DNA of 64,000 bases from an alpha proteobacterium AAP38. Its GTDB lineage: Bacteria; Pseudomonadota; Alphaproteobacteria; Azospirillales; Azospirillaceae. The position numbers were made by a program, and so were the translations under genes. Below, piece after piece: positions 1 through 64,000 of the stretch. Positions within the stretch are counted from its first letter, which is position 1, and each line of letters starts with the position of its first letter. The notes beneath the pieces are model-generated. The model had not been told where the DNA came from, made no database searches, and saw only the letters and a program-made list of their open reading frames with translations. The stretch is from positions 124,001 to 188,000 of the forward strand of contig LJHR01000004.1 in NCBI GenBank assembly GCA_001296005.1, read 5' to 3'.

Positions 1-108
1 CTGCCGATGCAGCTCCGTCGCCGCCCGCATATCGGACGGGAAGCTGGAATACATCGCATCCGACTTGGACAAATCGGAAAGCTGACGGCGGCGATCTTGG
101 CGATTCAT
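1..108 (-). CDS. Hypothetical protein, N-terminal fragment cut by the left edge
   Basis: Thirty-six codons stay open from an ATG at 106-108 to the window edge. The N-terminus MNRQDRRRQLSDLSKSDAMY is hydrophilic and Arg/Asp-rich with no signal peptide. No family is recognised. The same frame also stays open upstream to about 305, through a hairpin, so an earlier start is formally possible. The ATG at 108 is preferred because the upstream part reads like non-coding DNA. Only the start is visible, so function is unknown. Confidence 0.45.
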   Translation of the reverse strand, partial: MNRQDRRRQLSDLSKSDAMYSSFPSDMRAATELHRQ

Positions 109-213
109 CAAAAGGACCCGGATTTTTGGTGGAACTCTTATGCCTTGCGCCTTGATAGCAAGCCCGCTGGCAAAACGGAACCAAGGAACGGGGCGTCCAT
201 CACGGTTTTCCAC

Positions 214-249
214 ATAAAACAGGGCCGGTCCCCCGGGGAACCGGCCCTG
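214..249 (-). terminator. Rho-independent terminator
   Basis: A perfect 10-bp GC-rich stem (220-229 with 240-249) around a 10-nt loop is followed on the minus strand by TTTTATG. It lies 65 bases past the stop of the small open frame at 314-376 and would end that transcript. Confidence 0.65.
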
Positions 250-313
250 CCTTCCATGATGACGCATGGACGATCCGCTTTGGCGGTGGACCCCGCCAGC
301 GGACATCTTCCGA

Positions 314-376
314 TCAGCCGGCGAAAGACCGGATGCCGGAGAGATCCGCGTGGGTCCGCAAAGTGGAACGAGACAT
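314..376 (-). CDS. Candidate 20-residue small protein with near-perfect Shine-Dalgarno
   Basis: The frame encodes 20 residues, starting MSRSTLRTHADL and ending RSFAG before a TGA. Upstream lies AAAGGAGGTGATC, complementary to 13 bases of the 16S 3' end, with the AGGAGG core 7 nt before the ATG. A promoter-like TTGACG (17 nt) CATCTT lies upstream and a T-tailed hairpin lies downstream, so the frame is a self-contained transcription unit. The peptide has three Arg, one Lys-free basic N-terminal half, and no hydrophobic segment. It could be a small protein, a leader peptide, or a regulatory RNA carrying a ribosome-docking site. No family is recognised; translation is inferred from the Shine-Dalgarno alone. 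Confidence 0.4.
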   Translation of the reverse strand: MSRSTLRTHADLSGIRSFAG

Positions 377-414
377 CGGATCACCTCCTTTCTGTATGTT
401 GAAACAACAGCATG

Positions 415-443
415 AAGATGGGTCAGGTTGGACCTGCCGTCAA
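415..443 (-). promoter_or_regulatory. Putative sigma-70 promoter for the small open frame
   Basis: On the minus strand, TTGACG (438-443) is followed after 17 nt by CATCTT (415-420). The -35 matches consensus at 5 of 6 positions and the -10 at 3 of 6. The spacing is optimal and the position, about 40 bases upstream of the small frame's ATG, is sensible. Confidence 0.35.
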
Positions 444-486
444 GGGGATATCATCCGATGTCGGAAGTGTTTTTGTCCCTCTCCCC

Positions 487-903
487 TTAATGCCCCGCAT
501 GTTCCCCGCCGGGTGCCGCCGGCTTCCACTCGTACCGCGCCTGCACCGGCCCCTTGCCGGCCAGGGTGACGATGGTGGCGATACGCGTGCCCACCGGCAC
601 CTCGCGGTCGATCTTGCCCGATAGGCTGTTGGGACCGGCGGGGGCAAGGGTTACCTGCACCGGGGCGCCTTCGATCAACAAGGTGACGCTGCCCGTGGCA
701 CCGGCGGTATCGATGGGCTTGTCTTCCATGGTGTTGAGATAGACGGTCAGGACCTTGTCCTTGATCACCAGTTCCTGGTGCAGGGGGCCTGCATGAACCT
801 GCATCCCGCCATGCACGCCCACGGGCGGGGCATGGCCAAAGGCGGCGGCGGGGGCCAGGGTCAGAAACGTGGCAAGCGCCAGGGTGGCAGCGTTGAACTT
901 CAT
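487..903 (-). CDS. Small secreted protein of the metal-efflux operon (YtkA-like fold)
   Basis: The protein has 138 residues with a signal peptide ending near AAAFGHA, a His-containing segment (GHAPPVGVHGG), a beta-rich middle and a His-rich C-terminus (GGEHAGH). It follows the RND pump by 12 bases and is translationally linked to it. AAGGAG lies 8 nt upstream of the ATG at 903, so that start is preferred over a GTG at 912. The middle resembles the YtkA-like region at the N-terminus of the adaptor encoded at 4054-5697. It is probably a periplasmic metal-binding accessory of the efflux system (inference). The metal is not known. Confidence 0.6.
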   Translation of the reverse strand: MKFNAATLALATFLTLAPAAAFGHAPPVGVHGGMQVHAGPLHQELVIKDKVLTVYLNTMEDKPIDTAGATGSVTLLIEGAPVQVTLAPAGPNSLSGKIDREVPVGTRIATIVTLAGKGPVQARYEWKPAAPGGEHAGH

Positions 904-915
904 GATCATCACTCC

Positions 916-3900
916 TTAAAAGGCCTCGGCAACCTGGCCGGGCGTGGATGGGGTGGTGGCCAGCAGCCGTTGCACGGCGGGGCCGCCAAAGCGGGCGAAC
1001 AGAAGCGGGGTCAGGACAGTGTCCAGCAGCGTGGCGCTGATCAGCCCGCCAAAAATGGTGACGGCGACGGGGTGCAGGATTTCCTTGCCCGGCGCATCGG
1101 CCCCGACCAGCAGGGGGATCAGGGCCAGACCCGCCGACAGGGCCGTCATCAGCACAGGCACCAGCCGTTCCCGGCTGCCGCGCCGGATCATGGCCTGGCC
1201 GAACGCCTCCCCCTCGATCCGGCACAGATTGATGTAATGGCTGATCTTCAGGATGCCGTTGCGGGTGGAAATGCCGGCCAGCGTGATGAAGCCCACCATG
1301 CTGGCCACCGACAGCGGCAGCCCCGCCAGCCACAAGGCCGCCACCGACCCGACCAGGGCCATGGGCACCGTGCCCATGATGATCAGCACGGGCACGGCGG
1401 AGCGGTAGCGGCTGTACAGCACCAGGAAGATCAGGGCAAACGACACCGCCGACAGGGCGGCGATGGTGCGCGCCGCCTGTTCCTGCGCCTGGAAGGTGCC
1501 TTCCAGGCTGGCATGGGTGCCGGCCGGCATCGGCGTGGCATCCAGGACGGCGCGGATATCGGCCACGATGGCCGCCATGTCGCGCTTGCCATCGCCATTG
1601 CCCAGAAGGGCCAGACGCCGCTGCCCATTCTCGCGCATCACCTCGTTGGGGCCGTCACCCTCACTCACCTCGGCCAGTTGTGACAGGGGCACAGGTCCGA
1701 CGGGTGTGTCGATCAGCACCCGGCCCAGCGCCGCCGGGTCCCGCGCCTCATCCTTCATGCGCAGGACAAGATCGTGGCGGCGGTCGCCCTCGATGATCTC
1801 CGTCACCACCTCGCCGCTGGACAGGCTCTGCACGGCGGCCAGAACGGCAGACGGGGTGATGCCATGGGCACGCGCCTGGTCGGGATCAACATCGACACGC
1901 AGCTGCGGGATCAGCACCTGCTTTTCGATCTGCAAATCGACAAGACCGGGAACGGTGGACAGCTTCTGCTGCAACCCGCCCGCCATGGCCCGCAGCGCGA
2001 CCATGTCATCGCCATAAAGCTTCACGGCCAACTGCGCCCGCACGCCCGACAGCATATGGTCCAGACGGTGGGAAATCGGCTGCCCGATATTCACCGTCAC
2101 CGGCAGGCTGGACAGGCGGGCGCGGACATCGGCCAAGATATCGGCCTTGGGCCGGTCCGATGGCTTCAGATGGGCGTCGATCTCCGATGAATGCACCCCC
2201 ATGGCATGTTCGTCCAGCTCCGCCCGGCCCGTGCGGCGGGCAACCGACGTCACTTCCGGTACCTGGGCAATTAAGCGTTCGGCCATACGCCCGACCTCTG
2301 ATGATTGCTCCAACGAGATACCGGGTTGCATCGCCATGCTGATGGTCAGCGTGCCCTCGTTGAAATCCGGCAGGAAGGCGCGCGGCAGGAAGGGAACCGC
2401 GATCAGCGCCACCAGCACCGCCCCCGCCACGCTTCCCATCACCAGCAAGCGGTGGGCAAAGGCCCACTCCAGCAGCCGGTCATTGCCCGCCTTCAGTTTA
2501 CGGACCAGCCAGCCATCATGTTCCGCACTGTCCGCCAGTTTCGGCAGCAGGTAGTAGCAAAGCACCGGCGTGACGGTAATGGCCGTGACCAGACTGGCCA
2601 GGATCGACACGATATAGGCAATGCCCAGAGGCGCGAACAACCGCCCCTCAATGCCCGACAGCGCGAACAGGGGCACGAAGACCAGAACGATGATGGCGGT
2701 CGCATAGACGATGCCCGACCGCACCTCCGTGCTGGCCGACAGCACGATGGACAGAACGGGCAGCGGTTCGGGGCGAAGCGCATTCTCCCGCAGGCGGCGG
2801 AAGATATTCTCCACATCCACCACGGCATCATCGACCAGTTCACCAATGGCAATGGCAAGCCCGCCCAATGTCATGGTGTTGATGGTTAGGCCCAGCACCT
2901 TGAACACCAGTACCGCCACCAGCAGCGAGATGGGGATGGCCGTCAGGCTGATGATGGTCGTGCGGAAATTGCCCAGAAACAGGAACAGGATGACGGCAAC
3001 GACAATGCCGGCCTCCACCAGCACACGCTCGACATTATCGACGCTGTTCTGGATGAAATCAGCCTGACGGAACACCACGACGGGCGCAGCCACCCCTTCC
3101 GGCAACCCGGCTGTCAGCTCCGTCAAGGCCCGTTCCACGGCGCGGGTGACGGTCAGCGTATCGGCATCCGGCTGCTTTTGCACCGACACCAGAACGGCGG
3201 TGGCCGCGTTCAGGCCGGCATCGCCCCGGCGCGGGCGGGCGGCATGGTCAACAGCCGCCACATCGCCCAGCACGATGGTGGCGCCATCGACAGTAGCCAC
3301 GGGCAGCTTGCGCAGATTATCCAGCCGGCTGGTCCGGCCAACGCCGCGCACCAGCAGTTCTTCGCCCCGCCGTTCCACGATGCCACCGCCGACATTGGCG
3401 CCATAGTCGGTCAGGGCCGTGCGCACCTGTTCCAGGCTGACACCCAGCAGGGCCATGCGGCCCGTATCGGGGGCCACCCGGAACTGCCGCACCTCCCCCC
3501 CCATGGGGATGACCTGCGACACGCCGGGAATGGACAGAAGACGCGGACGCAATGTCCAGTCGCCGACATCGCGCAACCGCATCGGGTCGATGCTGGCACC
3601 CTGCGCCGGCGTCAGAGCCACCAGCATGATCTCCCCCATGATTGAGGAGATGGGGCCCATCTGCGGCACGACCCCTGGCGGCAACTGCCCCGTCAGCAGC
3701 GACAGGCGCTCCGTCACCTGCTGCCGGTTGCGATAAATCTCGGTGCCCCAGCCGAACTCCACCGTCACCACCGACAGGCCGGCAGAAGAGGTGGAGCGGA
3801 CGCGTTCCACGCCCGGCATACCGTTCATGGCGGTTTCGATGGGGAAGCTGACCAGCCGCTCCACCTCCTCCGGGGCCATGCCGGGGCTTTCGGTCATCAA

Positions 3901-4044
3901 GGTGATGGTGGGGCGGTTCAGGTCGGGGAACACATCCACCGACAGATGGCCCAGCGTAAACGCGCCATAAAGCGACAGAAGCAAGGCCGCGACCAGCACC
4001 ATCAGCCGGTTGCGCAGCGAGGTGGAGACGATTGCCGTAAACAT
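916..4044 (-). CDS. Heavy-metal RND efflux pump, CzcA/CusA family
   Basis: This 1042-residue protein has the length and architecture of HME-type RND pumps: a first membrane helix near residues 14-35, a large periplasmic loop, a central membrane block containing the conserved stretch LVDDAVVDVENIFRR, a second periplasmic loop and a C-terminal helix block. It would export metal ions by proton antiport through a tripartite complex with the adaptor encoded just upstream (stop 9 bases before this ATG). No outer-membrane channel gene is present in the window, so that partner must lie elsewhere. The family assignment is firm; substrate (Cu/Ag versus Co/Zn/Cd) cannot be settled from reading. Confidence 0.93.
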   Translation of the reverse strand: MFTAIVSTSLRNRLMVLVAALLLSLYGAFTLGHLSVDVFPDLNRPTITLMTESPGMAPEEVERLVSFPIETAMNGMPGVERVRSTSSAGLSVVTVEFGWGTEIYRNRQQVTERLSLLTGQLPPGVVPQMGPISSIMGEIMLVALTPAQGASIDPMRLRDVGDWTLRPRLLSIPGVSQVIPMGGEVRQFRVAPDTGRMALLGVSLEQVRTALTDYGANVGGGIVERRGEELLVRGVGRTSRLDNLRKLPVATVDGATIVLGDVAAVDHAARPRRGDAGLNAATAVLVSVQKQPDADTLTVTRAVERALTELTAGLPEGVAAPVVVFRQADFIQNSVDNVERVLVEAGIVVAVILFLFLGNFRTTIISLTAIPISLLVAVLVFKVLGLTINTMTLGGLAIAIGELVDDAVVDVENIFRRLRENALRPEPLPVLSIVLSASTEVRSGIVYATAIIVLVFVPLFALSGIEGRLFAPLGIAYIVSILASLVTAITVTPVLCYYLLPKLADSAEHDGWLVRKLKAGNDRLLEWAFAHRLLVMGSVAGAVLVALIAVPFLPRAFLPDFNEGTLTISMAMQPGISLEQSSEVGRMAERLIAQVPEVTSVARRTGRAELDEHAMGVHSSEIDAHLKPSDRPKADILADVRARLSSLPVTVNIGQPISHRLDHMLSGVRAQLAVKLYGDDMVALRAMAGGLQQKLSTVPGLVDLQIEKQVLIPQLRVDVDPDQARAHGITPSAVLAAVQSLSSGEVVTEIIEGDRRHDLVLRMKDEARDPAALGRVLIDTPVGPVPLSQLAEVSEGDGPNEVMRENGQRRLALLGNGDGKRDMAAIVADIRAVLDATPMPAGTHASLEGTFQAQEQAARTIAALSAVSFALIFLVLYSRYRSAVPVLIIMGTVPMALVGSVAALWLAGLPLSVASMVGFITLAGISTRNGILKISHYINLCRIEGEAFGQAMIRRGSRERLVPVLMTALSAGLALIPLLVGADAPGKEILHPVAVTIFGGLISATLLDTVLTPLLFARFGGPAVQRLLATTPSTPGQVAEAF

Positions 4045-4053
4045 CGCCGCCCC

Positions 4054-5697
4054 CTATCGGATCTGGTTCAGAAGATTGGCGCCGCGCACCACGACCCGCG
4101 CGCCTGCCTCAACCCCGGCGACCAGACGGACGGCACCGGCCCCCGCCGGCTCCACCTGCACGGTACGGGGGACAAAACGCTGGGCCGTTTCATGGATCAG
4201 CACCGCCGGCAAACCATCCGACCCGCGCACCAGCGCGTCACGCGGAACCAGCAGCCCCGCCACGGGCGCACCGGCGGGCCGCGACAGGGTCAGCATGGTC
4301 CCCACCGCCAGCACCGACGCCCCCCAGGCGCCATCCCTGGCGCGCAGCAGCAGGCGCGTTGCACCCGGCACCGGGGCCACGCCCTGCCCCGCCAATGCCA
4401 GGGAAACAATCTTGCCCCCCACTTTTGCCGTCACAATTGCCCCGTCCGGCAGCGGCCCGTCAAAGGACAAGGCCTCCACCATCACGGCACCCGGTTCGGT
4501 GACCTCGAACACCAGGGTGATATCGCGATCCTCGATCATCAGGCCGGGAACGGCATTGCTGCTGCTGATCACCCCGTCGATGGGGGATGTCAGGGGCACC
4601 CGCTTGGCCACCGCCCGCGCCATCACCTCGCGTTCGCGCATCAACCCATCCAGGGTGGCGCTTGCATCGTCGATCTCCGCCTGGGCCACGGCCCCTTTCA
4701 GGTTGGACAGGCGGTTCCATTGCTGCTGTGCCAGCCGGACATCCTTGTCCAGGGCCGCCAGCTGCTGGGAAATGCCGCTGCCATCCTCGGCCCGCAGCAC
4801 CAGTTCGACATAGCCCAGAACCTGTCCCGCCTTCACCAAAGTGCCCGGCAGGGGGAAGCCGCCATCGGGCGGCATCAGGCGGCCCGACTGCGGCGCCTGC
4901 ACCCGGCCCGACCGGTTGGGATCATTGATCACCCGGCCGGTCAGAGTGACGGTGGGCGACACTTCCCCGGCGATCAGTTCCTGGGTGCGGATGGATAGCA
5001 GGCGCTGCGTGGCCTTGGGCACGAACAGGCCACCATCGGGCAGGCGGCGGGGATTATTGCCCGCCACCGGTTCGGGTGCCGGCGCACCATGATCATGGCC
5101 TTCATGGGCCATCACCCGCTCGGTAGGCAGGGCAAACGCCGCCAGCAGCAGCAGGGCCGGCACCGCCCGCTGCCTGCGCAGCGACAGCAGCCCCGCCCCC
5201 AGCGCCATGCCCACGATCAGCGCGCCCACGGCCCAGAGGATCGCCCCCCAGCCGGTTGAGGCCGCCGCGACCGGGGCCGCCGCCGGCACCGTCAGGGTCC
5301 CGACCAGAAGATCGGCCACCCCATCTGCCGTGACTGTGAAATTGAGGGCGTGGTCGCCGGGCGTGGCCCAGGGGGCCGGCGCGCGGTAGGTGCCATCGGG
5401 GGCCGCCGGCACGGTAACCGGCTTGCCGCCATCGGCGGACATGGTGACGGCGGCCCCCGTCACGGGGCTGTTATCGGCCAGAAGATCGATGAACAGAGTG
5501 ATGGTCCCGCCCTGCAACAGGGCAACCATCTGCACATCGCCGCCATCGGCCTCCAGTGTGGGGACGGCGGTGGGGGACGGGGCCGGGGTGGCGGCAGCAT
5601 CGGGCGTGCCATGGTCATGCCCTTCATGGGCGGATACGGCCAGGGCCGGGACCAGGAACAGGGCCGCCGCCAGCAACAGGCGCGACAGGATTTTCAT
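4054..5697 (-). CDS. RND efflux periplasmic adaptor with extra N-terminal YtkA-like and membrane region
   Basis: At 547 residues it is longer than usual CzcB/CusB adaptors (about 350-420). Residues 1-23 are a signal peptide, followed by HEGHDHG (24-30), a YtkA-like beta domain (about 55-140), a membrane helix (about 151-173), RRQR, a second hydrophobic stretch (179-190) and a second HEGHDHG (198-204). The rest is a typical membrane-fusion protein: barrel-sandwich halves flanking a helical hairpin (about 300-350) and a C-terminal beta domain ending LLNQIR. It reads as a YtkA-membrane protein fused to a complete adaptor that kept its own export signal. It would bridge the pump to an outer-membrane channel; the His-rich motifs probably bind metal. 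Confidence 0.88.
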   Translation of the reverse strand: MKILSRLLLAAALFLVPALAVSAHEGHDHGTPDAAATPAPSPTAVPTLEADGGDVQMVALLQGGTITLFIDLLADNSPVTGAAVTMSADGGKPVTVPAAPDGTYRAPAPWATPGDHALNFTVTADGVADLLVGTLTVPAAAPVAAASTGWGAILWAVGALIVGMALGAGLLSLRRQRAVPALLLLAAFALPTERVMAHEGHDHGAPAPEPVAGNNPRRLPDGGLFVPKATQRLLSIRTQELIAGEVSPTVTLTGRVINDPNRSGRVQAPQSGRLMPPDGGFPLPGTLVKAGQVLGYVELVLRAEDGSGISQQLAALDKDVRLAQQQWNRLSNLKGAVAQAEIDDASATLDGLMREREVMARAVAKRVPLTSPIDGVISSSNAVPGLMIEDRDITLVFEVTEPGAVMVEALSFDGPLPDGAIVTAKVGGKIVSLALAGQGVAPVPGATRLLLRARDGAWGASVLAVGTMLTLSRPAGAPVAGLLVPRDALVRGSDGLPAVLIHETAQRFVPRTVQVEPAGAGAVRLVAGVEAGARVVVRGANLLNQIR

Positions 5698-5767
5698 GGG
5701 ATGATTCCATCTGACAACGCAGAACAGGCACCGGCGGCGATAAGGCGCGCAGGCGCGACGGGGCGTG

Positions 5768-6190
5768 TCAGATGGTAAGCGGTGGGCGCGGATCGGGCGG
5801 CGTGGTCAGGCTTGCCGGATCAATGGCACGGCCCGGCAGAAGCAGACCCGCCGGCACCGGCAGCGTCAGTGCCGTGGCCACCGGCAAACCGGTCCCGACA
5901 TGGGCAGCACAACTGGCCGCACAGCCGCAGGCGCAGGCATCCTTGCAGCAATCATCCGCCATCCCCTGCCCATGCTTGTGCGCATGGTCATGGGTGGTGG
6001 CGGCGGCCTTCTGCACGCCCTGCTGTTCGTGGCAATCGGTCTGCGCCGCCGTCTGTACAGACGCCGATACCGGCTGGTGGGCGTCGTGATTCTCATGCGC
6101 CGATGCCGTCGCAAAGCCGAACAGGGCCAGGACCAGTGCCACAGCACCCGCCTTCAGTAACCCTGTCCAGAATGATGCGATACGGCGCAT
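5768..6190 (-). CDS. Secreted Cys/His-rich metal-binding protein (DUF2946-like)
   Basis: The 140-residue protein has a signal peptide (MRRIASF...ATASA), a His-rich part (HENHDAH; HDHAHKHG), a dense Cys cluster (CCKDACACGCAASC) and a Pro-rich end, DPRPPLTI. This layout, small, exported, His/Cys-rich and ending in a Pro-rich tail, fits DUF2946-type proteins found beside metal efflux genes. It is the first gene of the efflux operon, 70 bases ahead of the adaptor. An in-frame earlier start at 6214 or 6277 exists, but the signal peptide begins cleanly at 6190. A role in sensing or buffering metal in the periplasm is inference. Confidence 0.65.
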   Translation of the reverse strand: MRRIASFWTGLLKAGAVALVLALFGFATASAHENHDAHQPVSASVQTAAQTDCHEQQGVQKAAATTHDHAHKHGQGMADDCCKDACACGCAASCAAHVGTGLPVATALTLPVPAGLLLPGRAIDPASLTTPPDPRPPLTI

Positions 6191-6286
6191 GGCCCTGCCT
6201 TTGGAAGCAACCATCCGAAGATGGTACCAGGCGGCGGCATGCGCAAGGCCAATCAGCGGCCTATAACAGCGTTTCATGCCGCCATG

Positions 6287-6328
6287 AAAAAAGGGCGGGA
6301 CCGCCGTCTGGCAGTGCCCGCCCTTTTT
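6287..6328 (-). terminator. Rho-independent terminator
   Basis: GGGCGGG (6293-6299) pairs with CCCGCCC (6317-6323). On the minus strand the stem is followed by six T. It ends the gene at 6344-6571. The other side carries five T, so it may also work on the plus strand. Confidence 0.8.
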
Positions 6329-6343
6329 CTGGGTTGCTGTTGT

Positions 6344-6571
6344 TCAGCCCCGGTCGCGATCCCGTTCGCGGCGCGGCGGCTTGGCGGCACCCTCGGCGAT
6401 TTCGGCCTTCAAGGCGCGGATACGCTCCGCCATCGTTTCCTTCAGGCCCGGCGTCGGCTTCGGACCGAGCGCGGCATAGGCCGCTTCCAGCTGCAACAGG
6501 GCCCGGCGCTTTTCGTCATCGTTGCGCTTCAGGGGCCGGTTGTCGCTGCGCTGTCCTTCCAAAGAACGCAT
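6344..6571 (-). CDS. Small charged protein of unknown function
   Basis: The protein has 75 residues: MRSLEGQRSDNRPLKRNDDE, a helical middle (ALLQLEAAYAALG, then ETMAERIRALKAEIAE) and a very basic end, PPRRERDRDRG. AAGGGA precedes the ATG at 6571. It is flanked on both sides by T-tailed hairpins, so it is a monocistronic unit. The charge pattern suggests a soluble, possibly nucleic-acid-associated protein, but no family is recognised. Confidence 0.6.
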   Translation of the reverse strand: MRSLEGQRSDNRPLKRNDDEKRRALLQLEAAYAALGPKPTPGLKETMAERIRALKAEIAEGAAKPPRRERDRDRG

Positions 6572-6613
6572 GATCAATCCCTTGTTGAAAAAGCTAATGC
6601 TGGTTTGGCAACG

Positions 6614-6646
6614 AAAAAGCCCCGGCCTTTCGGCGCGGGGCTTTTT
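6614..6646 (-). terminator. Rho-independent terminator after tRNA-Glu
   Basis: AAAAAGCCCC (6614-6623) pairs with GGGGCTTTTT (6637-6646), a symmetrical hairpin with T runs on both strands. On the minus strand it lies 76 bases past the 3' end of the tRNA. Confidence 0.8.
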
Positions 6647-6721
6647 CCGTATCCGCCAAATGGTGCTCAAGTCATCCATCCGGCACCGCCACCGGAAACC
6701 AAGAACTCGTGTCTTGGAAGG

Positions 6722-6797
6722 TGGCGTCCCCAACGGGATTCGAACCCGTGTTACCAACGTGAAAGGCTGGTGTCCTAGGCCTCTAGACGATGGGGAC
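6722..6797 (-). tRNA. tRNA-Glu (anticodon TTC)
   Basis: The minus strand begins GTCCCCA and ends TGGGGAC, G discriminator, encoded CCA: a 7-bp acceptor stem. The anticodon arm CCAGC-CTTTCAC-GTTGG shows anticodon TTC. The T arm carries GGTTCGAATCC. The total is 76 nt with genome-encoded CCA. Confidence 0.95.
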
Positions 6798-6892
6798 GTC
6801 GTCGGTGGGCGGTTAATTAGCCGGACCCGCCGGGCTGTTCAAGCACTTTTTTTCACTTTCTTGCATAACGCCCATGCCCGACCCAACTTCGA

Positions 6893-8419
6893 TCAATTCT
6901 TATAACGATCGAGGGTCCGTTCGACACGATATTCCAGGTCGCGGATAATGTTGAACGAGGGCAGGCCCTTGAGCACCTTCTGCACACCGCGCAGATGGGC
7001 CAGCGCCACCATGTGCTTGGGCCGGGCGCGCAGATATTCGACGCGGAAATTGATCCCGATCTCCAGCCGCTGCTCCAGATCGGCCTCCTTGGACCGCATC
7101 AGCCGGTCCTGGCCTTCCTGTTCCATCAGCTTCTTGACCGCCGTGAACAGGACGGTGGCGGCCTGGGCGATGCCCACCTCCTCCTCCGTCGGGATATGGG
7201 CCATGTCGGGCTCCAGCCGGACCTCCACGCCCTTCTTTTCTTGCAGCGGCTTCACGGGCAGGACCACGGCGCAATCCTGGATGGCGGCGGCCAGGAACGT
7301 GTCCACGGCCTGCATCACCCGGCCCCGCGCCTCGGTCAGCAGCTTCTGCCATTCCGGATTCGGCTCCACCTGAACCTCTTCCGCCAGCCCCTTGATCATC
7401 ATCTGCGCATCCGACACCAGCCGCGCGCAGGTCAAAAGCCAGACGCGCCGCGCCATCACCGGCCCCGCCGATGATTTGCCGATCTCCGACAATGTCCGCG
7501 TCAGGTCGGAGAACAGGCGGGCGGGGATCAGGCGGGCCGGATGGTTGCCCGACACATGGCTCAGATCCTGCGACAGCATGCGGACCAGGCGCAGCGCCTG
7601 GAACGGCTGCATCAGCAGGGTCATCAGCCCGAAGAAGAAATATTCAACCAGATCGGCACCCCGATCATGGATGTTCATATAGGCGGTGCGCGCCGCCACC
7701 ACAGACGCGGGCGTGAAATCGGCGATGCGGCCCGCCCCTTCCACCCCGGCCATGCGGCGCACGCGTTCCAGGGCGGGGGTCAACTGGCTGTGCAGGCCCA
7801 GCAGCACCCCGATCTCCCGCATATCCTCCAGCGCGCGGTCGCCGCCCAGCATGGAGGACAGCTCCCCCCGCCGCCCATAGGATTTCTGCGCCTCGGCCAG
7901 CAGGGCCTCTGTCGCGTCAGCCGCCGCCAGAATCCCCTTATCGGCAATGGCAGGCAGGTCGGTCCAGCGCTGTTCACGCACCGCCTTGCCATACTCCCCC
8001 TCCAGCCCGGCCAGGGTGGCGCGGTAGGGCGAGGCCAGAAGCACCCGCCACCAGGGGTTCAGCACCTGCCGGGCCAGCGCGCCCTTGCGCTTTTCCTCAT
8101 GCAGGTCGCCGTCATAAAGGAAAATCTCCAGCGCCACGCAGATGGAACGCTGGAACGTCGGGACACGGGCCGGGCGCAGGTTGCGCAGGCGCGGACGCAG
8201 CGTCTCCAGGATCTGTTCATCGGTGGGGTCGCGGCGTTCGGCGGCACGGGCCAGTTCCACCGCGCGGGCCACGCGCAGCAGCGAATTCTCATCCAGCTGT
8301 TCGAAATGGGCCTGAAGCTTCGACACGGCGGAGGTAGGTTCAGGCGGCGTGACCGCCGTTTCCTTCATCTTGCCCGCTTCCGGCCTTTCGACCGGCGCAC
8401 CCGCCGCGCGTACATTCAT
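6893..8419 (-). CDS. Conserved hypothetical protein of about 508 residues
   Basis: This is a mostly helical, soluble-looking protein without recognisable catalytic motifs, rich in Leu/Ala/Arg. One hydrophobic stretch, around YFFFGLMTLLMQPFQAL (about residue 255), is probably a buried helix rather than a membrane segment. The frame is open upstream to 8629, where a hydrophobic run (RAVALVLCGAIGV) precedes the chosen ATG. If a non-ATG start were used, that run could act as a signal peptide. The C-terminal stretch, RAVEYLRARPKHMV-like, is basic. It stands alone between tRNA-Glu and recJ. I know no function for it. Confidence 0.6.
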   Translation of the reverse strand: MNVRAAGAPVERPEAGKMKETAVTPPEPTSAVSKLQAHFEQLDENSLLRVARAVELARAAERRDPTDEQILETLRPRLRNLRPARVPTFQRSICVALEIFLYDGDLHEEKRKGALARQVLNPWWRVLLASPYRATLAGLEGEYGKAVREQRWTDLPAIADKGILAAADATEALLAEAQKSYGRRGELSSMLGGDRALEDMREIGVLLGLHSQLTPALERVRRMAGVEGAGRIADFTPASVVAARTAYMNIHDRGADLVEYFFFGLMTLLMQPFQALRLVRMLSQDLSHVSGNHPARLIPARLFSDLTRTLSEIGKSSAGPVMARRVWLLTCARLVSDAQMMIKGLAEEVQVEPNPEWQKLLTEARGRVMQAVDTFLAAAIQDCAVVLPVKPLQEKKGVEVRLEPDMAHIPTEEEVGIAQAATVLFTAVKKLMEQEGQDRLMRSKEADLEQRLEIGINFRVEYLRARPKHMVALAHLRGVQKVLKGLPSFNIIRDLEYRVERTLDRYKN

Positions 8420-8594
8420 GACACCGATCGCCCCGCACAAAACCAACGCGACCGCCCTGCCCCGGCAGTGATGATGCAAGCGGCAACTGGGCGATGGGTG
8501 ACTATATGCTATGCGGGGATAGCTGTCTTTAACGATTTGGCAATAATTTATTAAAGACCCGTGGCGAATGAATGAATAGTCGCTCAGGTTTCCT

Positions 8595-10394
8595 TTAGCC
8601 GGCGTTGCCGGAAACCGCCGCGTCATCAATCAATAACTGTACGCCATCATTACCGTTCCAGCGGTCGGGCCGCAAAGTCCCGGCCAGATGCATGGGCCGC
8701 CCACCGCTTTGCAGCAAGGCGGGGCCCAGGTCGCTGTCCATGGCGCGGAAGGCGATTGATTTCAAACGGCTGCCATCATTGCCCGTCAGGATGCAGCGCA
8801 CATGCTTGCCCTCCCCGCCCACGACATCGGCCTTGACGATGCGGGCATCGGTGACGGCGAAGCGCGGTTCGGAATTGCCGGTGCCATAGGGGGCCAGCCG
8901 TTCCAGATGCCGCATCAGGTCGGCATTGGCCCCGCGCACCGACAGGGCACCATCCAGCGACAAGGACGGCACCAACGGCCCTATATCCTCCAGTTGCCTG
9001 GCGATCCGCTCCCGCAGGAAGGCGCGCAGATCGTCAATCTGGGTCCGCTCAACGGTAAAGCCCGCCGCCATGGCATGCCCGCCGCCGGCCACCAGCAGCC
9101 CCGCCTGGCGCGCGGCAATGATGGCCGACCCCAGATCGACACCGCGCACCGACCGGCCCGACGCCTTGCCCAGGGTACCATCCAGCGCCACCACACAGGC
9201 CGGGCGATTGAACCGGTCCTTCAGGCGTGATGCCACGATGCCGATGACACCGGGATGCCACCCCTCCCCCACGGCCAGCACCAGTTCGGGACTGTCATCC
9301 ACGCTGGTTTCCATCAAGGCCATGGCATCTTCCAGCACCGAAGCCTCAATGGCGCGACGCTCGGCATTAAACGCGTGCAGTTCTTTGGCCAGATCGGCGG
9401 CTTCTGCCGACGACTCCGTGGCCAGCAACCGCGTGCCTAGATCGGCCCGCCCCACGCGCCCCCCGGCATTCACGCGTGGCCCGATAATGTATCCGGCGTG
9501 ATAGGCGTCCATGGCCTCGTTTACGCCCGCCACATCGGCCAGGGCCGAAATGCCGATATTGGCGCGCTTGCCCATGACGCGCAGGCCCTGCGCCACGAAG
9601 GCCCGGTTCAGCCCGATCAGCGGCACTACGTCACAGACGGTGCCCAACGCCACGATATCCAGCCAGGACATCAGGTCGGGTTCCGCCCTGCCATTGCTGT
9701 AAAAACCAGAACCGCGCAGCAGCCGGTTGACCGCCACAATCAGCAGGAAGGTGACGCCGACCGCGGCCAGCGTCGATAGCGGCCCGCCCGCCGGTTCATC
9801 CATGCGGTTAGGGTTGACCACCGCCGTCACCTCGGGCAGGCGCGGTTCGGCCTTGTGATGGTCCACCACCACCACCTCCAACCCGGCGGCGACGGCCCCA
9901 TGCAACGGATCGAAACTGGTCACCCCGCAATCGACGGTGACGACCAGATCGATGCCTTCTTCCTTCAGCCGCAGCAGGGCCGGCAGGTTCGGGCCATACC
10001 CTTCCTCGATCCGGTCGGGGATATAGACGCGCAAGGTGCAGCCCACGGCCCGGAAGAACCGGTTCAGCAGGGCCGTGGAGGTGGCACCATCCACGTCGTA
10101 ATCACCAAAGACCGCCACCTTCTCCCCGTCGCGGATGGCGCGGGCCACGCGGTCGGCGGCCTTGTCCATGTCGCGCAGCACCGACGGGTCGGGCATGAAG
10201 GCGCGCAAGGTGGGCGACAGGAACCGCTCCACCTCCTCCACCGCCACCCCACGCCCGGCTAGCAGCCGCCCCACCAGCTCCGGCAACCCGTGCGCCTGCG
10301 CCAGCGTCAGGGCCAGCCGGTCGTCACTGTTGCGGGCCTTCCAGCGGCGGCCGGTCAGGGAGCTTTCAACGCCAAGGAAGGCGGGGATGGTCAT
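8595..10394 (-). CDS. recJ: Single-stranded-DNA-specific exonuclease RecJ
   Basis: RecJ degrades single-stranded DNA 5' to 3' in recombination and mismatch repair in the cytoplasm. The 599-residue protein carries the DHH-family motifs GDYDVDG, VTVDCG, VVDHHK, and the DHHA1 signature GGGHAMAAGF, followed by the C-terminal OB-like domain. The start MTIPAFLGVESSLTGRRW matches the usual alphaproteobacterial N-terminus; an in-frame ATG upstream would add 9-21 atypical residues. It follows glpX and hom on the same strand, a common order in alphaproteobacteria, but a terminator lies between glpX and recJ, so recJ likely has its own promoter. Confidence 0.95.
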   Translation of the reverse strand: MTIPAFLGVESSLTGRRWKARNSDDRLALTLAQAHGLPELVGRLLAGRGVAVEEVERFLSPTLRAFMPDPSVLRDMDKAADRVARAIRDGEKVAVFGDYDVDGATSTALLNRFFRAVGCTLRVYIPDRIEEGYGPNLPALLRLKEEGIDLVVTVDCGVTSFDPLHGAVAAGLEVVVVDHHKAEPRLPEVTAVVNPNRMDEPAGGPLSTLAAVGVTFLLIVAVNRLLRGSGFYSNGRAEPDLMSWLDIVALGTVCDVVPLIGLNRAFVAQGLRVMGKRANIGISALADVAGVNEAMDAYHAGYIIGPRVNAGGRVGRADLGTRLLATESSAEAADLAKELHAFNAERRAIEASVLEDAMALMETSVDDSPELVLAVGEGWHPGVIGIVASRLKDRFNRPACVVALDGTLGKASGRSVRGVDLGSAIIAARQAGLLVAGGGHAMAAGFTVERTQIDDLRAFLRERIARQLEDIGPLVPSLSLDGALSVRGANADLMRHLERLAPYGTGNSEPRFAVTDARIVKADVVGGEGKHVRCILTGNDGSRLKSIAFRAMDSDLGPALLQSGGRPMHLAGTLRPDRWNGNDGVQLLIDDAAVSGNAG

Positions 10395-10433
10395 GGGGGT
10401 ACCCGTCGGGTGTGATGCTGGCCGCACCATAGC

Positions 10434-10478
10434 AAAAAGCCCCGCCCCCGGAAGCATCGGCTTCCAGCGACGGGGCTT
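10434..10478 (-). terminator. Rho-independent terminator downstream of glpX
   Basis: AAGCCCCG (10437-10444) pairs with CGGGGCTT (10471-10478), with an internal GGAAGC/GCTTCC stem. On the minus strand it ends in GGGGCTTTTTGC. It separates glpX from recJ. Confidence 0.75.
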
Positions 10479-10481
10479 GTT

Positions 10482-10567
10482 CGTAGCGCGGATTAGCGAA
10501 GCGTAATCCGCGGAGCCACGGTGCCGGGTTTCCCGCGGATTACGGCTGACGCCTAATCCGCGCTACG
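10482..10567. repeat. Palindromic intergenic repeat (GTAGCGCGGATTA / TAATCCGCGCTAC family)
   Basis: Two imperfect palindromes (10482-10513 and 10534-10567), each made of GCGGATTA with a diverged spacer and TAATCCGC, form a larger inverted structure bounded by CGTAGCGCGG and CCGCGCTACG. A single-unit relative is present at 52396-52433. This is a REP-like dispersed element, widespread in proteobacteria. Confidence 0.8.
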
Positions 10568-10580
10568 TCCAAACGCAGGT

Positions 10581-11597
10581 TTACCGCTTGGCTTCCGGAA
10601 TGAAGCTGGTCTTGGTGCGCAGATTGTGGTGCGCCTCGACATAGCGAACCGTGCCCGACTTGGACCGCATCACCACGGAATGGGTGATGGCCCCGCCGGG
10701 GAAGCGGCGAACGCCATCCAGCATGGGGCCGGTGGTCACGCCGGTGGCGCAGAACATCACGTCACCCTTGGCCAGATCGTACAGGCTGTACTTCTTGTCC
10801 AGATCGGTGACGCCCCAGCGCTTGGCGCGCTCCCGCTCGGCATCGTTGCGGAAAATGAGGCGGCCCTGGAACTGCCCGCCGATGCAGCGCAGTGCGGCAG
10901 CGGCCAGCACACCTTCGGGCGCACCGCCGGAACCCATATACAGGTCGATACCGGCATTGGGCTGGGCGGTCGCGATCACGCCCGACACGTCACCATCGCC
11001 GATCAGCATGATGCGGGCACCGGCCTCACGCACGCGGGCGATCAGTTCGGCATGGCGCGGACGGTCCAGAATACAGACCACCAGTTCCGACACGTCCGCA
11101 CCCTTGGCGAGCGCCAGGTTGCGCAGGTTGGTCTCGACCTTCTCATCCAGATCGACCACGCCGCCCGGCAGGCCACCGCCCACCGCGATCTTTTCCATGT
11201 ACACGTCGGGCGCGTTCAGGAAGCCGCCGGCCTCTGCCATGGCGATAACGGCCAGGGCGTTGGGGCCGCCCTTGGCGCAGATGGTGGTGCCTTCCAGCGG
11301 GTCCAACGCGATGTCGATCTTGGGACCGTTGCCGGTTCCAACCTTCTCCCCGATATACAGCATCGGGGCTTCGTCGCGCTCGCCCTCACCGATCACGACG
11401 GTACCGTCGATGGACAGGCTGTTCAGGGCCTTGCGCATGGCGTCCACGGCGGCCTGATCGGCGGCCTTCTCGTCGCCACGGCCCATCAGCAGCGAGGCGG
11501 ACAGGGCCGCCGCCTCGGTGACGCGGACCACTTCCAGCGCCAGATTGCGATCCATCACCAGGGAGAAATCGCCCTTCGGATTGCTCTTCTCACTCAT
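10581..11597 (-). CDS. glpX: Fructose-1,6-bisphosphatase class II
   Basis: GlpX hydrolyses fructose 1,6-bisphosphate in gluconeogenesis and the Calvin or pentose cycles. The 338-residue protein has the metal-binding motifs GEGERDEAPML and DPLEGT of the Li-sensitive phosphatase superfamily, and MGSGGAPEGVLAAAAL typical of GlpX. AGGGGA precedes the ATG at 11597. It follows hom by 64 bases and is probably co-transcribed with it; a terminator follows. Confidence 0.96.
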   Translation of the reverse strand: MSEKSNPKGDFSLVMDRNLALEVVRVTEAAALSASLLMGRGDEKAADQAAVDAMRKALNSLSIDGTVVIGEGERDEAPMLYIGEKVGTGNGPKIDIALDPLEGTTICAKGGPNALAVIAMAEAGGFLNAPDVYMEKIAVGGGLPGGVVDLDEKVETNLRNLALAKGADVSELVVCILDRPRHAELIARVREAGARIMLIGDGDVSGVIATAQPNAGIDLYMGSGGAPEGVLAAAALRCIGGQFQGRLIFRNDAERERAKRWGVTDLDKKYSLYDLAKGDVMFCATGVTTGPMLDGVRRFPGGAITHSVVMRSKSGTVRYVEAHHNLRTKTSFIPEAKR

Positions 11598-11661
11598 TAT
11601 CGTTCCCCTATGGCTGAGATCGGCGTCTTGTCGGTTGCGCCGTTCCTGGGTTGAGTGTGTA

Positions 11662-12960
11662 TCAGAAATCCTCGATGCGGATCATGCGCGGCGGTTCCAG
11701 AACACTGTCCAACGACGCGATGGTGGCGAGCGCCTGCTGCATGGCGGCCTCGTCCGTGTCGTGGGTGGTCCAGACCACGGGCACCGCCTCACCGGGTGCC
11801 CGACCGCGCTGCAGGAACGCCTCCATGGAGACATTCTGGTCGCGCAGCGTGGCCGCGATCTCGGCGATCACACCGGGACGGTCAACCACCATCAGGCGGA
11901 CATAGTAGCGGCCACGGCGGCGGCTCAGCGGGGCGGCCTTGGCAGGCTCCAGTGCTGCTGCCGGCACGCCGAAGGTCGGCGTGGAACGGCCACGGGCGAT
12001 ATCCACCAGATCGGCGACAACGGCGGATGCCGTCGGGCCGGCACCGGCACCGCGCCCCACCAGCACCACCTTGTCCACGAAATCGCCATCGGCGACGACG
12101 GCGTTGAACACGCCATCGGTGGCACCGCAGGGGCTGGTGATCGGCACCATACAGGGATGCACCCGCTGCTCAATCCCATCCGGGGTCCGCCGGGCAATGC
12201 CCAGCAGGCGGATGCGGTAGCCCAATTCCTGGGCGTAGTTGATGTCGAGGGCGGAGACGTGGCGGATGCCCTCAATATGCACCGACTTGAAATCGACATG
12301 CGCGCCGAAGGCCACGGCGGTCAGGACCGCCAGCTTGTGCGCGGCATCCACGCCATCCACGTCAAAGGACGGGTCGGCCTCGGCATAGCCCAGGCGCTGG
12401 GCATCGGCCAGAACATCGGCGAAATCGCGGCCCGTGGTCCGCATTTCGGTCAGGATGTAATTGCAGGTGCCGTTCAGGATACCGTGAACTTCACGGATAT
12501 TGTTGGCGGCCAGACCTTCGCGCAGACCCTTGATGGCGGGGATGCCGCCTGCCACCGCCGCCTCGAACGCCAGGGTCAGGCCGGCGGACTCGGCTTTCTG
12601 GGCCAGTGCCGCGCCATGATGGGCCAGCAGCGCCTTGTTGGCCGTGACCACATGCTTGCCGGCGGCCAATGCCGCCTCAACCGCCTGTTTGGCGATGCCG
12701 TCCGACCCGCCGATCAGTTCGACGAACACATCGACATCGGGATCAACGGCCAGATCGGCGGCATTCTCATACCAGCGGACATTGGACAGATCGACGCCAC
12801 GGTCGCGGCTACGGTCACGGGCGGAAACGGCCACCACCTGAATGGCGCGGCCCGTCCGCCGGGACAGCAGTTCGGCATTGGCCGATACCAGCTTCAGAAC
12901 CCCGCCGCCGACCGTACCAAGGCCGGCGACGCCGATGCGCAACGGTTTACCATCAACCAT
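11662..12960 (-). CDS. hom: Homoserine dehydrogenase
   Basis: The enzyme reduces aspartate semialdehyde to homoserine, the branch to threonine and methionine. The 432-residue protein shows an N-terminal Rossmann motif GLGTVGGGVL, the catalytic-domain stretch GGIPAIKGLREGL with the NGTCNYILTEM sequence, and a C-terminal ACT domain (from about residue 350, RYYVRLMVVDRPGVIAEIA) for feedback control by threonine. It is the stand-alone form, not fused to aspartokinase. AGTGAGGA precedes the start. It lies 12 bases after alaC, indicating an operon alaC-hom-glpX. Confidence 0.96.
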   Translation of the reverse strand: MVDGKPLRIGVAGLGTVGGGVLKLVSANAELLSRRTGRAIQVVAVSARDRSRDRGVDLSNVRWYENAADLAVDPDVDVFVELIGGSDGIAKQAVEAALAAGKHVVTANKALLAHHGAALAQKAESAGLTLAFEAAVAGGIPAIKGLREGLAANNIREVHGILNGTCNYILTEMRTTGRDFADVLADAQRLGYAEADPSFDVDGVDAAHKLAVLTAVAFGAHVDFKSVHIEGIRHVSALDINYAQELGYRIRLLGIARRTPDGIEQRVHPCMVPITSPCGATDGVFNAVVADGDFVDKVVLVGRGAGAGPTASAVVADLVDIARGRSTPTFGVPAAALEPAKAAPLSRRRGRYYVRLMVVDRPGVIAEIAATLRDQNVSMEAFLQRGRAPGEAVPVVWTTHDTDEAAMQQALATIASLDSVLEPPRMIRIEDF

Positions 12961-12972
12961 CAGAATTGATCC

Positions 12973-14202
12973 TCACTCGACAGCGGCGGGTTCGGACGTG
13001 ATGGGCGCGTTGATCTTGCGCGCCTTGTCCAGGAACAGCTTGATATTGTTGGTGGCCTGACGGATGCGCTGGGTGTTTTCCACAAGCCCGAACCGCACAT
13101 GCGTGTCACCATACTCGCCAAACCCGATGCCGGGGCTGACGGCGACCTTGGCTTCCTGCATCAGGACCTTGGCGAATTCCAGACTGCTCAAATGCTTGAA
13201 CGGCTCGGGAATTTCGGCCCAGACGAACATGGACGCGTTGGGCGACGGCACCATCCAGCCGGCCGCATGCAGACCCTTGATCAGCACATCACGGCGCTGC
13301 TTGTACATCTCGCGGATTTCCAGGACGCAATCCTGCGGCCCGTTCAGGGCGGCGGTGGCCGCCACCTGGATGGGCGTGAAGGCGCCGTAATCCACATAGG
13401 ATTTGAACTTGGCCAGCGCGCCCACCAGCTTCTTGGACCCGACACCAAAGCCCACGCGCCAACCGGGCATGTTGTAGGTCTTGGACAGGCTGTTGAATTC
13501 AACGGTGATGTCGCGCGCTTCCGGGATCTGCAACACCGACGGCGGCGGATTGCCGTCGAAATAGATCTCGGCATAGGCGATGTCGGACAGGATATAGATG
13601 CCGTGCTTCAGGCACAGATCGACAATCGGACGATAGAAGTCCAGCGTCACCGTCTGCCCCGTCGGGTTGGCGGGGAAGCTGACGATCAGGGCCGTGGGCT
13701 TGGGCACCGAATGCTTGATGGCGCGTTCCAGGGCCGGCACGAAATCATCCAGGCCGTTATTCACCGGAATGTGGCGCAGGGCGGCCCCGGCCAGCATGAA
13801 GCCGAACGGATGGATCGGATAGGATGGATTCGGCACCAGGATCACGTCGCCGGGGCTGGTGATCGCCTGCGCCAGATTGGCCAGGCCTTCCTTGGAGCCG
13901 ATGGTGACGATGGCTTCCGTCTCCGGGTCGATATCGACATCGAAGCGGCGCTTGTAATAGGCGCTGATCGCCTTGCGCAGGCCGGGAATGCCGCGGCTCT
14001 GGCTATAGCGGTGGGTCTTGGGGTTCTGGACCGCCTCGATCATCTTCGCCACGATATGCGGCGGGGTCGGCTGGTCCGGGTTGCCCATGCCGAGATCGAT
14101 GATGTCCTCCGCGGCGGCCCTAGCTCGCGCCTTCATCGCATTCACTTCAGCGAAGACATAGGGCGGAAGCCGCTTGATGCGGTGGAATTCAGTGTCGCTC
14201 AT
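12973..14202 (-). CDS. alaC: Alanine/glutamate-pyruvate aminotransferase, AlaC type
   Basis: The PLP enzyme of 409 residues closely follows E. coli AlaC (YfdZ) as I remember it: start [12 protein letters not shown], then [38 protein letters not shown]. Lys241 in [15 protein letters not shown] is the Schiff-base lysine. It probably transfers an amino group between glutamate and pyruvate. Relatives are often labelled LL-diaminopimelate aminotransferase, and a role in lysine or aspartate-family metabolism is possible given hom next to it. The start at 14202 matches the family; the frame stays open for 34 atypical residues upstream. Confidence 0.88.
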
Positions 14203-14508
14203 GGACCTGGGCACCGGGTTGAAAATGAAAGGGGCGAAATATGTAGCGCACCGCAACAGCCCCCCGCGACAGTATTTTGCGCGGGAGCCACGCCAATCTG
14301 CCATGAGCGGGCGGGATGGCGGGGGGGGATGTCGCTCCCAAACGGCAACGCCGCCCCCTCACCCTCCCATCGGCTGGCGCCAATGGGCCCCTCCCTCTCC
14401 CGCAAGCGGGCGAGGGGCAAACTTCTCCCCTCGCCCACGAAGGTGGGAGAGGGAGGGGCCCGAACGCGTCAACGTTTGGGAGGGTGAGGGAACAACATCC
14501 CCAAACCC
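14203..14508. repeat. Gene-free stretch holding a GC-rich inverted-repeat element
   Basis: No gene is seen. An element from 14356 (CCCTCACCCTCCC) to 14490 (GGGAGGGTGAGGG) has inverted ends and two internal palindromes built on CTCCCTCTCCC/GGGAGAGGGAGGGG. A half-size relative lies at 30131-30194 with the same GGGAGAGGGAGGGGCCCG core and the same right end. It looks like a mobile or REP-like repeat family. Confidence 0.8.
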
Positions 14509-14958
14509 TCACCCGTCCTCCGGCACCCTCGGCAACGCCTGCGGCACCGGCGGTGGTGCGTCGGGCACATCGGGCACATCCTCCGGCCGGCCACGCGGAT
14601 CGGTGGAGCGGGCGCGGAGCGCATCGCCCGCCGCCTCTCCCTCGGCCCGGTCGGCCTGCAACCGGTCGATCAGGGCCTGGCGTTCGATGGGGTTGGAAAA
14701 TTCTTCCGGTCGGGCCGGGACGGAGCCCAGGTTGGCCCGCCCCTTGATCGACGGGTCGGCCCGGCGGATGGGCCGGGCGCCCGTCAGGGCCTTCACGGGG
14801 TCAGCATCGGTGATTTCCGACGGTTTCGCGGGCGCCGGTCCGTCATCGAACACGATGTCGGGCACGGGCACCTGAGCGCAGGCCGACAGGCCCAGCATGG
14901 CGGCAATGGCGGCCAGGCGAAGATGTCGGAGCGATACGTATGCAGCGGTGAAAATCAT
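14509..14958 (-). CDS. Pro-rich lipoprotein of unknown function
   Basis: The 149-residue protein has a lipoprotein signal with lipobox LSAC (Cys27). The rest is low-complexity and charged, with a Pro/Val/Asp-rich C-terminus (PEDVPDVPDAPPPVPQALP). It is divergent from phaC. Its predicted start lacks a good Shine-Dalgarno and lies 17 bases downstream of a T-tailed hairpin, so expression may be attenuated, or the real leader may be short. Function is unknown; it is probably anchored in the inner or outer membrane. Confidence 0.6.
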   Translation of the reverse strand: MIFTAAYVSLRHLRLAAIAAMLGLSACAQVPVPDIVFDDGPAPAKPSEITDADPVKALTGARPIRRADPSIKGRANLGSVPARPEEFSNPIERQALIDRLQADRAEGEAAGDALRARSTDPRGRPEDVPDVPDAPPPVPQALPRVPEDG

Positions 14959-14974
14959 GAAGGGATCGTGTATG

Positions 14975-14998
14975 AAAAAAAGCGGGACGGCAACCCGC
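14975..14998 (-). terminator. T-tailed hairpin in the leader of the lipoprotein gene
   Basis: GCGGG (14982-14986) pairs with CCCGC (14994-14998); on the minus strand seven T follow directly. It sits just upstream of the lipoprotein start, either ending antisense transcription from the phaC region or acting as an attenuator. Confidence 0.5.
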
Positions 14999-15127
14999 CC
15001 GCCATACCGCCATCGGACAGGCTGGCATGCGGGACCGATCCTGGACAAAGCCGACGGCCCCACACCGGGGTAACGCAGAATCGGCATTGTCCTTGTGCCT
15101 GGGAAACGTGACGTCAAGGAAGTCAGC

Positions 15128-16930
15128 ATGGCCGAGCCGCAAAGCCCCGAGATCAAGATCCCCGATCCGGTCGAAATGTCGCGCAACATGGCGCGCATCG
15201 CCGAACAGAGCCAGCGGCTGGTGTCGGATTTCCTGCAACGGCAGAATGGCGGCGGTGACGCGTCTGCGTCCCAGGGCATGATGCATATCGGTGCAGCCTT
15301 CATGGAGATGACGGCCCGCCTGATGGCCGATCCGGCCAAGCTGATGCAGGCGCAGATGTCGCTGTGGCAGGACTATATGTCCCTGTGGCAGCGCACAACC
15401 CAGCGCCTGCTGGGCCAGGAAGCCGCCCCCGTGGTGGCGCCGGCCAAGGAGGATAAGCGCTTCAAGGACAGCGCCTGGGATGAAAACGCCCTGTTCGACT
15501 ATATCAAGCAGTCCTACCTGCTGACAGCCCGCTGGCTGCAATCCACCGTGCATGAGGTGGAAGGGATGGACGACAAGACGGCCAAGAAGGTGGACTTCTA
15601 TACCCGTCAGTTCGTGGACGCGATGGCGCCCAGCAATTTCGTCCTGACCAATCCGGAAGTGCTGCGCGCCACCATCGAATCCGGCGGTGAGAATCTGGTC
15701 AAGGGGCTGGAAAACCTGCTGGGCGATCTGGAGCGCGGCAAGGGCCAGCTCGCCATCTCCATGACCGACTATAAGAAGTTCGAGGTGGGCAAGAACATTG
15801 CCGCCACGCCCGGTCAGGTCGTCTATCAGAACGAGCTGATGCAGTTGATCCAGTACAACCCGACCACGGAGCAGCAGCATAAGCGCCCGCTGCTGATCGT
15901 GCCGCCCTGGATCAACAAATTCTATATCCTGGACCTTCGCCCCGCCAATTCGCTGGTGAAATGGCTGTGCGATCAGGGGCATACGGTCTTTATCGTCTCC
16001 TGGGTCAATCCGGATGAACATCTGGCGACCAAGACCTGGGAAGATTACATGACCGCCGGCCCGCTCGCCGCCATCGACGCCATCGAACAGGCGACGGGGG
16101 AGCGGGAGATCAACATGGTCGGCTACTGCATCGGCGGTACGCTGACGGCCTCAACGCTGGCCTATATGGCGGAAAAGGGCGATGACCGGGTCAAGAGCGT
16201 GCTCTATCTCGTCACCCTGACCGACTTTACCGAGCCTGGCGAACTGTCCGTCTTCATTGATGAGGAGCAGTTGGCAGCCCTGGAAGAGAAGATGAACAGC
16301 CAGGGCTACCTGAACGGGCAGTCCATGGCCACCACCTTCAACATGCTGCGCGCCAACGACCTGATCTGGTCGTTCGTGGTGAATAATTATCTGCTGGGCA
16401 AAGACCCGTTCCCGTTCGACCTTCTGTACTGGAACTCGGACGCCACCCGCATGCCCGCCGCCATGCACAGTTTCTACCTGCGCAACATGTATCAGCGCAA
16501 CCTGCTGGTGAAGCCATGTGCCCTGACCCTGAAGGGCGTGGAGATTGATCTGGGTAAGATCAAAACCCCGACCTTCATGCTGTCCACGCGTGAGGATCAC
16601 ATCACGCCCTGGAAGTCGACCTACGCCGCAACCCAGCTTTATGGCGGCCCGGTGAAATTCGTGCTGGCCGCATCCGGCCATATTGCCGGCGTCGTCAACC
16701 CGCCGGCAGCCAATAAATACAGCCACTTCCTGAACACCAAGCTGCCCAAGGACCCCGAACAATGGCTGGCCGGCGCCAAACAGGTTGAAGGCAGCTGGTG
16801 GCCCGAATATGCGAAGTGGGTGCAGAAATATGCCGGCCCCAAGGTCCCCGCACGGCAACCCGGCGACGGCAAGCTGACGCCGATCGAACCGGCCCCCGGT
16901 TCCTATGTGAAGGTGCGGGTGGTGGAGTGA
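15128..16930 (+). CDS. phaC: Class I poly(3-hydroxyalkanoate) synthase
   Basis: PhaC polymerises hydroxyacyl-CoA into PHA at the granule surface. The 600-residue protein has the class I length, the lipase-like box GYCIGGT with catalytic Cys334, Asp490 (STREDHITPW) and His518 (SGHIAGVVNPP), and conserved Trp-rich elements (PPWINKFYILDL). The start MAEPQSPEIK follows AAGGA; an in-frame ATG 11 codons upstream is less likely. No phaA, phaB or phaR lies in the window. The C-terminus ends SYVKVRVVE. Confidence 0.95.
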   Translation: MAEPQSPEIKIPDPVEMSRNMARIAEQSQRLVSDFLQRQNGGGDASASQGMMHIGAAFMEMTARLMADPAKLMQAQMSLWQDYMSLWQRTTQRLLGQEAAPVVAPAKEDKRFKDSAWDENALFDYIKQSYLLTARWLQSTVHEVEGMDDKTAKKVDFYTRQFVDAMAPSNFVLTNPEVLRATIESGGENLVKGLENLLGDLERGKGQLAISMTDYKKFEVGKNIAATPGQVVYQNELMQLIQYNPTTEQQHKRPLLIVPPWINKFYILDLRPANSLVKWLCDQGHTVFIVSWVNPDEHLATKTWEDYMTAGPLAAIDAIEQATGEREINMVGYCIGGTLTASTLAYMAEKGDDRVKSVLYLVTLTDFTEPGELSVFIDEEQLAALEEKMNSQGYLNGQSMATTFNMLRANDLIWSFVVNNYLLGKDPFPFDLLYWNSDATRMPAAMHSFYLRNMYQRNLLVKPCALTLKGVEIDLGKIKTPTFMLSTREDHITPWKSTYAATQLYGGPVKFVLAASGHIAGVVNPPAANKYSHFLNTKLPKDPEQWLAGAKQVEGSWWPEYAKWVQKYAGPKVPARQPGDGKLTPIEPAPGSYVKVRVVE

Positions 16931-16937
16931 TCCACCA

Positions 16938-17915
16938 TCATGGCCGCCACTCAAACATGGTCAGCAGCGTGCGCTGAATGATCGGTTTGAAGTTGTTGTC
17001 GGACACCAAATAGACCGCGACCCCGCCGCCGGGCAGGGGTCGCGTGTCGATCCCCTCGTAATTCTCCGTCGCCATGGGTGGCTGCAACCGGGCGATCTCC
17101 CGCCCCTGCACCACCGCACCGGTCTTCACGGCCCTGGCATCAACCCGTACGATGCGGCTGCCCCAGCCGCCCATCAGCCCGACACGGCGTTCCAGCACCA
17201 GGATACCACCATCGGGCAGGCGTGCGGCGTCCACCGGCAGGAAGGGCGGCATTCCCTGATAGGTGAATTCACCCCACGCCCCCGGCCCGCCGATCCAGGC
17301 GCGGTGCCGCCCCTGCCCGTCCCCATCCTCGGCAATGGCCAGCAGGCGCCCGTCGGGCAGCGACAGCAGCGTTTCGATCCCCGCATTGAACGGCAGTGCC
17401 GCAAACCCATCCGGCACCGGCAGCTCCACAGCCGCCGACCCGGCCAATGCCGGCGGATAGCGCAGGATGGAATGCCGCCGTTCCATCGACACGGCCCAAC
17501 CATCGCCCGGCCAATCCCCGATCAGGGCCAGACCCTCGGTATCGTTGAAGAAACCCGGCAGCGCCTGCCCGTCGCTGCCCAGCAGCGGGTCGATGCTGTA
17601 ACTCCCTGCTGCGACCAACTCCCCCGCCGAACCATAGGCTAACCGCCCCGCGATGCGCCGGCCCCGGTCGCTGATCGCCACGAACTGCGACCCGTCCGGG
17701 CCGACGCGCAGGGCGGACAGGCCGCCGAAATCCGGATTCGCATCCCGCAGATGCAGAGTGCCGCGCCAGACCAGTTCCCCCGCCCGCACCGGTGCCGCCG
17801 TTTCCTCCAGCAAAACCACCGGCGTGCTGGGCGGCCCATCCTGACCGATGGCACAGCCGGCCAGCGTCAGCGCCAGGAACAGCGCGGCGGGCAGACGCAG
17901 AAGGGGACGCGGCAT
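16938..17915 (-). CDS. Esterase-like activity of phytase family lipoprotein
   Basis: The 325-residue protein has a signal peptide with lipobox LAGC (Cys21) and a beta-propeller-like body matching the esterase-like-of-phytase family: FGGLSALRVGPDGSQFVAISDRG, NDTEGLAL, ENYEGIDTRPLPGGGVAVYLVSDNNF. It is convergent with phaC, only 7 bases between stops. It is probably a periplasm-facing lipoprotein phosphoesterase or a sugar/phytate-related hydrolase; no substrate can be assigned. Confidence 0.82.
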   Translation of the reverse strand: MPRPLLRLPAALFLALTLAGCAIGQDGPPSTPVVLLEETAAPVRAGELVWRGTLHLRDANPDFGGLSALRVGPDGSQFVAISDRGRRIAGRLAYGSAGELVAAGSYSIDPLLGSDGQALPGFFNDTEGLALIGDWPGDGWAVSMERRHSILRYPPALAGSAAVELPVPDGFAALPFNAGIETLLSLPDGRLLAIAEDGDGQGRHRAWIGGPGAWGEFTYQGMPPFLPVDAARLPDGGILVLERRVGLMGGWGSRIVRVDARAVKTGAVVQGREIARLQPPMATENYEGIDTRPLPGGGVAVYLVSDNNFKPIIQRTLLTMFEWRP

Positions 17916-18062
17916 TCAACTACTCCGTTCAGGGGAAGCGGGGGCAACGGGCTTATCTCCATCGGATGGGGGTATGCCATCCCCCCTTCCTATCGCGGAT
18001 GCGAAACGTTTATCTTGGTTCCTGCCATGGCAACAGTATGACAATCACAGGCGGTTGGCGCG

Positions 18063-18359
18063 ATGAGTGACAGTGAATTGACCCTGCAACCCGATCCCGC
18101 CGCTGAAACCAGCCGCCTGGACCGGATAGAGGCCCGACTGGCCGCACTGGAAGACCGGATCGCCGGGGCCGGTGCAGCCCTGCCGCCGCCGCGTGATGCC
18201 GACCCGGCCCCCGCCGCCGCCAGTACGGCCCCCGCCGCGCCCCCGCCCGGCACCCCGGCCTTCCTGGAGCCGCTGGCTGAATTCGTGCGCAACAACCCCG
18301 TGCTGTCGCTGATCGGCGCCATCGTCGTGCTTGTCGTGCTGTCCCACCTGTTCGGCTGA
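18063..18359 (+). CDS. Small tail-anchored protein with coiled coil
   Basis: The 98-residue protein has a helical, probably coiled-coil N-terminal part (RLDRIEARLAALEDRI), an Ala/Pro-rich linker (about 40-65), and a C-terminal membrane helix (VLSLIGAIVVLVVLSHLF). It is the first gene of a two-gene unit with the next gene 14 bases on. No family is recognised; the tail-anchor topology would leave the N-terminus in the cytoplasm. Confidence 0.65.
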   Translation: MSDSELTLQPDPAAETSRLDRIEARLAALEDRIAGAGAALPPPRDADPAPAAASTAPAAPPPGTPAFLEPLAEFVRNNPVLSLIGAIVVLVVLSHLFG

Positions 18360-18373
18360 AAGGGGCTGACGAC

Positions 18374-18685
18374 ATGAGCAGCTATAGCTTTGAAACCACG
18401 ATGAAGTTCAAGAATCGTGGCGACATGGAAAAGGCCGAGGACTGGATCAACGCCAACATCAAGGGCCTCTGGGCCCTGGAATTCCTGGGCATGCAGGAAG
18501 AAATGAGCGTGGATACCGGCCTGCGCAGCAATGTGCTGAAGGTCCTGTTCAAGTTCGGCCGCAAGGAGGACTTTGAACGGTTCCGCAACGAATATGTGCT
18601 GGGTAAACCCTCCAGCGCGCCCAACAAGCAGGCGGGTAAGGCACCGGAAAAGCCTAAGGGCTTCTTCGCGCGGCTGTTTAGCTGA
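18374..18685 (+). CDS. Small protein of unknown function
   Basis: The 103-residue soluble protein starts MSSYSFETTMKFKNRGDMEKAEDWI and ends in a basic tail, APEKPKGFFARLFS, whose amphipathic FFARLF end could touch a membrane. AGGGG lies upstream. It follows the tail-anchored protein closely and is probably in the same transcript. The aromatic and charged pattern looks like a ferredoxin-like alpha/beta fold, but no family is assigned. Confidence 0.6.
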   Translation: MSSYSFETTMKFKNRGDMEKAEDWINANIKGLWALEFLGMQEEMSVDTGLRSNVLKVLFKFGRKEDFERFRNEYVLGKPSSAPNKQAGKAPEKPKGFFARLFS

Positions 18686-18694
18686 TCCTCTTAT

Positions 18695-18814
18695 CGTCAT
18701 CCCGGCGAAAGCCGGGAACCAGGGGCCAAGCGCCCGACCTATCGGCGGCGTCTGTTAACTCAGTATCGAACCCTGGTCCTGTGGCCCTGGGTCCCGGCTT
18801 TCGCCGGGATGACG
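18695..18814. repeat. 120-bp element with 30-bp terminal inverted repeats
   Basis: The 30-bp end at 18695-18724 (CGTCATCCCGGCGAAAGCCG...) is repeated inverted at 18785-18814 with one mismatch. The core GTCCCGGCTTTCGCCGGGATGAC is itself palindromic. A degenerate copy is seen at 30238-30260. This is a MITE- or REP-like element found in many alpha- and betaproteobacteria. Confidence 0.8.
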
Positions 18815-18839
18815 AAAATTGCTACTTGAATAGTCACCA

Positions 18840-18879
18840 GAAAAACAACGGTCGGGCGTCCCCCGACACCCGACCGTTG
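18840..18879 (-). terminator. Rho-independent terminator for the DUF2807 gene
   Basis: CAACGGTCGGG (18846-18856) pairs perfectly with CCCGACCGTTG (18869-18879); on the minus strand TTTTTC follows. It lies 26 bases past the stop at 18905. Confidence 0.85.
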
Positions 18880-18904
18880 CTGTTCCGGACTGGCTGGTCG
18901 TGGC

Positions 18905-19696
18905 CTACCCGGAAATCTTCTTGCCATTGACCCGCACGCTGGCCAGCCCGGAAGAGCTGATGCGGCGGTCCTTGGCCTCGCCATCGAAATTGACGGAGCC
19001 GAGGCCGGACACCGACACGTCCAGCAGATCGACCTTGCCGTCATTGAGATCGACATCGCCGACGCCACTGACCCTCACGGAGACGGGGCCATTGACGCCG
19101 GCGACATCGACATTGCCGAAACCGGCGATCCTGATATCTGCGCCCTGTCGCACGGTGCCGATATCAATATCGCCCGCTCCGGCGATGTTCAGGTCCAGCT
19201 TGCCGGCAATATCGCCGGTATGAATGCCGGCGGCCCCCGCCACATCGATGCGGGCGCTGGTCAGCCGGCCGGTCTTGATGTCTGCCGCCGAGCGTATATC
19301 CGCGGTCAGCGCACCATCCAGGTCCCCCACGTCCAGCTTTCCGATCATGTCATCGACATGAATGGACGCCCCCTTGGGCAGGGTGATGGTGATGACGACA
19401 TCATGATCGTCCACGTTCCAGTCACGTTTCTTTTCCGCCGGACGCGACCGTGCAACCACGACACCGCCCTCGCCCGCCCGCGCCGACAGCAGCGGGAACT
19501 CAGCGGGATCGGCATCGATGGTGACGGTCATGCCCTTGGCGGAGGGATCGACGGTCACCTTCACATCCCCGATCACATCACGGACGATCAGCATTGATCC
19601 ATCGAACCGCTGCGGTTCGGATGTTTCCGCCTGTGCGGCCCCCGTCAGGGCGCCAAGGGCGATGCCGGCAAAAAGCATGAAAGCGGATTTACGCAT
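18905..19696 (-). CDS. Exported DUF2807 (GIN head-domain) beta-solenoid protein
   Basis: The 263-residue protein has a signal peptide (MRKSAFMLFAGIALGALTG...AQA) and a body of short Gly/Asp-rich beta repeats (IAGAGDIDIGTVRQGADI, then GFGNVDV, GVGDVDL, GLGSVNF), typical of DUF2807 parallel beta-helices. It lies 102 bases downstream of a paralogue on the same strand, and a terminator follows. It is probably an exported or surface scaffold or binding protein; enzymatic function is unlikely because no conserved catalytic cluster is visible. Confidence 0.8.
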   Translation of the reverse strand: MRKSAFMLFAGIALGALTGAAQAETSEPQRFDGSMLIVRDVIGDVKVTVDPSAKGMTVTIDADPAEFPLLSARAGEGGVVVARSRPAEKKRDWNVDDHDVVITITLPKGASIHVDDMIGKLDVGDLDGALTADIRSAADIKTGRLTSARIDVAGAAGIHTGDIAGKLDLNIAGAGDIDIGTVRQGADIRIAGFGNVDVAGVNGPVSVRVSGVGDVDLNDGKVDLLDVSVSGLGSVNFDGEAKDRRISSSGLASVRVNGKKISG

Positions 19697-19798
19697 GATC
19701 AAAGGCCCCCCACGGCCCAGGTTGTGGGCAAAACTTCCCCGTTTCCCGCCACCGTCTGCGGCGGGATGGCTCAATCACTGCGAGATAGAAAGGCGACC

Positions 19799-20569
19799 TT
19801 AACTGCTCCGGCCCGTCACGCGGACATTGCCGGAACCGGACTGATCGATACTCTGATTGCGGGCAACACCGTCCAGCAGCAGCGAGCCGGAACCGTTAAT
19901 CTCCACCGCCAGCGGATCGGCAACGCCGGACTGGATACGGATATCGCCGGACCCGTTGATCTCGGCATTGATGGGGCCATTGGCATGGGCCAGCGTGATC
20001 TCGCCCGACCCGTTGATCTCCAGCGCCGTCTTGCCGCTGGTACGCCCCGTGATGACGGAGCCGCTGCCATTGATCTCCACCTCGATATCGCGATCGACAT
20101 CGCCCAGCTTCACATCGCCCGACCCGTCGATGCCGATGCTGGCCGTGGACACCCGGCCCACGCTCAGCGTGCCGGAATTCATACCGTCAACGGACAGGGC
20201 ACCGCGCAGGTCGCCGACCGTCCCCTCCCCCGTAAAGCCATCAATCTCCAGCTTGGTGCCGGCGGGAACGGTCAGGGTGACGGTGATCCAGTCATCCTTA
20301 TCGCGCCAGCGGCGGTCACGCGGGCTGTCCTTCTGATGGATGACCAGATCGTCGCCTTCCTTCTTCACCTCAACCAGCTGTACCCAGCGGTCGGGGCCGG
20401 TGACGCTGGCCGTCACCTTGGAGGCGCCGGCATCCACCTTCACCTCCAGCCGGCCCACGACATCCTGCACCGTAACCTCACGGGCGGCATAATCCTGCGG
20501 CCCGAACGCCAGCGCCGGCAGGGCCGTCAGGGTCAGGGCAGAGGCGAACAGGGCGGCTTTCAGCGACAT
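19799..20569 (-). CDS. Exported DUF2807 (GIN head-domain) beta-solenoid protein, paralogue
   Basis: The 256-residue protein has a signal peptide (MSLKAALFASALTLTALPALA) and at least four EINGSG repeats alongside IDGSGDVKLG and QSGSGNVRV, the hallmark of the DUF2807 solenoid. Its N-terminal domain (VQDVVGRLEVKVDAG) resembles that of the downstream paralogue (VRDVIGDVKVTVD), so the two arose by duplication. They probably share a transcript. Confidence 0.82.
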   Translation of the reverse strand: MSLKAALFASALTLTALPALAFGPQDYAAREVTVQDVVGRLEVKVDAGASKVTASVTGPDRWVQLVEVKKEGDDLVIHQKDSPRDRRWRDKDDWITVTLTVPAGTKLEIDGFTGEGTVGDLRGALSVDGMNSGTLSVGRVSTASIGIDGSGDVKLGDVDRDIEVEINGSGSVITGRTSGKTALEINGSGEITLAHANGPINAEINGSGDIRIQSGVADPLAVEINGSGSLLLDGVARNQSIDQSGSGNVRVTGRSS

Positions 20570-20805
20570 GATGGTCAGGCTCCGATTTGATCGGTTGGTT
20601 CTGACCTGAATACAGCAACGCCCGTGCCAACCCGGAAAAGGGCGGGAATGCGTGGGAAGGAGACTTCAGCGATACAGAATGCCGCGACGAAGTGGCGGGA
20701 ATGGCGATGAGAGGTGGCGACAATGGCCATTGCACCTCTCTCCACACACCGACCCCTTTCGCCGGGATAACGTGGAGAGAGGGCGATGAAAACAGATCAC
20801 CCTGC
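20570..20805. repeat. Intergenic stretch with an 11-bp inverted repeat
   Basis: No gene is visible in these 236 bases. CCTCTCTCCAC (20735-20745) pairs with GTGGAGAGAGG (20772-20782) around a fragment reading TCGCCGGGATAACG, a degenerate relative of the inverted-repeat element at 18695. It lacks a T run, so it is not a clear terminator. Confidence 0.55.
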
Positions 20806-22158
20806 TCACCCAATCGCCCCCTTGAACCAGCCCACCAGTTCCTCGACCTTCACGGCAACTTGCGTACCGGCCACCATATCCTTCACCAGGACCTCGCCCT
20901 TGGCCTTCTCATCGCTGCCCATGATGACCGCATAACGGATGCCGGCCTTGTCGGCATATTTGAACTGCTTGGCCGGCTTGTCAGGCGACAGGTAGATCTC
21001 GGTATTCACCCCGCCCTGGCGCAGGGCGGCACCGATGGCGAGATAGTCGTTCAGCAGGCTGGGATCGAACTGCGTGACCAGGGCCTGCACGGAACTGTCG
21101 CCATCCTTGACGATCCCGGCCTGTTCCAGCGCATAGAACAGGCGCGTCAGGCCGATGGAGATGCCCACGCCCGGCAGCTTCGACTTGGTGTAAAGCCCGG
21201 CCAGATTCTCATACCGCCCGCCGGAGCAGACGGAACCCAGCGACCGGTGATCGGTCAGGAACGTCTCATAGACGGTACCGGTGTAGTAATCCAGGCCACG
21301 GGCAATGGCCAGATTGATGCGCCAATGCGTCTCCGGCACGCCGAACGCGATCAGGGCGGCCACCACCTGACGCAGCTCCTCCACCCCTTCCTTGAACAGG
21401 TCATTGTCCAGGCCCAGACGGTCCAGATGGGCCAGCGTGTCCGCCGACGATCCGCTGAACCCGATCATGTCCAGCACGCTGGCAGCCTGCGCCGCAGACA
21501 GGGCAATCCCGTCTGCCGTCAGCAGGTTCAGAACATCCTCGCGCGACAGCTTGTCCAGCTTGTCCACCTGCCGCAGCACCAGGATGCGGATGCCGGGGTC
21601 GGTCACCCCCAACGCCTCGAACATTCCCAGCAGGATCTTGCGGTTGTTGAAGTTGATCTGGAACGGCCCGACATTCAGTTCCGTGAACACGGAATAGATC
21701 ACGGCGGGCATTTCCGCGTCATAGGCGACGGGCAGGCTGTCCTTGCCGATCACGTCGATATCGCACTGATAGAATTCGCGGTACCGGCCCTTCTGCGCCC
21801 GCTCGCCGCGATAGACGCGCTGCATCTGATAGCGGCGAAAGGGGAAGGCCAATTCGCGCTCATACTGCGCGACATAGCGGGCCGTGGGCACCGTCAGGTC
21901 GAAGCGCATGGCCAGATCGGGCTTGTGCCCCTGTTCGATGGCGCCCGTCGACTGCACGAAATAGACCTGCTTTTCCGTCTCCCCGCCCGACTTGGACAGA
22001 AGCACGTCCGCCACTTCGAATACCGGCGTCTCCAGCGGGATAAAGCCGAACCGTTCGTAATTGCGGCGGATCGTGTCCAGCATGCGCTGGAAAGTGACCT
22101 GACGGCGCGGCAACAATTCCATGGTGCCGGCGGGGGTGCGGGGGGTGATCAGGGCCAT
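20806..22158 (-). CDS. hisS: Histidyl-tRNA synthetase
   Basis: HisRS charges tRNA-His with histidine. The 450-residue class II synthetase shows [13 protein letters not shown], the histidine-binding and motif 2 region ([44 protein letters not shown]), and the HisRS signature [15 protein letters not shown] with [11 protein letters not shown]. The C-terminal domain is an anticodon-binding alpha/beta fold. The start at 22158 gives [11 protein letters not shown]; an in-frame ATG ten codons upstream is less likely. Confidence 0.93.
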
Positions 22159-22264
22159 GTCGGTCGGTTCCGGACGGGATTTCAACAATCTGTCCAGCCT
22201 TTTACCGGTCCGCCGCGCCGCCCGCCAGCCTCATCGGCGGCAGGGGCGCCATGCCCGAACATCC

Positions 22265-22666
22265 TCAAGCACAGGCGCTGGCCGGGCTTTGCACCAGCCA
22301 GCGAAGGGCCGAGGCCTCGTCCTTGAAGGCACGATGCTTGGCACCCGGATAGAAACTGGCCAAGATGACCAGGAAGCGGGGGTAATTGTCTGGCAGAAGA
22401 TAGGCGCAGCGCACGCTCTGCTGGTTCGTCAGGGTCCAGGGCGCATGCCGGCGCAGATCGCGGATCATGCCCCAATCGACGGACCCCGTGAACCGGCGGA
22501 TATCCACCAGGACACGGTTGTCTGGCCGCAGCAGCCGATCCTCCACCGCCAGTTCCATGGCCATCTCGATATCCGTCGGCGGCACATCACCTGCCAAGAG
22601 GAAACAGAGAAACCGCTCGCTCAACGCGATGGAGATGTAGCCTGATCGGTGACCTACGGAGAACAT
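22265..22666 (-). CDS. Short alpha/beta protein, paralogue 1 of a tandem pair (STAS-like)
   Basis: The 133-residue protein begins MFSVGHRSGYISIALSERFL and includes NRVLVDIRRFTGSVDWGMI. It aligns through its length with the neighbour at 22796-23200: MFSVG, VDIRRF.G..DWG, CAYLL and a C-terminal RAFKDE.-A-WL. The pattern resembles stand-alone STAS/SpoIIAA-like proteins (VLVDLR at the strand before the loop), but this is weak. It is monocistronic, with an AT-rich promoter-like region upstream (TATAAT at 22746-22751, minus strand). Function is unknown. Confidence 0.6.
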   Translation of the reverse strand: MFSVGHRSGYISIALSERFLCFLLAGDVPPTDIEMAMELAVEDRLLRPDNRVLVDIRRFTGSVDWGMIRDLRRHAPWTLTNQQSVRCAYLLPDNYPRFLVILASFYPGAKHRAFKDEASALRWLVQSPASACA

Positions 22667-22795
22667 GCCAGGGCAATCTGCTGACCGGAAAAGCGGCGCG
22701 CACTATGACTTCCACCACCCAATACGTCAATAACGGCGTGGATAAATTATACGATCATTCCTGAAACTCGCTTCGGATTTCCGACGAGTCAATTG

Positions 22796-23200
22796 TCACG
22801 CGGCCAGATTCCGTGGCAGGAGCGGATCACCCCGCAGCCAGGCGCGGGCTGTCCTCTCATCCCGAAAGGCATTATGATGGGCGCGGGGATAATGACAGGC
22901 TGTAACAGCCATCAGGGCCAAACCCTCCTCCCGCAACAGATAAGCCAGCTTCGTGCCCGCCCCATGCACCCAGGGGGCATACCGACCCATGCGGCGGACA
23001 ACGCCCCAGTCAATAACACCGACAAATCGGCGCAGATCAATCAGAACGGACCGGCAGCCACGGTAGATGCCCAATTCATGCCCGATCTCAATGGCCAGAT
23101 CGACATCGGCCGGCATCACTTCACCCGTGACAAGCAGGGCGATGACATCGTTCTGTCTTGAGACAGTAATAAATCCTGCACGAAAGCCGACAGAAAACAT
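22796..23200 (-). CDS. Short alpha/beta protein, paralogue 2 of a tandem pair (STAS-like)
   Basis: The 134-residue protein starts MFSVGFRAGFITVSRQ and contains CRSVLIDLRRFVGVIDWGVV and HHNAFRDERTARAWL. The ATG at 23200 is preferred to an in-frame GTG two codons earlier because it matches the paralogue's MFSVG start. The upstream DNA shares a motif with the upstream DNA of the other copy (ATAATTTATCC versus ATAATATATTACC on the minus strand), so the duplication included the promoter. No enzyme signature is visible. Confidence 0.6.
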   Translation of the reverse strand: MFSVGFRAGFITVSRQNDVIALLVTGEVMPADVDLAIEIGHELGIYRGCRSVLIDLRRFVGVIDWGVVRRMGRYAPWVHGAGTKLAYLLREEGLALMAVTACHYPRAHHNAFRDERTARAWLRGDPLLPRNLAA

Positions 23201-23317
23201 CAACACAGTCCCGCGTCATCCGAAAGCATCGGGAGGATTGCTCAGACCAGCCAATTTGTCAAAGTTAGCGGTAATATATTATGCGCATTGCTGCCGTGAG
23301 ACATCAGGGACCCCTGA

Positions 23318-23845
23318 TCAATGGCACTGCCCGACCGACCCCTCACCGCACAGCCGGCCATCGGCCCAACGGGCACCCGCCAGGTCGGCATTGCGCAGGT
23401 CGGCCCCATCCAGCTTGGCCCCTGTCAGGTCCGCCCCCTTCATGACGGCGCCCACCAGCTTGGCATTACGCAGATCGGCATTCTTCAGGCTGGCCCCGGA
23501 CAGGTCGGCGCGCGTCAGGTCCGCCTCGATCAGGCGGGCACCATCCATCACCACCCGGTCCAGCCGCGCCGACAGGAACTTGGCGCGATAGGCATCGGCA
23601 CCGGTCAGGGTCGCCCCCGACAGGTCGCTGCGCTGGAACGTCGCCTCGCGTAGCATGGCATGGGACAGCGACACGGATTTCAGATCACGCCCATCCATGT
23701 AGCAGCGGCGCCAGTTGACACCATCGGCGGCGGCATCGGTACAGGCGGCCATGGCCCCACCGGCGCCAACCACCAGGGCGATCAGCAGGCCGGTCAGATG
23801 TTTCAGGGTGGCGGCGAGTACAGGTGGCGGGTTGGTCTTGTTCAT
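23318..23845 (-). CDS. Exported pentapeptide-repeat protein
   Basis: The 175-residue protein has a signal peptide (about 1-33, ending AMAAC) and tandem A(D/N)LXX pentapeptides from about residue 70: ATFQRSDLSGATLTGADAY, then RADLSGASLKNADLRNAKL. These form a right-handed quadrilateral beta-helix. The Cys pair (ACTDA near 34; LCGEG near the end) may form a disulphide. It is divergent from the histidine kinase at 24011. The family has no single function; the exported form is probably structural. Confidence 0.75.
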   Translation of the reverse strand: MNKTNPPPVLAATLKHLTGLLIALVVGAGGAMAACTDAAADGVNWRRCYMDGRDLKSVSLSHAMLREATFQRSDLSGATLTGADAYRAKFLSARLDRVVMDGARLIEADLTRADLSGASLKNADLRNAKLVGAVMKGADLTGAKLDGADLRNADLAGARWADGRLCGEGSVGQCH

Positions 23846-24010
23846 GCCATGAAAATAAGCAGCGCCCCCGGCCTGCGCAACCGGCGGCCCGGAAAATGGT
23901 GTATTTTCTGTAAATGGATGGCGGTACCGGCGTTCGCGCCGATTGCAACGCCGCCGCGACTGTCGCAAAGTCACAGGCAGGAAACGTCTTTTGCGGGATA
24001 GTGCGGAAAT

Positions 24011-26197
24011 ATGGCCGTGCAGCGTTATTTGGGCCATTCCGGTATGATGCGCTGGTTCTGGGCGCCTCTTGTCGCGACATTGATCCTTTCATCCCTGTGG
24101 GTCGGCCTGTCCGCCGCCCTGACCCAACGTCCGCTGGCCGTGGATGGCGTGCTGGATCTGCGCGGCTGGGATTTCCGCCATGACGGGCAGATTTTCCTGG
24201 AAGGCGACTGGCAGTTTTGGCGCGACCGTCTGGTCAATCCGGCGGAGATCACCGACGGCTCCGCCCCGCCGCCCGCCCTGCTGGACGTGCCCGGCCGCTG
24301 GACCAGCCAGAAGGTGAATGGCGTACCGCTGAATGCCGAAGGTATCGGCACCTATCACCTGCGCGTGCTGCTGCCCAAGGATGCGCCGCCCCTTGCCATG
24401 CGCCATAATCAGCGGTTTGTGGCCTGGAACGTCCTGGTCAATGGCGAGCGCTCCGTCTATGCCGGCAATGTCGGCACCGACGCCGACAGCACCGACAGCG
24501 CGGGGCAGAAGGCCATCTCCGCCGTCGGCCCCATCGATGGGGTGCTGGACATCACGGTGCAGGTAGCGGCCTTTGGCGGCTATGGCGGCATTCCGCGCGC
24601 CCTGTTGCTGGGTGATGCCGACAGCATGTATGGCGACTGGCAGCAGGAACTGGCCTTCCGCACGGCCTTCCTGTCGGTCTGCCTGTCCATCGGCGTTTTG
24701 TACCTGATCCTCTATGTCCTGCGCCCACGTGACCGGGAATGTCTGGTCTTTGCCGTCATGTCGGTGGCCATCGCCCTGGTGCAACTGACCTCCAACACGC
24801 CCTTGGGCAGCGAGGTGCTGTATTCCCTGCCGGGGCAGCTGCTGGGTTTCCTCAACAATGTGATGTTCCCCTTCGTCTGGCTCTCCTGTCTGGCCAGTGC
24901 GGCCCTGCTGTTCCCCGGCTCCTTGCGCAAGGGTCTGGCCTGGCCTTCCTTCCTGTTCATTCTGGCAGTGCCGGTGGCCAGCCTCTGGACCCTGCAATTC
25001 CCCTGGCTTCTGACCTGGACGGCCACCATCGGCCTGATCCTGGCCCTGATGACCCTGATCGCCGCCACGGGCACGGCGGCAAAGCAGCGGCAGCCGCTGG
25101 CCCTGCCCATGGCCATCGCCTGGACCGTGCTGGGAGTTTCCAATCTGGCCTTGGTCCACCGCGTCGGCTTCACCGGCATCATGGAGGCCGGGTACTGCTT
25201 CATGCTGTTCCTGCAGGCGGCCCTACTGATCGACCGGCTGCGCCACATGCTGGATCAGGCCAAACAGTCGAACGCCCGTCTGGCCGCCCTGAATGGCGCG
25301 CTGGAGGATCAGGTCGCCGACCGGACAAAGCATCTGTCGGAAACCGTTGACCGGCTGCAACTGGCGCAGGATCGGCTGGTCCAGTCGGAAAAGCTGGCCA
25401 GCCTGGGCCGCCTTGTCGCTGGCGTCGCGCATGAGGTGAACACCCCCGTCGGCACCGCGCTGACCACCGCCACCCATCTGGCACAGCAGGTGGAAGCAGC
25501 CGAGGAGGCGATGGCCGCCGGCACCATGACGCGCCGGCAGCTTGCTGATTTCCTGACGGAGGTGAAGGAGGCGGCGAACCTGCTGACCACCACTGTCGAA
25601 CGCACCGCCGCCGTGGTGCAGAGCTTCAAGCAGATCGCCACCGAACGTTCGGATGAAACCCGCCGCCGCCTGGACCTGCACGACCTGCTGATGGAACTGC
25701 GCCCCGCGATGGAGGTGCGGACCGATGCGCCGCATGTGCGCTTCGTGATGGAAAGCAAGCCGGGTCTGGTGCTGGAAACCAATGGCGGCGCCCTGACCCA
25801 GGTGCTGGGCCAGCTTCTGTCCAACTGCATGGACCATGCCTTCCCCTGCGCACGCCCCGGCATGATCCGCGTGGCGGCCAGCCTGACGCCCGATGGCGCC
25901 GTCGATCTGCTGGTAGAGGATGATGGCGTCGGTATTGATCCCGATATCCGCCCCCGCCTGTTTGAACCCTTCACCACTACGGGCCGCGCCGATGGGCGCA
26001 CGGGCCTGGGCCTGCACATGGTCTATACGCTGGTGGCCGGCCCCCTGGGCGGCACCATATCGGTGACCGACCGCCCGGATGGCGGCACGCTGGTGCAGGT
26101 GCGCCTACCCGCCACCCCCCGGACGGAGGCAGAGGCAGCCTCCCCTCCCCCCATCCCCAGCGTGGGCGCTGCCGGCATGTCAGCCATCATCACATAA
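24011..26197 (+). CDS. Sensor histidine kinase with 7TM-DISM region
   Basis: The 728-residue protein has a first helix (about 14-36), a periplasmic galactose-binding-like domain (about 50-200), seven membrane helices (about 217-405), a coiled coil (416-455), a dimerisation domain with phosphoacceptor His474 in GVAHEVNTPVG, and an ATPase domain (N box QLLSNCMDHAF, G1 VEDDGVGID, G2 GLGLHMVY). Its kinase core is closely related to that of the protein at 41496-46721. No response regulator lies nearby, so it is an orphan. It would phosphorylate a partner elsewhere after sensing an unknown ligand. The gene's stop overlaps the metH palindrome. Confidence 0.88.
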   Translation: MAVQRYLGHSGMMRWFWAPLVATLILSSLWVGLSAALTQRPLAVDGVLDLRGWDFRHDGQIFLEGDWQFWRDRLVNPAEITDGSAPPPALLDVPGRWTSQKVNGVPLNAEGIGTYHLRVLLPKDAPPLAMRHNQRFVAWNVLVNGERSVYAGNVGTDADSTDSAGQKAISAVGPIDGVLDITVQVAAFGGYGGIPRALLLGDADSMYGDWQQELAFRTAFLSVCLSIGVLYLILYVLRPRDRECLVFAVMSVAIALVQLTSNTPLGSEVLYSLPGQLLGFLNNVMFPFVWLSCLASAALLFPGSLRKGLAWPSFLFILAVPVASLWTLQFPWLLTWTATIGLILALMTLIAATGTAAKQRQPLALPMAIAWTVLGVSNLALVHRVGFTGIMEAGYCFMLFLQAALLIDRLRHMLDQAKQSNARLAALNGALEDQVADRTKHLSETVDRLQLAQDRLVQSEKLASLGRLVAGVAHEVNTPVGTALTTATHLAQQVEAAEEAMAAGTMTRRQLADFLTEVKEAANLLTTTVERTAAVVQSFKQIATERSDETRRRLDLHDLLMELRPAMEVRTDAPHVRFVMESKPGLVLETNGGALTQVLGQLLSNCMDHAFPCARPGMIRVAASLTPDGAVDLLVEDDGVGIDPDIRPRLFEPFTTTGRADGRTGLGLHMVYTLVAGPLGGTISVTDRPDGGTLVQVRLPATPRTEAEAASPPPIPSVGAAGMSAIIT

Positions 26198-26210
26198 AGA
26201 TATCTTTATG
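26193..26210. promoter_or_regulatory. Perfect 18-bp palindrome upstream of metH, probable operator
   Basis: CATAAAGATATCTTTATG is a perfect palindrome 93 bases upstream of the metH N-terminal gene. Such sites occur before methionine-cycle genes in alphaproteobacteria and are attributed to an ArsR-family SAH-responsive regulator (SahR type); that attribution is from memory. The palindrome overlaps the TAA of the upstream kinase gene. No ArsR gene is in the window. Confidence 0.55.
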
Positions 26211-26303
26211 TTTGCATGGGTGATGCCCCGGCGGTAGAACCAATGCCAGGGGTGCTGCGCCTGCGCCCGCCGGTTTGGGTGTTGCATGATGGAGGGCTTT
26301 AAG

Positions 26304-27371
26304 ATGACCAGGGCTGAACGGCTGTCCCGGCTGCGCGACATTGCGCGCCAGCGTATCCTGGTGATCGACGGCGCCATGGGCACCATGATCCAGCGGCATA
26401 ATCTGCAAGAGGAAGATTACCGCGGCACGCGCTTTGCCGACTGGGCCCATGATGTGAAGGGCAATAACGACCTTCTGTCGGTGACCCAGCCCAAGATCAT
26501 CTATGACATCCATGCCCAGTATTTGGATGCCGGCGCCGACATCATCGAAACCAACACCTTCAATTCCACCAGCATTTCACTGGCCGATTACGGCATGGAA
26601 AAGCTGGCCTACGAGCTGAATTTCGAAGGCGCCAAGCTGGCACGCCAGGCCGCCGACGTGGCAGAGGCCGCCGACCCGACCCAGCCGCGCTATGTCGCCG
26701 GTGCCCTTGGCCCCACCAACCGCACGGCCAGCATCAGCCCCGTGGTCACCGACCCCGGCTTCCGCAATGTCGATTTTGATGAGCTGCGTCTGGCCTATAA
26801 GGAACAGACGGCGGGCCTGATCGATGGCGGGTCCGACCTTCTCATGGTCGAAACCATATTCGACACGCTGAACGCCAAGGCCGCCCTGTTCGCGATTGAG
26901 GAAGTGCTGGAGGAAAAGGGCCTGGACCTGCCCGTCCTGATCTCCGGCACCATCACCGACCGTTCGGGCCGCACCCTGTCCGGGCAGACGACGGAGGCAT
27001 TCTGGAATAGCCTGCGCCATGTGAAGCCCTTCTCCGTGGGCCTGAACTGCGCGCTGGGTGCCGATCTGATGCGCCCCTATATCCAGGAACTGTCGCGCAT
27101 CGCCGACGTCTTCGTCTCCGCCTACCCCAATGCCGGCCTGCCCAACGAGTTCGGGCAGTATGACGAAAAGCCCGAACATATGGCGTCCGACCTTCAAGGC
27201 TGGGCCAAGGATGGGCTGGTCAACATCGTCGGCGGCTGCTGCGGCTCCACGCCCGACCATATCCGGGCCATCGCGCAATCGGTAAAGGGCCTGCCGCCGC
27301 GTGAGCCGGCGAACCCTGAACGCTCCATGCGCCTGTCGGGCCTGGAGCCGTTTACGATGCCGGCCTTCTGA
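26304..27371 (+). CDS. metH: Methionine synthase, homocysteine-binding subunit (split MetH)
   Basis: The 355-residue protein corresponds to the N-terminal homocysteine S-methyltransferase domain of MetH. The zinc ligands are Cys249 (GLNCALGA) and Cys312/Cys313 ([11 protein letters not shown]), and the start region has [25 protein letters not shown] sits 8 nt upstream of the ATG at 26304. The remaining MetH domains are encoded 53 bases downstream as a separate gene, so the enzyme is a two-subunit methionine synthase. The stop is at 27369-27371, not a frameshift: the two halves have different frames, separate start signals and a spacer. Confidence 0.9.
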
Positions 27372-27424
27372 TCCATCCTTCCGTCCCCGCCCCTGCCCTT
27401 CCCTTTCAGCGACAGAGCCAAATC

Positions 27425-30106
<2,682 letters not shown>

Positions 30107-30388
30107 AGCTCCCCACGGCACCACTTTCCGCTCCTCGCCCACGAAAGTGGGAGAGGGAGGGGCCCGTCGGCGCCCGCCGACGGGAGGGTGAGGGAACCCC
30201 GCCCCCCAACCTCCCACGCCCTCCGCCACTACCAACCGTCATCCCCTTGATAAGCCGGGACCCAGCGTCAGGCGCGATCAGCGCCGACATGGCTCCTGTC
30301 CCCGTCCGCACGCCCCATCCGCCCCGGACCTTGTCCTTCACCTCGCAAGATGCCATATTGCATAGCGCAATTTGCGGAGGGGCAGACC
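30107..30388. repeat. Intergenic stretch with a half-copy of the GC-rich repeat
   Basis: From 30131 to 30194 lies CTCCTCGCCCACGAAAGTGG followed by GAGAGGGAGGGGCCCG, an internal palindrome (GTCGGCG/CGCCGAC) and GGGAGGGTGAGGG, the same family as at 14356-14490. A degenerate copy of the CGTCATCCC...CCGGGACCC element follows at 30238-30260. No gene is seen before the antitoxin. Confidence 0.7.
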
Positions 30389-30826
30389 ATGACCGACCTG
30401 ACACTTCAGGACCGCCAATGGGAAATCGTCGGCAGCCTCTTGGGCCTGGCCGAACGCCCGGCATCTGACCTGGATGCCATGCGTCTGGTCCGCAACCGCT
30501 TCTCCCCCGACGTCATCGCCCGCCTGGGCCGTGCCGGGATTGATTTCGGCATCCTGCACCGCGTCATCCCCCGCCGCACCCTGGAACATCGCCGCCAGCG
30601 GCAGGAACCGCTAACCCAGGAAGAAAGCGAACGCGCCTACCGCGTCGCCAGCATTTTGGCCCTGGCCGAAACCGTGATGGGCGACCGGCAGAAGGCCCTG
30701 TCCTGGCTGACCTCCCCCAAGCGCAGCTTAGGCAACGAGGCTCCGATAGACCTTCTCGACACCGAACCCGGCGCACGGGCAGTAGAAGAACTGCTCTACA
30801 GCATCGACGAGGGCTACTTCGCGTGA
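30389..30826 (+). CDS. Xre/MbcA/ParS-family antitoxin
   Basis: The 145-residue protein starts MTDLTLQDRQWEIVG after GGAGG. A C-terminal DUF2384 toxin-binding region is visible (RAYRVASILALAETVMGDRQKALSWLTSPKRSLGNEAPIDLL, then EELLYSIDEGYFA), ending in the conserved short helix that inserts into RES toxins. The stop overlaps the toxin start by GTGA. It would neutralise the RES toxin and repress the operon. An in-frame ATG 13 codons upstream is less well placed. Confidence 0.85.
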   Translation: MTDLTLQDRQWEIVGSLLGLAERPASDLDAMRLVRNRFSPDVIARLGRAGIDFGILHRVIPRRTLEHRRQRQEPLTQEESERAYRVASILALAETVMGDRQKALSWLTSPKRSLGNEAPIDLLDTEPGARAVEELLYSIDEGYFA

Positions 30827-31269
30827 TCCTCTGGCGGATCAGCAACCATGCCGACCTGCGCGGCATTGGCGGTCTGAAAGCCGCCGGTCGCTGGCACAGC
30901 CGGGGCCGCCCCGTGGTATATCTGGCCGAAAGCCAGCCCGGCGCCTTGCTGGAGGTGTTGGTCCATATTGAGGTCACGCGGGTCGAGGACCTGCCCACCC
31001 ATTACACCCTGTTGAAAGTCGTCGGCGACGCCCCCATCACCGACTGCCCCGCCCTGCCCGACAATTGGGTGGAGAACTCGGCGGTCACACGGCGGGTTGG
31101 GGATGAATGGCTCGCCACGGGAGAAACCTGCCTGCTGCGCGTCCCCAGCGCCATCATCCCCGGCGTCTGGAACCTGCTCCTGAACCCGCTGCATGCAGAG
31201 GCGGGCGGGTTCAGGATTGAGGAGGCAATGCGGGTGCCGTTTGATCGGCGGTTGTTTGGAGGGGTGTAG
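30823..31269 (+). CDS. RES-domain toxin (NAD-degrading)
   Basis: The 148-residue protein has the RES order of motifs: LWRISN, GGRWHS-like AAGRWHSRGRPVVYLAES, then LLEVLVH and VGDEWL. RES toxins cleave NAD by phosphorolysis, stopping growth. It starts at GTG 30823 overlapping the antitoxin stop, the usual arrangement. Its 3' end is overlapped on the other strand by 59 bases of the low-GC gene at 31211-32620, whose insert begins right after this stop. Confidence 0.85.
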   Translation: MILWRISNHADLRGIGGLKAAGRWHSRGRPVVYLAESQPGALLEVLVHIEVTRVEDLPTHYTLLKVVGDAPITDCPALPDNWVENSAVTRRVGDEWLATGETCLLRVPSAIIPGVWNLLLNPLHAEAGGFRIEEAMRVPFDRRLFGGV

Positions 31270-32620
31270 AGCTCTCATCAGAGGACGTACCATTGACTTT
31301 ATATACAAATACCGCACTTCTGTTTCCCTTTATACATTCAGACAGAACAGAAATTACGCTGTCAACAGTGCAATAACGTGTACCGATCAAACCCTTTCTA
31401 TACAAACTTGTGAACTCATCGCTGCTAAGATTTCTTTTCATGGTTTCAGAGCATGCTTTTGGCGTTTCATTTCTTTTTGCGCAGGTAGAAATAAAGGAGT
31501 TCCATGCGGAAATCGGCACATACATACCGGGCATAGCCTGATTCCTGATAGGCTCAAAATTATGGGACTTAACAAAGTTGAACCAAAAATTGCAATTTAT
31601 AAATCGAAAATCCTCTAGTTCACTCCCACTCATTATTGACTCCCAGTCTTCAATATCAGAGCTATGCTTACTCATAGTTTCTATATCTTTTTTATAATTC
31701 CCGTCAGAAGATGGATAATATGAATATGCGGTCCCCTTTTTGTTTCTTTTCATCCTCTTATATTGTATAAAACAGAACGATTCTTCGTTTTCATTGTAGT
31801 ATACCATATCCACACCAAGAACATCTTCAACGGCATTACGATTTGCCATCGTTACCAGAATAGTATTATTCCCATCAGAAAATGCCCTGGTTTTAACGTT
31901 TACTGAGCCCAGAGATACGTAATCAACAAAGAACTTCGAGTCGTGATTTATAATGTCATCTTCAGTCATCATTTCTTCTGTGAACTCATTGTCAAAACCA
32001 TCAAGATACGTAGAACTGTCGGTGTATGAGTCATATTCCCAACCATCCTCATAGTTCGGAATCTTCACGTTAAAGGCTTTCAATGCAGAACGCAACGCAT
32101 CTTGCTGCTCTGAAAATAAACTAGATCTGTGTTTATCAGCATCAAAATCAATTCCATTAGCAATTCTTATCAATGTCTCTATTTTTTCTTTTATGATTTT
32201 ATTTTTTGCTACAATTTCCCTCAATATTGCATTAGCCACACCAAACTCTACGTTTGTTTCATTAGATGCAATATAACGGGAAACCAATGCTTTTGAAGAA
32301 TCGCTTGCATCTAAAAATTCAGATATTTGGGGGTCCCCCGACAATCTTACTAGACGTTTTATTTTAATACGAGACGTGCCTGTGCTTGGCGTTCCGGTCT
32401 TAACGCCAATGCCAATTGCGCTAATAGACCCCCGCTGAAAACCAACAAAGTACAATGCCACGTTTGGCGGATCTAGATCTGGAACAGAGACGGGATGAGT
32501 GAAATATCCGCGCACATTTAGACTATCTTTTATTGTCTTTACCTCTTCTTTTTGATCAAATTGTACATAAAATGCACGGTCATTTAAAGTTTCCTCTAAC
32601 TGCTCTTTCTTGTCAGTCAT
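31211..32620 (-). CDS. Low-GC gene for a probable PD-(D/E)XK nuclease (candidate defence protein)
   Basis: The 469-residue protein has much lower GC than its neighbours and a different amino-acid bias (Lys, Asn, Ser, Ile rich), so it was acquired horizontally. Residues 265-290 read EDVLGVDMVYYNENEESFCF and then IQYKRM. Glu265, Asp271 and Gln286-x-Lys288 match the PD-(D/E)XK active site as seen in Mrr-type restriction enzymes. No helicase or ATPase domain is present. AGGAG precedes the ATG. Its last 19 codons or so lie in GC-rich DNA antisense to the RES toxin gene, so the natural C-terminus may have been lost at the insertion junction. A role in defence is inference from fold, foreign origin and the adjacent toxin-antitoxin pair. 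Confidence 0.6.
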   Translation of the reverse strand: MTDKKEQLEETLNDRAFYVQFDQKEEVKTIKDSLNVRGYFTHPVSVPDLDPPNVALYFVGFQRGSISAIGIGVKTGTPSTGTSRIKIKRLVRLSGDPQISEFLDASDSSKALVSRYIASNETNVEFGVANAILREIVAKNKIIKEKIETLIRIANGIDFDADKHRSSLFSEQQDALRSALKAFNVKIPNYEDGWEYDSYTDSSTYLDGFDNEFTEEMMTEDDIINHDSKFFVDYVSLGSVNVKTRAFSDGNNTILVTMANRNAVEDVLGVDMVYYNENEESFCFIQYKRMKRNKKGTAYSYYPSSDGNYKKDIETMSKHSSDIEDWESIMSGSELEDFRFINCNFWFNFVKSHNFEPIRNQAMPGMYVPISAWNSFISTCAKRNETPKACSETMKRNLSSDEFTSLYRKGLIGTRYCTVDSVISVLSECIKGNRSAVFVYKVNGTSSDESSTPLQTTADQTAPALPPQS

Positions 32621-32950
32621 GGGATTCTCCTGCGGATCGTAAAATTGAAAATTTTTATGAGCAACATACAGATATTAGCCCTTGTATCATTTTTCAAGGA
32701 AGGTTTGGCCTAGTGCACTTGCAACTTTCACAAAATGATATCACCATCTAAACAAATGCTTACAGTTTATTGGCTCCCTAGTGTGTGAAGCAGAGAGCTT
32801 AAATGCAGAATTGTGGCATACATCACCTCATCCATGATAGGCTTTTCATCCTATCAACCACCCCGGCACCGCCCCCATGCACGCCGCCCCTCCTGTGCCC
32901 CATCCCCCAGCAATGCGGCGTCCATTCCACGCCATCCTCACCCCCATCTG
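32621..32950. other. AT-rich to GC-rich transition at the right end of the insert
   Basis: AT-rich, gene-free DNA carrying the upstream region of the nuclease gene (32621-32760). A hairpin CCTTG/CAAGG lies near 32680-32700. At 32836-32855 GATAGG and CCTATC form a hairpin just where base composition jumps to high GC. No direct repeat or integrase gene marks the edges. Confidence 0.5.
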
Positions 32951-33171
32951 CAGTGAAACATCCTATCGCACGCTGTTGCACAGCGTTGCGCAAGGGGCAC
33001 TGCGCCCCGCCAGTGAGACACGAAATCCCTGTTTCACAAGGTTGCACAGGTCCCACCCACCCTGCCGCGTCGTGTGCACCATCGGGCGTCGGCATGTTTC
33101 ACAGGGTTGCGCAGGCGCACCGTCCCGCCCCGCAACAGAGACGCATTTCATGTTCCACAGCGTTGCACAGG
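32951..33171. repeat. Array of four imperfect ~60-bp repeats
   Basis: The 21-bp core TGTTTCACAGGGTTGCGCAGG and relatives occur at 32974-32994, 33030-33050, 33095-33115 and 33151-33171 (spacing 56, 65 and 56). At least two units are preceded by CAGTGARACA (32951, 33011), which contains the reverse complement of TGTTTCAC, so each unit can fold. Single relatives appear at 52380-52396 and 52475-52488. The rest of the stretch to 33377 shows no gene. Confidence 0.7.
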
Positions 33172-33377
33172 CCCGCCCCACCCCCGCCCCCACCAAATTC
33201 CCACGCCCACCCCGCTTTAGCCATGGCCGCAGTGCAGCATGGGGCGTAGCATGGTTCTCGCGTCCCTGGTCGGGTCGGGCGTGGTTATCGGGGTCGCCGT
33301 GGGCGGGTGCCGGTCATCAAGACAGCAGGGGGAACCTTTCCGCTTGTCCGGCAGACATTTCCGACCAAGGGGGCGGC

Positions 33378-34187
33378 ATGCCGCGCATCCATCTGGGTTG
33401 CCAGTTGACCTATGATTTCCCGCACGAAACGGCCATGATCGTCATGCTGAACGTGCATTACTCGCGCGTGGCGCAGCTGGAGCGGCCCGATCACCTGATC
33501 ACCCAGCCGGCGGTGCCCATCACGTCGTACCGTGACAGTTTCGGCAATTGGTGTTCGCGCCTGCTGGCCCCGGCGGGGCGGCTGGTGCTGGGCACCGACA
33601 GTGTGATCCGCGATGATGGCTTGCCCGATCCCGTCGATTATTCCGCCGTGCAGCATGCGGTGCAGGATTTGCCCGCCGACACGCTGCTCTATCTGCTGCC
33701 CAGCCGCTATTGCGAGACGGATAATCTGTCGGCGGAGGCCTGGCGGCTATTCGCCGGCGCGCCCATGGGCTGGGGCCGGGTGCAGGCCATCTGCGATTTT
33801 GTGCATCACCATATCCGCTTCGGCTATGAACATTCCCGCCCCACCCGCACCGCGTCGGAGGCCTATGCGGAGCGTCGCGGCGTCTGCCGGGATTATGCGC
33901 ATCTGGCGGTCGCCTTCTGCCGCGCCATGAACATCCCCGCCCGTTACTGCACCGGCTATATCAGCGATATCGGACAGCCGCCGCCCTATGCGGAGATGGA
34001 TTTTGCCGCCTGGATAGAGGTGTATCTGGGCGGGCGCTGGCACGTGTTCGACCCGCGCAATAATCAGCGGCGCATCGGCCGCATCCTGATCGCCACGGGC
34101 CGCGACGCCGCCGATGTGCCCCTGACCCACACGTTCGGGGCCAACACGCTAGCCGGGTTCAAGGTCTGGACCGACCCCCTCCCATGA
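33378..34187 (+). CDS. Transglutaminase-like cysteine protease/peptidase family protein
   Basis: The 269-residue protein has an N-terminal beta domain (LTYDFPHETAMIVMLNVHYS) and a transglutaminase core with Cys170 (ERRGVCRDYAHLA), His222 and Asp225 (RWHVFDPRNN), the full catalytic triad. The family includes putative peptidases and amide-cleaving enzymes, not true crosslinking enzymes in most bacteria. AAGGGGGC precedes the ATG at 33378; the frame is open for 167 codons upstream through the repeat array, which is not coding. No signal peptide, so cytoplasmic. Confidence 0.85.
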   Translation: MPRIHLGCQLTYDFPHETAMIVMLNVHYSRVAQLERPDHLITQPAVPITSYRDSFGNWCSRLLAPAGRLVLGTDSVIRDDGLPDPVDYSAVQHAVQDLPADTLLYLLPSRYCETDNLSAEAWRLFAGAPMGWGRVQAICDFVHHHIRFGYEHSRPTRTASEAYAERRGVCRDYAHLAVAFCRAMNIPARYCTGYISDIGQPPPYAEMDFAAWIEVYLGGRWHVFDPRNNQRRIGRILIATGRDAADVPLTHTFGANTLAGFKVWTDPLP

Positions 34188-34189
34188 TG

Positions 34190-34837
34190 TCACCGCTCCG
34201 CCATCGCCAGCTTCACGGCCAGCCCCACAAAGACCAGCCCCGCCACCCGGTTCAGCAGCACCTGCCCCCGGTCGGATGCGCGCAGCCAGCGGCTGATCCC
34301 GCCGGCGGCAAAGGCGATGGTGGAGAAGGCGGCAAGGGCCGACAGGATGAACAATCCGCCCAGCGCGAACATCTGCGCCGTCACGCTGCCGCGGTCGGGG
34401 GCCGTGAATTGCGGCAGGAAGGCCAGGAAGAAGATGGCGACCTTGGGGTTGGTGATGTTCATCAGGATGCCGCGCCGGTACAGCCGGCCCCATTCGCCCG
34501 GTGCCTCCGCCACCCCCTGGCCCAGCGCCTCCGGCTTGGCCCGGAACGCACCCCAGGCCAGATACAGCAGGTACAGCGCGCCCACGATCTTCAGGCCGGT
34601 AAAGGCCAGGGCCGAGGTCTGGAAAATCACCGCCACACCCAGCGCCACCGCCGCCGTATGCACGATCAGCCCGGTACACAGGCCCAAGGTCACCACCACA
34701 CCCTTCCACGGCCCCTTCAGCGCCGATTGTGTCAAGACGAACAGATTGTCGGGTCCGGGCGCAAAGGCCAGCAGCAACGCCGCCGTGACGAAGGTGACCA
34801 TCGTGTCAAAGGGCAGAAGGTCGAACAGGGTCGGCAT
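34190..34837 (-). CDS. LysE/RhtB family amino-acid exporter
   Basis: The 215-residue integral membrane protein has six hydrophobic segments and the family signature FAPGPDNLFVLTQSALKGPWKG near the N-terminus, plus AFRAKPEALGQGVAE and NITNPKVAIFFLAFLPQF in the middle. It exports an amino acid or small solute; specificity is unknown. It is divergent from the MarR gene and its start is 104 bases from the palindrome at 34941, so MarR probably controls both. Confidence 0.88.
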   Translation of the reverse strand: MPTLFDLLPFDTMVTFVTAALLLAFAPGPDNLFVLTQSALKGPWKGVVVTLGLCTGLIVHTAAVALGVAVIFQTSALAFTGLKIVGALYLLYLAWGAFRAKPEALGQGVAEAPGEWGRLYRRGILMNITNPKVAIFFLAFLPQFTAPDRGSVTAQMFALGGLFILSALAAFSTIAFAAGGISRWLRASDRGQVLLNRVAGLVFVGLAVKLAMAER

Positions 34838-34940
34838 GGGCGGCGGGCTTTCCGGATGGGCGTGGGCGACGGCTTTCTTGATAACAGCTCCCCCGGCCGC
34901 CGCACAGGGCGGTTGATCGGGCGTGGCCCGACGGCTAGTT

Positions 34941-34956
34941 TCCTTGTCAACAAGGA
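34941..34956. promoter_or_regulatory. Palindrome overlapping the marR Shine-Dalgarno
   Basis: TCCTTGTCAACAAGGA is a perfect inverted repeat (7 bp arms, 2 bp spacer). Its right arm contains the AAGGA of the Shine-Dalgarno of the MarR gene starting at 34964. This matches a MarR-type operator in size and position, suggesting autorepression and control of the divergent exporter. Confidence 0.5.
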
Positions 34957-34963
34957 GGATGCG

Positions 34964-35425
34964 ATGCTGACCGACAAGGCCCCCGCCGGCTTGCAGGATC
35001 ATCTAGGTTACTGGCTGCGGCTGGTCTCCAACCATGTCTCCGCCGCCTTTGCCCGCCGGCTGGACGGACAGGGGGTGACGGTAGCGGAATGGGTGATGCT
35101 GCGGGAGTTGCATGGCGCCGCCCCCCTGCCCCCGTCGCGGCTGGCCGACCGCATGGGCATGACGCGCGGGGCCATATCCAAGCTGGCCGACCGGCTGCTG
35201 GACAAGGGCTTGCTGGCCCGCACCGCCGACCCCGATGATGGCCGCGCCCACACCCTTTCCCTGACCGATGCCGGTTGTGTCCTGGTGCCCACCCTGGCCC
35301 GGCTTGCCGATCAGAACGAGGCGGAGTTCTTCGCCATCCTGACGGCGGCGGAGAAGGAAGCGGTGGAGGCGGCGCTGCGCCGGGTGGTGGCCCATCGCGG
35401 CCTGACCGGGATGCCCGTCAGCTGA
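34964..35425 (+). CDS. MarR-family transcriptional regulator
   Basis: The 153-residue protein has the MarR winged helix: LPPSRLADRMGMTRGAISKLADRLLDKGLLARTADPDDGRAHTLSLTDAG, with the wing DPDDGRAHTL. AAGGAGGA precedes the ATG. It is divergent from the LysE exporter; the likely ligand is the exported compound or a related aromatic (inference). Confidence 0.92.
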   Translation: MLTDKAPAGLQDHLGYWLRLVSNHVSAAFARRLDGQGVTVAEWVMLRELHGAAPLPPSRLADRMGMTRGAISKLADRLLDKGLLARTADPDDGRAHTLSLTDAGCVLVPTLARLADQNEAEFFAILTAAEKEAVEAALRRVVAHRGLTGMPVS

Positions 35426-35445
35426 TGCCGGTCCGGCTATTGGCA

Positions 35446-35474
35446 TGACCGGATTGGTCAGGACATTAACCAAT
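35446..35474. promoter_or_regulatory. Overlapping palindromes upstream of the GntR gene
   Basis: TGACCGGATTGGTCA (35446-35460) and ATTGGT...ACCAAT (35453-35474) are overlapping inverted repeats. GntR/FadR-type operators often contain TNGT...ACNA, so this is a plausible autoregulatory site about 65 bases before the ATG. Confidence 0.4.
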
Positions 35475-35540
35475 GCGGTTGGCGCCCGCCTGCTGGTTGC
35501 GCTATCATCTGCTCCCCATCGACCAGAAGCCCCTATCGCC

Positions 35541-36308
35541 ATGACCTCGCAGAACGACGGCCGCAAGCTTTACCAGAAAGTCGTCACGGCCATCTCCACC
35601 GCCATCCAGTCCGGCACCTACAAGCCCGGTCAGCGCCTGCCGCCCGAACGTGATCTGGCGGAGGAGTTCGAGGTGAGCCGCCCCACGGTGCGTGAGGCGA
35701 TGATCGCGCTGGACATCATGGGGCTGATTGAGGCACGTCACGGGTCGGGCATCTATGTCACCAACCGCCGGCCCGAGGGGGCGGTGGCCGCCGCCGCCCA
35801 GGACCTGGATATCGGCGCCTTCGAACTGACCGAGGCGCGGCGCCTGTTCGAGGGAGAGGCAGCAGCGCTCGCTGCCACGACCATCACGGATGCGGAACTG
35901 GCGGAACTGGATGTCATCCTGGCCGACATGGCCGACGAAAATCTGAAAAACGTGTCGGGCGAAAAGGCCGACCGCCGCTTCCATGTCGCTATCGCCAAAA
36001 GTACACGCAACAGCGCCATCACGCTGGTGGTCGAAACCCTGTGGGATGTGCGTGACAAGTCACCTTTGTGCCGGACCATGCTGGAGCGGTCGCGTGAGGT
36101 GGGGGTGCGCCCCCTGATCGATGACCATCGCGATATTGTCGATGCGCTGCGCAGCCGCGACCCACGCAAGGCCCGCGCCGCCATGCATCACCATCTGGGT
36201 ACCGTCATCGAAAACCTGCTGACCGCCACGGAGCTGGAGGCGTTGCAGCGCGCCCAGATGGAGGTCGCAGCCAAGCGCACCGAATTCGCCCGCCGCGCCG
36301 CTATTTAG
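35541..36308 (+). CDS. GntR-family regulator, FadR/FCD subfamily
   Basis: The 255-residue protein has an N-terminal winged helix (YKPGQRLPPERDLAEEFEVSRPTVREAMIALDIMGLIEARHGSGIYV) and a helical FCD ligand domain in which Asp/His residues (for example DRRFHVAIAKSTRN, DDHRDIVDAL, HHHLG) can bind a metal and a carboxylate ligand. The FCD form suggests a sugar acid or hexuronate effector. The start at 35541 lies 32 codons into a longer open frame. It is convergent with the octapeptide-repeat gene, 22 bases apart. Confidence 0.9.
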   Translation: MTSQNDGRKLYQKVVTAISTAIQSGTYKPGQRLPPERDLAEEFEVSRPTVREAMIALDIMGLIEARHGSGIYVTNRRPEGAVAAAAQDLDIGAFELTEARRLFEGEAAALAATTITDAELAELDVILADMADENLKNVSGEKADRRFHVAIAKSTRNSAITLVVETLWDVRDKSPLCRTMLERSREVGVRPLIDDHRDIVDALRSRDPRKARAAMHHHLGTVIENLLTATELEALQRAQMEVAAKRTEFARRAAI

Positions 36309-36330
36309 CGGCTTCAAGGGCCTCTTCACA

Positions 36331-39300
36331 TCACGCCACCGCGTCCTGAAGCGCCTGCTGCTGCTCCGCCGTCATGCCCGACACCTGGGCCGGGGTGAAG
36401 GCGGAAATCTGGGTCGTGGACATGGAGTGGATCTGATAGGTGGACAGGGACACAATCTGACCGCTGGTCAGACCCGCCACCTGCGCCGCCGTCACACCGG
36501 TGATCTGCAGGGCGCTCAACTGCCCCACCTGTGCGGGGGTCAGGCTGCCGGTCTGGGTGGTGGACATGGCGGCGATCTGCCCCGGCGTCAGCTGTGCGAA
36601 CTGTGCGGTGGTCAGGGACTGCAGCTGCGTTCCCGACAGGTTGGCGACCTGGGCATTGCTGATCCCGCCAATCTGCCCTGGCGACAGGGCTGCAATCTGC
36701 TGGTTCGTCATGCCGCGCAGCTGCACCCGCAGCAGGCCCGACAGCTGACCGGCGCTGAGGCCGCCGACCGCGCCCGTAGTCATCGACTGCACCTGTTCCA
36801 CCGACAGGGCCTGAAGCTGGGCATTGCTCATGCTCGCCACCTGGGTGGAAGACAGCACGGCGATATGACCGTTGCTGAGCCCCGCCAGCGCCGACGGCGC
36901 CAGCGCCCCCAGCTGATCCGCCGACAGGGCGGAGATCTGGGTGGTCAGCATCGACCCCAGCTGTGTGGAGGTCATGCGGCTGAGGAAGGTGGTGGCCAGA
37001 CCCGACAGCTGGGTGCTGGACAGCTGGTCGAACTGCAGGCCCGTGATGGAGGCCTGCTGCGTGGCGCTCATCTCGTTCAGGCGGCTGGCCGTCAACTGGC
37101 CCAACTGCGCCGGCGACAGGGCGGCGATCTGGGTCGGGGTCACGGCGCCGAACTGTGTGCTGGTCAGGGCGTTCAGCTGCGATCCCGACAGCACACCCAC
37201 CTGCTGCGTGCTGAGTGCAGCGACAAAGCCGGCGGACAGGCCCTTGATCTGGTTGGCGTCCAAGACCGCAACCTTGTCATTGCTCAGGTAGGCCGCCTGC
37301 GTCGCCGTCAGGCCGCCCAGCTGCGTGGAGGTCAGGGAGGCGATCTCCGTGGTGGTGAAGGCCTGGATCTGGGCCTGCGTCAGGGCGCCGATCTGGCCCG
37401 CCGTCATGGAGGACAGGCGGCCACTGGCGATGGCGTGGAACTTGGTGGCATCCAGCGCCGCTGTCTGATCCGCCGTCAGGGCCGCCACCTGCTGCGTGCT
37501 CAACGCCGCGATCTGGGTGGTGGACAGGGCGTTCAGCAGGCCCGACGACATGCCGCTGATCACCGACGGCTGAATGGCGGCGATCTGGGTATTGGACAGC
37601 CGGCTGATCTGGTCGGTGGACAGGGCGTTCACCTGGGCGGCGGTCATGCCCCCCATTTGGGTGGCGCTCAGCATGATCAGCCGTTCATTATCCATGCCGG
37701 ACAGCTGCGAGGCCGGAATGGCCTTGATGTGGGCGGCTGACAGGGCGCCGATCTGTGCGGAGGTCATGTTGTTGAGCTGCGGGTGACGCAGGCCGGCGGC
37801 GGCAGCGGTGCTGATCCCCCCGATCTGAGCCGGCGACATCACATGGAACTGGAACTCCGAGAAGCTGCCGATATGGGCGCTGCCCAGCGCCGCGAACTGT
37901 CCGACGCTCATCGCCTGGATCTGGTCAGCACGCAGCATCGGCATGGTCACCGGATCGATGGCGGCGAACTGCGCCGGCGACAGGGCCTTGACCTGATCTT
38001 CCGTCAGGGCGTCCACCTGTTCGCTGCCGAAACCGGCCATCTGTGCCGTGGTCAGCACGCTGATCTGTGACGGGGTCAAGCCCTGCAAACGGTCGGCGGA
38101 CAGGGACCCGATCTGCCCCGCTGTCAGGCCGGCAATGGCCGCTGTCGGCAGCAATCCGATCTGATCGGGGCGGAACCCCGACAATTGATCCGGGCTGAGG
38201 GAGGCCAGCTGTGCCGCCGTGAAACCGCCCATCTGCGTGGCCGTCAGGCCGCCCAGCTGTTCGCGCGACAGGGCATCCATCTGGTCCGGCGACAGGCCGG
38301 CAATCTGTGGTGCCGTCATCCCGCTCAACAGTTCCGGGTTCAGGTTGCGCAACTGGTCCGCCGTCATGCCACCAAGGGCGCTGGGCGACAGTTCGGCAAA
38401 TTTTGCCACGGTCAGCTGATTGATATGGCCAGCATTCAGAACAGACACCTGATCCGCCTTCAATCCGCGCAACTGCGCCACGCTGAGGCTGCCGAACTGT
38501 TCCGCGCCCAGAGCCGAGATGCGGTTCAGGCTCAACCCGCCAATCTGGGCGGGGGTCAGGTTGCTCAGCTGATCGGCGGAAATGCCGGCAAAGCGGCTGT
38601 CGGTGAAGGCGTTCAGCTGCTCCACCGTCAGGCCCGAAATCTGCGACGGGGTCAGGCCGCCGAACTGTTCATCAGACAGGGTGGACAGGAAAAGGCCGTT
38701 CATCCCCGCCACCTGGCCTGTGGACATGGCCGCGATCTGTTCCGGGCGCAGGGCCTTTATCTGCAATTCGCCCAGACTGTTCAGCTGCCCGACCGTCAGG
38801 GCCTTCACCTGATTGGTCGACAGGTCGGCAATCTGGGTCGGCGTCAGACGGCCGATACGTTCCTCGGAAAGTCCGGCCAGCTGCGTCCCTGTCAGGCCCA
38901 TCATCTGTTCAGGCGTCAGGGCCGCCAGCTGCTCACCATTCATGGCGTTCAGCTGCGTCGCCGACAGTTCGGCCAGCTGCGCCGGGGTCAGGCCCGCGGC
39001 CTGATCATTGGTCAGCAGCGATATCTGATCGGTTGTCAGGCCCTTCACCTGAGCCACCGACATCTGGCTGATCTGTTCGGGCGTCAGGGCCGTGATCTCT
39101 TCGGCCTGCAGAACCGCGATCTGGGCCGATGACAGACTTTTGATCTGGGCCGCCGACAGGCTGGCGATCTGGTCGCCAGTCAGGGCGGATATCTGGGTGG
39201 TGGTCAGGCTGCTGATGCCGGTCGTGGTCATGCCGGCCAGCTGCGTTGTCGTCAGGCTGCCGATCTGATCGGCGGTCATGCCCTTGACCTGGGTGCCGGA

Positions 39301-41400
39301 CAGGGTGGCGATCTGTGTGGCGGACAAGGACGCCACCTGATCCGCCGACAGGGCCGCCAGGGCCGCCGGCGACAAGGCCTTGACCTGATCATTGCTGAAA
39401 TTGGCGATATGGTCGGCGGTCAGGCCCGCCACCTGCCCGTCATTCAGGGCGGCCATCTGTGTCGTGGTCAGCCCTGCCAGCTGTTCCGCCGTCAGGACGG
39501 AAATCTGCGCATTGGTCAGGCCGGACAGGGCCGTCGCCGTCAGGCTGGCGACCTGCGTGCGGGTCAAGGCCGACAGTTGGGTGCTGTTCATGGCCATGAC
39601 CTGGGAACCCGACAGGCCCCGCACCTGCGCGGCACTCAGTTCCGCCAGGGTGGTGGTGCCCAGCGTCGCCATCTGTTCGGGCGTCAGGGCGCCAACCTGC
39701 GTGGCGGTGAAGTTGCGCAGCTGCGTGGTGGTCAATCCCGCCAGCTGCGTATCGGTCAGCGATCCCATCTGCGTTGCGGTCAGGGAGGCCAGCTGCGCCG
39801 CCGTCAGGGCATTCAACTGCGTGGTTGAAAGATCGACCAGCCGGTCCTGCGACAGGCCCCGGACCTGGGTAGGGCTGAAGGCCGCGACCTGCCGCGCCGT
39901 CAGGGCACCGATCTGTTCGCTGCCCAGGGCGTTCAGCTGGGTGGTGGTTAAGGCACGCAGTTGTTCGGGCGTCAGCGCCGTGACCTGCGCATCCCCCAGG
40001 CCGGACACCTGCTCCGGCGTCATTGCGCCGATCTGGCCGGCGGACAGGCCCGCGATCTGGGTCGTGGTGATACCGGCCAGCTGGCCTTCCGCCAGGGATT
40101 TGATCTGGGTCGTGGTCAGGGCGGCGATCTGCGCCTTGCCCATGCCGGCGAACTGGTCATCGGTCAGGTTTGACAGCTGATCGGCGGTGAAGGCACGGAT
40201 CTGGTTGGCCGTCAGGCCCGCCATCTGCGTCGTGCTCATGGCCGACAGCTTGGCGCCTGTCAGGGTGGCGATCTTTGCCGCCGACAGGGAGGCAAGTTGT
40301 GCCGGGGTCAGGGCGCCGATCTGGTCGGCATTCAGACCCGCGAACTGTGCCGTGGACAGCGACGCCATCTGCGTGGCGTTGAAGCCGGCGATCTGATCGG
40401 TCGACAGGGTCGACAGCTGTTCCGGCGACAGCCACTTCACCTGTGCCGCCGTCATGGCCGTGAGTTGGGAGGGGGAGAAGGAGACCAGCTGTTCATCCGT
40501 CATGGCGGCGAACTGCGCCTGGTTGATGCCCTTCACTTGCGCGCTGCTGAATTCCGCCACCTGCTCACCCGACAAAGCGGCGAACTGCGTCGTGTTCAGC
40601 GATGAAATCTGGGTGGCGGTCAGGCCCTTCAACTGGCTGCTCAACAGGCCGGACACAGAGTCAGTCGACAGGCCCTTCAGCTGGGTCGCGGTCAGGCTGC
40701 CGATCTGGGAGGCCGTGAAGCCCGTCCATTGCACGCTATCCAGCGCGTTCAGCTGTTCCGGCCACAGGCTTTTCACCTGATTGGCGGTCAGGGCCGTCAC
40801 CTGCGCGGTGGTCAGCCGGCTCATCGTATCGCTGTTCAGCAGGCGCAGCTGCGCCGTCGTCAGGCTTTTCAGCTTCGTGGTGGAAACGGCGTTCAGCTGC
40901 GGTTCGGACAGGCTGTTGAGTTGGTCACCGGTCATAGCCGCCAGCTGCGCGCCGGAAAAGGCGCCGATCTGATCGGTGCTGAACCCGTCCAGCTGATCGG
41001 TGCGGAAAGCCTTAATCTGCGGGGCGGTGAAGGCGGTAATCTGGGCCGCGGACAGGGCGGCAATTTTTTCCGGGGTCAGAAGCGACACTTCCCGTGGTGT
41101 CAGCCCGCGTATCTGCGCCACATTCATGGCCGCGATATCCTCGGCCTCGAACGCATTGAACTGATCGTCATTCATCGCGGCCAGCTGTGCGGCGGTAAAA
41201 CCGATCTGGCTGCTGTTCAAGGCACCGATCTGTTCGGCAGAAAACCCGCTGATCTGCTTGACCGACACGGCTGCGATCTGCGTCTTCGTCAATTGGCCGA
41301 TATCGCTCAGCGAGAAGGAACGGATCTGATCGGCGGTCAGTGCCGCCATCTTCTTCGTCGTCAGTTCGCTGATCGGGCCAATGGAATTGATCGCAACCAT
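36331..41400 (-). CDS. Giant octapeptide-repeat protein, [LFM][ST]xxQ[ILV]xx
   Basis: The 1689-residue protein is almost entirely tandem octapeptides such as LTADQIRS, FSAEQIGA, LSTTQIAA, about 208 by length; one unit near residue 65 is seven residues (LNSSQIG). Ser/Thr, Gln (sometimes Glu or Asp) and two hydrophobics are kept, the rest varies. At the DNA level the 24-bp units are diverged, so this is not a recent tandem expansion. [ST]xxQ fits a helix N-cap box, so each unit probably forms a short capped helical turn in a long solenoid. There is no signal peptide and no Cys. It is 95 bases downstream of the giant kinase gene on the same strand. I recall similar LTxxQ[VI] repeat proteins labelled heme utilisation protein in other alphaproteobacteria; that label has no visible support here. 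Confidence 0.85.
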   Translation of the reverse strand: MVAINSIGPISELTTKKMAALTADQIRSFSLSDIGQLTKTQIAAVSVKQISGFSAEQIGALNSSQIGFTAAQLAAMNDDQFNAFEAEDIAAMNVAQIRGLTPREVSLLTPEKIAALSAAQITAFTAPQIKAFRTDQLDGFSTDQIGAFSGAQLAAMTGDQLNSLSEPQLNAVSTTKLKSLTTAQLRLLNSDTMSRLTTAQVTALTANQVKSLWPEQLNALDSVQWTGFTASQIGSLTATQLKGLSTDSVSGLLSSQLKGLTATQISSLNTTQFAALSGEQVAEFSSAQVKGINQAQFAAMTDEQLVSFSPSQLTAMTAAQVKWLSPEQLSTLSTDQIAGFNATQMASLSTAQFAGLNADQIGALTPAQLASLSAAKIATLTGAKLSAMSTTQMAGLTANQIRAFTADQLSNLTDDQFAGMGKAQIAALTTTQIKSLAEGQLAGITTTQIAGLSAGQIGAMTPEQVSGLGDAQVTALTPEQLRALTTTQLNALGSEQIGALTARQVAAFSPTQVRGLSQDRLVDLSTTQLNALTAAQLASLTATQMGSLTDTQLAGLTTTQLRNFTATQVGALTPEQMATLGTTTLAELSAAQVRGLSGSQVMAMNSTQLSALTRTQVASLTATALSGLTNAQISVLTAEQLAGLTTTQMAALNDGQVAGLTADHIANFSNDQVKALSPAALAALSADQVASLSATQIATLSGTQVKGMTADQIGSLTTTQLAGMTTTGISSLTTTQISALTGDQIASLSAAQIKSLSSAQIAVLQAEEITALTPEQISQMSVAQVKGLTTDQISLLTNDQAAGLTPAQLAELSATQLNAMNGEQLAALTPEQMMGLTGTQLAGLSEERIGRLTPTQIADLSTNQVKALTVGQLNSLGELQIKALRPEQIAAMSTGQVAGMNGLFLSTLSDEQFGGLTPSQISGLTVEQLNAFTDSRFAGISADQLSNLTPAQIGGLSLNRISALGAEQFGSLSVAQLRGLKADQVSVLNAGHINQLTVAKFAELSPSALGGMTADQLRNLNPELLSGMTAPQIAGLSPDQMDALSREQLGGLTATQMGGFTAAQLASLSPDQLSGFRPDQIGLLPTAAIAGLTAGQIGSLSADRLQGLTPSQISVLTTAQMAGFGSEQVDALTEDQVKALSPAQFAAIDPVTMPMLRADQIQAMSVGQFAALGSAHIGSFSEFQFHVMSPAQIGGISTAAAAGLRHPQLNNMTSAQIGALSAAHIKAIPASQLSGMDNERLIMLSATQMGGMTAAQVNALSTDQISRLSNTQIAAIQPSVISGMSSGLLNALSTTQIAALSTQQVAALTADQTAALDATKFHAIASGRLSSMTAGQIGALTQAQIQAFTTTEIASLTSTQLGGLTATQAAYLSNDKVAVLDANQIKGLSAGFVAALSTQQVGVLSGSQLNALTSTQFGAVTPTQIAALSPAQLGQLTASRLNEMSATQQASITGLQFDQLSSTQLSGLATTFLSRMTSTQLGSMLTTQISALSADQLGALAPSALAGLSNGHIAVLSSTQVASMSNAQLQALSVEQVQSMTTGAVGGLSAGQLSGLLRVQLRGMTNQQIAALSPGQIGGISNAQVANLSGTQLQSLTTAQFAQLTPGQIAAMSTTQTGSLTPAQVGQLSALQITGVTAAQVAGLTSGQIVSLSTYQIHSMSTTQISAFTPAQVSGMTAEQQQALQDAVA

Positions 41401-41495
41401 ATTCTGGTTCTTTCATTCATTCGGATTTCCAACTGGAACCACCATGCAAGGGGCGGGCCAACTTCTGGAGGAGAATGAATGGAAAAAATTTCCCC

Positions 41496-44400
41496 TTATG
41501 CGACCAAGGGCAGGCGAAGGGTGACAACGGTCCCCTTACCGGGTGCGGTCAAGAGTTCGACGGTCCCGCCCAATGTCCCTGTCACCAGGTTATGCACGAT
41601 ATGCAGACCCAGGCCCGCCGCGCCGATATTGCGGCGGGTGGTGAAAAACGGGTTGAAGGCCTGCTCCCGAACAGCATCGTCCATACCCTGACCATTGTCG
41701 GTGACCCGCAGCAGGATATCCGTCCCGTCGCGTTTCAGCTCCAGCCGGATTTCAGCGTCTTTCACATCGTCGAACGCATGCATCACGGCATTCTGCACCA
41801 GATGCGTGACGCTACGGGCGATGGCGCCGGGCGATGCACGGCGGAACAGCCCATCCTCCAGTGCGGTTTCAAGCCGGATGGGGCGGCCCCGCAGCAGCAG
41901 TTCGATGCTGGGCAGGATTTCGCGCAGATATTGCGCCACATCCAGGTCTTCCTGTTGCTCGTCAGACTGGCTGACCGCCACCTGTTTGAAGCTCTGCACC
42001 AGATCGGCTGACCGACGCAGATTGTTGACGACGGTGCGGGCCGTGTCGCCCACATCCTCGATGAACTCGTCCAGGCTGGTACGGGTCAGGCGCTTGTCGG
42101 CGATCTGGCCGATCAGGTCTGTGACCTTCTCCTCCATGAAGCTGGCACCCGTCAGCGCCACGCCCAGCGGCGTGTTGATCTCATGCGCGACACCGGCCAC
42201 CAGACCACCCAACGAGGCCAGCTTTTCCTTCTGCACCAACTGCGCCTGGGTGGCCCGCAACTCGGCCAGCGACTGTTCCAGGGCGGCGGAGCGGCGGGCC
42301 AGATCGGCAGTGCGGTCGGACACGACCTGTTCCAGGCGGGTATTATATTCTTGGAGCGCCGTGCGGGCGCGGTCCAGCTCATCGAACAGACGGGCATTGG
42401 CGATGGCGATGGCCGCCTGCGCCGCCAGCACGCGCAAAAGCTCCACCCGGTCCGCCGTGAACGCGCCTGCCGTCAGGTCGTTTTCCAGATACAGAACCCC
42501 AATGCAACGGCCCTGATGCACCACAGGCACGCCCAGTACCGATACCGCGCCGGCCCGGTCCCAGCGGCGATGGCTGGGGAACCGGGTCTGCACCCGCGCA
42601 TCCTCGATCAGCACGGTTTCCAATGTACGTTCAACATAAAGCAGCAGTGGTTCCGGCAGCCGCACCCCGACCGCCACCGGCCCCTCCTCCGCATGCCCAT
42701 CCCCCAGGCAGCGTTCGGCGGCCAGGATACGGCCCTGATCATGGGTCAAGGTCAGCGCCGCATAGCGGGCACCGGCATTCTCCATGGCCAGGTCCAGCAC
42801 CCGGCCCGTCAGCCGGTGCAGCACCAGCTCGCCCGCGATGGCCTGCCCCGTCTTGGTGACGGTGGACACGTCCAGCGCCTGCTGCCCAACGGTCTCGTCC
42901 CCTCCGCCCTCCGCAGACAGTCCTTCCAGCGCGTCGGGGAACTCCCCGGCCAACTGTGCAGCCTTGCCCAAAGCGCCATAGCGGCGATAGAGCAGCCAGG
43001 CCTCGCGCATCTGGGATGCTGCCTGCCGTTCGCGGCCAAGGCGCAGCAAGGCACGGCCATGCCGTTCGGCGGCCAGGGCAGCATCCCCTACGAACCCTTC
43101 CGCCAGGGCCAGATCGACGGCATCCGCGAAACCAGCGACCGCCTTGGCCGACACCCCGTCCCTTTCCGGTATCAGCGCCGCCAGTTCCGCCTCCAGAAGA
43201 CGGACACGGTGGGCATGGTTCATGGGCGCGTGCCGCGTCCAGCGCCGCAGCAGTTTCAGGTTGGTCCTGACCCGTTTCAGGGCCGCCGCCTTATCCAGCC
43301 AGCTGGCGCCACTGGCCAGACCATCCAGCAAGGCCAACGCCTCATACCAGTGAAATGGCGCCACCCAGGCCGACCCCAGGACGGAGCGCAGGTCGTGCCG
43401 CACCTCCGCCGCCAGGGTGCGGGCCAGATCCGCCCGGTCGAAGACCAGCAGGGCATAAAGCTGGCGAATCTTGAAGGCCACCTCACCGGTGCGGCTATCG
43501 GCGGTGCCCTCATAGGCCAGAATTTCACTCAAGCCCCCCAGTTCGGGCCGCCGCAGCCGTTCGATTAGCAGCAGCGGATTGCGTGCCGTCTCCGCGATCA
43601 GGCGCAGATTGCGGCGCATGGCAAAGGCCATGGCCGCCTGCGTAGATTTCAGTTCCATCTCCAGGCTGACGCGGCTGACGGTATGACAGGTCATCTCCGC
43701 CATGGCGCACAGGCCGGCCCGGTCGTAAAAGCCGTTGGCCAGCAGGTCCTTTGACACCTCACCGGCCAGCACCGCCATGTCGCGCACCGGTGCTGTCCAA
43801 TGCTGCACCACCACCACATGATTGGGAACATGCACCACAGTGCCGAACCGCTCCCCCAGCCGCATCGCCACCTCGCCCAGGCGGCTGCCGCGCGCGATAT
43901 CGTTCAGCGCGCCGATGAAGATGACGGCGCTGCCCGTGAAGCAGTTGGTGGCATGCGCCGTCATCCCATGTTTCAGCGACAGCAGCACGCCCGTTAGTGA
44001 CAGGATGGGCAGCAAGGGCGAGGCCAGGGAATAGGCGGTGCGGATGGCCGATGCCAGCAGGCGCATCACCTGCAACATGCGCGGATCATCCATCGCCGGC
44101 AGTGCCGCCAGCTCATCCGCACTGCGCCGGCCCATCCGCCAGAACAGCGTGGCGATCAGGCGCAGCGTGTCGCGCTTGGCATTGTCCGCCGACAGGGGCA
44201 GGTTCAGAAGCCGCAAGCCCTGGATGGCCGCCGTCAGCGCCTCGTTGAAACTGTTCCGCGCCTCATTGGCCAGCACCACCAGTTCACACAGCTCCGCCCG
44301 GCGCAGATTGTCGGGCGCCATGGTCTCCAACTGGGCCCGCAACGCCTCAAAGCCCTCGAAATCCTGGGCCAGATAGGCACCTTCCGCCGCATCCATCCAC

Positions 44401-46721
44401 AGGCGCCAGCGCGCGTCCGCATCGCCATCCGGCAACTGGGCCATGGCCATGCGGAACAGGCCGTGGGAAATGTCGAACGCCGCCGAGGCGCGGGCCTTGA
44501 TGGCGGCACCATAGTTCAGCAGCGCCAGCCCCCGCCGCTCCTCCCCCTGGGTGATCAGGTCGCTGCCCAGATTCAGGTGGCGCACCACCTCGAACGGCAG
44601 GCGGGCCGCCAGTGCCGCATCATCGCGCAGCCGCCGGCCCAGTTCCAGATGCACCCGCGCCCGCTCGGCCTCCGGCGTCAGCAGATAGGCCGCCTTGTGC
44701 AGCCGGTCATGGGTGAAGCGGTAGATGCTGGCCGCCCCGCCCTCATCCTCCACCAGCACGCAATAACCATCGTGCAGCGCCGGCTCCAGCCTTGTCAGGC
44801 ACAGTTCCGTCGACAGCCGGCAAATGGTGGCCAGCAGGCCCAGTTCGAACCGGTTGCCGATGCAGGCGGCCAGCCGCAGCACATCCTGCGTCTGATCGGG
44901 CAACAGGCCCAGCCGAGCGGCCAACAGATCGGCCACGTCGTCCGGCAGGCTGGCCCGTTCCACCGCCGCCACATCCCCCCGCCAGCATCCGGCCTGCGCA
45001 TCAAACCGGATGACATGGGCGGCGGCCAGCGCCGTCAGCAACTGTCCCAGGAAGAACGGGTTCCCCCCGCTTTTTGCCGTCAGCAGGGTGGCCAGTTGCC
45101 CCAATTCCGCATCGTCGCTACCCAGCGCCTCAGCCAACCAGGCGCGGACATGGTCGCTGCCTAGCGGTTGCGGCACGATGGTGGTGACATTGATGCTGCG
45201 CCCGACCAGATCCAGCATGCGGGTCAGCGGGTGGCCGCCATCCACCTCCTGATCCCGGAAGGCCCCGATCACCAGAAGGTGATGCGCCTCCGGATCAACC
45301 AGCAGGCTTTCCAGCAGCTTCAGCGAGGCCACATCGGCCCATTGCAGATCGTCCAGGAACAGGACCAGCGGATGCTCCGCCCCGGCAAATTCCAGAAGGA
45401 AGGCCGATACCGTCTGCTGAAACCGGTTCTGCGCCTGGATGGGCGGCAGCGGTTGCGGCGTCCCCTGCGGACCCAGCACCAGTTCCAGTTCCGGCAGCGC
45501 CTGCGCCAGCACGGCGGCATTGCGGCCCAGCGCCCGCGACAGCCGCGCCGCCCAATGGGCCAGCACCTCCGGCGGTTCGGTCAGCACCTGTTTGACCAGA
45601 TCGCGCAAGGGCTGGATCAGGGCCAGAAAGGGCACGTCGCGGCGCAGCTGGTCGAACTTGCCCTCGGCATAATAGCCGCGCCGCGCTGTCAGGGGCCGCT
45701 GCACCTCGCGCACCAGCACCGATTTGCCGATGCCCGATCCGCCGGCCACGGCCAGCAGTTCGACATCCCCCTCACAGGTCCGCTCAAACGCGCCGACCAG
45801 TTGCCCCACCTCCTGGTCGCGCCCGAACAGACGCTGCGGCAGGACCAGCTGTCGCGGGCGGTCGCCACGTGACGGTTGGAACCGGATGATCCGGCCCGTG
45901 GCCCGCCATTCCAGCATGGCGGTCGCCAGGTCCGATTTCAGGGTGGCCGCCTGCTGGTACCGCTGCTCCGCCGCCTTGGCCAGCAGACGCATGACCAGAT
46001 CGGCCAGCGGCTCGGCAAGGTCGGGGCGCAGATCGCGGATGGGCCGTGGTTCCCGCGCGATATGGCAATGGACCCAGCCGACCGCATCGCCGGCATTGAA
46101 GGGCAGTTGCCCCGTCAGCATCTCGTAAAAACACAGCCCCAGCGAATAGAGATCGCTGCGGTAATCAACGACGCGGTTCATGCGCCCCGTCTGTTCGGGC
46201 GACAGATAGCGCAGATCACCATCCAGCCGCCCGGCCCCCAGGCCCAGCGCCGCCTCGTTCGGGACCAGGGAGGCGCGGCAGAAATTGCCAAGCCGGACGG
46301 ACCCGTCGGCATCCGCCACCCAGAAACTGGCGGGCCGGATATCGCGGTGTACCATGTCGCCGGCATGCACCTCCTCCACTGCGACGGCCATGTCATGGGC
46401 CAGCGGCAGAAACCGGTCGAGCGGCATGCCGCCCACGGGGATCAGGTCGCCCAGACAGGTCTCCGACCGGTCGGCCAGCACCAGGGTCGGCCCATGCGCA
46501 GATTCGGTCAGGGCCAGAACCGCATCAATGCGGGCCGATCCGAACCGGGCCAGCATGTCATGTTCACGGTGGATGGCTGCGATATCGCGGGCCTGCCGCA
46601 GGGCCGGCACCCGCACCCGCACGGGCTGGCTGTCGGCGCCATAGGTGCCGCGAAACAGGATGGTGCGCGTATCGCGCTGTATCTCGTCCGACAGTTTCAG
46701 CGGCGATTCCGACGGCGCCAT
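41496..46721 (-). CDS. Kinase-like/AAA ATPase/GAF/histidine kinase multidomain protein
   Basis: The 1741-residue protein has a protein-kinase-fold domain (about 20-285), an AAA ATPase (about 295-600; Walker A GGSGIGKS at 327-334, FLDDLQWAD Walker B), a long TPR-like helical region (about 620-1240), a GAF domain (about 1300-1450), a coiled coil, and a histidine kinase (His1513 in GVAHEINTPLG; ATPase VTDNGQGMDD, GLGLHIVHN). This is the trifunctional Ser/Thr kinase/ATPase/histidine kinase family. The kinase domain is degenerate: HRD (125-127) is kept, but the following Asn is Ser132, DFG is NFC (146-148), and the beta-3 lysine position reads Arg, so it is likely a pseudokinase. The repeat-protein gene follows 95 bases on. 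Confidence 0.88.
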   Translation of the reverse strand: MAPSESPLKLSDEIQRDTRTILFRGTYGADSQPVRVRVPALRQARDIAAIHREHDMLARFGSARIDAVLALTESAHGPTLVLADRSETCLGDLIPVGGMPLDRFLPLAHDMAVAVEEVHAGDMVHRDIRPASFWVADADGSVRLGNFCRASLVPNEAALGLGAGRLDGDLRYLSPEQTGRMNRVVDYRSDLYSLGLCFYEMLTGQLPFNAGDAVGWVHCHIAREPRPIRDLRPDLAEPLADLVMRLLAKAAEQRYQQAATLKSDLATAMLEWRATGRIIRFQPSRGDRPRQLVLPQRLFGRDQEVGQLVGAFERTCEGDVELLAVAGGSGIGKSVLVREVQRPLTARRGYYAEGKFDQLRRDVPFLALIQPLRDLVKQVLTEPPEVLAHWAARLSRALGRNAAVLAQALPELELVLGPQGTPQPLPPIQAQNRFQQTVSAFLLEFAGAEHPLVLFLDDLQWADVASLKLLESLLVDPEAHHLLVIGAFRDQEVDGGHPLTRMLDLVGRSINVTTIVPQPLGSDHVRAWLAEALGSDDAELGQLATLLTAKSGGNPFFLGQLLTALAAAHVIRFDAQAGCWRGDVAAVERASLPDDVADLLAARLGLLPDQTQDVLRLAACIGNRFELGLLATICRLSTELCLTRLEPALHDGYCVLVEDEGGAASIYRFTHDRLHKAAYLLTPEAERARVHLELGRRLRDDAALAARLPFEVVRHLNLGSDLITQGEERRGLALLNYGAAIKARASAAFDISHGLFRMAMAQLPDGDADARWRLWMDAAEGAYLAQDFEGFEALRAQLETMAPDNLRRAELCELVVLANEARNSFNEALTAAIQGLRLLNLPLSADNAKRDTLRLIATLFWRMGRRSADELAALPAMDDPRMLQVMRLLASAIRTAYSLASPLLPILSLTGVLLSLKHGMTAHATNCFTGSAVIFIGALNDIARGSRLGEVAMRLGERFGTVVHVPNHVVVVQHWTAPVRDMAVLAGEVSKDLLANGFYDRAGLCAMAEMTCHTVSRVSLEMELKSTQAAMAFAMRRNLRLIAETARNPLLLIERLRRPELGGLSEILAYEGTADSRTGEVAFKIRQLYALLVFDRADLARTLAAEVRHDLRSVLGSAWVAPFHWYEALALLDGLASGASWLDKAAALKRVRTNLKLLRRWTRHAPMNHAHRVRLLEAELAALIPERDGVSAKAVAGFADAVDLALAEGFVGDAALAAERHGRALLRLGRERQAASQMREAWLLYRRYGALGKAAQLAGEFPDALEGLSAEGGGDETVGQQALDVSTVTKTGQAIAGELVLHRLTGRVLDLAMENAGARYAALTLTHDQGRILAAERCLGDGHAEEGPVAVGVRLPEPLLLYVERTLETVLIEDARVQTRFPSHRRWDRAGAVSVLGVPVVHQGRCIGVLYLENDLTAGAFTADRVELLRVLAAQAAIAIANARLFDELDRARTALQEYNTRLEQVVSDRTADLARRSAALEQSLAELRATQAQLVQKEKLASLGGLVAGVAHEINTPLGVALTGASFMEEKVTDLIGQIADKRLTRTSLDEFIEDVGDTARTVVNNLRRSADLVQSFKQVAVSQSDEQQEDLDVAQYLREILPSIELLLRGRPIRLETALEDGLFRRASPGAIARSVTHLVQNAVMHAFDDVKDAEIRLELKRDGTDILLRVTDNGQGMDDAVREQAFNPFFTTRRNIGAAGLGLHIVHNLVTGTLGGTVELLTAPGKGTVVTLRLPLVA

Positions 46722-46835
46722 GCCCGTTCCACCCCGACCTTATCCCGGTCTGTCATATCATTGGATGTATCAGAACATGACATGTCAAAGGTTGCAAGAC
46801 AGGATGGCATAGCCCGCTATCAAAGAACGGACAGG

Positions 46836-47624
46836 TTAAGTCTTGCTGACACGGGACTTAGCGAAAAACTGCTCCAACTCGCGCTTCACTTCCCGCACAT
46901 CCCCGCTGGAATAGCCATACAGCGCCTCCAGCCGCAGCGCATCATCCAGGGTGCGGCCCGCGACTTCCAGGATGGTCTCCTTGGCCGACCGGATGGCCAC
47001 CTGGCTTTTGGAAGCGATACGGCCCGCCAGTTCCATCGCCGTGGGCAGCAGCATCTCCGGTGCCACCACCTGGCTGATCAGGCCGATGGAAAGCGCTTCC
47101 GCCGCCGTCACATCGCGGCCTGTCAGGACGATATCCATGGTCCGCGCCACCCCGATGCTTTGCACCATGCGCACGATGCCGCCATCGCCATGATGGAAGC
47201 CGCGATGGATTTCATAGGACCCGAACTTCGCCCCTTCCGCCGCAATGCGGATATCGCAGGCCAGCGCCAGTTCGAACCCGCCCGCCAGCGCCCAGCCATT
47301 GACGGCCCCAATCACCGGCTTGGCCAGACGGTGCTGCCCCCGCGTGATGCCGCCCAGACCCGTGGGCACATTGGCGCGCACCGTCAGCATGTCGCCATCC
47401 AGGAATTGCGGGATGTAATCGGCCAGATCGGCCCCCGCACAAAAGGCCCTGCCCGCCCCCGTCAGCACCGCGACATCCAGCCCGTCATCGCGGGCAAACT
47501 GCTCCCACACCGCATGCAGTTCGGCGTTCAGCGCCCGGTCAATGGCATTCTGGGCCTCCGGCCGGTTGAGCGTGATCAACGCCACCGGCCCCTCCCGCTC
47601 AAACCGCAGCTTTTCGAAGGTCAT
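46836..47624 (-). CDS. Enoyl-CoA hydratase/isomerase family protein
   Basis: The 262-residue crotonase-fold protein has LTLNRPEAQNAIDRAL, the oxyanion-hole stretches FCAGADLADY and GWALAGGFELALACD, and EIHRGFHHGDGGIV. The position of the catalytic Glu of true hydratases (in the latter stretch) cannot be fixed by eye, so hydratase, isomerase or another crotonase activity are all possible. The start MTFEKLRFEREG is preferred over an upstream extension rich in Gly/Ala. It is 19 bases after the B12-radical SAM gene on the same strand, suggesting a shared transcript. Confidence 0.85.
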   Translation of the reverse strand: MTFEKLRFEREGPVALITLNRPEAQNAIDRALNAELHAVWEQFARDDGLDVAVLTGAGRAFCAGADLADYIPQFLDGDMLTVRANVPTGLGGITRGQHRLAKPVIGAVNGWALAGGFELALACDIRIAAEGAKFGSYEIHRGFHHGDGGIVRMVQSIGVARTMDIVLTGRDVTAAEALSIGLISQVVAPEMLLPTAMELAGRIASKSQVAIRSAKETILEVAGRTLDDALRLEALYGYSSGDVREVKRELEQFFAKSRVSKT

Positions 47625-47643
47625 GGCGATGATCTTCCGTAGG

Positions 47644-49335
47644 TCAGATGGATGGGGGCAGCCTAGCCCGCTTCGCCCGCCCCCGCCACAGGCCCGTGCG
47701 CAGGCTAAGCGGGCTGATCCAGAACCGCCGCTTGGCCAGCCTTTGGATTTTCTCATCCCCCAGCGCCGTTTCCAGAATGCGGTCCTGCCGCTCCTGCAAG
47801 CCTAAGCTCTTGTCCCGCGCCAACCGCCAGCGTTTCAGGTCGCCCGGCGTCGTACACAGCATGCGTTCACCCACCACAAAGATGGGACGCCAGCGGAAGC
47901 GCCGGGCAAAGCGCGATCCAAACAGGGCGGAGCGCATGCCATAGCCGGTGAAGGCCTCCTTCACCTCATCCCACAACGATTTCTGGTTCTTCTGCACGCG
48001 CCCGTCGTTCAACACGATGCTGGACAGGTTCCAGTCATGATAGAACATGTCCTTGCCCACGGCATTGCGCGCCAGATACTCGTCATAGAGCAGGCTGCCC
48101 TTCTGGGCGATCAGGTTGGCCGAGTAATGGTAATCACAGACGACACCGCAGGCCCCGGTGCCGGAAAAGTCGGTGCGTTCACCCTGCGGCGGGGAGATGA
48201 ACAGACCGACGACATAGATGCCCTGGCTGTTCAGCCGCTTATAGACATCCGAGTACATACCGACCACGTCAGACGCGCGCACGCCCTTGCGGTGGGATTT
48301 CAGCCAGGCCGGGTCCAGGCTCTCAATGCCCATCATGCAGAAGCGCAGGCCGGCCTTGGCCGCCAGCACCTCGAACCCCGGCGTCTTGGTCACCGTATCA
48401 CCGCGCAGGAAGCTGCCCCAGCGCATGTCCAGCCCCCGCTCCACCATGCCTTCCAGAAGCTTGATCGTGTGGCGATGATCGCCGCCGAAATTATCATCGG
48501 TGAAGATGAATTCCCGCACTCCCTTGGCATGCAGGGCCGTCAGTTCCTCCAGCACCCGCTCCACCGACTTGTAGCGCTGCTTATAGTCCCAGAACTTGTT
48601 GATATTGCAGAAGTCGCAGCGCTGCGGACAGCCGCGGGAGATTTCGACGGCGGCTGCAAAGCCCTTGGTCATGCCCATGCCATAGGGGGCGAAATCGAAC
48701 CGGCTCCAATCCGGCACCGGTGCCTTGTTGATGTCGATCAGGGGCAGTTGCGCGCTGGATTTCTGTGCTGCCCCATCCGCATTCTTCCACCACAGGTTCG
48801 GCACATCAACCAAGTCCACCTGCCAGCCCGTCAGATGCTGGATCAGACGGCGGAAGGGGATTTCCCCCTCCTTCACCACGATGTAATCCGCCCCCAGCGC
48901 CAGCCAGCGTTCGGGCCAGGCGCTGGCATGGTTGCCGCCCAGGATGATCTTGACCTTGGGGTTCAGTTCGCGGGCCAGACGGATGGTCATTTCCGTATCC
49001 ATGGCCTTCAGCGATGTCATCACGCTGACGCAGATGATGTCGGGCTTGGCCAGCCGGCGCTTATAGGCGGCGAAGGTCTCGCGCGCCACATAGCCGTCGA
49101 AAATCTCGTAATCGATGGACAGGTCGGCGATGGAGGAAACCAGGATGGGATAGACGGCGCTGGGCATTTTCACCATCTCGCCCAGTGTATCGACGGGGAT
49201 GGGCCAACTATCGACAAGGGTCTTGGGATGCAGGAACAGGACATCCAGGGTTTTTGGACTGACCGGTGGCATCGGGTCCGGTCCCCAGAAGGCGGCGGCC
49301 CGTTCCTCACCGGCCAGTTTGCTGATCCCCTCCAT
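47644..49335 (-). CDS. B12-binding radical SAM protein
   Basis: The 563-residue protein has an N-terminal cobalamin-binding Rossmann-like domain (about 30-175; VSVMTSLKAMDTEM, LGGNHASAWPERWLALGADYIVVKEGE) and a radical SAM core with Cys236-x3-Cys240-x2-Cys243 (GCPQRCDFC) binding the 4Fe-4S cluster, then a C-terminal extension with several Trp/Arg. The absence of a B12 lower-ligand DxHxxG motif is normal here. Members do methylations or carbon-skeleton changes in lipid, bacteriochlorophyll or natural-product pathways; the substrate is unknown. It may work with the enoyl-CoA hydratase encoded next to it. Confidence 0.85.
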   Translation of the reverse strand: MEGISKLAGEERAAAFWGPDPMPPVSPKTLDVLFLHPKTLVDSWPIPVDTLGEMVKMPSAVYPILVSSIADLSIDYEIFDGYVARETFAAYKRRLAKPDIICVSVMTSLKAMDTEMTIRLARELNPKVKIILGGNHASAWPERWLALGADYIVVKEGEIPFRRLIQHLTGWQVDLVDVPNLWWKNADGAAQKSSAQLPLIDINKAPVPDWSRFDFAPYGMGMTKGFAAAVEISRGCPQRCDFCNINKFWDYKQRYKSVERVLEELTALHAKGVREFIFTDDNFGGDHRHTIKLLEGMVERGLDMRWGSFLRGDTVTKTPGFEVLAAKAGLRFCMMGIESLDPAWLKSHRKGVRASDVVGMYSDVYKRLNSQGIYVVGLFISPPQGERTDFSGTGACGVVCDYHYSANLIAQKGSLLYDEYLARNAVGKDMFYHDWNLSSIVLNDGRVQKNQKSLWDEVKEAFTGYGMRSALFGSRFARRFRWRPIFVVGERMLCTTPGDLKRWRLARDKSLGLQERQDRILETALGDEKIQRLAKRRFWISPLSLRTGLWRGRAKRARLPPSI

Positions 49336-49893
49336 ACAGCACCCCCGTTAACCCTGTTTCCAGTATGGAAGCCAGTACAACCGTGACCGGTCGCTTCGTC
49401 AAGGCAACATGGTCATATGCCCTTCTCCTGGTGGTTAAACAGGGACCGCAGGGCGCCAAACGATCCCCTGACGGAACCACTTGACCCGGAGGGGGCAGTC
49501 AGGCCAGATCATGCCCACACCCATGCGGGAGAGCGCGGATAAAGCCGCCGCCGAAGGAGCAACCGCCCCGGAATCTCTCAGGCACCCGAACCGCATGGGG
49601 CCGATGACATCCGAAGAGTGGGCGGGATGGCAATGCCACCCCGCCCCGCCGAAGGAGAAAGCCGCCGGCGCATGCCGCACCGATGGCGAAACTCTCAGGC
49701 CCAGATACGGATGGGGCATGCACCATCCACCCAAGCGGTGGGAGAGGGAAGCCATGCCTGTCGCCTGTTTTATATGCCCGCCTGGACGCCGGACCCGGCG
49801 ACTACTTTCCAAAAATAAGGCCGTTATTCTATGTTGCGTGCATACCGGGCGCCGCATCGGACGAGCGGTGGCTTATGAGGAAAGAATGACACG
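49336..49893. other. Intergenic region containing the glycine riboswitch
   Basis: This 558-base stretch has no gene. 49336-49510 is the divergent promoter region. 49521-49713 is a tandem glycine riboswitch. 49714-49893 is a leader with falling GC before the dioxygenase gene. Confidence 0.7.
49521..49713 (+). promoter_or_regulatory. Tandem glycine riboswitch
   Basis: Aptamer 1 (49521-49598) shows P1 ends CCATGCGG and CCGCATGG, GGGAGAGCGC, CGCCGAAGGAGCAA and the diagnostic ATCTCTCAGGCACC. Aptamer 2 (49608-49713) shows CATCCG/CGGATG ends, CCGCCGAAGGAGAAAGCC and AAACTCTCAGGCCCAG. The duplicated GCCGAAGGAG and CTCTCAGG cores in this order are characteristic of the cooperative two-aptamer class. 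It would sense glycine and control downstream expression, probably by switching on glycine and serine use. No strong T-tailed terminator follows; control could be translational or by an expression platform not clear by eye. Confidence 0.93.
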
Positions 49894-50787
49894 ATGAACG
49901 TTGCGGTACTGAACAGCCCGTTGACCGCACAGGATCTTGTGACGCCGGATTTCTGGCTCGCAATCAATCCAGACCTGCATGTGATGGACCTGCCGTTCAT
50001 CAATGCCACCACTCCGTTCAATATCGGCGCCGATTTGGCTCGTAAGGCACGGGAACTGGTTGTGCGCGAAGGGTATTTCCATTTGCCTGGTCCCATTCCA
50101 TGGCGATTGTCGATCGACGCCATGCGCAATGCGGTGGGTCATCTGAAAGATCGAGGATTATCGCCGGTCTTTGCCTATGCTTACGACGAATTTTGGGTAA
50201 TCTTCGCGAGGCTGCATCATCTGATAAAGGCCATACTCGGCAATGACTACATGTTGTTGCCGGACTTCTGGGCCTGGCATGTCGATCCGCGGGCAGGCGA
50301 GGCGGGATGGTCGCCGCATCGGGACAAGGGCCAGCGATCCCTGTTCCCTGATGGCACACCAAAAAGCCTCACGATCTGGCTGCCATTGTCGAATGCCAAT
50401 CCGTTGAACGGCTGCATGTATGTGCTGCCGGCGGACCGGGACAAGACCTATCACACGGACAATGAATGGCAATGGGCGCCTCACCTGCCGGATATCCGGG
50501 CGCTGCCCGCCACAGCGGGAGATGTCTTTTGCTGGAATCAGGCAGTGTTGCATTGGGGTGCGCGCAGCTCACCGCGCGCAACTGAACCACGGGTCAGCAT
50601 CGCGTTCGAGTTTCAGTTGGCGAAAGTCGAACCGTTCAATCAGCCCTTGATGAAGGCGTTGACCATCCCCTCGATGGACAGTCGTATCTCCCTGATATGC
50701 AAACAGATAGTACAATATAAGCACATGTACCCCCTGTCGCCGGAGCTGGAAGCCCTGGCGATGGAAAGGCTCAGCACCTCATCTTGA
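49894..50787 (+). CDS. Phytanoyl-CoA dioxygenase-like Fe(II)/2-oxoglutarate oxygenase
   Basis: The 297-residue double-stranded beta-helix oxygenase has the metal triad His142-x-Asp144 (WSPHRDKGQ) and His220 (LHWGARS), with the 2-oxoglutarate-binding Arg probably Arg224 or Arg233. It would hydroxylate an unknown small molecule or natural product. Its GC is clearly lower than its neighbours, so it looks recently acquired, sitting between a glycine riboswitch and sdaA. AGGAAAG lies before the ATG. Whether the riboswitch controls this gene, or the gene was inserted into a riboswitch-sdaA unit, is open. Confidence 0.75.
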   Translation: MNVAVLNSPLTAQDLVTPDFWLAINPDLHVMDLPFINATTPFNIGADLARKARELVVREGYFHLPGPIPWRLSIDAMRNAVGHLKDRGLSPVFAYAYDEFWVIFARLHHLIKAILGNDYMLLPDFWAWHVDPRAGEAGWSPHRDKGQRSLFPDGTPKSLTIWLPLSNANPLNGCMYVLPADRDKTYHTDNEWQWAPHLPDIRALPATAGDVFCWNQAVLHWGARSSPRATEPRVSIAFEFQLAKVEPFNQPLMKALTIPSMDSRISLICKQIVQYKHMYPLSPELEALAMERLSTSS

Positions 50788-50873
50788 ACCGATCTTCAGC
50801 GTGCCCTGTACCGACCGGCTCACATGTTGTCGGCCGCTCGGACCTGTACGCCCATCCCCCGGAATGATCCATC

Positions 50874-52259
50874 ATGACCATCAGCGTCTTCGACCTGTTC
50901 AAGATCGGCGTGGGGCCCAGCAGCTCGCACACCATGGGCCCCATGACGGCCGCCTTCCGTTTCACCGCCCGGCTGGCGGAAACCGGGTGGCTGGCCCATA
51001 CGGAGCGGGTGAGCGTCACGCTCTATGCCTCGCTGGCCCTGACGGGACGCGGACATGCCACCGACAGTGCCGCCATCACGGGTCTGGCTGGGTATCAGCC
51101 GGCCAGCGTCGATCCCGACGCGGCAGAGGCGCTGGTCCGGTCGGTGACCGATAATCATCGCTTGGCCCTGGGCGGCGTGAAGGAGATCACCTTCGACCCC
51201 GAACGCGATATCGAATGGCGCGGATCAGAACGCCTGCCCTTCCACCCCAACGGCATGCTGCTGCGCGCCTTTGATGCCGATGGCACGCTGGTGGCCGCGC
51301 GCACCTATTATTCCATCGGTGGCGGCTTTGTCCTGGACGAGGATGAGGCGCGGCAGAACCAGGGCGATGGCGGCAGCGACGGCCCCACCCCGCCCCCGCA
51401 TTATTACGAAACCGCCGATGGCCTGCTGTCCATCGCGGCGACGACGGGCCTGTCGATCCCCGACATCATCCTGGCCAATGAATGCGCGTCAAAGCCGGAA
51501 GCCGACGTGCGCGCTGGCCTGGACGCCATCTGGGCCGCGATGGAGGCCTGCACCGACCGTGGCATGCGCCAGGACGGCTTGCTGCCCGGTGGGTTGAAGG
51601 TGAAGCGCCGGGCCGGGCGCCTGCACCGCGATCTGGTGGCGCGTCAGGAACGCATGCTAACCGATCCCCTGTCGGTGCTGGACTGGATCAACCTCTGGGC
51701 CCTGGCCGTGAATGAGGAAAATGCCGCCGGGGGCAAGGTGGTGACGGCACCCACCAATGGCGCGGCGGGCGTGGTGCCGGCGGTGCTGCGCTATTATGAC
51801 CGGTTCTGCAATGGCAGCCGGGAGGGCCGCCACCGCTTCCTGCTGACCGCCGCCGCCATCGGCGGCCTGTACAAGCGCAATGCCAGCATCTCCGCCGCCG
51901 AGGTCGGGTGCCAGGGGGAGGTGGGCGTCGCCTGTTCCATGGCCGCCGGTGCCTTGGTTGCGGCGCTGGGCGGCACAGCGGCGCAGATCGAGAACGCCGC
52001 CGAGATCGGGATGGAACATAATCTGGGCCTGACCTGTGATCCGATCGGCGGCCTGGTGCAAATCCCCTGCATCGAACGCAACGCCATGGGCGCCATCAAG
52101 GCCGTGGACGCCGCCCGCTTGGCCATGATGGGCGATGGCTCCCACCATGTCTCGCTCGACCGCGTCATCGAAACCATGCGCCGCACCGGCGCCGATATGA
52201 GCGAACATTACAAGGAAACATCCCTGGGCGGGCTGGCCGTGAATATCCCGGAATGCTGA
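50874..52259 (+). CDS. sdaA: L-serine dehydratase (iron-sulfur type)
   Basis: The enzyme deaminates L-serine to pyruvate using a 4Fe-4S cluster. The 461-residue single-chain form has the N-terminal substrate region [16 protein letters not shown], and the C-terminal cluster-binding domain with [28 protein letters not shown] and [19 protein letters not shown]. The Cys residues in the last three stretches are expected cluster ligands. It is the natural target of the upstream glycine riboswitch, since glycine is turned to serine and then to pyruvate. Confidence 0.95.
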
Positions 52260-52321
52260 CTTTCCGCGCGGTTCCTGTTATGCTGTCCGCATCAACGCCA
52301 GGATTGTGACTGCATGAATTC

Positions 52322-52360
52322 GGAGCGCATGGCTTTCGGAGTTGGAGTGCCATGCGCTCC
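52322..52360. repeat. Hairpin downstream of sdaA
   Basis: GGAGCGCATGGC (52322-52333) pairs perfectly with GCCATGCGCTCC (52349-52360). The 12-bp stem lacks a T run, so it may be a transcript-protecting or weak terminator structure for sdaA. Confidence 0.6.
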
Positions 52361-52395
52361 TGAAACGCACATCGATTTTGTGTTTCACTTGGTTG

Positions 52396-52433
52396 CGTAG
52401 CGCGGATCAGGCGAAGCCATAATCCGCGCTACG
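52396..52433. repeat. Single copy of the GTAGCGCGGATNA repeat
   Basis: CGTAGCGCGGATCAGGCGAA and CATAATCCGCGCTACG form one hairpin of the family seen at 10482-10567. Relatives of the TGTTTCAC repeat flank it at 52380-52396 and 52475-52488. Confidence 0.75.
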
Positions 52434-52486
52434 ACCCGCGGCTTTCGGAACATCGCCGACACCATGTTCAACAATGTTTCACAGGG

Positions 52487-54544
52487 TTAATTTTCCGGCG
52501 GCCCCGGCACCTGCACCCGGATGGCGGCGCTGGCGCGCTGGCCGGTGCTGTCCATGACGGTCAGGCGGGAAAAGCCGGGGCCGGTCGGGCGCCAGAACCG
52601 GCTGTCATCGGGCAGCGGCACATTATCCGCGACCCAGCGGTAAGGTGGCCGCCCGCCCGCCGCCGACAGGGAGACGCCATCGGCCAGCGCTTCCACCTCC
52701 GCCCCGTCGGGCGGGAACAGGATGCGCAATCGTTCGCCGCGCTGCGTCGCCGCCACCGGCCCGCCGCCATCCAGCCGGGCCAGACCCGGCGGCGGCGTGG
52801 TACGAAGCAGCGCATGGTCGGGTTCCGGCACCGGCCTTGTCGGCCCGTCGGGGGGCAGCAGGTCGAACACCCGGAACAGCAACGGGGCCGCCGCCTGCCG
52901 TCCCGCCGCTCCGGGCCGGGGCGCGCCATCGGCACGCCCAACCCAGACGGCCACGGTGTAATCGGTGGAAACACCGACGGTCCAGGCGTCGCGAAAGCCA
53001 AAGGAGGTACCGGTCTTGAACGCCACCCGCCGTCGCCCGGCAATCCCCTGCCCCCCGGCCAGACCATCGGGAACGGGACTGTCGCGCAGCACGGCCAGAA
53101 CCGCCCGCGCCGCCGCAGCCCCGACCAGCCGGCCACTGGCAGGGGCCTCCGGCATATCAATCCGGTACCGTAACGGTCTGGTGACGCCGTCATCACCTAG
53201 CGCGGAATAGAGCATGGCAAGGTCGGTCAGCCGGATGCCGACACCGCCCAGGGCCAATGGCAATCCCGGCTCTGCCGCCGGTGGCAAGGATAGTTCCGCT
53301 CCCGAAATGGTTAACAGTGCCGCCAGCCGCGCCGGCCCCACCCGTTCCAGCACCCGCACGGCGGGGATGTTGAGGGAGCGTTGCAGGGCGTCGCGCGCTG
53401 TCACCACGCCGTGAAAGCCGTCATCGAAATTACGCGGCAGCCAATCCCCGAACCGCTGCGGGGCATCATCGATCAGGGTGCCGGGATGCAGGGACAGATC
53501 ATCGAAGGCCAGGGCATAGATAAAGGGTTTCAGCGCCGATCCCGGCGACCGCACGGCCCGTGACAGGTCCAGCTGCCGCACGCGCCAGTCTCCGCTGCCC
53601 AGATGGGCCAGGACACGGCGGTCCTGGTTGGCGATGACCAGGACGGACAGGTCGCCCCCCGCCTCCATCCGCGCCTGTTCCGCCCGGCCCACGGCCTCCA
53701 GCGCGCGTTGCAGGTCGGACCGCACACCGGTGCGGATGATGGACCCCGGACTTACGCCCGCCACCAGCCGTTCGGCCAGATGCGGGGCCAGCATGGGCAG
53801 GGGCAGCATGGTGGTGGGCAGCGGCTCGGAATTGGCCGCCGCCGCCACATCCGCCGCGATCAGGCCCGCCGCCACGGCCCGGTCCAGAACCTTGGTCCGC
53901 GCCGCCTTCGCCGCGTCCGGGTACCGGTCAGGCCGCAGCCTTTCCGGTGATTGCGGCAACGCCACCAGCAAGGCCGCCTGTGCCGGGGTCAGCCGGTCCG
54001 GCTCCCGCCCGAACCAGGCCAGCGAGGCGGCCCGCACCCCCTCCAGCGGCCCGCCAAACGGCGCAAGGCTCATATAGAGAGACAGCACCCCGTCCCCGCC
54101 CAGCCGGCGGCGCAGCTGCAAGGCCCGCAGCCCTTCCGTGACCTTGGCCGACAGGGTGCGCGGCTGCGGCGAGAGCAGGCGGGCCGCCTGCATGGTCAGG
54201 GTGGAGGCGCCGGAAATGACCCGCCCATGCCTCACCGCCTGACCCGCCGCCCGCACGATGGCCAGCGGATCAACACCGGGATGCCAGCCATGGCGGCGAT
54301 CCTCCACGGCCAGCAGCATGGCGCGGTAAAGCGGGTCGACGCGGGCAGAGTCGGCCGCCAGCCGCCATGCCCCCTCCGCCGTGGGAAAGGCACGCAGCAG
54401 CCGGCCTTCGCTGTCCAGCACCTCCGCCGACCGCCCGTCCCAGCGGCCCATATCGGGCGGCAGGGCCAGGTCGGCAGCCACCGCCAGCCCGGTCAGGGCC
54501 AGCAGGACCGCCGCCAGCACCCGCCGCCGGCGCCCGTTGATCAC
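52487..54544 (-). CDS. pbpC: Penicillin-binding protein 1C
   Basis: The 685-residue bifunctional class A PBP has a membrane anchor (about 9-25), a transglycosylase domain with Glu81 in LLAVEDRRHGWHPG, a transpeptidase domain with Ser336-x-x-Lys339 (GSALKPFIYAL) and KTGTSFGFRDAW, and a C-terminal BiPBP domain. PBP1C builds peptidoglycan and is typically paired with the alpha-2-macroglobulin gene, as here. It starts at GTG 54544 overlapping the macroglobulin stop (GTGA), so both are translated from one transcript. Confidence 0.92.
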   Translation of the reverse strand: MINGRRRRVLAAVLLALTGLAVAADLALPPDMGRWDGRSAEVLDSEGRLLRAFPTAEGAWRLAADSARVDPLYRAMLLAVEDRRHGWHPGVDPLAIVRAAGQAVRHGRVISGASTLTMQAARLLSPQPRTLSAKVTEGLRALQLRRRLGGDGVLSLYMSLAPFGGPLEGVRAASLAWFGREPDRLTPAQAALLVALPQSPERLRPDRYPDAAKAARTKVLDRAVAAGLIAADVAAAANSEPLPTTMLPLPMLAPHLAERLVAGVSPGSIIRTGVRSDLQRALEAVGRAEQARMEAGGDLSVLVIANQDRRVLAHLGSGDWRVRQLDLSRAVRSPGSALKPFIYALAFDDLSLHPGTLIDDAPQRFGDWLPRNFDDGFHGVVTARDALQRSLNIPAVRVLERVGPARLAALLTISGAELSLPPAAEPGLPLALGGVGIRLTDLAMLYSALGDDGVTRPLRYRIDMPEAPASGRLVGAAAARAVLAVLRDSPVPDGLAGGQGIAGRRRVAFKTGTSFGFRDAWTVGVSTDYTVAVWVGRADGAPRPGAAGRQAAAPLLFRVFDLLPPDGPTRPVPEPDHALLRTTPPPGLARLDGGGPVAATQRGERLRILFPPDGAEVEALADGVSLSAAGGRPPYRWVADNVPLPDDSRFWRPTGPGFSRLTVMDSTGQRASAAIRVQVPGPPEN

Positions 54545-57500
54545 TCCGCCACCTCAATCCGGCCCATCGCCGTCCGGGCCTTCACCTTGGGCACATACAT
54601 ATGCTCTGCCGCCACCGCCGGCAGGGCAAAGGACCCCGGCGTCACGGCGCGGACGGCATAGGCCACCCGGAAGCCCCAACGGGGATCGATCTTGAAGCCG
54701 GAAATGCCGGCGGCACCCTGTGTACCCTCCCGGTTGGCGGGCAGGGACAGGGCCGCCACAAACCGGTCGTCACGCCCCTCGGCAGTGTTGGTACCGGACA
54801 GCGCGCCCAACCAGCCATAGCCGGCCTGTTCCGGCTTGATCACGCCCTCGATCTCCAACCCGGCGGGCAGCAGGTCCAGGATGGCATAGTCGCCGGGAAC
54901 GGCCGCCATGCCTGCATTGCCCTCCACCACCACGATGATGCGGTCATTCTGCTTGATGCTGCCCGGATCGACCGGCTGCCCATCGGCGGTATAGAGGCTC
55001 TTGCGCAGGGCGATCCCGGCCTCCACCGCCGGCACCGGGTCCACCGGCACGCCTTCCACCGACAGGGTGCGATAAAGCCCGGTATCGCCCTGGTTGGCCA
55101 GCGTCAGGCCGGCGCGCAGCCGGTCCGGGGCGATGCTGGCCGATACCGGATCGCCGGTGCCGACGCTGGCCCCGTCCAGGCTGACGGCCAGCTTCGCGCC
55201 CTTCGGGGCCAGCCCGGCAGCGGCACGCAGGATCCAGGCCTTTTCCTGGGTGTTCGTCTCCTCCGCGCGGGTATCCAGGACCTGTGCGGTGTCCAGCAGG
55301 GCGGGGATCGCCACACCGCGCCCGCCCGCCGCCATCAGGCTGGCGATGGCATAGGTGTCGCGCAGGCGGCTGCCATAGGTGTCGGTGCGGACCGGCAGCT
55401 TGGGGCGCTTGCCCGTCCGTCGCGCCATTTCCCGCGCTGCATCCTCCTCCGCCTCCTTCGCGGCCCAATCGGCCAGCTTCTCGCGGGCGGCATCAAAGGA
55501 TTGGCCCGCCCGCGCCCGCTCACCCACGGCATCCAACGCTGCGCCCAGATGGGCGGCGGCCAGGGCCTGTTCGGGCATCTTGCTGTCATGGAAATAGCGC
55601 AGGTCGCCGACATTGGCCTTGCCCTTGCGGGCCAGGACCCAGGCCGCATAGGCCCGCACCGCCGGCGGATAGGATCGGCTGGACGCATCGCCCAGCCATT
55701 GCCGGCCCAGCGTCAGCGCATCCGCCGGGATCACAAAGCCCTGGTCGGAGGCCAGTTCCAGGAAGTCCATGGCAAAGACCGACAGCCAGGGATCGGCAGC
55801 ATCCCCATACTGGCCCCACATACGGAAGCCCCCTTCCGGGTCCTGCATGGACAGGACGCGGTCGATACTGTCCTGCACCCGGTCGGCAATGGCCTTGTCC
55901 TGCTTCGTGCCGGCCAACAGGGCCAGATCGTTGAACCAGAGCAGGGGCATGGCCCGGCTGACCGTCTGTTCCAGACAGCCGAAGGGGTACCGGTCCAGCC
56001 AGCGCAGCATGCCCGGCACGTCAATCCCCTGCCAGCGGGAGATAGACAGCGACACCGCCTCCGTCCCCGGCACCAGCCCGGTCAGGAGGTCGGCGGGCAG
56101 GACGGCATTCTCCCCCGGCGCCAGGGTCGCCACCATCTCCCGCGTGACGGGCAGTTGCGGCGGACGCACCTGGATGGGCCAGGACCGTTCCACCTGGAAC
56201 CCGCCCGGCCCGACCACCGACAGGGTGACGGTGCCGATGCCGGCTTCGGTCGCATCCAGCGGTACGGTGAAGACCTGCCGCTCCCCCTGTGCCAGGGTGA
56301 CGGACCGCGCCGCCTCGCCACCGGCGACAGCGCCCTTGGCGCCCAGGGCCAGCCGGTAGGAACCCGCGGCCCCTTCGACATTATGGATCAGGACGGTCGC
56401 ACGGCCCTTGTCCGACGGGGACAGGAAGCGGGGCAGGATCACCTCCGCCACTACGGGATCGCGGACCGTCATCCGCCTTTCCGCCGACCCCAGCTTGTCC
56501 GTGTCCCAGGCGACGGCCATCAGGCGCAGCTCGCCCTGAAAATCCGGGATGGTCAGGGGAATATCGGCCTTGCCCGCCGCATCCAGCGCCACGATGCCGG
56601 AAAACAGGGCCACGGTGCGGGTCGGCACCACGTCCAGCCCGCGCCCGCCGAACCCGTCGCCGCCCTGGTCATCACCCTGGGCCTGCGCCCGGATCAGGCG
56701 GCCATAATCATCGCGCATCGACACGCCCAATTGCCGCTTCGCCAGGAAGTAATCCTGCGGCTTGGGCGTGGCAAAGCGGGTCAGGCCCAGAATGCCCTGA
56801 TCGACGGCAGCCAGGGTGACATGCGCCTGTGCCCCCGCTCCCTTCACGGCCACTGGCACCGTGATGGTCTGGCGCGGCAGCACCCTATCCGGGGCGGCGA
56901 TGGCAATATCCAGCGTGCGGCGGGCCGCATCCATGCCCAGCCAGGCAACCCCGACGGCCCGCACCGGCGCATGGCCCAGAGAGGCGTTCAGCGGACGGTA
57001 GAGGGTGACCAGCGCATAGGCGCCCGGCCCCCAATCCGCCCCGACCTTCACATCGACATCGGCACCGCCCGCCGGCACAGCGATGCTGCGCGTTTCATGC
57101 ACCGTCTCGTTGGCGATGACCAGCAGCGCCTCCCCCGCCACCTCGCTGTCGATGCGCAGGCGGGCCGTGTCGCCGGGGGCATAGCCGGCACGGTCGGCAG
57201 CCAGTTTCAGGCGGTCGGGGCGGTCCGGCCCGCTTTCGCCATACCAGCCGCTGGAGAAGGCGACGGACGTGGCTGCCGGACTGGCGCTATCGGCCACAAT
57301 CAGCCGGTATCCGCCCCAGGTCACGGCCTGCGACAGGACCGACGGTTTGTCGGCGGCGATATCGATTGTTCCGCTGGCCACCAGCTTCTCACGCGGCACC
57401 CGCTGATATTTCCAACTTCCCCCGCTGCGGAACCATTGCCAGGTGGAGGTATCCTTGATCAAACGCCAGGACAGGCCCTTGGCGGCAACCGGGTTGCCAT

Positions 57501-59481
57501 CGGCATCGACGGCAATGACCTCAAACCCCGCCTTGGCGCCCTCCGGCACCGCGTCCTGAAACTGCGGGCGGATGCCGATGGACAGCGGCGTGACGAGGAC
57601 AGGCACATAGACATGTTCGGCGGTCGCCCGCCCACCCGGTTCCCGGATGGCGACATAGATGTCGGCGCGCAGCGGCCTTGTCCCCGGCACCTGCGCCGGG
57701 ACCGTACCCGTCACCTGCGCCTTACCCGCCGCATCCGTCTCCGCCACCGTCAGGTCCACCGGCTCCACATCGAAACTGTCCGCCGGGGTTCCCCATTGAT
57801 AACCCTTGTGGCGGGGGAACGGGGCCGGGTCCGGCTCCAGCGTCAGCCGCGCCTCACCGGCCAGGGCGGCACCGGGGGCACCATAGAGGAACCGGGCACT
57901 GACATTCAGGACCACCGCCTCACCTGGGGCCAGCCGGGCCGGCTTGTTGTCGATGGCAACGTCAAGACGCTGCGGCACGAAATCCTGCACCTGGAAGCGT
58001 ACCGATCCGATGGCGGGGCCAGCAGGATCGGCATGGGCCGCCGCTTCCCACTGCCCCCGGTTGGCACTGGCCGGCAGGGTGATGGACAGGTGGCCCGCCG
58101 CACCGCCGTCATCAGCCATCTCGAACCGCTGATGCTCCTTGCCGTCGGGCCGCTTCAGCTTGATGGTTAGACGCCGGCCCGGCAGGGCCAGGGCCTGCGG
58201 ATCGCGCAGCAGGGTGGTCAGTTCCACCGTCTCCCCGGGACGGTAGATGCCGCGTTCGGTATAAAGGAAAGCATCCGCCGCCGCCGACGGCTGGCGTCCC
58301 TCCACACCTCGGTCGGACAGATCGAAACCGGGCCGGCGCAGGTCCAGGAAGTTGAAATCGCCATCTTCGCGATAGGCCATGACCATGACGGGCGCCAGAC
58401 CGCCCTCGCCGCGCAGCAGCCCGGCATCGAAATGGAAAAGCCCCTTGCCGTCGCTTTTCGCCTCTGCCAGCACATCATTGTTGCGGGCGATCAAGGACAG
58501 GCGCACGCCGCCGACGGGCTTGGCGCTGGACAGGGATCGCACCGAAAGGGTCAGGCCATCCGCGCCTCGGAAGCTGGTCAGGCCCAGGTCGGACTGCACC
58601 ACCCATTGCCCGGCCTGGGGCCGGTAATCGTCGGAATAATAGTAATTATCCTCCCCGTCCTGGCGCGGGGCATCGGGGTTGCTGGCTACCAGCAGGTAAG
58701 CACCGGGTTCGGTCTCGCCGATGGCATCGGCCAGGGGGAACAGGGTGGTGACGGCACTGTTGCGCGGACCCGTCACGGTCACTTCGCCCTGCCAGACCAG
58801 CCGCCCCTCATCCTGCTCCACCTCCTTCGCGCTGTAGGGGTAGAAGCTGCGTTCATCCACAAAATCCTGCCGCATGCGGGCCAGCATGCGGTCGCCGACA
58901 CGGTAGAGCTTGATGGCAAGCCGGTCGACATTGACGGTGGTGATGGGCAGGCCGTCGCCCGTTTCACGAGGCAGGATGAAGCCCTGGCCCAACGCCACAG
59001 CCGGCTGCCGGTCGGTCAGGGCCAGTGTCACCGTGGCCGCCGCCTCCAGCGTGCCGGCGCCGGCACCCGCCGGCAGACCGGGGCGCAGGGTGGCCTGATA
59101 CTCAGTGCCGAAGGTCAGGCCCGACAGGCACAGCTTCTCCCGCGCTACCCGGAAGGCCGCGCGCGTGTCAGCCGGCAGCTCGACATAATCGGCGTAATTG
59201 ACGGTACCCGTCTCGTCCAACGGCTTGTTGAAGACCAGACAGGCCTCCGCGACAGTGCCACCGGCCTCTGTCGTCACGCGGGTAAAGCGGAAGGCACGAT
59301 CATCCGGGGTTGCGGGCGGCAATGTCCTGGCCGTCACCGGCTGTGTCGCGGTCACCGGTGGCGGGTCCAGCTTCGCCGCCATCCTGTCCGCTGGCCGCAG
59401 CGCCTGCCATCCGGCAAAGCCAATGGCCCCCAAGGACAGCACCGCGACCGCCGTCAGGACGACACGCTTCGATACCGGCAT
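54541..59481 (-). CDS. Bacterial alpha-2-macroglobulin (protease-trap) family protein
   Basis: The 1646-residue protein has an N-terminal membrane helix (about 6-24) instead of the usual lipobox, several MG beta domains, a bait-like region, and a thioester domain with Cys1169-Leu-Glu-Gln1172 (FGCLEQTVSRAMPLLW), so the thioester is intact. It would lie in the periplasm and trap foreign or leaking proteases, with PBP1C repairing damaged wall. GGAGGGGG precedes the ATG at 59481; an in-frame ATG 13 codons earlier is less likely. Family and partner are as in E. coli yfhM-pbpC. Confidence 0.93.
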   Translation of the reverse strand: MPVSKRVVLTAVAVLSLGAIGFAGWQALRPADRMAAKLDPPPVTATQPVTARTLPPATPDDRAFRFTRVTTEAGGTVAEACLVFNKPLDETGTVNYADYVELPADTRAAFRVAREKLCLSGLTFGTEYQATLRPGLPAGAGAGTLEAAATVTLALTDRQPAVALGQGFILPRETGDGLPITTVNVDRLAIKLYRVGDRMLARMRQDFVDERSFYPYSAKEVEQDEGRLVWQGEVTVTGPRNSAVTTLFPLADAIGETEPGAYLLVASNPDAPRQDGEDNYYYSDDYRPQAGQWVVQSDLGLTSFRGADGLTLSVRSLSSAKPVGGVRLSLIARNNDVLAEAKSDGKGLFHFDAGLLRGEGGLAPVMVMAYREDGDFNFLDLRRPGFDLSDRGVEGRQPSAAADAFLYTERGIYRPGETVELTTLLRDPQALALPGRRLTIKLKRPDGKEHQRFEMADDGGAAGHLSITLPASANRGQWEAAAHADPAGPAIGSVRFQVQDFVPQRLDVAIDNKPARLAPGEAVVLNVSARFLYGAPGAALAGEARLTLEPDPAPFPRHKGYQWGTPADSFDVEPVDLTVAETDAAGKAQVTGTVPAQVPGTRPLRADIYVAIREPGGRATAEHVYVPVLVTPLSIGIRPQFQDAVPEGAKAGFEVIAVDADGNPVAAKGLSWRLIKDTSTWQWFRSGGSWKYQRVPREKLVASGTIDIAADKPSVLSQAVTWGGYRLIVADSASPAATSVAFSSGWYGESGPDRPDRLKLAADRAGYAPGDTARLRIDSEVAGEALLVIANETVHETRSIAVPAGGADVDVKVGADWGPGAYALVTLYRPLNASLGHAPVRAVGVAWLGMDAARRTLDIAIAAPDRVLPRQTITVPVAVKGAGAQAHVTLAAVDQGILGLTRFATPKPQDYFLAKRQLGVSMRDDYGRLIRAQAQGDDQGGDGFGGRGLDVVPTRTVALFSGIVALDAAGKADIPLTIPDFQGELRLMAVAWDTDKLGSAERRMTVRDPVVAEVILPRFLSPSDKGRATVLIHNVEGAAGSYRLALGAKGAVAGGEAARSVTLAQGERQVFTVPLDATEAGIGTVTLSVVGPGGFQVERSWPIQVRPPQLPVTREMVATLAPGENAVLPADLLTGLVPGTEAVSLSISRWQGIDVPGMLRWLDRYPFGCLEQTVSRAMPLLWFNDLALLAGTKQDKAIADRVQDSIDRVLSMQDPEGGFRMWGQYGDAADPWLSVFAMDFLELASDQGFVIPADALTLGRQWLGDASSRSYPPAVRAYAAWVLARKGKANVGDLRYFHDSKMPEQALAAAHLGAALDAVGERARAGQSFDAAREKLADWAAKEAEEDAAREMARRTGKRPKLPVRTDTYGSRLRDTYAIASLMAAGGRGVAIPALLDTAQVLDTRAEETNTQEKAWILRAAAGLAPKGAKLAVSLDGASVGTGDPVSASIAPDRLRAGLTLANQGDTGLYRTLSVEGVPVDPVPAVEAGIALRKSLYTADGQPVDPGSIKQNDRIIVVVEGNAGMAAVPGDYAILDLLPAGLEIEGVIKPEQAGYGWLGALSGTNTAEGRDDRFVAALSLPANREGTQGAAGISGFKIDPRWGFRVAYAVRAVTPGSFALPAVAAEHMYVPKVKARTAMGRIEVAE

Positions 59482-59561
59482 TTTCCCCCTCCCCGAAACG
59501 TCCGGAAAGGAGAGTGCCAACAGCTTTATGGCAATACAACGGTCAGGGGCGGGCCTATCAC

Positions 59562-60566
59562 TTACGAGCGGCGGCTGCGCTTATTCTCATACATGCGCGC
59601 ATCCGCCTCCCGCAGCGCCTCGTCCGGGTTGGACCGGTGCGGGTCGGCATGCACGACACCGAAACTGGCACCGGGATAGTCGATCACCACCTTACCCAGA
59701 TCGTAGCGTCCCTGAACCAGCGGGGCCAGACGGCGACGCGGTGCCTCGTCATTTTCGCCATCGCTGGGTGCCGTCAGCCCGATGACGACAAATTCGTCAC
59801 CGCCCAGCCGGCCCAGCATGTCACCCGCGCGCAGCCCCTTGGACAGACGGCACCCAACCTCCACTAGGAAGACATCGCCCGCATCATGCCCATGGGTGTC
59901 GTTGATCTTCTTGAACCCGTCCAGGTCGATGAAGACGACCAATACCCGCTGCCCCGTCCGCCGCCCCAGCGCGAACAGTCGATCCAGCTCCGCCAGGGTG
60001 CAGCGGCGATTGGGCAGCCCGGTCAGGGCATCGGTGGCAGACTCCGTCTCCAGCGCCGCATTGGCTTTCTGCAAATCCGCCAGCAGGCGTTCGCGTTCCA
60101 GCTGCTGCCCGATCAGGGTGGAGAAAAGCGACAAGGCCTGTTTGCCTTGCGGGGTCAGGGGCTGGCGGTCACTGCTGGCGGCGCAGAGCGTGCCATATAG
60201 GTGCTCGCTGCCCAGATAGACGGGCGTGCTGGCATAGGTCTGGATGCCCAGCGCCCTGGCCGCGTCGGAATCGCCCCAGCAGGCGGCGACATCCTCCGTG
60301 TAAGACCGCCCTTCTTCCAGCGCGCGCTTGCACAGCGTGTCGTCCCAGGGCACCGACAGTCCCTCGGCTATCTGCATCGTCCGGCTGTTGCGGGAAAACA
60401 GGATGGTCTGCATCCCGGCGCCGGTATCGATATGGGTCAGATAGGTGCTTTCCAGACCCGTCACCAGTTCCAGCAGTTCAAGCAGGGGCCGGGTCAGCTG
60501 TTCCACGGTGCGGGCGGAACCCAGGGTTTCTGACACTTTGCCAAGGAGGTCGGTTTGCAAAGGCAT
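59562..60566 (-). CDS. GAF-GGDEF diguanylate cyclase
   Basis: The 334-residue soluble protein has a GAF domain (about 20-155), a linker coiled coil (152-175) and a GGDEF domain with intact GGDEF (255-259) and the inhibitory I-site RxxD as RAGD (246-249), five residues before it. It should make c-di-GMP and be feedback-inhibited by it; the GAF signal is unknown. No EAL domain is present. It is a single gene. Confidence 0.92.
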   Translation of the reverse strand: MPLQTDLLGKVSETLGSARTVEQLTRPLLELLELVTGLESTYLTHIDTGAGMQTILFSRNSRTMQIAEGLSVPWDDTLCKRALEEGRSYTEDVAACWGDSDAARALGIQTYASTPVYLGSEHLYGTLCAASSDRQPLTPQGKQALSLFSTLIGQQLERERLLADLQKANAALETESATDALTGLPNRRCTLAELDRLFALGRRTGQRVLVVFIDLDGFKKINDTHGHDAGDVFLVEVGCRLSKGLRAGDMLGRLGGDEFVVIGLTAPSDGENDEAPRRRLAPLVQGRYDLGKVVIDYPGASFGVVHADPHRSNPDEALREADARMYENKRSRRS

Positions 60567-60675
60567 CCCTCAAACGTTCTGAAAATCACACCATGATATG
60601 CGGATCATTTTGTCGGTGAACAGTGAGGCGCTGACCAGTCGTCTTTTCGGATAGGTCGTAAGACAGCAACCGGTG

Positions 60676-61716
60676 TCAGCGCATCAGGCCCGCAATAATC
60701 TCGAACGAGCGCAGCCTTTTGCCGAAATCGAACATATCCGACACGATCATCAGCTCATCGGCATGGGTCCGTTCCAGCAGCGCATCGACGCCCCGGCGCA
60801 CCGTCTCCGGCCCTCCGATAATGGAACAGGCCAGCATCTGCTGAACATGCATCTTCTCACGCGGGGACCAGTAGGTCTCAATATCGGCGATGGGCGGCTG
60901 GGTCAGACGGCGGGTCCCCCTGACCATGTGCGTGAAGGACATCTGCTGTGAGGTTGCCAGATACTGGGCTTCCGCGTCGCTTTCCGCCGCGATGATATTG
61001 ACGCCGACCAGCGCATGGGGCCGCTGCTGCTGCGCCGATGGCCGGAAACGGTCGCGATAGATGGCCAGGGCCTGATCCAGGGAGCCGGGGGCGAAATGGG
61101 AGGCGAAGCCAAAGGGCAGGCCCAGTTCGGCGGCCAGCTGCGCCCCGAACAGGCTGGAGCCCAGAATCCACAGTGGCACTTCCGTGCCGGACCCCGGCAC
61201 CGCCTCAATCGGCTGTCCCGGCGTGGCGGGCGCCAGATAGGCCTGCAGCTCCAGCACATCGCGGGGGAAATTCTCGGCACTGGCCGGGTCACGACGCAAC
61301 GCGCGCAAGGTGTATTGATCCGTCCCCGGCGCACGGCCCAGGCCAAGGTCGATGCGGTCCGGAAACAGCGTCGCCAGCGTGCCGAACTGTTCGGCGATCA
61401 CATAGGGCGAATGGTTGGGCAGCATGATGCCGCCCGCCCCCACCCGGATGTGGCGGGTACCAGCCGCGATATGGGCGATGATCAGGGAGGTCGCCGCCGT
61501 CGTCACCGTCGGCATATTGTGATGTTCGGCCACCCACAGGCGCTTATAGCCCTGCTGTTCGGCATGCTGCCCCAGTATCCGGGCCTCATCCATCGCGTCG
61601 CGGCGGCTACCGCCCTCACGCACGCGGCCCAGTTCCAGAATCGAAAAATCAACCAAACCATGTCTCCAGGGCCGCGTGTCCGCCTGGCCCGTCAGGGATC
61701 GATCATCGCCACCCAT
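60676..61716 (-). CDS. Luciferase-like (LLM-class) flavin monooxygenase
   Basis: The 346-residue TIM-barrel protein has the bacterial luciferase-like marks: [51 protein letters not shown] and [21 protein letters not shown], like the LLM class MsnO8 group. It would oxidise an unknown substrate with FMNH2 and oxygen. The start is uncertain: the ATG at 61716 has GAGG upstream, an in-frame ATG at 61737 does not. It is divergent from a LacI-family gene, 134 bases apart. Confidence 0.85.
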
Positions 61717-61850
61717 CGGGCAGCCTCGCAAATCCATATAGGGATATTGGTCCGGCGTGACGAGGGGGGGTGCGAAGCGCTTGCCAAGCGGGCATGGTTT
61801 GATAAGTAGGATAATATCATTCAACCCAGCCAGCGGCGGAACGCGTCATT

Positions 61851-62858
61851 GTGGATATAACGATCAACGACGTTGCCGAACGGGCGGGTGTTTCCATCCG
61901 CACCGTGTCCCGCGTGCTGAACCGGTCCACGAAGGTCAATGCCCTGACGCGTGAGCGCGTGGAGGAGGCGATTGCCGCCCTGGGCTTCCGGCCCAGCGCA
62001 CGGGCGCGTGGTCTGGCGACGGGCCGGTCCTTCCTGATCGGCATGGTCCATAATGACCAAAACGCCTTGGTCCTGGACGCGGTACAGCGCGGCATGGTGC
62101 ATGAGGCAACACGGCGCGGGTACGAGATTGTGATCCACCCGGCCCCCGCCGGCCATCAGGGACCGGTGGAAAATGTGCTGGATTTCGTGGGGCGGTCGCG
62201 GGTCGACGGGGTCGTCGTACTGTCGCCCGTCTCCACAGTGGCTGGCCTGCCAGAGGCGCTGGCAGCAGCGGATGTGCCGGCCATCGCCCTGTCGCCTACC
62301 CCGCTGACCGGTTTCGCCGGCTTCCTTGTCTCAAACGAACGGGCCGGTGCCGCCGATGTGGCACGCCATCTAGTGGGGCTGGGCCATCGCCGCATCGCAC
62401 TGGTATCCGGCCCGTCATCGGCGCGGTCAGCGCAGGAGCGGCGTGCCGGCTTCGTGGCGGCCTTGATGGAGGCCGGGTGCGGCCTGATCGGCGAGGTGGA
62501 AGGCGATTACGGTTTTGCATCGGGCGTGGCCGCCGCCGAACGGCTGTTGACGCTGGACCCAATGCCCACCGCCATTTTCGCCGCCAACGACATCATGGCC
62601 GCCGGCGTGTTGAAGGCCGCCGCCGCGCGCGGGATCGCGGTACCGCAAGACCTGTCCGTCGTGGGCTTTGACGGCAGCGTCCTGGCCCAGATGCTGACGC
62701 CGGCCCTGACCACGGTCCACCGGCCATTGGGGGAGATGGCGCAACTGGCCACCGCCTGGCTGATCAACATGATTGAGGACATGCCAACGCAAACCGAACT
62801 GCACCGGACCCTGACCCTGGTGCCGGGCGAATCCTCCGGCCCCGCACCACGCGGTTAG
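61851..62858 (+). CDS. LacI-family transcriptional regulator
   Basis: The 335-residue protein has an N-terminal helix-turn-helix (TINDVAERAGVSIRTVSRVLN, then STKVNALTRERVEEAI) with hinge and a periplasmic-binding-protein-like effector domain (GDYGFASGVAAAERLL, FAANDIMAAGVLKAAA, VGFDGSVLAQMLTPALTTVHRP). It likely binds a sugar or related ligand; no sugar operon is in the window. It starts at GTG. The AT-rich divergent region to the monooxygenase gene may hold its operator, but no clean palindrome is visible. Confidence 0.9.
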   Translation: MDITINDVAERAGVSIRTVSRVLNRSTKVNALTRERVEEAIAALGFRPSARARGLATGRSFLIGMVHNDQNALVLDAVQRGMVHEATRRGYEIVIHPAPAGHQGPVENVLDFVGRSRVDGVVVLSPVSTVAGLPEALAAADVPAIALSPTPLTGFAGFLVSNERAGAADVARHLVGLGHRRIALVSGPSSARSAQERRAGFVAALMEAGCGLIGEVEGDYGFASGVAAAERLLTLDPMPTAIFAANDIMAAGVLKAAAARGIAVPQDLSVVGFDGSVLAQMLTPALTTVHRPLGEMAQLATAWLINMIEDMPTQTELHRTLTLVPGESSGPAPRG

Positions 62859-63445
62859 GGCAGCCGTCCCGGATTGAAGCGCCGCATCCATTCCAGAAGG
62901 GCAGGATCGGAATGGCTGTCCAGGATATGATGCAGGGTTTCCAGCCGTTCATCCTGACCCAGCTTGAACTTCGCCTTCACGCGGGTGACGCGGGCGCGAA
63001 AACCGATGATGTGACGGGCCAGTTGCTGATAGCGCGCACCCAGTTCCGCCGGGTGCCAGGGATGTTCCCGGAAATGCTCCACCCTGTCGGCAAGCAGCTC
63101 CAGGGAGGGACCGGTCAGGTCCGGATCAAAGGTGATCTCCGCCCAGACCCGCGCCTGCGCATAGTTCCAGGTCGGGCCCCAATCCCGCCGCCCCGCATGC
63201 GATGGCGAGATATAGGCATCCGGCCCCTTGAACAAGATCAGGGCGCGCGGATCGCGGATCAGCGCCGCGCGCAGCGGATTGGCAAACGCCAGATGGCCGA
63301 TAAGTTCGGTCAGTTCACCCGCCGCACCGAACCGGCCCACCAGGGGTAACAGGCTCGCCTCTTCCCCGTCTTTGCTGGTCACCCAGGCAAGAGGGAACTG
63401 CGCGATCAGGTCCCGCAGATCATCGGCGGCGTATTGCTCAAACAT
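62855..63445 (-). CDS. FMN-binding negative regulator, PaiB family
   Basis: The 196-residue protein has the PaiB-type split-barrel pattern: FPLAWVTSKDGEEASLLPL, GHLAFANPL, and KGPDAYISPSHAGRRDWGPTWNYAQARVWAEI, with the conserved TRVKAKFKLGQDE near the C-terminus. PaiB is a transcriptional repressor of protease genes in Bacillus; in proteobacteria it is often a flavin-binding protein of unknown target. Its 3' end overlaps the LacI gene by four bases on the opposite strand. Confidence 0.87.
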   Translation of the reverse strand: MFEQYAADDLRDLIAQFPLAWVTSKDGEEASLLPLVGRFGAAGELTELIGHLAFANPLRAALIRDPRALILFKGPDAYISPSHAGRRDWGPTWNYAQARVWAEITFDPDLTGPSLELLADRVEHFREHPWHPAELGARYQQLARHIIGFRARVTRVKAKFKLGQDERLETLHHILDSHSDPALLEWMRRFNPGRLP

Positions 63446-63452
63446 GTCCTGC

Positions 63453-64000
63453 TTACCTGTTCACGGCCGTTTCGGGCCAGCGCCCGGCCCATGGCTGTGC
63501 CTGTTCCAATTCAAAGGCCAGGGCCAGTAGTAGTTCCTCCTGCCCGCGATCAGCGGCAAACATGACGCCGATGGGCAGTCCCTGCGCTGTCCAGGACAGC
63601 GGCAGGGAGATGGCCGGCGTACCCGACAGGTTCTGCAACGGTGTGTAATCCAGCCAGCCGAACATCCGTTCCATCAGCACATCCCCCGGCAGGTTGGGCG
63701 CCATGAAGCCGCGTTCGGGCGGGGGCGCGGCCAGGGTCGGGGTCAGGATGGCATCGTAATCCTGGAAGAAGGCCGACAGCCGCTTCGGCAATACCGCCAC
63801 CTGCCCCCAGGCCTGTTCCAGATCGTCGGTGGACAGGGCCTCGGCCATACGGCCCAGGGCATTGGTCCAGGGTTCGAGTAATTGTTGGGGATCGTCCCCG
63901 CGCCCACGCACGGCATCGACGCAATCGGCACCGATATGGCACCACAAGGTGCGTTCGGCCCGCATCGCGGCCACACCATCAAACGGCCAATCGGTGATGG
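63453..64000 (-). CDS. Amidase, C-terminal part cut by the right edge
   Basis: The visible 182 residues end DRGQEELLLALAFELEQAQPWAGRWPETAVNR, matching the C-terminal region of amidase signature enzymes (LTPTLAAPPPERG, SGTPAISLPLSWTAQGLPIGVMFAADRG). The catalytic Ser-Ser-Lys is not in the window. The frame is still open at the edge (ITDWPFDGVAAMRAER). It is 7 bases ahead of the PaiB gene on the same strand. It hydrolyses an amide, probably as an aryl or carbamoyl amidase; no more can be said. Confidence 0.8.
   Translation of the reverse strand, partial: ITDWPFDGVAAMRAERTLWCHIGADCVDAVRGRGDDPQQLLEPWTNALGRMAEALSTDDLEQAWGQVAVLPKRLSAFFQDYDAILTPTLAAPPPERGFMAPNLPGDVLMERMFGWLDYTPLQNLSGTPAISLPLSWTAQGLPIGVMFAADRGQEELLLALAFELEQAQPWAGRWPETAVNR

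Follow-up and report, generated by a model that had tools for sequence, protein, structure and literature searches.

The repeat gene and its predicted fold

The window analysed here, a 64 kb stretch of an alphaproteobacterial contig, contains on its minus strand a giant gene of the ALTTAQ repeat family, together with a sigma-54-type promoter sequence and a large kinase gene (Table 1). The protein is assigned, by inference, to the genus Niveispirillum. Elsewhere in the window, a 469-residue ORF without a Pfam match (31211–32620) has a third-position GC of 0.35, lies in a low-GC stretch (0.54–0.56) and was possibly acquired. Methionine synthase (26286–30106) is encoded by two adjacent ORFs, one with the homocysteine domain and one with the pterin, B12 and activation domains, and at 52487–59520 a bacterial alpha-2-macroglobulin adjoins a penicillin-binding protein of the transglycosylase-transpeptidase type that carries a BiPBP_C domain.

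Table 1 Features of the repeat locus in window coordinates.
Feature	Position	Strand	Basis and remarks
C-terminal tail LQDAVA, residues 1684–1689	36334..36351	(-)	ORF translation, segmentation
Final 32 octads, residues 1428–1683, charges few, stripe gone	36352..37119	(-)	Phase analysis
170 octads bearing the acidic stripe, residues 68–1427	37120..41199	(-)	Phase analysis
Lone 7-residue unit, residues 61–67 (LNSSQIG)	41200..41220	(-)	Segmentation, orthologue alignment
Six N-terminal octads, residues 13–60	41221..41364	(-)	Segmentation, orthologue alignment
ALTTAQ octad-repeat ORF, 1689 aa, about 210 units	36331..41400	(-)	ORF list, Pfam profile, octad segmentation
Sigma-54-type (-24/-12) promoter sequence TGGCCCGCCCCTTGCA	41445..41460	(-)	Pattern and shuffle scan; starts 60 bases before ATG
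Upstream neighbour, Ser/Thr kinase-AAA_16-GAF-histidine kinase protein, 1741 aa	41496..46721	(-)	Pfam; neighbour in three nearly identical orthologues only

The repeat gene is a single ORF with an ATG start codon. Segmentation with an iterated 8-position profile resolves its product into 209 octads of the pattern [LMFI][ST]xx[Q][ILVMF]xx plus one 7-residue unit, agreeing within two with the original prediction of about 208 units. That prediction also described exact 8-residue spacing broken by one 7-residue unit near residue 65. The short unit is indeed present, and 206 of the 208 steps between successive octads measure exactly 8 residues; one extra residue occurs near the N-terminus. Position 1 of the octad is L, M, F or I, position 2 mostly T or S, position 5 Q (164 of 209 octads) and position 6 I, L, V, F or M. 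Self-identity of the protein is 0.28–0.31 at lags of 8, 16, 24 and 32 residues, against 0.093 expected from composition and 0.04–0.10 at lags not divisible by 8. At the DNA level the repeats are diverged, as predicted, with TRF reporting four arrays only (≤2.9 copies, 70–76% match).

The 7-residue unit is found at the same place in 9/9 orthologues, and a unit of this length also precedes an F[ST]xxQ octad at residue 48–72 in several other ALTTAQ groups. Directly after it stands the most conserved octad, FTAAQLAA, with seven of eight positions invariant among seven representatives. Between 36352 and 41199, Lys/Arg at octad position 7 and Gly at position 8 favour alternate octads (frequency 0.5), an alternation that recurs at position 7 in ALTTAQ relatives. 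Cys is absent from the window protein and occurs once in total across nine orthologues. Inspection of residues 1–30 by eye revealed no hydrophobic stretch.

The match to PF20080 (ALTTAQ repeat) reaches 686.5 bits (cut-off 26.4), with 61 matching stretches, so the octad repeat is already known and not undescribed. PDB entry 9zem, ‘HeliScrew4’, has the same kind of octad. To our knowledge PF20080 has no assigned function, and the open-access literature searched yielded no publication on the ALTTAQ repeat, HeliScrew or 9ZEM. Eight Pfam families match the protein at E up to 1; neither an RTX family nor the ice nucleation octapeptide family is among them, nor is any pentapeptide family, and LRR_EndoS stays under its cut-off (21.3 vs 27.9). 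The label ‘ice nucleation protein’ is attached to Cereibacter ALTTAQ relatives in plasmid records. Profile scores exceed the cut-off for CAAP1 (122.2 vs 25), SAM_3 (34 vs 22.6) and DUF4351 (25.8 vs 25). A single stretch passes alone for CAAP1 and none for the other two, so we read these as summed weak octad matches and reject membership. Genomes over the PF20080 cut-off, own genome included, number 25 of 398 in a survey of the phylum and 22 of 99 in a survey of relatives.

AlphaFold2 predicts helices with high confidence in two stretches of the protein, where disorder had been considered as the contrary outcome. Residues 268–667 were modelled from the single sequence with mean pLDDT 91.5 and pTM 0.78, and residues 1–328, with a 5-row alignment of the protein’s own segments, with pLDDT 92.6 and pTM 0.82. 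In the former model each octad forms a single short helix, 50 in all, mostly spanning octad positions 3–7 (DSSP). Given this placement, S/T at position 2 would be the N-cap and Q at position 5 the N3 residue, which supports the proposed reading of [ST]xxQ as a helix-capping box. The prediction of an unusual helical solenoid is likewise supported by the models. Foldseek detected no close fold in the PDB to April 2026. A fold search against viral models gave weak matches only.

Octad number and charge periodicity

An orthologue at least 50% identical was found in 8 of 11 genomes of the genus, own genome included. A ninth (G098), from a different family, is 49% identical to the window protein. 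These nine proteins from two families are 46–97% identical and 1689–1693 residues long, and they align with zero internal gaps, the only gaps (2 or 4 residues) being confined to the first eight columns. Six orthologue pairs are 47–72% identical in register and 29–30% on average when offset by whole units, so octads have counterparts between orthologues. With rising distance, 140, 75 and 60 of 198 24-residue windows placed their own position best or tied best. The number of units is constant across related species while about half of the residues have changed.

The tree of the nine orthologues implies about 3274 substitutions, with no indel inside the alignment. Whole-octad indels number 5, 3 and 3 in three groups of relatives, over about 1109, 1292 and 1315 substitutions (11 in about 3716), a rate that would give about ten in the window group, where none was found. 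The same three groups contain two further indels, of 1 and 2 residues, which are not whole octads. In the Shinella group (six proteins, 2262–2268 aa) there are six indels of 1–3 residues and none of a whole octad. Among orthologue pairs, dN/dS is 0.08, 0.09 and 0.10 for the three closest, and 0.13 and 0.22 for two that are farther apart. The former values indicate that selection keeps the protein, in line with the original prediction that selection maintains the pattern. It is unusual for a tandem repeat of 210 units to hold its unit number through a change of half its residues, and through its octad number a length constraint on a repeat protein becomes open to direct test.

Relatives gain or lose blocks of 24, 10, 48 and 20 octads, and also of 4 and 3. 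In the G006 copy (L047:5702–11614) of a second ALTTAQ gene of Niveispirillum, described below, equal-score matches lie 576 bp apart, that is, 24 octads or seven predicted turns.

Position-specific charge recurs at lags of 7, 10, 14, 17 and 24 octads. In five window-group proteins the periodogram peaks at 0.2905–0.292 per octad, equivalent to 3.42–3.44 octads per turn or about 105 degrees per octad. The twist as a property of the fold would follow from this periodicity, in which sampling at integer octads makes 105 degrees per octad indistinguishable from 255. Acidic periodicity reaches a power of 20–29 in the four window-group proteins tested, against a permutation maximum of 7.8–9.8. Averaged over five orthologues, the acid phase lies at 145–168 degrees in five consecutive blocks covering residues 68–1427, and over residues 1428–1683 the acidic pattern is lost. 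Successive 45-degree sectors of the window protein (24–26 octads per sector) hold 0, 0, 12, 18, 22, 24, 9 and 7 acids. On the predicted rod, the acidic residues would form a straight stripe on one side from residue 68 to 1427.

Lys/Arg at position 7 number 6, 7, 1, 1, 1, 0, 2 and 9 in the same sectors, and their phase differs from that of position-4 acids by 172 degrees in the window protein and 192 degrees in the most distant orthologue. Over all positions, Lys/Arg of the window protein are spread across the sectors (7, 8, 6, 7, 6, 4, 6 and 14), so the opposite face rests on position 7, mostly in the N-terminal half. A basic face over all octad positions is weak in the window group (R 0.11–0.21), its antiphase being reached by 0 to 51 of 2000 permutations. 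Third codon bases give at most 5.7 near the stripe frequency (14 tests) against 25 for position-4 acids; this control covers only the window gene, and its sites are not all strictly synonymous.

Across 35 family proteins, hand-chosen from retrieved loci and not all independent, the acidic peak in the band exceeds 300 permutations in 24 and falls short in 11. The angle between bases and acids is within 120–240 degrees in 26 of the 35, with a mean of 179 degrees, and outside that range in nine. Three f83 proteins with few acids (L107, L108 and L112) are among the misses. The sequence may by itself predict how the rod twists (105 degrees per octad) and that one face is charged, which would offer structure prediction a sharp check and the design of rods a template.

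Promoter and genomic context

A sigma-54-type element (GG-N10-GC) lies at -59 to -67 in 9/9 orthologues, including G007, where only 62 bases were available upstream for the scan. The scan used the sigma-54 -24/-12 consensus. Shuffle P values are 0.000–0.003 in eight orthologues and 0.020 in the weakest, G098. The pattern TGGCNCGNNNNTTGCW, relaxed at one base after the site was known, has two matches in the 64 kb window, where 0.22 would be expected, and 2 of 100 shuffles also gave two matches. The other match, TGGCACGGGCGTTGCT at 20614–20629 (-), lies about 45 bases upstream of an ORF at 19799–20569 (-). The best reading is that the orthologue group is under RpoN control from its own sigma-54-type promoter, as judged from these sites.

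The second ALTTAQ gene carries a similar element at -102 to -109 in four of five tested copies (of eight), two of them weak (P 0.04) and one in the own genome. A LuxO-like sigma-54 activator is encoded near this gene (NF041946, E 5e-159, under its cut-off). In most other ALTTAQ genes scanned, a sigma-54-type site is no better than in shuffles, and such a site is ruled out as a feature of the family.

Neighbours of the window-gene orthologues vary between lineages. Type I secretion and GT41 genes scoring above thresholds are absent from the 64 kb window and from beside all nine orthologues, in flanks of between a few bases, where the contig ends close by (G007, G003), and about 10 kb. A weak HlyD-like ORF (40 bits, threshold 150) lies directly downstream of the G098 orthologue. 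Thr makes up 11–12% of the window orthologue and 13–30% of secretion-linked relatives, and Pro is higher in the window orthologue.

The second ALTTAQ gene of Niveispirillum adjoins an HlyB-type exporter, an HlyD protein and two TPR-GT41 proteins. The exporter scores 600 bits with TIGR01846, under the cut-off of 726, and its C39-like domain is over the cut-off in L057 and under it in L035; the HlyD protein is over the cut-off of TIGR01843. In the own genome (G000) the second gene is apparently split by a contig break (end of C1, L034; start of C3, L035), and the type I exporter, HlyD and two GT41 genes lie beside the C3 piece. A GT41 survey of 16 hand-picked genomes places two of the four GT41 genes of the own genome at this locus.

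A similar set of exporter, HlyD and GT41 genes lies near ALTTAQ genes in Cereibacter and on two Pseudomonas plasmids, with TolC too in Pseudomonas. In G465 (C1:2815886–2832184), an ALTTAQ open frame of 5446 aa, read at its two ends (L095, L096), is followed downstream by TPR-GT41, TolC, HlyD and exporter genes. Among 54 genomes or records, an exporter pair lies within 15 kb in 17, GT41 in 28, both in 16 and either in 29. These are the loci retrieved rather than a random draw, with several close kin (six Shinella) and two members, G178 and G287, counted despite having no usable repeat ORF. GT41 was assigned by Pfam in eight proteins and by our own profile elsewhere. The ABC, HlyD and GT41 profiles were built partly from loci later counted, so the 17, 28 and 29 of 54 are a description of linkage and not a test of it. 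The open-access literature searched yielded no publication joining GT41 or O-GlcNAc with type I secretion. The ALTTAQ family thereby gains its first testable biology, in putative sigma-54 control of the orthologue group and a recurring T1SS and GT41 link in alpha- and gammaproteobacteria.

The window orthologue and the second ALTTAQ gene occur in the same 8 of 11 genomes, which may reflect common descent, and the exporter occurs in those eight and in G001. The latter (L150:8304–13983) has kept the exporter-HlyD pair and a GT41-like ORF (315 bits), with no ALTTAQ match and another large ORF nearby. A second T1SS-like exporter, 41–44% identical and present in the same eight genomes, with a 40% match in G004, was considered as a dedicated exporter and rejected, as no ALTTAQ gene is near it in L151, L152, L153 or L162. 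At these four loci its neighbours look, by eye, like polysaccharide genes.

Interpretation and comparison with known systems

The explanation we hold with moderate confidence is a fixed-length, charge-striped helical strut, expressed from its own RpoN-controlled promoter, probably exported and assembling laterally, in which export and assembly are the conjectural steps. The predicted fold class, the register, the fixed length, the acidic stripe in the sequence and the promoter sequence come from computation, and the twist of the fold, its handedness and the length of the rod are likewise conjectural. Each octad would form one short helix of about five residues, capped by S/T (N-cap) and Q (N3), and one superhelical turn of the stacked helices would take up about 3.43 octads (27.5 residues), the value given by the sequence periodicity. 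The 210 octads would then make about 61 turns and, at 1 nm per layer, a long stiff rod of roughly 60 nm. One side would be acidic over residues 68–1427, with position-7 Lys/Arg on the opposing side. The protein has a constant length among the orthologues, and its expression would be driven from its own sigma-54-type promoter. Exit would most likely be through a type I system encoded elsewhere, beside the second ALTTAQ gene with its weaker sigma-54-type site. On the surface or in the matrix, rods might associate laterally, acidic face against basic face.

Export is suggested by the joint occurrence of the two ALTTAQ genes in 8 of 11 genomes, by sigma-54-type sites on both and by the near-absence of Cys; the lack of a linked exporter and the low Thr content point against it. 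The original prediction had left the location between the cytoplasm and a non-classical exit. Non-classical export is the better guess, because some family members adjoin type I secretion genes. In a bolder version, which we consider doubtful, ALTTAQ proteins would be screw-like Janus rods packing acidic-to-basic into an ordered extracellular sheet or fibre, with the window orthologue as a length-calibrated member whose octads are fixed because rods must end in register. If true, ALTTAQ rods would form a bacterial surface array made of all-alpha rods.

Alternatively, though with less probability, the protein is an intracellular or periplasmic scaffold or ruler of fixed length that binds partners, membrane or nucleic acid along its charged face, with export limited to the Thr-rich relatives. 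Orthologues with no secretion or GT41 neighbour in the examined flanks would fit this role, as would their Thr and Pro content, and the six Shinella proteins also lack a secretion or GT41 neighbour while keeping their octad number. A scaffold confined to the cell accounts less readily for the link between the two genes in the same 8 of 11 genomes, one of them adjacent to an exporter that is found in those eight and one more, or for the sigma-54-type sites that both carry. The near-absence of Cys fits export, yet it is also true of stand-alone relatives.

It is unlikely that the protein is an ordinary giant adhesin stalk, its length unselected and frozen only since the DNA repeats are too diverged to recombine. 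The units are indeed diverged in DNA, whereas a 207-copy DNA array was present in the single relative of variable length that was examined. However, small in-frame indels of any size are missing as well over about 3274 substitutions, and dN/dS is 0.08–0.10 in the closest pairs.

Still less probably, ancient duplications of 24 octads left the 3.43-octad charge period behind as a fossil, with no structural face. Blocks of 24 octads do recur, or are gained and lost, in relatives, and units of the window group are slightly more alike at lags 10, 14 and 24. Position-4 acids, however, also peak at lags 7 and 17, the frequency recurs in groups of low similarity, acids and position-7 Lys/Arg are in opposite phase, and the third codon bases of the window gene lack a strong line. 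A signalling operon with the upstream kinase-ATPase-GAF-histidine kinase protein as partner is very improbable and was rejected: the two genes share a strand, 95 bp apart, and two 97% identical orthologues retain the pair, but of the six remaining among eight other orthologues five have different neighbours and the sixth (G007) has its contig start at the gene, and a promoter-like site precedes the repeat gene itself.

Among known structures, the seven best PDB matches in Foldseek are mesothelin chains, with TM-scores of 0.21–0.27 (query) and 0.25–0.39 (target). According to PMC10035497, mesothelin folds into a compact right-handed solenoid whose 24 short helices fill nine layers, about 2.7 to a layer. 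Mesothelin, kin to stereocilin and otoancorin, is the best structural match, but at TM-scores of only 0.21–0.39. It is a human protein with disulfides, a paper on it (PMC2628672) makes no mention of bacterial terms, and we claim no homology to the ALTTAQ protein. HeliScrew4 (9zem) matches the repeat protein by sequence (E 6e-20) and has the same kind of octad (ALTPEQIA), in a 120-residue chain far shorter than the window protein. Its likeness is judged from its sequence and the name given by the depositor, and it is not among the 50 Foldseek matches listed of 570 (library to April 2026).

Compared with the PF20080 members linked to secretion, the window group differs in its fixed length, lower Thr and higher Pro, and in standing without a secretion or glycosyltransferase neighbour in the examined flanks. 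New here are the single-sequence fold prediction, the fixed length, the acidic stripe, the sigma-54-type promoter sequence and the T1SS/GT41 context elsewhere in the family. ALTTAQ relatives in Niveispirillum, Cereibacter, Pseudomonas and others, which sit with an ABC exporter, HlyD and TPR-GT41 genes, resemble the combination of type I secreted giant adhesins with GT41 (OGT/HMW1C-like) enzymes. Type I secreted giant adhesins are as a rule beta-rich, of RTX or Ig-like type, whereas the ALTTAQ protein, whose window orthologue stands without an adjoining cassette, is predicted to be all-alpha.
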